Assembly: GCA_020054035.1 (NCBI GenBank) | Contig: JAGVLY010000026.1 | Coordinates: 1 to 36,884, forward strand | Direction: 5' to 3' | From: Bacteroidia bacterium | Lineage (GTDB): Bacteria; Bacteroidota; Bacteroidia; SXHM01 | DNA length: 36,884 nt | In this document: piece by piece, positions 1-36,884 of the stretch | How the letters are laid out: the number at the start of each line of letters is the position of its first letter | How positions within the stretch are numbered: the first letter of the stretch is position 1 | Translations under genes and position numbers: made by a program | The notes under the pieces: generated by a model | Told to the model about the DNA's origin: nothing | Database searches by the model: none | What the model saw: the letters and a program-made list of their open reading frames with translations, nothing else

Positions 1-684
1 GCTCACACAACTTCCCGCAATACTTCCTGCATAATGTTCCACATCATTTGCAGCTTTTACTGTATCACCGGTTGCAATAGCAATACTTCTGCTCGAGTTG
101 TCAGGCTTAAATGAAAGATTGTAAAACAGGGTGGATGAGATTATATCAATAGTAGTGGTGTAATTACTTGTCGGGTCAAAAATTACTCTTCCATTATTAT
201 GATTGAATGTTCCACCGCTATGAGCGAAAAATGTAACTGCTCCAATATTAGGACAGCCAATATAAAAATCTCCGCTTGTTGCTGTCAGTATACCACTACT
301 CAGTGTTAATTTTCCGTTTATCTCGATAGTTGCGCTACCTCCCACAAAAACTCCGCCTGCCATAACAAAATCAGAGCTACCAATGGTCATGGCATAACTC
401 CCCTGCGATACCGTCCCCGAATACCCCGAACCAATATCTATCCCCGCCACATTCACCGTTGCATTAATGGTACAATCCCCCGTCCCGTTACCATCAAATT
501 TAGCCACATCATTGCTCCCAGGCACGCTTGCCCCGCCACCGCCACCGCTCGTGGTGCTCCAGTTAGCCGTGCTGTTCCAGTTAGCCGTGCTCCCCGCAAT
601 CCAGAAACGGTTAGCAGCGTTTGAGTGAAGAATGAAAAAGGTAGTATTAAGAATTAGAAATAGTGTGGTGAGTAAGGTTTTCAT
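1..684 (-). CDS. Secreted surface protein, partial (C-terminal part lies beyond the left window edge)
   Basis: Open minus frame from ATG at 684 to the window edge with no stop: MKTLLTTLFLILNTTFFILHSNAANRFWIAGSTANWNSTANWSTTSGGGGG... Signal peptide followed by low-complexity/beta-rich sequence typical of large Bacteroidetes exported proteins. Absent from the ORF track because it is open-ended. Confidence 0.7.
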   Translation of the reverse strand, partial: MKTLLTTLFLILNTTFFILHSNAANRFWIAGSTANWNSTANWSTTSGGGGGASVPGSNDVAKFDGNGTGDCTINATVNVAGIDIGSGYSGTVSQGSYAMTIGSSDFVMAGGVFVGGSATIEINGKLTLSSGILTATSGDFYIGCPNIGAVTFFAHSGGTFNHNNGRVIFDPTSNYTTTIDIISSTLFYNLSFKPDNSSRSIAIATGDTVKAANDVEHYAGSIAGSCVS

Positions 685-728
685 GGTTTGGAGTTTACAG
701 GTTATAAATTGAAGGTTGACTTTTAGCA

Positions 729-817
729 CTCTGCTCCCCTCTCCTTCGGAGAGGGGCTGGGGGTGAGGCACTTTAGTCCTCTGCTCCTTCCCCCTATGGG
801 GGAAGGCTGGGAAGGGG
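729..817. repeat. Two tandem hairpin-forming G/C-rich intergenic repeats
   Basis: CTCTGCTCCCCTCTCCTTCGGAGAGGGGCTGGGGGTGAGG followed by CTCTGCTCCTTCCCCCTATGGGGGAAGGCTGGGAAGGGGG. Stems CCCCTCTCC/GGAGAGGGG (736-756) and CCTTCCCCC/GGGGGAAGG (786-806). Confidence 0.8.
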
Positions 818-820
818 GTG

Positions 821-1258
821 CTACGGCCCGCTACTCTCATACACCTCCCCAAAACTCCCGTCAAACATCTCTGCCTTCACCTCCGCATAATAACTTCCTT
901 CATGTATAAAACTTCCAAAAACAATATACGCTTTGTTATCCTGCAAGGCAATGCTGCTGCCGTCCTCAGATATACCCGCCAAACCCAGCTCAAATGTTTT
1001 ATTTTTCAGGTTCGCTGCCCCTGCGCTGCTGCCAAGTTTTGCATGTAGTTTAACAACAGGATTATCCGTAGTCTGTATTTCCGCAAATTCTACTGTTACC
1101 ATAGCCACATGATATGGTAGAGGTATTCCGTCAGTCCCCACTTCCGCATACGGGTCATTATTAGGTACAGTAGTTACCTCAAGTTGTACACTGTTGATTT
1201 GCGCCTCTACCTCTATAAGCGCAAAACAGAACATAAAGAACAGGGTAAGTTGTTTCAT
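821..1258 (-). CDS. Hypothetical secreted protein (145 aa)
   Basis: ORF with N-terminal signal peptide MKQLTLFFMFCFALIEVEAQ; no family recognised. Confidence 0.6.
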   Translation of the reverse strand: MKQLTLFFMFCFALIEVEAQINSVQLEVTTVPNNDPYAEVGTDGIPLPYHVAMVTVEFAEIQTTDNPVVKLHAKLGSSAGAANLKNKTFELGLAGISEDGSSIALQDNKAYIVFGSFIHEGSYYAEVKAEMFDGSFGEVYESSGP

Positions 1259-1722
1259 AGGTTTTGGTTTTTAATGGTTATTAATTCAAATCACTGGTAA
1301 GCATTACTAATCATTAACCCTGAAGTGATACCGATAAAATCAAATACCAACAACAGTTTAATTACAATAAAATAACAGCAAGCCCTCTGCGCTTCATAAC
1401 CATCGGATTAGTACAGGCTTCGTGGGCATACAAAGCAAGGGGGGATACTTTCCGGTGGCAGAATACTCTGCGCTCAATAAATCAGTAACAATGATAAAGC
1501 ATCTGACCTCATTTGCCAAACATTAGTTTTTAACAATCTGTTCTTTTTTAATATCAAAACACATTTAATCCTCTTTGTTCATAGGCTAAAAGACGGTTAA
1601 TAACTTTTATCAGGCAAACAGTACCAATCATCCCATAAAATCTCATTAACTATTTATGTTTGGTCAGCATGGTGTCTTTTCTCATTCTTTTTTGAACAAG
1701 CAAAAAAGAAAACACCCCCTTA

Positions 1723-1933
1723 CAAAACCCATATAGCCCTTCCTAACTTATTCATAGCACAAGCCAACTTTTGCATTTCTCATCCCAACGTATCCATAGC
1801 GCAACCCAAAACCTGTATAGCACAACATAAAATGAGTATAGCACAGCCCAAAACCTCTATAGCACATAATAAAACCCATATAATCCAACCCAAAACCTGT
1901 ATAGCCCAACCCCAAACCAATAATGCACATCAC
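1723..1933. repeat. Degenerate 21-bp tandem repeat array, about 10 units, consensus near aaaacctgTATAGCacaaccc
   Basis: Units such as aaaacctgtatagcacaacat / aaaatgagtatagcacagccc / aaaacctctatagcacataat / aaaacccatataatccaaccc / aaaacctgtatagcccaaccc; one unit is 22 nt. Confidence 0.8.
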
Positions 1934-2087
1934 TTCTCAACCTTCATCACTTTTACAACCTTCACAACATTTTTTTCTCTCCCACACAATAAACCATTTT
2001 TCCTTCCCGTTATTATAGCAGAACACGTTCATAAAAACTGTTCCGAAAAACTAACAAAATCAATTAACAAACTAAAAAACAAAAAAC

Positions 2088-3086
2088 ATGGCTACGCAAC
2101 CAAAGTATCATTGCACACAGCCCGAACTCTACACAGTAGCAGCTACAGGCTTCAACTCCCTTCAGGAAAAATTGCCCGACTTCAGCGCATTCAAACCAAA
2201 GTACACCGCAGTATTTATTGCCGCACGTTTGCTCGAACTTTCAACAGCCGAAAATCTGCCCGATGAGCAAGCCCGCTATGCCGATGTACAAGTGCTGGAA
2301 GTTACCTTGGGCGAAAAAGCAAAAGCAGCTCGTGCCCAATGGCAAAAACTAAAACGCTACATCACCGATGCCTTTCCCATCTCCAACCAAAAGGCAAGGC
2401 TCCAAGAAGCAGGCTCCGATTACTACCAGAAAGCCACTGCCGATAACTGGGATTCGGTAAAAGAACTTATGCATTCCGGTTCACAGTTCATTACCAATCA
2501 TTTGGCTGATCTCACCGCAAACAATAACATGCCCGCCAACTTTCAGTCCGATTTTGAAACCGCAAGAACCGAATTTCTCAACACCTTCACCGAGTTCTTG
2601 AATAAGACGGAGTTGGCTGTCGTTGCCACCCAAACAAAAATTATTGCCAATAACCTTGTTTACGAGCAACTCATAAACATGATGGACGATGGAAAAGAAA
2701 TCTTCAAAGAAGACGAAGCTGTGCGCAAACAATTTGTCTTTGACGAAGTGCTCGCCCTTATTCGCCTCAACCCTTCTGGTGATGACCTTATTTTTGAGGG
2801 GCCTATAAACGGCACTCAGATAGTGAATGTGCTTAACCCCGATATTGAGCAATATGTTCTGGGTGTTACACTGCGTATAAAAAACACCACAAGTGGTCCG
2901 GTAATTGGCGCATTATTCTTTTACGCTGCCGATAGTGCTACTGACAGCTGGAGCGGACTTGGTCAGCAACTACTGCCCGGACAGGAAGCTACTCTTACAC
3001 TTACCCCTGCCCAGTTCAGAGCATTCTTTAATGTACAAAATCAGGGGCCTAATCAGCAGAGCTACGAGATTGAAATTGTAGAATAG
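2088..3086 (+). CDS. Hypothetical protein (332 aa), predicted helical N-terminal region and beta-rich C-terminal region
   Basis: Long ORF MATQPKYHCTQPELYTVAATGF...; no signal peptide; followed by a strong terminator. Confidence 0.75.
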   Translation: MATQPKYHCTQPELYTVAATGFNSLQEKLPDFSAFKPKYTAVFIAARLLELSTAENLPDEQARYADVQVLEVTLGEKAKAARAQWQKLKRYITDAFPISNQKARLQEAGSDYYQKATADNWDSVKELMHSGSQFITNHLADLTANNNMPANFQSDFETARTEFLNTFTEFLNKTELAVVATQTKIIANNLVYEQLINMMDDGKEIFKEDEAVRKQFVFDEVLALIRLNPSGDDLIFEGPINGTQIVNVLNPDIEQYVLGVTLRIKNTTSGPVIGALFFYAADSATDSWSGLGQQLLPGQEATLTLTPAQFRAFFNVQNQGPNQQSYEIEIVE

Positions 3087-3100
3087 TAAGTGGCTGCTTA

Positions 3101-3137
3101 AATAAAAAGCCCCGCAATTTGCGGGGCTTTTTATTTA
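3101..3137. terminator. Bidirectional Rho-independent-like terminator between convergent genes
   Basis: aataaaaaGCCCCGCAatTTGCGGGGCtttttattta hairpin flanked by A and T tracts, between stops at 3086 (+) and 3145 (-). Confidence 0.85.
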
Positions 3138-3144
3138 GCATTCT

Positions 3145-4944
3145 TTAATGACTTTCTTCCTCTCCCGGAGCCATCGGCTCGGTCTGCGGAGTAAAGTCAC
3201 CCGCTTTGCCGGGCTTGTTATAGTCATAAGGCCAGCGGTGTACTTCAGGAATTTTACCCGGCCAGTTACCGTGCATATGTTTCATAGGCGCTGTCCATTC
3301 CAGTGTAGTGCTGCCCCAAGGGTTTTGAGGAGCTTTAGTTCCACGGAAAATGCTGTAGAAGAAGTTGAAGAAGAAAATAAACTGTGCAGCTGCACCAAGT
3401 ATGGCAAACATACTAATCATCTGGTTGATGTCCGTAAATTGGTCAAACAGTGGAAAATTAGTGTTCTCATAATACCTGCGGGGAATACCTGCAAGGCCTA
3501 AAAAGTGCATCGGGAAGAATACCCCGTACATAGAAGTAATGGTAAGCCAGAAGTGAGCATAACCCAAGTTCTTGTTCAGCATTTTACCATACATACGCGG
3601 GAACCAATGATAAACACCGGCAAACATCCCGAAGATAGCAGAAGCACCCATTACAATGTGGAAGTGGGCAACCACAAAATACGTATCGTGGAGGTTAATG
3701 TCCAATGCTGCATCGGCAAGAATAATACCTGTTAAACCTCCGGTGATGAAAGTAGAAACCATCCCGATTGCAAACAGCATAGCAGGCGTGAAAACGATAT
3801 TACCTTTCCATAAAGTGGCTAAGTAGTTAAATACCTTAACCGCTGATGGAATAGCAACCAGAATAGTAGTGAATACGAATACCGAACCTAAGAAAGGGTT
3901 CATACCCGTAATATACATGTGGTGACCCCATACTATAAATGAAAGGAAAGCAATCGCAAGTATAGACCCAATCATCGCTTTGTAACCAAAGATAGGTTTG
4001 CGTGAGTTCGTTGCAATAATTTCTGAGTTGATACCAAGGGCAGGCAACAAAATGATATAAACCTCAGGGTGACCAAGGAACCAGAACAAGTGTTGGAACA
4101 GAATAGGGCTTCCGCCTGTGTGGTCAAGAGCCATACCACCTATGTTAATATCACTCAGGTAAAAACTCGTACCAAAGCTGCGGTCAAATATCAAAAGCAA
4201 GGCAGCAGCAAAAAGAACAGGGAAAGAAAGTACACCCAAAATAGCAGTAACTAAGAAAGCCCAGATAGTAAGTGGTAAACGTGTCATAGCCATACCTTTA
4301 GTACGCAGGTTAACCACCGTAACGATGTAGTTCAAACCACCCAACAATGCAGATACAATGAACAACGACATACTTACCAACCAAAGCGTCATACCCATTC
4401 CCGAACCCGGCATTGCCTGAGGCAGTGCGCTCAACGGAGGATAAACCGTCCAACCCGCAGAAGCAGGTCCGCCCGTAACAAACAACGATGCGATCATTAC
4501 CGCACTTGAAACAAAGAAGAACCAGTACGAAAGCATGTTCAGAAAGCCCGAAGCCATATCACGCGCCCCAATCTGGAAAGGAATAAGTAAGTTACTGAAC
4601 GTTCCGCTCAGTCCGCCTGTTAATACAAAGAACACAAGGATAGTACCGTGAATGGTAACCAATGCAAGGTAAATATCCGGTGTCATTACCCCACCCGGAG
4701 CCCATCTGCCCAAAAATGTTTCCAGAATAGGAAAACTTTGTCCCGGCCATCCCAATTGCAGCCGGAAAAAAGTGGACATAAACATGGCAATGCAACCCAT
4801 GATGATAGCAGTAATCAAAAACTGCTTCGAAATCATTTTGTGATCCTGACTGAACACATACTTAGAGATAAAACCCTCTTCGTGGTGATGCCCGTGGTCG
4901 TGATCGTGGCTGTGGTCGTGATGTGCGTGTGTATCGTGTGACAT
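3145..4944 (-). CDS. coxA: Cytochrome c oxidase subunit I
   Basis: 599 aa; heme-copper oxidase subunit I motifs (FWFLGHPEVYIILLPALG, WGHHMY, HDTYFVVAHFHIVM); His-rich N-terminal tail. Confidence 0.97.
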   Translation of the reverse strand: MSHDTHAHHDHSHDHDHGHHHEEGFISKYVFSQDHKMISKQFLITAIIMGCIAMFMSTFFRLQLGWPGQSFPILETFLGRWAPGGVMTPDIYLALVTIHGTILVFFVLTGGLSGTFSNLLIPFQIGARDMASGFLNMLSYWFFFVSSAVMIASLFVTGGPASAGWTVYPPLSALPQAMPGSGMGMTLWLVSMSLFIVSALLGGLNYIVTVVNLRTKGMAMTRLPLTIWAFLVTAILGVLSFPVLFAAALLLIFDRSFGTSFYLSDINIGGMALDHTGGSPILFQHLFWFLGHPEVYIILLPALGINSEIIATNSRKPIFGYKAMIGSILAIAFLSFIVWGHHMYITGMNPFLGSVFVFTTILVAIPSAVKVFNYLATLWKGNIVFTPAMLFAIGMVSTFITGGLTGIILADAALDINLHDTYFVVAHFHIVMGASAIFGMFAGVYHWFPRMYGKMLNKNLGYAHFWLTITSMYGVFFPMHFLGLAGIPRRYYENTNFPLFDQFTDINQMISMFAILGAAAQFIFFFNFFYSIFRGTKAPQNPWGSTTLEWTAPMKHMHGNWPGKIPEVHRWPYDYNKPGKAGDFTPQTEPMAPGEEESH

Positions 4945-4980
4945 TTTCAGATAGTGTTTTCTTCTGTTAAATTCTTTGAA

Positions 4981-6057
4981 TTAGTGTTTGGTTGCATCAG
5001 CAGTAACAGCATGAACTTTTGCGCTGTCTGCAGGTGCTGCAAGCGAGTCGGTTTTTACTTCAACCGTTGCAGCAGGTGCTGCTGCTTTTAACTCTTCAGC
5101 AACTGTCTTTTTGCTTCCCAGCCACTGACGGAATGAAGTTTCGTCTTCAACTATGATATTCATCTGCATGTTAAAATGCGATGCACCACATATTTTGTTA
5201 CACAAAAGAATGTAGTCAAACTTATCGTTTGCCGTTTCCACTCTCATTTCTTCCGTTGTTTTAATTGGCTTGAAGTGGAATTGCGTGGTCATACCCGGAA
5301 CGCAGTTCATTTGTGCACGGAAGTGAGGCATATAAGCGCTGTGGATTACATCGCGTGAATGAAACTTAAATACTACTTCTTTCCCTACAGGCAGGTGAAA
5401 CTCGTTGCGTACAAGAATATCGTCAGCAGATTGCGGATCGGTGTATTCAATACCTAAAGGATTGCTTCCGTCAATAAGACGAAAACTTGCTTTTCCTAAT
5501 TCGTTGTCATCACCTGCATAGCGGGCTGTCCAGTCAAATTGTTTTGCATACAGTTCAATAACTAATACATCATCACCAGCAGGTGCTACAATTTTATTCC
5601 ATTTGCTGATACCATAAACAATAATTACAGAAAGAACAGCGGCAGGAATTAAAGTCCAAATTAACTCAAGTTTAGTGCTGTGTGCAAAGAAAACAGGTTT
5701 GTGCTCCTTTTTGAAATAATATTTCGCTGCAAAATAAATAAGCAATGCGTGTGTAATAAAAAAGGCCGCGAAAAGGATATACCAGTTAACTGCAAAAAGA
5801 GTGTCGATCTCAACCCCGTGTTCAGAAGCAGAGGAAGGCAGCATCTTATCTTTCATAGCATAGGTCAGGTAAAACACCATGAAAACAAAGGCTGAACCCA
5901 TAATGAGCAGCAACAATGAGTTGGTTTTGTTGTCGCTGCCGTTAACAGCATTAACATCCGTGCCGCGCAGTTCTGCCGACAATTCAAATATTCTGATGAT
6001 GCGTCCGAACGTGATTAAACCGAGAACGATTACAAGAAAGGTGAGAAAACTAATCAT
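4981..6057 (-). CDS. coxB: Cytochrome c oxidase subunit II
   Basis: 358 aa; CuA motif CNKICGASHFNM; SRDVIHSAYMPHFRAQMNCVPG; no CXXCH so no fused cytochrome c. Confidence 0.95.
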   Translation of the reverse strand: MISFLTFLVIVLGLITFGRIIRIFELSAELRGTDVNAVNGSDNKTNSLLLLIMGSAFVFMVFYLTYAMKDKMLPSSASEHGVEIDTLFAVNWYILFAAFFITHALLIYFAAKYYFKKEHKPVFFAHSTKLELIWTLIPAAVLSVIIVYGISKWNKIVAPAGDDVLVIELYAKQFDWTARYAGDDNELGKASFRLIDGSNPLGIEYTDPQSADDILVRNEFHLPVGKEVVFKFHSRDVIHSAYMPHFRAQMNCVPGMTTQFHFKPIKTTEEMRVETANDKFDYILLCNKICGASHFNMQMNIIVEDETSFRQWLGSKKTVAEELKAAAPAATVEVKTDSLAAPADSAKVHAVTADATKH

Positions 6058-6112
6058 GATGAATGTTTAAAGTCTAAAGTTTAATGTTTTCCTAAAAGCC
6101 TGTTACTAACTG

Positions 6113-7534
6113 TTAAATATGATGATGCGCTGATTCGTCCACAAATGGATGATTTTTTGCAACCAGTGATGCCTTGGTAAGCGCATTCAGTGTTACATAA
6201 CCAAACAATCCTGCAAATCCTACAAACATACCTATCTCCAGTAAACCAATTCCGTAGTTAGCTTTTACAGTTCCCGGCATAATCATCAGGTAAACATCTA
6301 ACCAGTGTCCGCAGATAATAGCAACACCTGCAACCGCCAGAAAGGTCAGGTTACGTTTTGCGTCTCTGGACATCAATACAAGGAAAGGGAAGATAAAATT
6401 GATAACCAGATTAGTTACCCAAAGCACTTTGTAATTCTCCCATCTGTCCTGAAAGTAAGTTACCTCCTCAGGAATGTTAGCATACCAGATCAACAAGAAC
6501 TGTGAAGTCCATAAGTAAGTCCAGAATACGCTTATTCCGAACATGAACTTACCTAAGTCATGAAAGTGGTTCTCATTAATGTGCTGGAAATATCCGTTGC
6601 GTTTCAGGTGGATGCTGATAAGAGTAATCGTAGTTAAACCGGTTACAAACATTCCGGCAAACACGTACCATCCAAACAAGGTGCTAAACCAGTGTGGGTC
6701 AACCGACATTACCCAGTCCCACGCCATAGTAGAGGATGTTACCGCAAAGAAAACAAGGAACCATCCCGATGCGTTCATGTTCTTTTTGTGTTTCACTTCA
6801 TCACCTGCTAAATCCTCAGCCAATGAACGTTTGCGAAAAAACCAAGTAAAGAAAATCCACCCCAACAAATAGATAAGAGCACGTGCAAAAAAGAAAGGTT
6901 TGTTGAGGTAGCCTGATTTTCCGTCAAGAATTTCATCAAAGTGTGGATTGGCAATACTATCTGTTGGTGCAGCTTTTTCGTAGTTGGCAGCATACAAATC
7001 GTGCTCAGGTCCTTGCGGAAATTTTGCTTTGCTTTCGTATTTATCAGCAGCAGGTGTAGCTTCAGCAGCGTGTGCATCGTGTCCGTGCCCTTCAGCAACA
7101 GGTGCAGCAGCATCGTGATGCTCTGCATGAGTAGCATGGTGTTGCAATCCTTCTTCGTAAGTGCGCAAATCCTGAACGGTTGTTTTTTCTGTTGTCAGAT
7201 AATCATCCATCCAGTGGTAAATGTGATTAACGTGAAAAGCTGAACCTGCAAGAACAATCAGAATCACCAACCCACCGATAGGAAGGTATTGACCCATTGC
7301 TTCTGGAACTCTTTTAAAACCAGCGCTCCATCCTGCTTCAGCAGCATACTGGATGGCAACAAATAATGTTCCTGCCAATGCTATGAAGGTGAAGAATAAA
7401 CCGTTTACCAGCAGGTTAGACCAAATCCTTTGCCCTTCAATTCCGGCAACAAAAGCGTAGATAAGACCTACAACTCCTAAACCCATCATTCCGAAGAGTA
7501 TGTTTCTGGTATTTTTTGTCAGCGTGTAATTCAT
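6113..7534 (-). CDS. actF: Alternative complex III subunit ActF (quinol:cytochrome c oxidoreductase membrane subunit)
   Basis: 473 aa polytopic protein in act operon position after ActE; ASGWFLVFFAVTSSTMAWDWVMSVDPHWFSTLFGWYVFAGMF. Confidence 0.9.
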   Translation of the reverse strand: MNYTLTKNTRNILFGMMGLGVVGLIYAFVAGIEGQRIWSNLLVNGLFFTFIALAGTLFVAIQYAAEAGWSAGFKRVPEAMGQYLPIGGLVILIVLAGSAFHVNHIYHWMDDYLTTEKTTVQDLRTYEEGLQHHATHAEHHDAAAPVAEGHGHDAHAAEATPAADKYESKAKFPQGPEHDLYAANYEKAAPTDSIANPHFDEILDGKSGYLNKPFFFARALIYLLGWIFFTWFFRKRSLAEDLAGDEVKHKKNMNASGWFLVFFAVTSSTMAWDWVMSVDPHWFSTLFGWYVFAGMFVTGLTTITLISIHLKRNGYFQHINENHFHDLGKFMFGISVFWTYLWTSQFLLIWYANIPEEVTYFQDRWENYKVLWVTNLVINFIFPFLVLMSRDAKRNLTFLAVAGVAIICGHWLDVYLMIMPGTVKANYGIGLLEIGMFVGFAGLFGYVTLNALTKASLVAKNHPFVDESAHHHI

Positions 7535-7569
7535 CGTGAACTTTTATTTTTTTACTGTAGAGTAGATTT

Positions 7570-8190
7570 TTACTGTTTTTGCAAAGTCTGAACGTAGTGT
7601 GTTATTTTCCATCTTTCTACTTTGTTCAGTTGTGAAGCATGTGAACCCATCATATTTACACCGTAGGTAATGGTGTGAAATATTTTTCCGGGAGTTAAAT
7701 CTTTCATAGCACCGCCTCTTGAAGACATTCCGGCAGAGTAAGATGGAGGAGGAGGAAAGCCGCCTGCTGTAACTGTTTTTCCGTCAGCTTGTCCGGTTGC
7801 ACCGTGGCAGTGTGTGCAGTATTTTTCATACAATACTTTTCCGTCAGCAAGAATAGCCGGTGTAAGCTCAATCGGATTAGTCAATTCTGCTCCCGCTCTT
7901 TCATAATCTTCTTTTGTGTCGGCATAAGCAAAAGGCATATTATTGATAGTGCTTGCAGGATAGGGGTATTCTCCGCGTGTAATAGTTCCTTCTACCGGTT
8001 TGCGTGCTGTCATGCCATCTTCAAAATTCGGGTTTACCGAATAGGTTTCGTAAGATGGCGAACGATACATGTCAGGCATATATTCGTAACCCGGACTGTT
8101 GGGGTCTGTTTTTATGCACGAAGAAAGAGCAACCATAATACCGAATGCGGTGGCTGTAATGGAGGTCGTGCTGTATTTTCCTATTTTCAT
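7570..8190 (-). CDS. actE: Alternative complex III subunit ActE, monoheme c-type cytochrome lipoprotein
   Basis: 206 aa; lipobox ALSSC; one CTHCH heme motif; operon position. Confidence 0.9.
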   Translation of the reverse strand: MKIGKYSTTSITATAFGIMVALSSCIKTDPNSPGYEYMPDMYRSPSYETYSVNPNFEDGMTARKPVEGTITRGEYPYPASTINNMPFAYADTKEDYERAGAELTNPIELTPAILADGKVLYEKYCTHCHGATGQADGKTVTAGGFPPPPSYSAGMSSRGGAMKDLTPGKIFHTITYGVNMMGSHASQLNKVERWKITHYVQTLQKQ

Positions 8191-8217
8191 TTCCTGTTTA
8201 AAGATTTGAGTAATCTG

Positions 8218-8748
8218 TTACGCTTCTTTCTCTGTAATTTCAATAGCTCCGGTTGAACTCAATATAGATTTGATTTCTTCCGCAGTTTTTTTGTTGTCGC
8301 CTGTGTTAATCTGAACCATGAATTTATCATCCGTTGTTCTGTTGTCAGGATTATGAGGTTGCTGACCAGGATAAAGTCTGTTTACAATAAGATAAGTAAG
8401 TGCCATTCCGTGTGCTGCACAAAATACAGTCATCTCAAAACTTACAGGCACAAATGCCGGTAAATTCATATAGAAAAACTGACTTGGTTTACCTCCGATA
8501 TCCATCGGCCAGTCCATGATAAGCATGTATCCCATCATCAGCCAAGCCAATGAAAGACCGGTTGCTCCGTAAACAAATGCGCCTATGGACAATCGTGTGC
8601 GCGGAACGCCAATAACAGGGTCAATACCGTGAATAGGAAAAGGTGAGAAAACGTCTTTAATCCTTACTCCTTTGCTCACCAGGTCTTTGGCTGATTTCAG
8701 GAGGATTTCCTCGTCATCAAACAATCCGTAAATTACTTTTTTACTCAT
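8218..8748 (-). CDS. actD: Alternative complex III subunit ActD (DUF3341)
   Basis: 176 aa; MSKKVIYGLFDDEEILLKSAKDLVSKGVRIKDVFSPFPIHGID typical of DUF3341; operon position. Confidence 0.92.
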   Translation of the reverse strand: MSKKVIYGLFDDEEILLKSAKDLVSKGVRIKDVFSPFPIHGIDPVIGVPRTRLSIGAFVYGATGLSLAWLMMGYMLIMDWPMDIGGKPSQFFYMNLPAFVPVSFEMTVFCAAHGMALTYLIVNRLYPGQQPHNPDNRTTDDKFMVQINTGDNKKTAEEIKSILSSTGAIEITEKEA

Positions 8749-8762
8749 TCTTCTGCGGGTTA

Positions 8763-10139
8763 TTATTTTTTGTATTTATCTCCTGATGATTTCAAGATAG
8801 ATTTCAATTCGGCCATTGCAATTACAGGGAATGTGCGGCAGAACAAGAGGAACAGGGTAAAGAAAATTCCTATGGTTCCGACAAAAATACCAATGTCAAC
8901 AAATGTAGGGTGGAACATTACCCAGCTTGATGGCAGGTAATCGCGATGCAATGATGTTACGATAATCACAAAACGCTCGAACCACATACCGATGTTCACG
9001 AAAATAGAGATGATGAATGTTGCTACAAAACTTCTGCGGATTTTTTTAATCCAGAAAAGTTGTGGCGTGATAACGTTGCAGGTCATCATGCTCCAATATG
9101 CCCACCAGTATGGTCCGCTTGCACGGTTAAGGAAAGCATATTGCTCATACTCAACACCTGAGTACCAGGAGATGAACAACTCTGTCAGGTAAGCAACACC
9201 CACAATAGAACCCGTAAGGATGATGATTTTATTCATCGACTCAACGTGGTTCACCGTAATGTAATGCTCAAGGTTTAAAGTTTTACGTGCAATCAACATA
9301 AGTGTCAATACCATCGCAAATCCTGAGAAGATAGCACCCGCAACGAAGTAAGGCGGGAAGATGGTGGTGTGCCAACCCGGAATTACCGAAGTAGCGAAGT
9401 CCATCGATACAATGGTGTGAACCGAAAGTACCAGTGGTGTTGAAAGACCTGCAAGAACCAATGAAAGTTCTTCAAAACGGTGCCATTGTCTTGCACTTCC
9501 GCTCCAGCCGAAACTAAGAACGTTATAAATTTTCTGTTGTAATGGTTTGCCCATACGTGCAAATTTGTCGCGCACCGTTGCAAAGTCAGGAACCAAACCT
9601 AAGTACCAGAAAACCAATGATACCGTGAAGTAGGTTGAAATCGCGAATACGTCCCAAAGCAATGGTGAGTTAAAGTTTACCCACAATGAACCGAATTGGT
9701 TCGGAAGCGGAAGAACCCAATAAGCCAGCCAAACACGACCCATGTGAAATACAGGGAAGAGTGCTGCGCAGATTACCGCAAAAATAGTCATCGCCTCAGC
9801 TGAACGGTTGATAGACATCCTCCATTTCTGACGGAACAGTAAAAGAACGGCAGAAATCAACGTTCCTGCGTGACCGATACCGATCCACCAAACGAAGTTA
9901 GTGATATCCCATGCCCAACCTACCGTTTTGTTTGATCCCCAAACTCCGATACCTGTGCCTACAGTGTAAGCAAGGCATCCTACTCCCCAACACATGGTGA
10001 TGAAAGATACGGCAAATGCCATCCACCAGTATTTATTAGCTTTTCCGGCAATAGGGTAGGTAATATCTTCCGTAACCTGGTGATAGTCCTTTTTTCCTAG
10101 TATGAGTGGCTCGCGGATATGTGCTTCGTGACTTGCCAT
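8763..10139 (-). CDS. actC: Alternative complex III subunit ActC (NrfD/PsrC family)
   Basis: 458 aa polytopic NrfD-like protein; operon position. Confidence 0.93.
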
Positions 10140-10176
10140 ATTGTTTAAACTTGTTTTCTTTTTAGTATTCGTTTTA

Positions 10177-10200
10177 ACCCTGAGCGTAGTCGAAGGGCGT
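10177..10200. repeat. Short imperfect inverted repeat ACCCTGAGCGTAGTCGAAGGGCGT between actB and actC
   Basis: CCCT/AGGG arms; reverse complement CCCTTCGACTACGCTCAGGG resembles a repeat commonly seen in intergenic regions of many bacterial genomes. Confidence 0.65.
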
Positions 10201-10212
10201 TATTCGTTTATG

Positions 10213-13200
10213 TTATGCTGATTCTTTAACGTTTCTCACTTTGGTCTGGTAATATACATTCGGCTGTGTTCCTACTTCTTCAAGAAGGTTGTAGCTTCTG
10301 TCATCTTTAGAAAGTTTGCTTACCAGTGTTGTTTCGTCATTCAGGTCACCAAATGTGATGGCGTGTGTTGGACATGCTGAAGCGCAGGCTGTTTGAATAT
10401 CACCGTCTTTAATTTTTCTGCCTTCTTTTTTAGCAGTCAGTTTTCCTGCCTGAATTTGCTGAACGCAAAGTGAGCATTTTTCCATAACCCCTCTTGAACG
10501 TACTACTACATCAGGATTAAGAACCATTTTGCCCAAGTCATCATTCATGTTGAAATCAAACTGCTCGTTGTCTGAATATTTAAACCAGTTAAATCTTCTT
10601 ACTTTATATGGGCAGTTGTTTGCGCAATAACGTGTTCCGATGCAACGGTTGTAAGCCATCATATTCAAACCTTCCAAACTGTGTGTTGTAGCAGCAACAG
10701 GGCAAACCGTTTCGCAAGGTGCGTGGTTGCAATGCTGACACATCAACGGCTGGAATAAAACCGTAGGATTTTCAGAAGCTGCTTCCATCTCTGTGAATTT
10801 GTCAATTGCATTTAACCCTTCTGCATCAGCAACTTCCTGATTCATATCGCTGCTGTAGTAGCGGTCAATACGCAGCCAGTGCATTTCACGGCTTCTGCGT
10901 ACTTCATCTTTACCTACAACGGCAACGTTATTTTCAGATGTACAACTTGTAACACAAGCTCCGCAACCGATACAAGAGTTCAAATCAATAGACAATCCCC
11001 ACAAGTGACCTAATTGAAGATCGTGGTCGCGCCACAGATTGATATCTTTAACAGGTTGTTTCCCGTGGTTAGTAGTCTGTAATTTCAACACCGGATTTCC
11101 TGATTTAGGATCTTTCAGGTATTCAGTAAGTGTTGTTTCTTTAACAATTGCTTCTCTGCCCATCAACGTGTGGTGAGTTTGAGTAGCAGCAATCTGATAT
11201 TTTTCGCCTGTACCTTTTACGGTTACATCGTAAGCAGCATAAGTTGCATTTCCGTCAACAACAGAAACAAACTGATATGCGTTTGCTCCGATGCCGTCAG
11301 CAGTTTTTCCTGCTGCTGTTCTTCCATAACCTAAAGCCAGACCAACAGTTCCGTATTTCTGACCGGGCTGTGGGAATGCAGGTGCTTTTATAGTTACTCC
11401 GTTTACGGTAACTTCAACTACATCGGCATTGTCATCACCTCTTTCCAAACGGCTCAGATTAAGTTCTGCCATTTGTTTTGGTGACATGGTAACATAGTTA
11501 TCCCATGTTACTTTTGAAATTGGATCAGGTAACTCCTGCAACCAAGGGTTGTTTGCCTGTGAGCCATCTCCCAAACCTGTTTTTATATAAACCTGTAATT
11601 CTGTAGCACCTGCGGTTACACCTTTTCTGACTGCCGCAGCAGCTGAAGAAATATCAGTTGCAGGAGCAGTTGTTTCTGTAGTTGCAGCAATGGCAGCAAC
11701 TTTAACCGGTTCTGCAGCAACCTGTGCTACAGGAACTGAATAAAAACCATCATGCAGACTTACTTCCCATGAAGCGCCTGTTGTAGTTTGCCAGTTTGCT
11801 TTTAAATAATCATGGTAAGAAGTTTCAATTCCTGCCCAAACCAATAAGCTCTCCTGCGCCTGACGTGTGTCAAACAATGGAGAGATAGTAGGCTGCCCTA
11901 AGCTGTATTGTCCTTTTTTAGGATTTGCATCGTTCCATGATTCCAAATAATGGTTATCAGGACAAACGTAATCTACTAATGAAGCAGTTTCATCTTCGCG
12001 GTCAGCAAAAGATATTTTCAGTTTTACTTTTTCAAGTGCTGAAACAAATGCTGAACCGTAAGTATATGCCGGGTTTACACCATATAATATAACTGCATCC
12101 ACTGAACCACTTGCCATTTCAGCAACCAAAGCAGCTACTTTAGCATCGTCACCTTGTTTCAGATAAACAGGAGTTGCAGTGTCAATCGTGTTTCCGTAGT
12201 TGCCCAATAATTCGTTGATAGCATTTACTACTACCTGAACGTTGGTATCGTTGCTTCCGCATACTACCAGACTTCCTTTTGCAGCTAATAATTCAGTTGC
12301 AGCAGCCTGTAATTTTTCTTTGTACTCATCAGCAATGCCTGCTTCATAAGTAGCAGCACCTTTTGCTTTTGCTATAATATTATAGAGTGCTAAAACAGCT
12401 AATCCTTGTTCAGATGGTTTGATGGCAACACGTACATCCGCATTTGAACCTGTAACCGAAAGGGTGGTTTCAAACTGGAAGTGACGCGACATTTTTCCGT
12501 TTTTCGGATTTCTTGTTTGTCCGTATTGTCCTGCATATTCAACAGAAGCAAGCCAGTTAACCAGGAAATCAGCGCCAAAACTTACAATCACTTCAGCTTT
12601 TTCAAAATGATAGTCAGGAATAATTGCTGTACCAAAGTTTGCCTGGTTAGCTTTTAAAATTCCTGAGTAAGAAACTGCATCGTATGTAACCTGCTCAGTT
12701 CCGGGATATTTTGCGGCAAAATCAGCAATTGCTTTTTTAGTAGTTGGGCTGATAATAGAATTGCTCAAAATTCTGATTTTTCCGCTTTTTGCAGCAATAG
12801 CTTCTAATTGTGATTTGATGGCTTTATCAACCTCTGCCCATGTTGCGGCAGTTTGCTTTGCCAATGGGTTTTTCAGTCTTGCAGAGTCATATAAAGAAAG
12901 AACCGATGAGTTGATACGTGCATTAACTGCTCCTTTTGTAACAGGCGAAAGTTTGTTTCCTTCTATTTTAATAGGACGGCCTTCACGTGTTTTAACCAGA
13001 ATGCTGGCGTAATCATTACCGTCAGCAAAGGTTGAAGCATACCAGTTGGCAATACCCGGAGTAATTTCCTCAGGTTTGTTCAGGTATGGAATAGCTTTGT
13101 TTACAGGAGTTTCGCAGGCTGCAATGGTTGCGGCTGTAACACCGAATCCAAGAAATTTCAGGAAATCCCTGCGGTTGGTTGAAGAATCGGCAAGTGCATC

Positions 13201-13317
13201 GTTGCCAAGAAACTCTACATTCGTTTGCTCAGGAAATTCGTTTTCAGCGGATTTTCTGAACTCGGGAGTGTTTTCAAGTTCCTCTATTCCTTTCCAGTAT
13301 TTTTTTACTTTGGTCAT
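10213..13317 (-). CDS. actB: Alternative complex III subunit ActB (molybdopterin-oxidoreductase-like plus Fe-S domain, TAT-type lipoprotein signal)
   Basis: 1034 aa; TNRRDFLKFLGFGVTAATIAACE; Fe-S clusters CIGCGACVTSC, CQHCNHAPCETVCP, CIGTRYCANNCP, CSLC...CASACP. Confidence 0.95.
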   Translation of the reverse strand: MTKVKKYWKGIEELENTPEFRKSAENEFPEQTNVEFLGNDALADSSTNRRDFLKFLGFGVTAATIAACETPVNKAIPYLNKPEEITPGIANWYASTFADGNDYASILVKTREGRPIKIEGNKLSPVTKGAVNARINSSVLSLYDSARLKNPLAKQTAATWAEVDKAIKSQLEAIAAKSGKIRILSNSIISPTTKKAIADFAAKYPGTEQVTYDAVSYSGILKANQANFGTAIIPDYHFEKAEVIVSFGADFLVNWLASVEYAGQYGQTRNPKNGKMSRHFQFETTLSVTGSNADVRVAIKPSEQGLAVLALYNIIAKAKGAATYEAGIADEYKEKLQAAATELLAAKGSLVVCGSNDTNVQVVVNAINELLGNYGNTIDTATPVYLKQGDDAKVAALVAEMASGSVDAVILYGVNPAYTYGSAFVSALEKVKLKISFADREDETASLVDYVCPDNHYLESWNDANPKKGQYSLGQPTISPLFDTRQAQESLLVWAGIETSYHDYLKANWQTTTGASWEVSLHDGFYSVPVAQVAAEPVKVAAIAATTETTAPATDISSAAAAVRKGVTAGATELQVYIKTGLGDGSQANNPWLQELPDPISKVTWDNYVTMSPKQMAELNLSRLERGDDNADVVEVTVNGVTIKAPAFPQPGQKYGTVGLALGYGRTAAGKTADGIGANAYQFVSVVDGNATYAAYDVTVKGTGEKYQIAATQTHHTLMGREAIVKETTLTEYLKDPKSGNPVLKLQTTNHGKQPVKDINLWRDHDLQLGHLWGLSIDLNSCIGCGACVTSCTSENNVAVVGKDEVRRSREMHWLRIDRYYSSDMNQEVADAEGLNAIDKFTEMEAASENPTVLFQPLMCQHCNHAPCETVCPVAATTHSLEGLNMMAYNRCIGTRYCANNCPYKVRRFNWFKYSDNEQFDFNMNDDLGKMVLNPDVVVRSRGVMEKCSLCVQQIQAGKLTAKKEGRKIKDGDIQTACASACPTHAITFGDLNDETTLVSKLSKDDRSYNLLEEVGTQPNVYYQTKVRNVKESA

Positions 13318-13341
13318 ATTAATATGGAGCTTATTCTATAA

Positions 13342-14604
13342 TTAGTAATGACATTTTGCGCACTCAAGTCCGCCCATTTTTTCAACGGTAATAGGCTGTC
13401 CTTTAAACTTGTCTTTGTAAGTGGCGTGTATGTAGTCGTAGTATGCGTTTCCGTTTCCTGCTGTTTGCACTTCAGTTGTGCGGTGACATTCAATACACCA
13501 GCCCATTGTTAAGGGCGAGTGTTGTTTTGCAACCGTCATGGAGTCAATAGCACCATGGCAGGTTTTACATTCCTGTTTTCCGGCAACTGTGTGTTGGCTG
13601 TGGTTGAAGTAAACGTGGTCAGGAAGGTTATGAACCTTTACCCATTTGATTGGTTTTGGATTGCTGCCGTATTTACCTGTGTTTGGATCATAATCCAACG
13701 CAGCATAAATTTTTGCAATTTCTTTTGTTCCGGTAAGTTTACCTTCCTGAACCGCTTTGTGGCAGTTCATACAAACGTTGGCAGAAGGAATGCCGGCAGT
13801 TTTTCCTTTTTCAGCACCTGAGTGACAGTAAACGCAATTGATTCCGTTTTGACCTGCATGTATCTGGTGAGAGAAAGCAATCGGTTGTTCAGGCTGATAC
13901 CCTTGATAAACACCAATCCCCATCAAAGCATCCCATCCGATTTTTGAAATCCACAAGAAACCGATGATAATACCCAAGGCAACGATGCCTTTGTTGTGCG
14001 CCATCCAATATTTTATCTCGCCCCATGCGCCCAGTTCAGCAGGAGCAGGCAAACCTTCTTTTTCGTTTACCAATGTTTGTAGTGAGCGTTTTACCCCTGA
14101 AAGAACATTGATTAAGATTAAGAACAGGATGGTAAGACCAAGTAACACATATAGCATAGTGTTACCTTTTGGTGCTTGTGCAGGTTCAGCACCCGGTGCA
14201 GTTGCTACCGGTGTAGGTGGCGCAGGTGGTCCAGCTTTTATTGTAGCAATAATAGCTTTTAGTTCCTCATCAGAAAGGTGAGCGAACGATGACATAGGAA
14301 TTTTTCCGTTGTCATTAAATACTTTGTTTGCATAAGCATCACCGCTTTTACGCAATGCTTCGTTGTCTTTAATCCATTTGTAAAGCCATTCTTCGGCAGG
14401 TTGCGGAACACGGTCAAAAACGCCTTTCAGACCAGGTCCGGTAAGCTTCTTATCGTCCAGCTTGTGGCAGGCAGAGCAGTTTTGTTTAAAAAGCTTCTCT
14501 CCGTCAACGGCTTTTGCAGTAAAAGAAAATGTTAGAAAAAAGAGAAAAAAGAGCGGAAAAAATACCTTGGTTAGTTTAGTGTGCATCAGGCATTTAACAT
14601 TCAT
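13342..14604 (-). CDS. actA: Alternative complex III subunit ActA, multiheme cytochrome c with N-terminal cytochrome c domain
   Basis: 420 aa; six CXXCH motifs: CSACH, CVYCH, CMNCH, CKTCH, CIECH, CAKCH. Confidence 0.93.
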   Translation of the reverse strand: MNVKCLMHTKLTKVFFPLFFLFFLTFSFTAKAVDGEKLFKQNCSACHKLDDKKLTGPGLKGVFDRVPQPAEEWLYKWIKDNEALRKSGDAYANKVFNDNGKIPMSSFAHLSDEELKAIIATIKAGPPAPPTPVATAPGAEPAQAPKGNTMLYVLLGLTILFLILINVLSGVKRSLQTLVNEKEGLPAPAELGAWGEIKYWMAHNKGIVALGIIIGFLWISKIGWDALMGIGVYQGYQPEQPIAFSHQIHAGQNGINCVYCHSGAEKGKTAGIPSANVCMNCHKAVQEGKLTGTKEIAKIYAALDYDPNTGKYGSNPKPIKWVKVHNLPDHVYFNHSQHTVAGKQECKTCHGAIDSMTVAKQHSPLTMGWCIECHRTTEVQTAGNGNAYYDYIHATYKDKFKGQPITVEKMGGLECAKCHY

Positions 14605-14660
14605 ATTGCGTGGGTTTCTGATGAATAAGCGATGTAGAAAAAGGGCTTTTTTAGCCGGTG

Positions 14661-14668
14661 CAAAAATA
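14661..14668 (-). promoter_or_regulatory. Candidate Bacteroidetes -7 box (TAnnTTTG) for the act-cox operon
   Basis: Reverse complement of caaaaata is TATTTTTG, 57 nt upstream of the actA ATG; no clear -33 TTG. Confidence 0.4.
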
Positions 14669-14712
14669 GAAGAAGAATGAATGTGTGTGAAGAAAGTTCA
14701 TAAAAATTGTTA

Positions 14713-14731
14713 ATTTAGAACTGTTCTAAAT
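14713..14731. promoter_or_regulatory. 19-bp perfect palindrome ATTTAGAAC-T-GTTCTAAAT, candidate operator
   Basis: Exact dyad symmetry upstream of actA; core fits TTTAGAAnnnTTCTAAA. Confidence 0.6.
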
Positions 14732-14945
14732 AAGATAAAAGTCACGCATCAATTTTAACAGGTTTATTATGCAGAATTACGGCTTCAAAATAGCGTCACT
14801 AAAAAGGATGATGTAAATTCAGATATTATTGCAAACATTGGTGTTTCGTGATAGAATTCAAAAAATTATTTTTGAATTTCGGGTTGCTTTTTTCAGCACA
14901 TAATTATAGCCGGTTAGTTTAATAAGAATTGCTTTTTTTTCTTCA

Positions 14946-14976
14946 CACCCAACCTTCGGTCAATTTTGTGCGTGTA
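14946..14976 (+). promoter_or_regulatory. Candidate ECF-sigma promoter CACCCAACCTT-N14-CGTGTA upstream of the sigma factor gene
   Basis: Bipartite motif repeated with identical sequence and spacer at 18021-18051; AAC-type -35 and CGT-type -10 character; 61 nt between the motif and the ATG at 15038. Confidence 0.7.
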
Positions 14977-15037
14977 ACATGATTGCAAAGTTGTGTTTTG
15001 CCGTTTTTGTAAATTGCTGAGGTTTTCACGGGACAAG

Positions 15038-15607
15038 ATGAACATAGAACAAGAACTTTTACGGCAGTGTATTGATAAGGAACGCAAGGCGCAGTTTGCT
15101 CTGTATAAACAGCTGTATAGTTTTCTGATGAGTATTTGTGTAAGATATTGCAACAACCGCGAAGATGCCCAAAGCCTTTTGAATCTTGGGTATTTGAAAT
15201 TGCTAAATAACCTTGAAAAATACAGACAGGAAATTCCTTTCGGGCTGTGGGCAAGACGATTGATGATCAACACAATCATTGATGAATACCGCAAAAACAA
15301 AAAAGAAAAAGAGCTTTTAGAATATCACGATTTTACTGACCGCAGAGAAGACGAAACTCTGGTAGAAATAAACGATGCGGTAAAACGAATGGATGCGCAG
15401 GAAATCCAACGCCATATTGATAAACTCCCAAATGTGAGCAGAAAAGTATTTAACCTTTTTGTGGTAGATGGTTTCGGGCACAAAGAAATAGCCGAAATGT
15501 TGGGCATCACCGAAGGAACCAGCAAATGGCATTTGAACAATGCACGCGAAAAACTGAAAGCAACGATTACGGGAGTGGAAGTTTCGTTAAAAGTAAAAAC
15601 AGCATGA
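15038..15607 (+). CDS. RNA polymerase ECF-type sigma-70 family sigma factor
   Basis: Region 2-like (EDAQSLLNLGYLKLLNNLEKYRQEIPFGLWARRLMINTIIDEYRKN) and region 4 (LPNVSRKVFNLFVVDGFGHKEIAEMLGITEGTSKWHLNNAREKLK). Start moved from 14993 to MNIEQELL at 15038. Confidence 0.92.
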   Translation: MNIEQELLRQCIDKERKAQFALYKQLYSFLMSICVRYCNNREDAQSLLNLGYLKLLNNLEKYRQEIPFGLWARRLMINTIIDEYRKNKKEKELLEYHDFTDRREDETLVEINDAVKRMDAQEIQRHIDKLPNVSRKVFNLFVVDGFGHKEIAEMLGITEGTSKWHLNNAREKLKATITGVEVSLKVKTA

Positions 15608-16881
15608 GTAAAGAGAACAAAACCGAAAAAATCATCAACGAAAAACTCAACAGCCGTGAGTTTGCTTTTGATGAAAAAGCATGGGCAGGTATGGAAACCC
15701 TGCTTGATGCACAGGAAAAGAAACGCAGATTTGGGTTTTTCTGGTATTTTTCTGCTTCTATGTTTGTGGCTTTGGTAGCAGGAGCAACTTTTTATGTTAG
15801 TCAAAAATCAGATGATACGAAACAGGTTATTGCAATTGAAACAACTAAGAATACTGAAACTACTAACCTGAATATAGCAAAAGAGCAAAACGGGGCTAAA
15901 ACTTCAATTATTGAGCAAAAAGAAGTTGTTTTTGATAAAAAATCAATACAAACGGAGCAAAAATCAACTAAAAAGACGGTTTCTAAAGCTAAAAAACGTG
16001 TTTCGTCTGTGACAGACGCAACTTCCGCTGGGGTGGACGCCAGTTCCTCTGCCATAGCCGCTGTTCAGTCTGAGGTGGACGAAGCTCCCGCTGTGTTGGA
16101 TGCCAGTGCGTCTGTCATAGACGCAACTCAGTCTATTACAAACACAACTGCTGTTACTGTAGAAAAACCATCCTCAACAACAGCCGATTCTGCTTCCTTA
16201 GCCGAAACAGCTAAAAACCCGCTTACCGCACCCGGAAAAGAAACCAAAAATGCCTGGGGTGTTATGGCAGGGGTGGGGTATTGGTTTCCGTATCAAACCA
16301 CACTGGATGCTTCAACAAATGAAGGTCGTTTCGGATTTACAGGCGGCATATATTATACGAGGATATTGCATAAACGATGGGAACTTGGTTTAAGCGCAAT
16401 CTATTCAAGTCGCGGAGCATTGGACTTTGATAAAACCTTCGTTAATACAAATTATGGCTTTGGTATAGAAAGCGATAAAACAACTGTTTCGCCAAAAACA
16501 CTCCATTATCTTAACATTCCTTTTGCAATAAGATTTAATGCTACTCCGCGAAGCCATTTCTACATCGGTGCTGCTTATTATCAACTGCTGGCAACCACTT
16601 CTGAAGTTACCCGCACTATTGAAGACAGCTTTACCTCATCGGTAGTAAGTTCTGAGAAACAAACAGGCGAACACAAAGGCTTCCGCAAAAATGATGTGGC
16701 TGCTTTTATAGGTTATGAACTTACATTGTTTGAACGGATGAATCTTGGCCTGCAAGTGAGCTATGGATTTTATGACATAACAAATGATAGCTACCAGAAG
16801 CATGATGATATTATATTGAAAGGGTTCGACCGCAACATCTCTCTCCAACTCCAACTCAAATACGATTTAATCCGTCATTGA
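15604..16881 (+). CDS. Putative envelope-spanning anti-sigma protein: cytoplasmic N-terminus, one TM, long linker, C-terminal outer-membrane beta-barrel-like domain
   Basis: ATGA overlap with the sigma factor stop; MSKENKTEKIINEKLNSREFAFDEKAWAGMETLLDAQEKKRRFGFFWYFSASMFVALVAGATFYVS then Ser/Thr/Ala-rich linker, then GVMAGVGYWFPYQTT...LGLSAIYSSRG...LHYLNIPFAIRFN...LQLQLKYDLIRH. Start moved from 15526 to 15604. Confidence 0.8.
   Translation: MSKENKTEKIINEKLNSREFAFDEKAWAGMETLLDAQEKKRRFGFFWYFSASMFVALVAGATFYVSQKSDDTKQVIAIETTKNTETTNLNIAKEQNGAKTSIIEQKEVVFDKKSIQTEQKSTKKTVSKAKKRVSSVTDATSAGVDASSSAIAAVQSEVDEAPAVLDASASVIDATQSITNTTAVTVEKPSSTTADSASLAETAKNPLTAPGKETKNAWGVMAGVGYWFPYQTTLDASTNEGRFGFTGGIYYTRILHKRWELGLSAIYSSRGALDFDKTFVNTNYGFGIESDKTTVSPKTLHYLNIPFAIRFNATPRSHFYIGAAYYQLLATTSEVTRTIEDSFTSSVVSSEKQTGEHKGFRKNDVAAFIGYELTLFERMNLGLQVSYGFYDITNDSYQKHDDIILKGFDRNISLQLQLKYDLIRH
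16004..16150 (+). repeat. In-frame 21-bp tandem repeat, 7 degenerate units, encoding heptads in the anti-sigma linker
   Basis: cgtctgtgacagacgcaactt / ccgctggggtggacgccagtt / cctctgccatagccgctgttc / agtctgaggtggacgaagctc / ccgctgtgttggatgccagtg / cgtctgtcatagacgcaactc / agtctattacaaacacaactg. Confidence 0.85.
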
Positions 16882-16885
16882 TTGT

Positions 16886-18007
16886 ATGAAGCACTTCTAC
16901 ATCTTTCTCACCTTCTCACTTTCTTACCTTCTTACATCCTGCAACAAACCTGATGACCCCGATCCTATTGATACCACCCCCGTATTTTTTATCAACGGAA
17001 CGTTGGGTAATGCCGCTCTTGCCATCAGTGCCGGTGAAAATGATTACTACATGTTCTCATCCTATGAACTTGACAGTAATGATGTATTCAACTTCTCAGG
17101 AGAGTTTAAAAAAACAGATTGCAATGCTGCGGTTTGCCCCAATTCATTGCGCATCAGGTTTAATAATTACAAAGCCGATGCAGTTCCCTCTTCGGCAATT
17201 GATGCGGGAAGTTTTCCGTTAACCTATCTTCCGTTTGCTGTTCCGGGCGGTGTGCCGGCCAGCTACAGCGTAAAATTTACTCCGCTTACAACGGGCGGTC
17301 AGCCTCAAAGCTTTTTATGGGATTTTGGTGACGGAACCACTTCAACAGACGGAAGCCCCACACATATTTATGCCAACACGGGCATTTATGAAGTAGGACT
17401 TACCGTAACCTATCAGTCGGGTTGCAGCAGCAATATCAGCAACCCGCTTAACCTCGGTGTGTCAGCACTTTCGTGCGATGCAGGTTTTATTCTTTCTTCG
17501 GTGGATGTGAACACGGTAGCACTTACGTCCAACCCGGGCGGCACAGCACCCTGGACCTATGATTGGGATTTTGGTGACGGCACTCCGCACGACAATTCCG
17601 CTAATCCAACACACACCTTTGCCAACCCCGGAGTTTACCAGGTTTGCCTTACTACTACCAGCAGCGACAGTTGCACCAACACCCGCTGCCTCAACGTTGC
17701 CACCGAAAACCCGGGTGAATGCTCTATCCGTTATTCAGCTGCCACCACTACTATTTCCAATCCTTTCAATCTTTCAACAGTAGAGGTGCAGTGGACCGAT
17801 GCGGCAGGCGTGGAATACACCTCCAACAATGCAGCACAACCTACAACAAGCTATTTTAAAATAAATAACGTGGAAGATTATGAAGCTAACGAGAACGGAG
17901 ACAAAACAAAAAAGCTAAACATCAGTTTAAGTTGCACTTTATATAACGGAAGCAATTCTATACAACTTGAAAATGCATCTGCTACAATAGCGGTAGCTTA
18001 TCCATAA
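16886..18007 (+). CDS. PKD-domain lipoprotein (two PKD domains)
   Basis: 373 aa; lipobox LLTSC; FLWDFGDGTTSTDGSPTHIY and YDWDFGDGTPHDNSANPTHTF; starts 4 nt after the stop of the preceding gene. Confidence 0.85.
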   Translation: MKHFYIFLTFSLSYLLTSCNKPDDPDPIDTTPVFFINGTLGNAALAISAGENDYYMFSSYELDSNDVFNFSGEFKKTDCNAAVCPNSLRIRFNNYKADAVPSSAIDAGSFPLTYLPFAVPGGVPASYSVKFTPLTTGGQPQSFLWDFGDGTTSTDGSPTHIYANTGIYEVGLTVTYQSGCSSNISNPLNLGVSALSCDAGFILSSVDVNTVALTSNPGGTAPWTYDWDFGDGTPHDNSANPTHTFANPGVYQVCLTTTSSDSCTNTRCLNVATENPGECSIRYSAATTTISNPFNLSTVEVQWTDAAGVEYTSNNAAQPTTSYFKINNVEDYEANENGDKTKKLNISLSCTLYNGSNSIQLENASATIAVAYP

Positions 18008-18020
18008 ATAAAATAATCCG

Positions 18021-18051
18021 CACCCAACCTTTCCAAAACAACTAACGTGTA
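18021..18051 (+). promoter_or_regulatory. Candidate ECF-sigma promoter CACCCAACCTT-N14-CGTGTA upstream of the 902-aa PKD/T9SS gene
   Basis: Same 11-mer, same 14-nt spacer and same CGTGTA as at 14946-14976; 51 nt between the motif and the ATG at 18103. Confidence 0.7.
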
Positions 18052-18102
18052 TATCACCGAAACCAAAAATCACTAAATCGCTAATTCACCAAATCAAATA
18101 AA

Positions 18103-20811
18103 ATGAAACAATTAATCTCTACCCTCACACTCATCTTTGCAGCAGCAATTACAAGCTTTGCCTGCGTAGGAGAATTTACCTATACCATTGAAAACAACGT
18201 GGTGGTTTTTCACGGAACATCCGACACCCCCGGAGTTACCTACCAATGGAACTTTGGCGACCAAAGCGATGCCACCGGGCAAAATGTAACGCATACCTAT
18301 TCGCTTTACCCCGAGTATTACAATGTATGTCTTACTATTACAGACGGACTTGGCTGCACCGATGAGTATTGTGCAACTGTTTTTGTTCAAACCGGGCCCC
18401 CCGCCCCTTGTGAAGGTTCATTTACCTATACTGTTGATGGTGCTACCATTGCTGTCCATGGAAGCGCAAACATAAACGAAGCTCAGTATTACTGGTTTTT
18501 CGGTGATGGCACACCCGCTGCAACCGGTCCGAATCAAACACATACTTATGACATCTATCCTGAACATTACGAAGTGTGTATGGTAATTGTAAACGGCAAC
18601 CTTGGCTGTCAGGATACTATTTGCCAAACCATTCTTGTTGAAGGCCCTTCAATCATACCTTGCGAAGCCTCTTTTACCTATACCATCACCGGCACTCAGG
18701 TTCATTTCCAAGGCGTATCAAATATTCAGGACGTAACATATAGCTGGACTTTTGGCGATGGAACACAATCAGATGATATAAATCCCGTGCATAACTATAC
18801 CCAGTCGCCTGAGCATTATGCAGTATGCTTAACTATCCATAACAGCAGCGGTTGCGAAGATCAGGTTTGCGATACTATATTAATTGAAAGCACAACACCT
18901 GAAGAATGTCATGCTTCCTTTACTTACAGCGTTAGCGGAAACGAAGTACAATTTCATGGATCATCAAACACTCCGGGCGTTCATTATACCTGGCACTTTG
19001 GCGATGGAACCACAGGTTCAGGCGAAAACCCCGTGCATAATTACACCCTTTCCCCTGAGAATTATAATGTTTGCCTTACCATCTATAATGATGCCGGCTG
19101 CGAGAATACATATTGCCACACCGTTTTTGTTGAAGGTAATGAAAACCCGAGCAATTGTGAAGCCTCTTTCACCTATACCCTTGAAGGAAACGTAGCCGTG
19201 TTCCATGGAACCTCAACTGTTCCGGGAGTTGATTATACCTGGAGCTTTGGTGACGGAAACGAAGGTACTGGCGAGAATGTAACACATACCTTCACTACAT
19301 TCCCTGCACACTATTCCGTTTGCCTTACCATCCACAATGGCGATGGTTGCGAGAATACGGTTTGTCATACCATCAATGTGCAAAGCAGCGGTGGCGGTGG
19401 CCAAGAGTGTGAAGCATCATTTACTTATACCGTTGTTGATAATTCTGTGCAATTCACAGGTCATTCAAACCAGGATAATGTAGATTATGGATGGTCATTT
19501 GGTGATGGAAGCACCGGAACAGGTCAGGCTCCAACTCACACTTATACCGTGTTCCCTGAACATTATAATGTGTGTTTATATATCTGGAACAATACCACAG
19601 GCTGCCATGATACCATTTGCCAGACTGTTTATGTGCAGCACGGTAGCGGAACTACCTGCAGCGCTGAATTTACTTATACCATTACAGGAAACGAAGTGCA
19701 CTTCACCGGACCATCCAACGCAGATGGAACACATTACGAATGGAGCTTCGGAGATGGCCACAGCAGCGATATGCACAACCCTAATTATGCTTATACTTTG
19801 TTCCCTGAGAATTATGAAGTATGCTTAACGGTTACTAATAGCGGGAACGGCTGCAGCGAAGAATCCTGCCAGACTATTTTTGTAGAACATGGAAACAGCC
19901 CCGACCTTTTTGAACTGTCGGGAATCATTTTCACCGGGCAGGATTATGCCGATGCAGGATATGTATGGCTCATACAGTATGATGTCAATACCGGAAACCT
20001 GCAAGCTGTTCAAACAGTAGAGATAGGTGCTAACGGGCATTATGTATTCAATGCTCCGGCAGGAAATTATTTTCTGAAGGCAGCTCTTTCATCTGCTTCG
20101 GCTGTTTATGCCAATTACCTGCCCACTTATTTTGAGCACGAACTGTTCTGGTATGATGCAGATGTGATCAGCCTTACTTCTAACCTGAACCGCAACATCC
20201 ACATGATAGGTGGCAATAACCCCGGGGGCCCCGGATTTATAGGTGGTCTGGTTACTGAAGGTGCCAACAAAGTTACCGGCCCCGGTGACCCTGTTGAAGG
20301 CGTGCAGGTGATGCTGCTTAATATGAATGATGAGCCGTTGCAATACACTTACAGCAATGCCTTCGGTGAATTTTCATTCAACAATGTAGCTTACGGTACT
20401 TATCAGGTGTATGGTGAAGTGTATAACCTCACCACCGTTCCTGCTATCGTTACCATTGATGGTTCAAACATGAACATAACTGATATCGGTTTGCTGATTA
20501 CTTCAAAAGAAGTAACAACAGGTGTAAACGAAGTTGCGGTTATAAACGAAACTTCGGTTGGGCAAGTATTCCCTAATCCGTTCAAAGGTGATGCAGCAGT
20601 TAATATTAGTCTTTCAAAAGAAGCACGTTTAAGCATCCGCCTCTTTGATATTGCAGGCAGACAAGTGTATGCCGACATCATGAACTTTGGCGCAGGTGTG
20701 CAACAGATTAATTTGCCTGTGTCTGCTTTGAATGCAGGAATTTACAGCCTTACTTTATCAGATGAAAAATCAAATACAATGGTTACAAGAAAATTAATGA
20801 AAACAGAATAA
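18103..20811 (+). CDS. Secreted protein with seven Cys-rich PKD-like repeats, beta-sandwich (carboxypeptidase-regulatory-like) domains and a type IX secretion C-terminal sorting domain
   Basis: 902 aa; signal MKQLISTLTLIFAAAITSFA; seven ~80-aa repeats CxxSFTYT...WxFGDG...HTY...VCLTI...GC...C; C-terminus QVFPNPFKGDAAVNISL...RLFDIAGRQVY...GIYSLTLSDEKSNTMVTRKLMK. Confidence 0.9.
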   Translation: MKQLISTLTLIFAAAITSFACVGEFTYTIENNVVVFHGTSDTPGVTYQWNFGDQSDATGQNVTHTYSLYPEYYNVCLTITDGLGCTDEYCATVFVQTGPPAPCEGSFTYTVDGATIAVHGSANINEAQYYWFFGDGTPAATGPNQTHTYDIYPEHYEVCMVIVNGNLGCQDTICQTILVEGPSIIPCEASFTYTITGTQVHFQGVSNIQDVTYSWTFGDGTQSDDINPVHNYTQSPEHYAVCLTIHNSSGCEDQVCDTILIESTTPEECHASFTYSVSGNEVQFHGSSNTPGVHYTWHFGDGTTGSGENPVHNYTLSPENYNVCLTIYNDAGCENTYCHTVFVEGNENPSNCEASFTYTLEGNVAVFHGTSTVPGVDYTWSFGDGNEGTGENVTHTFTTFPAHYSVCLTIHNGDGCENTVCHTINVQSSGGGGQECEASFTYTVVDNSVQFTGHSNQDNVDYGWSFGDGSTGTGQAPTHTYTVFPEHYNVCLYIWNNTTGCHDTICQTVYVQHGSGTTCSAEFTYTITGNEVHFTGPSNADGTHYEWSFGDGHSSDMHNPNYAYTLFPENYEVCLTVTNSGNGCSEESCQTIFVEHGNSPDLFELSGIIFTGQDYADAGYVWLIQYDVNTGNLQAVQTVEIGANGHYVFNAPAGNYFLKAALSSASAVYANYLPTYFEHELFWYDADVISLTSNLNRNIHMIGGNNPGGPGFIGGLVTEGANKVTGPGDPVEGVQVMLLNMNDEPLQYTYSNAFGEFSFNNVAYGTYQVYGEVYNLTTVPAIVTIDGSNMNITDIGLLITSKEVTTGVNEVAVINETSVGQVFPNPFKGDAAVNISLSKEARLSIRLFDIAGRQVYADIMNFGAGVQQINLPVSALNAGIYSLTLSDEKSNTMVTRKLMKTE

Positions 20812-20832
20812 ACTCTTTCCTGTTGTTGTGTG

Positions 20833-20872
20833 ACCCCTGCCGTTTGGACTAAAACTTCGGCAGGGGTTTTTG
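20833..20872 (+). terminator. Rho-independent terminator
   Basis: ACCCCTGCCG-N15-CGGCAGGGGT followed by a T tract. Confidence 0.85.
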
Positions 20873-20923
20873 CTGCCTCATTTTTAAGCCCTAACTTTAA
20901 GCCGTGCAAATTCAAATAGTGTA

Positions 20924-21403
20924 ATGGCAAAATTAGTTCTCGACTGGAAAGATGAGCAGGAAGATTCCTTCACGCTCATTGGCATTTCGTGTCACCAGAA
21001 AGATTATCGCCTTTGCTGGGAACTGAATAAAACACTGGAGTTAGAGTTGCAAAAAGAAGAAGACATTCCCGGACCCAACGAAGAAATATCATTCTCGCGC
21101 TACTATTATAACAACGAAGATTTTTTACAGGATTTTTATTTGCTCACCAACAAAATCGGTCAATTATTTTTTGCACCTGAACTGAAGCAAGCCGACTATG
21201 TTCTACAGATCTATGGCTTACGCAGCGAATACGAGATTGATGAATTGGTGCAAAAAATAATCAGTATTAACAGCGTGCTTACTGCTTTTGTTTTTGATAC
21301 GGAGAAACTAAAATACGGGCATCCGCTTTTTTACACTGCCATACCTAAAAAGAAAAAAGAAGAGCACGAAGATTTACTCGCAGCCTTCAGAAAAAAAGAA
21401 TAA
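20924..21403 (+). CDS. IPExxxVDY-like family protein (small Bacteroidetes protein next to pyruvate kinase)
   Basis: 159 aa; KDYRLCWELNKTLELEL...FYTAIPKKKKEEHEDLL; 1 nt separates its stop from pyk ATG. Confidence 0.6.
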   Translation: MAKLVLDWKDEQEDSFTLIGISCHQKDYRLCWELNKTLELELQKEEDIPGPNEEISFSRYYYNNEDFLQDFYLLTNKIGQLFFAPELKQADYVLQIYGLRSEYEIDELVQKIISINSVLTAFVFDTEKLKYGHPLFYTAIPKKKKEEHEDLLAAFRKKE

Positions 21404-21404
21404 A

Positions 21405-22844
21405 ATGAACTACAACAAAACAAAAATTGTCGCAACCATCGGACCTGCTTCCTCATCGTATGAAGCACTGAAAGAAATGGCAGAAGCAGGGATGAATATT
21501 TGTCGCCTTAACTTTTCACACGGAGCGCATGAGATTCATAAAGCGGTGGTTGACAACATTCGCAAACTGAATGCTGAAAAGCCTTACAATATCGGCATTA
21601 TAGCTGATTTGCAAGGACCTAAAATCCGCATCGGCATGATGGAAAAGAACAGCGCGGGAGCAGATGAAATTACCTTGGTAACAGGCAATGAAATTACCTT
21701 TACCACTAAAGAAACCATAGGTACTAAAGAAAAATTATACATCACTTACCAACAGTTCCCGGCTGATGTAAAAGTAGATGATAAAATATTAATCAACGAT
21801 GGAAAAATTGCACTGCGCGTACTTGAAACTGACCGTGTGAGTGAAGTAAAAGCATTGGTTACGCATGGCGGAATTCTGTCATCAAAAAAAGGAGTAAATC
21901 TTCCGAACACAAAAATTTCTTTGCCTTGTCTTACCGATAAAGACAAAAAAGATTTAGAGTTTGCATTAAGTCAGGATGTAGAGTGGATAGGCTTGTCATT
22001 TGTGCGTTCAGGTGAAGATATTATTGAACTGAAGCACCTGATTGCAAACGCAGGAAAGAACACCAAAGTAATTGCCAAGATTGAAAAACCTGAAGCAATA
22101 CAAGACATTGATAGTATCATTCAGGAAACAGATGCCATCATGGTTGCGCGTGGTGATTTAGGTGTGGAGGTTCCGATGCAGAAAGTTCCGGTGATACAAA
22201 AGTTGATTGTTAAAAAATGTCTGGAAGCTGCGAAGCCGGTAATCATTGCAACACAAATGATGGAGAGTATGATTACAGGAATCAGTCCGTCACGTGCTGA
22301 AGTAAACGATGTTGCCAATTCAGTAATGGATGGCGCTGATGCGTTGATGTTGAGTGGTGAAACTTCCGTAGGTGATCATCCTGCAAAAGTGGTGGAAGCT
22401 ATGCGTACCATTATTGAATACATTGAAGGATTTGAAGACATTTATAACCGTGAACACGTTCCTGTTCCCGGTACTGACAGATTTATTTCTGACTCGATTT
22501 GTTACAATGCAAGTTTGATTGCCAAGCAAACAAATGCAGCAGCAATCATCACCATGACACACAGTGGTTACACAGCTTTCCGTGTTTCCAGTCACCGACC
22601 CGATACTAATATTTTAATTTTCACGGATAATCAAAGCATCTTGAATATGCTTAATCTGGTTTGGGGTGTGCGTGGTTTTTATTACGATAAATATGTGAGT
22701 ACCGACCACACCATTGCCGACATAAAGCTGCGCCTGAAAAAAATGGGATTGGTAAAAGAAAAAGACATCATCATCAATATTGCCAGCATTCCTATCAGTG
22801 AGCGCGGACAATCGAATATGATTAAGGTAAGTTATGTGAGTTAG
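21405..22844 (+). CDS. pyk: Pyruvate kinase
   Basis: 479 aa; NYNKTKIVATIGPASSSYE, MNICRLNFSHG, VIAKIEKPEAIQDIDSIIQETDAIMVARGDLGVEVP, PVIIATQMMESMI. Confidence 0.98.
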   Translation: MNYNKTKIVATIGPASSSYEALKEMAEAGMNICRLNFSHGAHEIHKAVVDNIRKLNAEKPYNIGIIADLQGPKIRIGMMEKNSAGADEITLVTGNEITFTTKETIGTKEKLYITYQQFPADVKVDDKILINDGKIALRVLETDRVSEVKALVTHGGILSSKKGVNLPNTKISLPCLTDKDKKDLEFALSQDVEWIGLSFVRSGEDIIELKHLIANAGKNTKVIAKIEKPEAIQDIDSIIQETDAIMVARGDLGVEVPMQKVPVIQKLIVKKCLEAAKPVIIATQMMESMITGISPSRAEVNDVANSVMDGADALMLSGETSVGDHPAKVVEAMRTIIEYIEGFEDIYNREHVPVPGTDRFISDSICYNASLIAKQTNAAAIITMTHSGYTAFRVSSHRPDTNILIFTDNQSILNMLNLVWGVRGFYYDKYVSTDHTIADIKLRLKKMGLVKEKDIIINIASIPISERGQSNMIKVSYVS

Positions 22845-23839
22845 AGCACATCACGTTTCAACTCCGGAAAAACTTTTGAAACTTTATTGAGAATGTAATC
22901 ACCATATGTTCCTTCAAACGTATGGACGTTGGCTTTGTCCCAACGCTCTGCACTGTCATCTTCTGTTGGTCGCGAAATCGTTTCAATTCTTTTTGGAATA
23001 GTATCAAACCCCGGATCAAAGAACAAGGGAAACGATAATCTGCTTTTCCCTGATTTATTAAGAACACGATGAGGTGTGGAACGATATAAGCCGCCTGTCA
23101 TGCGATCGAGCATATCACCGATGTTGCAGATAAAAGTGTTTTCAATCGGTGGTGCTTCTATCCATTCTCCGCGTGATTTAACTTGCAATCCACCAACAGC
23201 ATCTTGTTTTAAAATGGTGAGTAAACCATAATCGGTGTGTTCGCCAACGCCCCACAGTTCTTCGTTTACGGCATGATATGGATAATGAAAAATACGAAAA
23301 AGTATCAGAGGATCTTTGGTATAACGCGAATAAAAATAATCTGCATCAAGGTTTAAGCTCAACGCAACTCCTTTCATAACAACATGTCCAACTTGTGTAA
23401 CTTCATCCATGTATTGCAATACTGTTTCGCGCAGTTTTTCAGGGTTTTCGGGAAAAAGATTTTGTCCGTGCATGGGTGTTCCTGCCAGCACTTGTGTGTT
23501 GTTTTTATCCAGTTCAGTTCCGAAATAAATTCCCTCTTTGATGTCCGGTTTTCCTGAAGTAAGTTCGTTGCCAACAGGAAAAAAACCGCGCCACGCTTTT
23601 CCTCCTAACTGCATGGAGATTTTTAATTTTTCTTCTTCGGGCAGTTTAAAGAATTCATGACTTAGTGTTTCTAATTTTCTCTGTAATTGCTCACTAACAC
23701 CATGTCCTGATATATAAAAGAAACCATGCTCGCGACAGGCTGTATTTATTTCCTGTGCAATTTTATCTGCTGCATTTTTGTCTGTTTCTTTTTCGCGGAG
23801 AGGACTTATATCAATTACGGGAATTTGAGATGCTTTCAT
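22841..23839 (-). CDS. 2-oxoglutarate/Fe(II)-dependent oxygenase, isopenicillin N synthase-like family
   Basis: 332 aa; IPVIDISPL, HGFFYISGHGV, GVGEHTDYGLLTILKQD, FICNIGDMLDRMTGGLYRSTPHRVLN, R-x-S (SRLSFPLFFDP). Confidence 0.92.
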   Translation of the reverse strand: MKASQIPVIDISPLREKETDKNAADKIAQEINTACREHGFFYISGHGVSEQLQRKLETLSHEFFKLPEEEKLKISMQLGGKAWRGFFPVGNELTSGKPDIKEGIYFGTELDKNNTQVLAGTPMHGQNLFPENPEKLRETVLQYMDEVTQVGHVVMKGVALSLNLDADYFYSRYTKDPLILFRIFHYPYHAVNEELWGVGEHTDYGLLTILKQDAVGGLQVKSRGEWIEAPPIENTFICNIGDMLDRMTGGLYRSTPHRVLNKSGKSRLSFPLFFDPGFDTIPKRIETISRPTEDDSAERWDKANVHTFEGTYGDYILNKVSKVFPELKRDVL

Positions 23840-24894
23840 AAAATGTCATATCGTTTTGTTCCTTCGGTTTCTAAAATTAAATCTGCACCGTAAGCGAGAG
23901 ATGGAGTCATGTATCCTGTTTTGAAATTTTCGTTCAGCACTTTTTCTGCAATGTTTATAGCCGTTGCAGCGGTAAGTGTATAACCTTCCAAGGTCTTCAT
24001 TCCTGCTGATTTCTTTTCACCTTTTTCATTTTCCACTTCTCCGTAAAACATGCTGTACCCGTTTTTTCGTTCTGTTTCATCAGGTCCGGGTTTGCGTTTA
24101 TTTACTTGTGCTTTCAGATAGTTCTGCACCAATGAAGTGGATAACAACCAACCCATGTAATTCCCCATTTTCATAGATCTTATCATCGAAGGAGAAGCCG
24201 TCATATACGTTTCAATATTCGGAATCTGAGTACTGTAATACGCTGTTGAAACATCGCCCCAAGGAATGGTGGCACAAAGTAATTTCTTTTCACCAAATGG
24301 AAATTCCTGAACGTTGTGTGCGTTTTTAACGCTTGTAATCTTCCCGTCTTTACGCACAGCACCACCTGCTCCAAGGTTTTCAATCATGGTTAATGAAGTG
24401 CCTCTCGACATTCTTCCCAACGTTGTAAATGCAAGTTTTAAACTTGTTGCATCGGGTAATTGTTTTTTAAGATAAGCAGCTAAACAGTCGCTCGGCACTA
24501 CATCAAATCCGGTTCCAGGCATAAGCATAATACCCGCTTTTTTTGCTGCTACATTTTTTGCAGCAGCGCCTTCAAATACTCCTATTTCACCGGTTATATC
24601 CAGATAATGTGTGCCGGTTTGCAGGCAGGCATTTATCATCTGTTTAAAGGTGTGCGCAAATGGTCCAGCACAATGCAGCAACACTTTTTTGCCTTGTAAA
24701 GCAGCAAGCAATTTTTCTTTTTCGTTTACATCAAACACTGCATATTCCAATCCGAAACGATTGGCAAGCGTTTTCAGCTTTGCTTCGTTGCGGCCTGCCA
24801 GCAAAGGTTTCCATCCTTTCTTTACTGCGTTTTGGGTTATCGGTTCACCGGTGTAGCCATAGGCTCCGTAAATCACTAAAGGGCTTTGTTCCAT
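23836..24894 (-). CDS. Saccharopine dehydrogenase-like / trans-acting enoyl reductase-like NAD(P)-binding protein
   Basis: 352 aa; VIYGAYGYTGEPITQNAVKKGWKPLLAGRNEAKL, CAGPF, YLDITGE; ATGA overlap with the oxygenase gene. Confidence 0.88.
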   Translation of the reverse strand: MEQSPLVIYGAYGYTGEPITQNAVKKGWKPLLAGRNEAKLKTLANRFGLEYAVFDVNEKEKLLAALQGKKVLLHCAGPFAHTFKQMINACLQTGTHYLDITGEIGVFEGAAAKNVAAKKAGIMLMPGTGFDVVPSDCLAAYLKKQLPDATSLKLAFTTLGRMSRGTSLTMIENLGAGGAVRKDGKITSVKNAHNVQEFPFGEKKLLCATIPWGDVSTAYYSTQIPNIETYMTASPSMIRSMKMGNYMGWLLSTSLVQNYLKAQVNKRKPGPDETERKNGYSMFYGEVENEKGEKKSAGMKTLEGYTLTAATAINIAEKVLNENFKTGYMTPSLAYGADLILETEGTKRYDIL

Positions 24895-24980
24895 CTGTTT
24901 TAATTTGGATACAAAAATGGTTTATTATTTTTATGGCATCAAAATTGTTTTTCCTGAGCCAAAACCAAAAACTTTCTACT

Positions 24981-25382
24981 ATGAAAACTTTCAAAAATAA
25001 AATAGCTGTTGTTGCATTCTCCATTGCTGTTGCACTTTCTTCCTGTACTACCGAAGATCTGAACTTTGATGATCGCGATGATTTTACCGGAAACTGGATT
25101 TGTCAGGAAAACAGTACTCAACTCGGAACATCCTCTTACAATGTGAGCATTTCAAAATCGCTAACCGACAGCACCGCTATTTTAATCAGCAATTTCTATA
25201 ATCTTGGTTCTTCAAATTCGGCAAAAGCTATTGTAGATGGCAATACAATAACAATAAACCCTCAGTTGGTTGATAACTTAAACGTTGCCGGAAGCGGAAC
25301 ACTCACAGGCACACAAATCAATCTTAGTTACACTGTTTCGGCAGGCGGAACAGATAATGTTACTGCTGTATACAGCAAGTAG
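24981..25382 (+). CDS. Lipoprotein of unknown function (133 aa)
   Basis: MKTFKNKIAVVAFSIAVALSSCTTEDLNFDDRDDFTGNWICQEN; lipobox ALSSC. Start moved downstream from 24660, where the ORF runs through the antisense of a strong CDS. Confidence 0.75.
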   Translation: MKTFKNKIAVVAFSIAVALSSCTTEDLNFDDRDDFTGNWICQENSTQLGTSSYNVSISKSLTDSTAILISNFYNLGSSNSAKAIVDGNTITINPQLVDNLNVAGSGTLTGTQINLSYTVSAGGTDNVTAVYSK

Positions 25383-25451
25383 TCGGCATTTCTTTCGGAT
25401 TTTATTGTTTTATCTTCTGGGTTTGGTTTAACGCGTTCAAAAGATTTACCT

Positions 25452-25459
25452 TACTTTTG
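25452..25459 (+). promoter_or_regulatory. Candidate Bacteroidetes -7 box TACTTTTG
   Basis: Exact TAnnTTTG 29 nt before the ATG at 25489; -33 element not clear. Confidence 0.35.
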
Positions 25460-25488
25460 AACCCTATAACCAATAACCAAACCCAAAC

Positions 25489-26352
25489 ATGAAAAAATTA
25501 GTTGCCATTCTTTTAGTAGTTGCTTTTGCAAGCTGCACCAACAAAGAACAGGAAGAAAAGATTAAACAATTAGAACAGGACAACCTGAAACTTCAGGAAC
25601 AAATTGGAGGCGATGCCAACACCATCAATGATTTTGTGAATGCATACAACGAGATTCAATATAACCTCGACAGCATAAAAGCGAAGGAAGGAATCATTAC
25701 CGCCAACACAGCAAATGGTGTTGAAATGGGTGCTGACCGCAAAGAGCAAATCACTCAAGATATTCAGTTGATTTATGAACTATCGCTGAAAAACAGAAAA
25801 AAGATTGACGAGTTAAATAAAAAGCTGAAAGACGAAAAAGGCTACACCGGCAATCTGAAAAAGATGATTGAAAATCTGGAGAAACAATTGGCTGAGCGCG
25901 ATGCACAAATCAATGTTTTGAAGGATGAACTAGCAAAATTAGACATCGTTGTTGAAAATCTTACTGCACAGGTTGATATGCTTGCAACGGAGAGTGAAGG
26001 CAAATCAAAAGTAATTGATGAAAAGGTGAGCGAACTAAACACGGCCTACTACATTGTAGGAACAGAAAAAGCACTGAAAGAATCTAAAATCATTACCAAA
26101 GAAGGCGGCTTCATCGGCATGGGACGCACGGCAAACATCAACAAAGATTTTGATCAAAATCTTTTTACTAAAGTAGATGTTACCAAAACCGGAGCAATTG
26201 CAATCAATGCTAAAAAAGCAAAGATTGTTACCGATCACCCTACTTCATCTTACACCCTGCACGCAGATAAAAAGAAAGCAGACAGCTTGAGTATTAATGA
26301 TTACAAGGCGTTCTGGAGGTCGTCAAAATATTTGGTTATTGTTGCTGAATAA
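25489..26352 (+). CDS. Coiled-coil lipoprotein, possibly Cbp1-like adhesin family
   Basis: 287 aa; lipobox FASC; long Lys/Glu coiled coil; C-terminal YYIVGTEKALKESKIITKEGGFIGMGRT...AINAKKAKIVTDHPTSSYTL. Confidence 0.75.
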   Translation: MKKLVAILLVVAFASCTNKEQEEKIKQLEQDNLKLQEQIGGDANTINDFVNAYNEIQYNLDSIKAKEGIITANTANGVEMGADRKEQITQDIQLIYELSLKNRKKIDELNKKLKDEKGYTGNLKKMIENLEKQLAERDAQINVLKDELAKLDIVVENLTAQVDMLATESEGKSKVIDEKVSELNTAYYIVGTEKALKESKIITKEGGFIGMGRTANINKDFDQNLFTKVDVTKTGAIAINAKKAKIVTDHPTSSYTLHADKKKADSLSINDYKAFWRSSKYLVIVAE

Positions 26353-26401
26353 AAAGTATATTTTTACGGCAATTATTAATCTAAAAACCAAACACTAAAG
26401 A

Positions 26402-26557
26402 ATGAAAAAAGTATTTTATTTCGCAGCAGTAGTAACGACAATAGCAGTTGCATCTTGCGACAAAAAACCAGCCGCTACTACTCCCGGAAGAACAACCACC
26501 GACAGCATTTCAGTTACCCGTACAACTACTGACAGCATCAGTGTAAAACCAAAATAA
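26402..26557 (+). CDS. Small lipoprotein (51 aa), not in the supplied ORF track
   Basis: MKKVFYFAAVVTTIAVASCDKKPAATTPGRTTTDSISVTRTTTDSISVKPK; lipobox VASC; followed by a terminator. Confidence 0.7.
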   Translation: MKKVFYFAAVVTTIAVASCDKKPAATTPGRTTTDSISVTRTTTDSISVKPK

Positions 26558-26593
26558 TACTTTAAGTATCGTTTTAGTTTCTAAGTAAAAAAT

Positions 26594-26626
26594 AACTCCC
26601 CACCCTCAAAACGTGGGGAGTTTTAG
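26594..26626 (+). terminator. Rho-independent terminator
   Basis: AACTCCCCAC-N9-GTGGGGAGTTTT. Confidence 0.85.
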
Positions 26627-26637
26627 TATAAAAGAGT

Positions 26638-27801
26638 ATGTCCGATATTTCACACATCCTAAATCACCTTGGCGAAGAGCGCGAAAAATATTTCGGCTCG
26701 GTTTCGCCTCCTATTTTTCAGAGCAGTAATTTCTGTTTCCCCACGGTTGCAGATATGCGTGAAGCACTGAAAAATGAAGACAGCGTTCCTTTTTACACAC
26801 GCGGGGTTAATCCTACTGTTACTATTCTGCGCGAAAAAGTTGCTGCATTGGAAAGTGCCGAAGATGCTTTGATTTTCGGAAGCGGAAGTGCTGCTATGGC
26901 AGCCGGTGTTATGAGTTCGGTGAAAGGTGGAGAGCATGTTATTTGTGTGAAGAAGCCGTACAGTTGGACGTATAAGTTGCTCAACAAAATGCTCGTTAAT
27001 TATGGTGTTGAAAGCACGATGGTTGACGGAACAGATATTGAAAATTTCCGTGTAGCTATAAAGCCTAATACCAAACTTATTATTTTAGAAAGCCCGAATT
27101 CGGTAACGTTTGAAATGCAGGACATACGTGCGGTAGCTGCATTGGCAAAGCAACACAACATTGCCACGCTGATTGACAACAGCTACTCTACACCCATTTT
27201 TCAGCGACCGATTGAAATGGGAATTGACATGACGGTACACAGTGCCAGCAAATATTTTGGTGGTCACAGCGATATTGTTGCAGGAGTTTTAACAGGCAGC
27301 AAAAAGAAAATTGCAGAAATTTTTCAGGATGAGTTTATGACCCTAGGTGGTATTATTTCTCCCAACGATGCCTGGTTGATGCTGCTTGGATTACGTACCT
27401 TGAAAATTCGTGTGGAACGCACCAATGCAACAGCCGCAAAGGTTGTTGAATTCATGGAAAATCATCCGAAAGTGAATAAAGTGTTTTTCCCTTTTTCAAA
27501 AAGTAATCCGCAATATGAATTGGCTAAATCGCAGATGAGCGGAACAGGCGGAATGTTTTCTGCACAACTGAAGGCAAAAGATATTGCTTCGGTTGAAGCA
27601 TTCTGTAATTCACTCAAACGTTTTCTTCTTGCCTGCTCGTGGGGCGGACATGAGTCATTAATCTTTCCAACCTGCACATTGTATGATTCACAAAATTACG
27701 GAACAACTGAACTTCCCTGGAATCACATCCGCTTTTATGTAGGACTTGAAGAGCCTGAAGAAATAATTGAGGATTTAAGGCAGGCTTTAGAGAAAATCTA
27801 A
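26638..27801 (+). CDS. Trans-sulfuration family PLP-dependent enzyme (cystathionine gamma-synthase/lyase-like)
   Basis: 387 aa; FYTRGVNPTVTILREKVAALE, FGSGSAAMAAG, IDNSYSTPIFQRPIEMGIDMTVHSASKYFGGHSD. Confidence 0.93.
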   Translation: MSDISHILNHLGEEREKYFGSVSPPIFQSSNFCFPTVADMREALKNEDSVPFYTRGVNPTVTILREKVAALESAEDALIFGSGSAAMAAGVMSSVKGGEHVICVKKPYSWTYKLLNKMLVNYGVESTMVDGTDIENFRVAIKPNTKLIILESPNSVTFEMQDIRAVAALAKQHNIATLIDNSYSTPIFQRPIEMGIDMTVHSASKYFGGHSDIVAGVLTGSKKKIAEIFQDEFMTLGGIISPNDAWLMLLGLRTLKIRVERTNATAAKVVEFMENHPKVNKVFFPFSKSNPQYELAKSQMSGTGGMFSAQLKAKDIASVEAFCNSLKRFLLACSWGGHESLIFPTCTLYDSQNYGTTELPWNHIRFYVGLEEPEEIIEDLRQALEKI

Positions 27802-28511
27802 TTCACTTCTTCCTTAACCGCTACCACTTTTATCGGCTTGAAGTTGCACGAGAAATCTGCTGTTCCGCCAAGGTTAGAATGATTGTCTAAGTCTTTACGT
27901 TTGTGCGAAATAATCTGCAACTCCAGTTCGCCTTTTGCTAAGGTGTCGGTTGCAGTTCCGGGTATCTGAAAAAACTTATCGGTGTTTGATTCTGCATAAA
28001 AACTAAGTGAGCGGTTTTCTTTATCGCGGATAAGTATTTCAAAATTATCTACTGGGTCGCCACCTGAAAACGAAAAAGGAATGGACAGTGTTTCTCCTAA
28101 ATGAAAAGTATCTTGTTGCTGCTGAAACGTTGCGCTGCCGGCTTCAAATAATTCGGTCAATATGTTTCCATCTTTGTCGGTATACTCTAATTCCACTTTG
28201 TTAGCAGGACAACCCAAAGGACCTTCGTTGCGGTAATATGTTCCGCCAAATAAGAGTGTTCCCTGAAGCAGGTCAACACCGTTGGCTTTAATTTTTGCAG
28301 GTGAACTTAATACCAAGGTAGTCCCGTTATCGCCTGCAAACCTGAACACTGCACTTGCGGATGCAGTAGCAGTTGCTTCATCAATGCTTACTTCATACTT
28401 GCGGTAAATCTGGTCTTGCGCCACATCTTTGGAGTTGCCGGTTTCGTTGCTTTGGCAGGCAGTGAAAACTACTGCAATCAGAATGGATAATCCTAAAAGG
28501 TTTTTACTCAT
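27798..28511 (-). CDS. Lipoprotein of unknown function
   Basis: Start MSKNLLGLSILIAVVFTACQSNETG at 28511 gives a clean lipobox (FTAC), better than the track start at 28580. Confidence 0.75.
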   Translation of the reverse strand: MSKNLLGLSILIAVVFTACQSNETGNSKDVAQDQIYRKYEVSIDEATATASASAVFRFAGDNGTTLVLSSPAKIKANGVDLLQGTLLFGGTYYRNEGPLGCPANKVELEYTDKDGNILTELFEAGSATFQQQQDTFHLGETLSIPFSFSGGDPVDNFEILIRDKENRSLSFYAESNTDKFFQIPGTATDTLAKGELELQIISHKRKDLDNHSNLGGTADFSCNFKPIKVVAVKEEVN

Positions 28512-28611
28512 GTCAGTAAATTTAGAATTATGGTATTCGTGAGAAAAGTTCATCGGAGTTGATTTTATGGTTAGGAACAAAAATAACTAATTTCGCCCAA
28601 AATTTAAACTT

Positions 28612-29793
28612 ATGGCACGCACCGATCTTTTTCAGGCTCCCGATTATTATCTTGTTGATGACCTGCTTACTGACGAACAAAAACTGATACGCGATTCGGT
28701 TCGCGCATGGGTGAAAAAAGAAGTTTCGCCTATTATTGAAGAAGCTTGCCAGACAACTATTTTTCCTAAACACCTAATTAAAGGTTTGGCAAGTATTGGT
28801 GCTTTTGGTCCCTACATTCCAACTGAATATGGAGGTGCGGGTTTAGACCAGATTTCCTACGGATTGATTATGCAGGAATTAGAACGTGGTGATTCGGGTA
28901 TTCGTTCTACGGCTTCGGTACAAAGTTCGCTGGTGATGTATCCTATTTTTACCTACGGCTCTGAAGAACAAAAGAGAAAGTATCTTCCAAAACTTGCAAC
29001 AGGTGAGTTTATGGGTTGCTTCGGTTTGACTGAACCCGACCACGGTTCGAATCCAAACGGAATGATTACCAACTTTAAAGATGCAGGCGACCATGTAATT
29101 TTGAACGGGGCAAAAATGTGGATATCCAATGCGCCTTTTGCGGATATAGCTGTGGTGTGGGCAAAAAACGAACACGGTGTAATTCACGGCTTGGTAGTAG
29201 AACGCGGAATGGAAGGTTTTACTACTCCTGAAACGCATGGCAAATGGTCGCTGAGAGCCTCTGCAACGGGTGAATTGGTTTTTGATAACGTAAAAGTTCC
29301 GAAAGAAAATATTTTTCCCAACGTAAAAGGATTGAAAGGTCCGCTGGGTTGTTTGAACTCTGCCCGTTACGGAATATCGTGGGGAGTAATTGGTGCGGCA
29401 ATGGATTGCTATGATGCAGCATTGCGTTATTCTAAAGAACGGATTCAGTTTGGAAAACCAATTGGAGCATTCCAATTGCAACAGAAAAAATTAGCGGAGA
29501 TGATTACCGAAATTACCAAAGCACAACTATTAAGCTGGAGATTAGGCGTTTTGAAAAACGAGCACCGTGCTACACCTCAACAGATTTCTATGGCCAAACG
29601 CAACAACGTAAACATGGCATTGGAGATAACACGCAATGCCCGCCAGATGTTAGGCGGCATGGGCATCACAGGCGAATATCCTGTTATGCGCCACATGATG
29701 AATTTGGAATCGGTGGTAACGTATGAGGGTACGCACGATATTCATTTGCTGATTACAGGAATGGATGTTACGGGGTTTAATGCGTTTGAATAA
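28612..29793 (+). CDS. Acyl-CoA dehydrogenase, glutaryl-CoA dehydrogenase-like
   Basis: 393 aa; GCFGLTEPDHGSNPNGM, MWISNAPFADIAVVWA, EYPVMRHMMNLESVVTYEGTHDIHLLI. Confidence 0.92.
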   Translation: MARTDLFQAPDYYLVDDLLTDEQKLIRDSVRAWVKKEVSPIIEEACQTTIFPKHLIKGLASIGAFGPYIPTEYGGAGLDQISYGLIMQELERGDSGIRSTASVQSSLVMYPIFTYGSEEQKRKYLPKLATGEFMGCFGLTEPDHGSNPNGMITNFKDAGDHVILNGAKMWISNAPFADIAVVWAKNEHGVIHGLVVERGMEGFTTPETHGKWSLRASATGELVFDNVKVPKENIFPNVKGLKGPLGCLNSARYGISWGVIGAAMDCYDAALRYSKERIQFGKPIGAFQLQQKKLAEMITEITKAQLLSWRLGVLKNEHRATPQQISMAKRNNVNMALEITRNARQMLGGMGITGEYPVMRHMMNLESVVTYEGTHDIHLLITGMDVTGFNAFE

Positions 29794-29796
29794 TCG

Positions 29797-29804
29797 TATG
29801 TTTG
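29797..29804 (+). promoter_or_regulatory. Candidate Bacteroidetes -7 box TATGTTTG
   Basis: Exact TAnnTTTG 22 nt before the ATG at 29827. Confidence 0.3.
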
Positions 29805-29826
29805 CGCCCCTTTTGAAAAAACACGT

Positions 29827-30273
29827 ATGAAACGCATTACCGATTACCGCAAACTATTTGGCATAACTAAGGAAGGCACTCTTGCTGAGTTAAAAACCAT
29901 TTACCGCAACTTAATGAAAGAGTGGCATCCTGATAAATTTCAGGATCCTGCTGCACATGCCGAAGCGGAACTGAAAAGCAAAGAAATTATTGAGGCGTAT
30001 CATTTTCTGGTAAGTCTTTCGCCTGAAACACATTTGCAATATAAAGAGGAATATACTGCTACCATCACCACTTCGGGCATTGATGATTTTCGCTACAAAG
30101 GAGTAACACTGAAAGTTATTTTTACCGATGGCAGTGCGTATGAATATTTTGGGGTACAAAAAAACACGTACAACAAACTGATTAACTCAGACAACCGCAT
30201 TCGTTTTGCAAGAAGGCATATTTTTGAAAGTTATCCGTACCGAAAAACAACCAAGGCTTCGGAGAAGGAGTAG
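29827..30273 (+). CDS. J-domain plus KTSC-domain protein
   Basis: 148 aa; J-domain HPD (LMKEWHPDKFQD) and C-terminal KTSC-like FTDGSAYEYFGVQKNTYNKLINSDN. Confidence 0.85.
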   Translation: MKRITDYRKLFGITKEGTLAELKTIYRNLMKEWHPDKFQDPAAHAEAELKSKEIIEAYHFLVSLSPETHLQYKEEYTATITTSGIDDFRYKGVTLKVIFTDGSAYEYFGVQKNTYNKLINSDNRIRFARRHIFESYPYRKTTKASEKE

Positions 30274-30282
30274 TCTTAAAAA

Positions 30283-31053
30283 TTACTCAGTCTCCTTTTT
30301 CCTGAAATCTAAATTATAAGTGAGCGAAGCCTGCAAGGTGTGATTGCGCTCTGCTTTTATTCCATCTGTTTTTATCACATACTGATTAAGGTAACCCAAC
30401 TGCACATTTACATTTTTGCTGAACATCCATCCCAAGGCAAGATACAGGCGGTTCTGGTCTAAGATATTTTTTCCAATGCCAGCACCAAAACCCAGAAACA
30501 CTTCATCATACACCGAGAGAAAAAGTGTATTGTCTGTAATTTCTTTTTTTGTTAGTGGAAAGTTTATGAGAAAACGATAGCGTCCGCGCTGACGAAAATT
30601 GTATTTATCATATTCATATTCTCCTGCGGAATTAGTTGTTTTAGCTTCCAGAAAACGTTGCTCAAAACGGAAACGGTGATGGAAATAAAAGCGTCCTGTT
30701 TTTTGAGTAAGAATCAATTGTTGCCATATACGATGTTCGTTAAATGTATAAGCTATCGGTTGACTGCCGTAAGGGTAGGTAACAATCCATCCGTAGCCGG
30801 CAGTAAGTTGCGGCCCTTGTTTGGTATAATAATCAACACCGATGCGCAACAACGATTGTTGCCAGTTTTGCACAACATCATTTCTTCGCCATTGATATTC
30901 GGTATGAATTCCCCAGCGGTCGGTAAGGCGGTGATTACCGAAATACATAAACCAGCCGTGTGTCTGAGTTGAGATTTGTTTTTGTGCGAAAGATACTTGT
31001 ACGGTTATACATAAAAGCAAAAAAGCTGTTGTAAGGTAAATAAAAGGCTTCAT
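30283..31053 (-). CDS. DUF2490 domain-containing outer-membrane protein
   Basis: 256 aa; signal peptide; GWFMYFGNHRLTDRWGIHTEYQWRRND...RFEQRFLE. Confidence 0.88.
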   Translation of the reverse strand: MKPFIYLTTAFLLLCITVQVSFAQKQISTQTHGWFMYFGNHRLTDRWGIHTEYQWRRNDVVQNWQQSLLRIGVDYYTKQGPQLTAGYGWIVTYPYGSQPIAYTFNEHRIWQQLILTQKTGRFYFHHRFRFEQRFLEAKTTNSAGEYEYDKYNFRQRGRYRFLINFPLTKKEITDNTLFLSVYDEVFLGFGAGIGKNILDQNRLYLALGWMFSKNVNVQLGYLNQYVIKTDGIKAERNHTLQASLTYNLDFRKKETE

Positions 31054-31224
31054 CGTCTTCAGATTTATATCACTTATTAAGCTCGGTACTTTTCCAATAC
31101 CACCAAGCGTAAAAATAATACCTCGTTTTCACAATCAAAGTATCTGTGAAGATTTTCGGGTATATTCCAATAAGTTTGAAAACAAAAAATTCAAACAAAT
31201 GTTTTCCGTGTTTAGTTCACAGAA

Positions 31225-32649
31225 TTAATTCCAGCCTCCGCCCAGAGCTTTGTAAATATTAACCTTAGCATTCATCTGCTTCATTTTTATTTCAATCAGA
31301 TCTATTTTAGATTCAAGTGCTTCGCGCTGGGTTAACAATACTTCCATATAATCTGCCCTTGCTGATCTGAAAAGCTGATTTGAAATGGTTACAGATTGCG
31401 CGAGTATATCTACTTCCTTTGATTTTGTATCAAAACTTTTTGCAAAATTACTAATTCCTGAAAGCTGGTTAGCAACTTCAAGGTGGGCATTTAAAATAGC
31501 GCGTTCGTAATTGTAAACCGCTTGTATTTGCTTCGCGTTAGCGTTATAATACGTTGCCTTAATCGCATTTCTGTTTACTAAAGGAGCGACTAATTCTCCG
31601 GCTAAATTATAAATGAGCGATTGCGGATTAATCAAGTGCGCAATATTGAATGCCTGCAAACCTACTCCTGCCGTGATTTTTACGGAAGGATAAAAATTAG
31701 CTTTAGCAACTTTTATATCCAACTTTGTTGCTGCCAACTTTAGTTCTGCCTGCCTTATATCGGTGCGCATTTGGAGAAGCTGAGAAGGAATACCGGAATA
31801 AATAGTGTCGAGTACAATGTTAATAAAAGACACCGAATTCCGTGGCACGGGCTGTGGGAATCTGCCTGTCAGGAAATTAATCCTGTTTTCGGTTTCGGTT
31901 GTTTTTTGCAGAATGTCGTATTGCAGATTTTGCGTGTTGAGAAGTTGTGCTTCAAATCTGTTTACCGCTAACTGGGTAACCTTTGCAGCATCTTTTTCCT
32001 GCTTTATTATTTGCAACGATTTGTTTTGGATTTCTATGTTTTTCTGAATAATGTCCAATTGATTATCAAGTGTCATCAGCTCATAATAGGAGCTTGCAAT
32101 CTCTGCTACCAGGTTGGTAACCATAAAATTTCTGCCTTCAATGCTTGCGAGGTATCGGGTTGCAGCAGCTTTTTTGGCATTGCGCAGTTTTTTCCAGATG
32201 TCAATTTCCCATGAAGCCACAGGCCCAATCATAAAATCAGTTTGCCTCTTCAATACATTAGGCCCATCATTAACCACCAGATTTTCTTCCATCGTTCCGC
32301 GTGCGGTATATCTTCCCACTTTTTCATACCCGGCTCCTGCATTTAAACCCACAAAAGGTAAATACTCTCCCTTTCTTGCTCTTATTTCATTTTTATTGAT
32401 CTCAATTTCCTGAAGCGTGATATTCAGTTCCTGATTATTTTTCAGGGCTGTGTCAATCAACGCAGCAAGGTTTGCATCATTAAAATATTCCTTCCATTTT
32501 ATTTTTGCTGTGTTGGTAGTGTCCTGCGATGTAGTGTAGCTTGCAGGAACAGATTTGTTTTCTGTTCGTGTACTCTTTAGTGCAGGCACACATCCTCCCA
32601 GTGCTGAGATTGCAAAAACTGCTACCAACAATTTATTAATTATTCTCAT
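31225..32649 (-). CDS. RND efflux outer-membrane lipoprotein (TolC/NodT family)
   Basis: 474 aa; lipobox LGGC; ATYYNANAKQIQAVYNYERAILNAHLEVANQLS; 4-nt overlap with the permease gene. Confidence 0.95.
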   Translation of the reverse strand: MRIINKLLVAVFAISALGGCVPALKSTRTENKSVPASYTTSQDTTNTAKIKWKEYFNDANLAALIDTALKNNQELNITLQEIEINKNEIRARKGEYLPFVGLNAGAGYEKVGRYTARGTMEENLVVNDGPNVLKRQTDFMIGPVASWEIDIWKKLRNAKKAAATRYLASIEGRNFMVTNLVAEIASSYYELMTLDNQLDIIQKNIEIQNKSLQIIKQEKDAAKVTQLAVNRFEAQLLNTQNLQYDILQKTTETENRINFLTGRFPQPVPRNSVSFINIVLDTIYSGIPSQLLQMRTDIRQAELKLAATKLDIKVAKANFYPSVKITAGVGLQAFNIAHLINPQSLIYNLAGELVAPLVNRNAIKATYYNANAKQIQAVYNYERAILNAHLEVANQLSGISNFAKSFDTKSKEVDILAQSVTISNQLFRSARADYMEVLLTQREALESKIDLIEIKMKQMNAKVNIYKALGGGWN

Positions 32650-35600
32650 TTCTGTTTTTTTCGAAGTTTTGTTAAAGCCTGTTTCAATTTTTTAAGAAAA
32701 GCAGATTCCGATTCGCTTTCTGCAAACGTTTCACTGAGCGGAATTTCATCTTCGTCTTTAATCAGTTTTCTTCCATCGGCAAGCGTACCAAATATGTAGT
32801 ACAGCCCCGGCACAATAATTACCCCGAAAATGGTTCCGAATAACATGCCCCCAAGCGCTGAAGAACCGATTGTCCGGTTTCCGACAGCACCCGGACCGGT
32901 AGCAATTACCAATGGAATTAGTCCCGCAATAAAGGCGAATGAGGTCATTAAGATCGGGCGGAAACGCACTCTTGCTCCTTCAATAGCAGCTTCAAGAACA
33001 GTAAGGCCTTGTTGCCGTTTCTGAACAGCAAACTCTACAATTAGCACGGCATTTTTCCCCAACAAGCCCACCAACATGATCAAGCCAATCTGGGCATAAA
33101 TGTCATTCGCTAATCCCAAGGCCTTCAATAAGAAAAATGAGCCGAAAACTCCTGCCGGAAGTGAAAGAACAACAGCAAGCGGAATGATAAAACTTTCATA
33201 TTGGGCTGCAAGAACCAAGTACACGAATATTAATACCACAATAAAAATGTACAATGCTTCATTTCCTCTTCTTACCTCATCGTAGGATAAGCCTTCCCAT
33301 GCTATGTCATAACCGTGCGGTAAGGTTTCTTTAGCAACTTCCTGTATGGCTTTAATGGCATCGGCACTTGTATAACCCTTGGCAGGAACTCCTCTGATAG
33401 AGGAAGATGTGTAAAGATTGAAACGTGTTATCTCATTAGGTCCCTGCGTTTTTTTCATGGTCATAAATGCTGAATACGGCACCATTTCATCGCGGTCGTT
33501 TTTCACAAATAAATTTAAAATGTCTGACGGCAGTTTTCTGTATGCAGGATCAACCTGGGTATATACTTTATAGAAATTGTTGAATCGTATAAAGCCTTGC
33601 TCATAGGTGCTTCCAATCATAACGTTAAGGTTTTCCATTGCTTTACCAACGGTAACTCCTTTTTGCATGGCAAGTTTGGTATCTATCTGCAATTCGTATT
33701 GCGGATAATTGGCAGCATAGAATGTAAATAATCCTGACAGCTCTTTTCGTTTTCTCAGTGCATCCATGAACTGTGTGTTCATTCTGTCAAACTCCTGATA
33801 ATCTACATCGCTGCTTTTGTCCAGCAACCGTAAAGAAAAACCATCGGAAGAACCATATCCCGGAACAGCAGGCGGTTCAAAGTATTCTACAACCGCTCCC
33901 AGATCTTTTGTTTTTTCTTCGAGTTCTTCAATTATTTCCTTTACGTTGTGTTCACGGTCATCCCAATCTTTCAGGTTAATCAAACAGGTTCCGGCATTAG
34001 AACCGCGTCCTTCGGTAAGAATTTCGTACCCGGCAAGCGATGTAACGGAATGAACACCATCAACACTTATAGCAATCTTTTGAAGCTGTCTGGAAACCTC
34101 GTTCGTTCTTTCCAACGTAGTACCGGGAGGAGTTTGGATAATTGCATAAATCTGTCCCTGGTCTTCACTGGGAATAAATCCGGCAGGCAAACTTTCGTTT
34201 ACGAATAAAATACCAAATCCGAAAGCGGCAAGAAGACCGAACGTAACAAGTCTGCGGTTAACGATGAGTGTTAGCAACGAGGTGTATCTTCCGGTAAGCC
34301 TTTCAAAATTTTTATTGAACCATGCAATAAATATATCTACAGGCGTTTTGCGTTTAGGTTTTCCATGGTTATTTTTCAAAATCATTGCACAAAGCACCGG
34401 AGTAAGTGTAAGCGCCACTATTCCTGAAAGCACAATGGACGAAGCCATGGTGATGGAGAATTGTCTGTAAAATACACCCACAGGTCCGGTCATAAATGTA
34501 ACCGGGATAAATACAGATACCATAACCAACGTAATGGCAATAATGGCTCCGCTGATTTCGCCAAGCACTTTTTTTACCGCATTGAAAGGAGTTATGTGCT
34601 CCTCTTCTTCCATTTTGGCATGAACGGCTTCTACTACTACAATAGCATCGTCAACCACAATACCAATGGATAACACCAATGCAAAAAGCGTGATCAGGTT
34701 TATGCTTAACCCGAAAAACTGCATAAACATAAATGCACCGATAAGCGAAACCGGAACTGCAAGCGTAGGAATAAGCGTTGAACGCCAGTCGCCAAGAAAA
34801 ATAAATACAACTAATGCAACTAATATAAACGCCTCCACCAGTGTATGAAGCACTTTTTCAACCGAGGCATCTACAAATTTTGAAACGTCATAATTAATTT
34901 CATAATCCATTCCGGGCGGAAAATCTTTCTTCAATTCTTCCAGCTTTTCTTTCACATTGGCTATTACTTTACTGGCATTGCTTCCCGGAATTTGTTTCAA
35001 TACCAGTGAGGTAGAAGGATCTCCGTCTTTGTTTGAGTAAATGTCAACAAACTCGCTTCCTACCTCAACTTCGGCTAAGTCTTTTAATTTGAGCATCTCT
35101 CCGTCAGCATTCGCCTTGATAATAATTTCTTTGTACTGTTCAGGTGTATTATACCAACCCTGGTAAGTAAAAACATATTCTAATGATTGTGCAACTCTTC
35201 CTGAGCTTAACCCAACCCTGCCCGGTCTTCCGAGCACACTTTGCTGCTCAATAGCTTCCAGCACTTCGTCTGCCGAAACATTATAAGCCCTCATGCGGTC
35301 AGGTTTTAACCAAACGCGAATGGCAAACGCACGGCTGCCTAATGCTATTGCTCTGCCCATTCCGCTTATCCGTTGAAGTTCGGGCAGCATATAGGTGTTG
35401 GCATAATTGAACAGAAATTTTTCGTCCGCATTTTTATCTTTGCTGTAGAGGTTTACATACATCAACATGCTGGGCTGTATGGGCGTGATGATAACCCCTT
35501 CTCTTGCTACTAAGGGAGGAAGGTTGCTCATTACCTGGTCAACCCTTGTTTTAACATTTACTACGGCAACATTAGGATCGGTGCCCGGTTCAAATACAAT

Positions 35601-35873
35601 TTGAATGGTTGCCTCACCGGCACTGGTAGCATCAGAGATAATGTATTGCATGCCCTGCACGCCATTGATTGCCCGTTCCAGAATAGTTACCGTGGATTTA
35701 ACCAGCACCTCGGCATTGGAGCCCGGAAATTCTATAAAAATATTAACCCGTGGCGGTGCTATATCAGGGAATTGGGCTACCGGTCTGGTGTTTATGGCTA
35801 ATATTCCCATAAAAACTATTGCTAGCGAAATGGCTATGGCAAGAACCGGCCGTTGAATAAATTTGCTAAACAT
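32646..35873 (-). CDS. RND efflux permease, HAE-1/AcrB family
   Basis: 1075 aa; MFSKFIQRPVLAIAISLAIVFMG, VLSIGIVVDDAIVVVEAV, LIMLVGLLGKNAVLIVEFA. Confidence 0.97.
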   Translation of the reverse strand: MFSKFIQRPVLAIAISLAIVFMGILAINTRPVAQFPDIAPPRVNIFIEFPGSNAEVLVKSTVTILERAINGVQGMQYIISDATSAGEATIQIVFEPGTDPNVAVVNVKTRVDQVMSNLPPLVAREGVIITPIQPSMLMYVNLYSKDKNADEKFLFNYANTYMLPELQRISGMGRAIALGSRAFAIRVWLKPDRMRAYNVSADEVLEAIEQQSVLGRPGRVGLSSGRVAQSLEYVFTYQGWYNTPEQYKEIIIKANADGEMLKLKDLAEVEVGSEFVDIYSNKDGDPSTSLVLKQIPGSNASKVIANVKEKLEELKKDFPPGMDYEINYDVSKFVDASVEKVLHTLVEAFILVALVVFIFLGDWRSTLIPTLAVPVSLIGAFMFMQFFGLSINLITLFALVLSIGIVVDDAIVVVEAVHAKMEEEEHITPFNAVKKVLGEISGAIIAITLVMVSVFIPVTFMTGPVGVFYRQFSITMASSIVLSGIVALTLTPVLCAMILKNNHGKPKRKTPVDIFIAWFNKNFERLTGRYTSLLTLIVNRRLVTFGLLAAFGFGILFVNESLPAGFIPSEDQGQIYAIIQTPPGTTLERTNEVSRQLQKIAISVDGVHSVTSLAGYEILTEGRGSNAGTCLINLKDWDDREHNVKEIIEELEEKTKDLGAVVEYFEPPAVPGYGSSDGFSLRLLDKSSDVDYQEFDRMNTQFMDALRKRKELSGLFTFYAANYPQYELQIDTKLAMQKGVTVGKAMENLNVMIGSTYEQGFIRFNNFYKVYTQVDPAYRKLPSDILNLFVKNDRDEMVPYSAFMTMKKTQGPNEITRFNLYTSSSIRGVPAKGYTSADAIKAIQEVAKETLPHGYDIAWEGLSYDEVRRGNEALYIFIVVLIFVYLVLAAQYESFIIPLAVVLSLPAGVFGSFFLLKALGLANDIYAQIGLIMLVGLLGKNAVLIVEFAVQKRQQGLTVLEAAIEGARVRFRPILMTSFAFIAGLIPLVIATGPGAVGNRTIGSSALGGMLFGTIFGVIIVPGLYYIFGTLADGRKLIKDEDEIPLSETFAESESESAFLKKLKQALTKLRKKQK

Positions 35874-35897
35874 TTTTTTATTTTTTTTCGGTTCTTT

Positions 35898-36884
35898 TTA
35901 TTCGGCATGTAAATTTTTGAGATCAGAAATTACTTTACTCTGTTCCTCAAATTCATACTCAATTTTATCGTTGTTTTTTACTTTTCGTAATCCTTCTAAA
36001 AGTATCTTATCGCCTTCTTTCAAACCTTCGGTTACTACATACAGATGAGGTATTTCAGCACCAACTGTAATTTGCGTTGACTTTACTATTCCTTCTTCGG
36101 TTATTACAAAAACAAATTTCTTGTCTAGCACTTCAAAGGTTGCTTTCTGCGGAATAATAAGTGCGTTGGTAAGATTTACAGGCATCAGAATATTTCCTGT
36201 TTCTCCGTGTCTTAGTATTGCGTCAGGATTAGGAAATGTTGCCCTGAAGGCAATGTTTCCTGTTTCATTATTAAAATCAGCCTCAATGGTTTCTACAACC
36301 CCTTCCTGATCAAAAATTTGGTTGTTTGCCATTTGTAATTTCACGTGCTGCTTTTTGTCTTTTGCCTTAGTAACGTAATCTAAATATTCAGCTTCGGGAA
36401 CATTGAAATAAACCCACATTTTGCTGTTGTCAGAAAGTGTTGTGAGCAATTCTCCTTCATCTATAAGGCTGCCTAACCGAATATCATTAAAGCGCCCCAT
36501 TATTCCATCGAAAGGAGCCTTTATATCTGTAAATCCTAAATGTGCCTGTGCTAATGCCAGTTCTGCTTTTACTTTATTCAAATGGGCTTCTGCCAATGCA
36601 AGCTCTTTCTTAGATACGATATTGCTATCCGACAGGCTTTTTGTGTTTTGGTATTCAATTTCTGCATAGGCTGCTTCAGCCTGCGCTTTATTCGCTTCGG
36701 CAGTATATATCAACGGCATAAGCTGGAACATAAGCTGTCCCTTTCTTATAAACTGCCCTTCATCAACGTGAATGTTCTGCAAATACCCTCTTTCCTGAGA
36801 ACGTAATTCAATGTGGCTGATGGCACGTATTTGACATACATACTCATGAAAAAAAGAAGTATCTTTTCGTATCGGGCTCGTTAC
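35898..36884 (-). CDS. RND efflux periplasmic adaptor (membrane fusion protein), 5' end truncated by the window
   Basis: Same frame continues upstream of the track start to the window edge: VTSPIRKDTSFFHEYVCQIRAISHIELRSQERGYLQNIHVDEGQFIRKGQ... Confidence 0.93.
   Translation of the reverse strand, partial: VTSPIRKDTSFFHEYVCQIRAISHIELRSQERGYLQNIHVDEGQFIRKGQLMFQLMPLIYTAEANKAQAEAAYAEIEYQNTKSLSDSNIVSKKELALAEAHLNKVKAELALAQAHLGFTDIKAPFDGIMGRFNDIRLGSLIDEGELLTTLSDNSKMWVYFNVPEAEYLDYVTKAKDKKQHVKLQMANNQIFDQEGVVETIEADFNNETGNIAFRATFPNPDAILRHGETGNILMPVNLTNALIIPQKATFEVLDKKFVFVITEEGIVKSTQITVGAEIPHLYVVTEGLKEGDKILLEGLRKVKNNDKIEYEFEEQSKVISDLKNLHAE

Follow-up and report, generated by a model that had tools for sequence, protein, structure and literature searches.

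A probable Dma-type anti-sigma factor in a Bacteroidia genome, with a conserved PKD lipoprotein as candidate partner and a predicted T9SS surface-protein target

The window, by which we mean the whole 36,884-nucleotide stretch of DNA that was analysed, carries at 15604–16881 on the + strand a gene for a protein of 425 aa (coordinates exact), the product of which is supported as a member of the Dma family of anti-sigma factors; homology, fold and gene order were computed here, and from these we infer sigma binding and location. Taken as a whole, the locus is very probably explained by a Dma-type anti-sigma factor whose sigma factor drives its own operon and a T9SS surface protein, with a PKD lipoprotein as candidate partner. 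According to PMC13088901, a Dma chain has an anti-sigma domain at its N-terminus, then a transmembrane helix, a long disordered tether and, at the C-terminus, a barrel; it is encoded beside ECF21 sigma factors. The type is familiar from Bacteroides of the gut; that source describes Dma1–3 as proteins of Bacteroides thetaiotaomicron and states that the family occurs solely among Bacteroidota, so that a member was to be expected here. A Phocaeicola anti-sigma factor with a C-terminal barrel was published in 2022 (PMC9308784) and, as such proteins appeared in print between 2022 and 2024, the architecture is not new. The class of anti-sigma factor being already known, what is distinct here is the conserved lipoprotein partner and the predicted wiring to the T9SS gene; no description of the lipoprotein partner, or of the two-promoter wiring to the T9SS protein, was found in the literature searched.

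The start of the anti-sigma gene overlaps the stop of the preceding ECF sigma gene (ATGA), a feature of the preliminary description that proved exact to the base, with the ATG at 15604–15606 and the TGA at 15605–15607. The encoded chain runs from a 43-aa N-terminal domain through one transmembrane helix and a disordered linker of ~ 145 aa to a C-terminal 8-strand barrel:

15038–15607, + strand: ECF sigma factor, 189 aa (Pfam Sigma70_r2 and r4_2; start MNIEQELL conserved)
15604–15732, + strand: residues 1–43 of the Dma-like anti-sigma factor, cytoplasmic N-terminal domain, predicted to bind sigma (AlphaFold2 helices, hhalign, W27)
15730–15801, + strand: residues 43–66, predicted inner-membrane helix, positive inside (KKRR) (hydropathy peak, AlphaFold2 helix 24–69)
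15802–16239, + strand: residues 67–212, predicted disordered periplasmic tether (pLDDT < 50 for residues 71–212; tether lengths of relatives)
16240–16878, + strand: residues 213–425, predicted 8-strand outer-membrane barrel (AlphaFold2, Foldseek, PF13568)

The sigma start at ATG 15038 is supported by the conservation of the MNIEQ start in genus members. Chance can be set aside as the source of the anti-sigma layout, because it recurs in six relatives of the same genus (56–60% identity) and, across the class, in many further families. A single-sequence whole-genome search of 100 related genomes recovered relatives in 33 of them, and their translated loci repeatedly showed an ECF sigma factor followed by a protein with a short N-terminal domain, transmembrane helix, linker and barrel. 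Mostly the same sigma/anti-sigma arrangement was seen in a second set of 80 named loci reached via the sigma factor.

Residues 1–43 of the anti-sigma factor are charged (net +1 across residues 1–46) and close with KKRR directly before a hydrophobic helix at about residues 43–66, bearing out the ~ 40-aa charged segment and positive-inside transmembrane helix proposed in the preliminary description. The hydropathy peak of this helix is present in the window protein and in full-length relatives. AlphaFold2, run with 26 relatives, placed helices at residues 3–16 and 24–69, with moderate confidence in the N-terminal fold (pLDDT about 70–75), and W27 was invariant in an alignment of anti-sigma relatives (A2).

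Reference Dma loci for profile comparison were assigned by synteny and domain layout rather than by locus tag, and DUF4943, a neighbour of Dma2, served to locate true Dma2 loci. Searching for it gave two genomes in which sigma factor, Dma and DUF4943 are followed by one more gene and one resembling nitronate monooxygenase, as in PMC13088901; this was taken as the Dma2 locus. The same two genomes carried Dma1-type pairs, one of them adjoining a NigD-like gene, plus a fused Dma3-type gene. A search of the window's genus for DUF4943 found none. In hhalign against Dma1/2, a match with P = 1e-12 was obtained for the N-terminal 75 residues (score 63.6, versus at most 19.3 in 100 column shuffles), and the part preceding the transmembrane helix, 43 residues long, reached P = 1e-8 by itself (score 38.3, versus at most 16.3 in 200 shuffles); the barrel matched Dma barrels with P = 3e-10. 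The kinship with Bacteroides Dma proteins that had been suggested in the preliminary description is thus upheld at both ends of the chain, and so is the statement that the partner genes differ (a PKD lipoprotein and a T9SS gene); the accompanying claim of a different lineage does not stand, as the organism belongs to the same class as Bacteroides.

These alignments also bear on the reading that the gene encodes no anti-sigma factor at all but a barrel protein of the outer membrane, equipped with a signal anchor, whose only tie to the sigma gene is a common operon. Such a reading draws on the database scans, in which Pfam recognised the barrel alone and NCBIfam gave no family above a cut-off. 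We regard it as very improbable, given the homology of the 43-residue segment to Dma1/2, the invariance of W27, the overlap of its start with the sigma stop and the presence of a sigma gene beside nearly all full-length anti-sigma relatives.

The C-terminal part of the Dma-like anti-sigma factor (residues 213–425) was modelled as strands with pLDDT mostly > 90, eight in number when counted from the DSSP line. The best solved Foldseek matches were OmpA and Ail, followed further down by NspA and OmpX, all of them 8-strand barrels, with target-normalised TM scores mostly of 0.51–0.63. Pfam OMP_b-brl_2 (PF13568) scored 27.7 bits over residues 237–393, just above its cut-off of 27. Structure prediction therefore agrees with the small outer-membrane-type barrel that had been read from alternating strands. 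The inter-strand loops are poorly conserved between families.

Residues 71–212 had pLDDT < 50 and consist to 54% of T/A/S/K, in agreement with the ~ 145-aa Ser/Thr/Ala/Lys linker of the preliminary description. Among 67 full-length relatives, the stretch from transmembrane helix to barrel measured 111–330 aa (median 173, none < 111), and this minimum fits a chain that would be obliged to cross the periplasm, length alone being no proof. The tether is low-complexity and fast-evolving among relatives. In two same-genus relatives (L004:1733-2041 and L007:1362-1758), it is made of in-frame 21-base (7-residue) repeats, so that its length could shift by repeat gain or loss; 21-base repeats were looked for in the tether of the window protein and none were found.

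Release of sigma by proteolysis is the usual route for membrane anti-sigma factors. One alternative to signalling along an intact chain has the tether cleaved, so that barrel and membrane-bound anti-sigma domain separate and sigma is freed by regulated intramembrane proteolysis. A disordered, low-complexity and fast-evolving tether would be protease-accessible, and this, together with the general prevalence of proteolytic release, speaks for cleavage. The minimum of 111 aa in 67 relatives, however, fits a need for reach, and both domains are kept in a single gene across the class; we consider cleavage improbable.

The sigma factor itself points to the same family. When its profile was compared with 31 Bacteroides ECF sigma factors, the four Das sigma factors ranked first to fourth at 109–125 bits, the next reaching 79. 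A tree with Bacteroides ECF sigma factors gave it no resolved place relative to Das1 and Das2. On this sequence evidence the window sigma factor is likely of ECF21 type.

Several known systems resemble parts of the locus. In cell-surface signalling of the FecI-FecR type, an outer-membrane barrel, an inner-membrane anti-sigma factor and an ECF sigma factor are likewise combined, but there the barrel, a TonB-dependent receptor, and the anti-sigma factor are two proteins. Closest are Dma1/Das1 and Dma2/Das2 of B. thetaiotaomicron, which (PMC13088901) share with the window the four-part chain, the homologous N-terminal domain and barrel, and the adjacent, closest-matching sigma factor. Their downstream genes differ: DUF4943/DUF4858 for Dma2 and a NigD-like gene at a Dma1-type locus; in the window, a PKD lipoprotein and a T9SS protein have a promoter sequence in common. 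Dma3 of B. thetaiotaomicron likewise couples sigma function to a barrel of this family, yet has its sigma domain N-terminal in one chain, whereas the window has separate genes; one of the surveyed loci (L118) looks like this fused type. The EcfO-Reo type pair of Phocaeicola vulgatus (M0N98_03760/61, PMC9308784) also has a sigma-adjacent anti-sigma factor predicted to span the periplasm and to end in a barrel. Unlike what is predicted for the window, its regulon results in longer O-antigen and raised NigD genes, and PKD/T9SS partners are not described in PMC9308784. Finally, PorXY-SigP with PorA in Porphyromonas gingivalis (PMC7712824) ties an ECF sigma circuit to a T9SS-tailed surface protein and, by analogy, is the nearest logical counterpart of a sigma circuit that includes a T9SS surface protein; it differs in its two-component activation, and a barrel anti-sigma factor is not described there.

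As a separate observation, one locus (L098:6616-7833, + strand) encodes an anti-sigma-like chain with the same N-terminal domain, transmembrane helix and linker; where the barrel would be, it has PKD domains and a type B T9SS tail (CHU_C, scoring over cut-off). This single chain might reach the surface via T9SS. A similar gene with N-terminal domain and PKD (L057:1-1143, − strand) is cut off before its end.

Downstream of the anti-sigma gene lie a conserved third gene and, behind the second of two promoter-like footprints, a gene for a secreted surface protein:

14951–14976, + strand: predicted sigma-dependent promoter AACCTT-N14-CGTGTA, 61 bp upstream of the sigma ATG (aligned footprint, genus members)
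16886–18007, + strand: PKD lipoprotein, 373 aa, conserved third gene (lipobox Cys19 invariant; PKD_4 twice; AlphaFold2 pLDDT 87)
18026–18051, + strand: second footprint copy, 51 bp before the ATG of the T9SS gene (second of two matches in the organism's own genome)
18103–20811, + strand: secreted surface protein with 7 PKD domains, CarboxypepD_reg and a T9SS type A tail, predicted sigma target (Pfam PKD_4, CarboxypepD_reg, Por_Secre_tail)

For the conserved N- and C-terminal domains of the lipoprotein, neither Pfam nor NCBIfam has a family. A profile of the whole lipoprotein was rejected as a survey probe, having matched other PKD proteins, and the survey of 295 whole genomes of the class was run with the non-PKD C-terminal domain only; the profile was built from Dma-like loci, and the search itself was blind to neighbours. 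It returned 57 strong matches, 54 of them on the same strand and ≤ 3 kb downstream of a Dma-like gene, at a distance nearly always of 817–935 bp, that is, as the next gene. Counted in reverse, the lipoprotein follows about 56 of 80 strong Dma-like genes; about 24 of the 80 lack it, having different next genes, some of them at contig ends; the class in general thus does not depend on the lipoprotein. The residues after the lipobox Cys are often K, then D/E, which may represent a putative outer-surface export signal. Another Dma-like group (L244-L247) has a shared gene pair (about 180 and 310 aa) in place of the PKD lipoprotein, so that downstream partners seem exchangeable.

The association is relevant to another explanation, in which the barrel senses its own folding or insertion, failed assembly leading to a chain that is degraded or unable to hold sigma, and in which lipoprotein and T9SS protein are mere regulon products. 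The variable inter-strand loops, the position of the lipoprotein within the sigma factor's own operon, as for a regulon product, and the envelope stress to which the Phocaeicola relative is thought to respond (PMC9308784) agree with sensing of this kind. The placement of 54 of 57 lipoproteins after Dma-like genes, however, goes beyond expectation for a general stress product, and the predicted regulon consists of a surface protein, not of envelope-repair genes, so we judge assembly sensing rather unlikely. It differs from cleavage of the tether mainly in the mode of sigma release.

The sequence AACCTT-N14-CGTGTA upstream of the sigma gene is common to genus members, its surroundings having diverged. 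It was present at both places, before the sigma gene and before the T9SS gene, in 7/7 genus members, with 12 of the 14 sites exact and one changed base in each of the other two (AACCTC at the sigma site of G004, AACCAT at the T9SS-gene site of G002). The available genome of the organism (68% complete) contained two matches, both in the window, against ~ 0.8 expected by chance, and these two have a longer run of bases, CACCCAACCTT, in common. In distant loci, a looser form was found ahead of the sigma gene in 8 of 79 (shuffle mean 1.4, maximum 5); the footprint thus does not clearly carry over to other families and is claimed within the genus only. Single matches outside the locus, near chance level, occurred at G001:C6:38446, G003:C42:22284 and G006:C23:46428, where they precede a metallo-hydrolase-like gene, a secreted repeat protein and a PKD-rich frame. 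A separate block, TGTGTTTTGCCGTTTTT, at about 14990–15010 between promoter and sigma start, is nearly unchanged in 7/7 genus members amid variable surroundings.

An ortholog of the T9SS gene adjoins the module in 7/7 genus members (one is cut by a contig end), and in other families T9SS-tailed genes lie directly before or after the sigma module in several loci. Of 25 loci that include the lipoprotein, 18 had T9SS genes within about 6 kb, versus 13 of 55 loci lacking it (Fisher P = 6e-5), a contrast that may be partly due to lineage. Phaeodactylibacter luteus and Brumimicrobium salinarum are examples of culturable relatives that carry the module. Read by eye, the divergent neighbours at 10213–14604 (− strand) look like a large protein of the iron-sulphur/molybdopterin type and a multihaem cytochrome c, resembling alternative complex III; the cytochrome gene also adjoins the module in several genus members.

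In the circuit that we favour, residues 1–43 of the anti-sigma factor would keep the neighbouring ECF21-like sigma factor bound at the inner membrane, a single helix would span that membrane, the ~ 145-residue disordered tether would span the periplasm and the 8-strand barrel would be seated in the outer membrane. Sigma is predicted to recognise AACCTT-N14-CGTGTA, its sites and their conservation having been computed. Once freed, it would transcribe its own operon (sigma factor, anti-sigma factor and PKD lipoprotein) and, from the second promoter copy, the T9SS-exported PKD surface protein. The lipoprotein may act as a sensory or docking partner of the barrel at the outer membrane, and a change in the outer membrane or at the cell surface would be relayed along the tether to free sigma. 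That last step, with the lipoprotein working with the barrel and the change passed along the tether, is put forward tentatively, as somewhat short of an even chance. With rather low confidence, we also propose that the lipoprotein is a dedicated partner of the barrel, a surface sensor that frees sigma and switches on the T9SS protein, in a four-gene surface-to-gene circuit that would be widespread in Bacteroidia. For Dma proteins, a surface glycan has been suggested as the signal in PMC13088901.

The module offers a candidate outer-membrane partner that is inherited with the anti-sigma factor across many families, and its predicted regulon is very small, comprising its own operon and one surface protein behind a defined promoter. 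Signal, partner and output would therefore be testable by one reporter.
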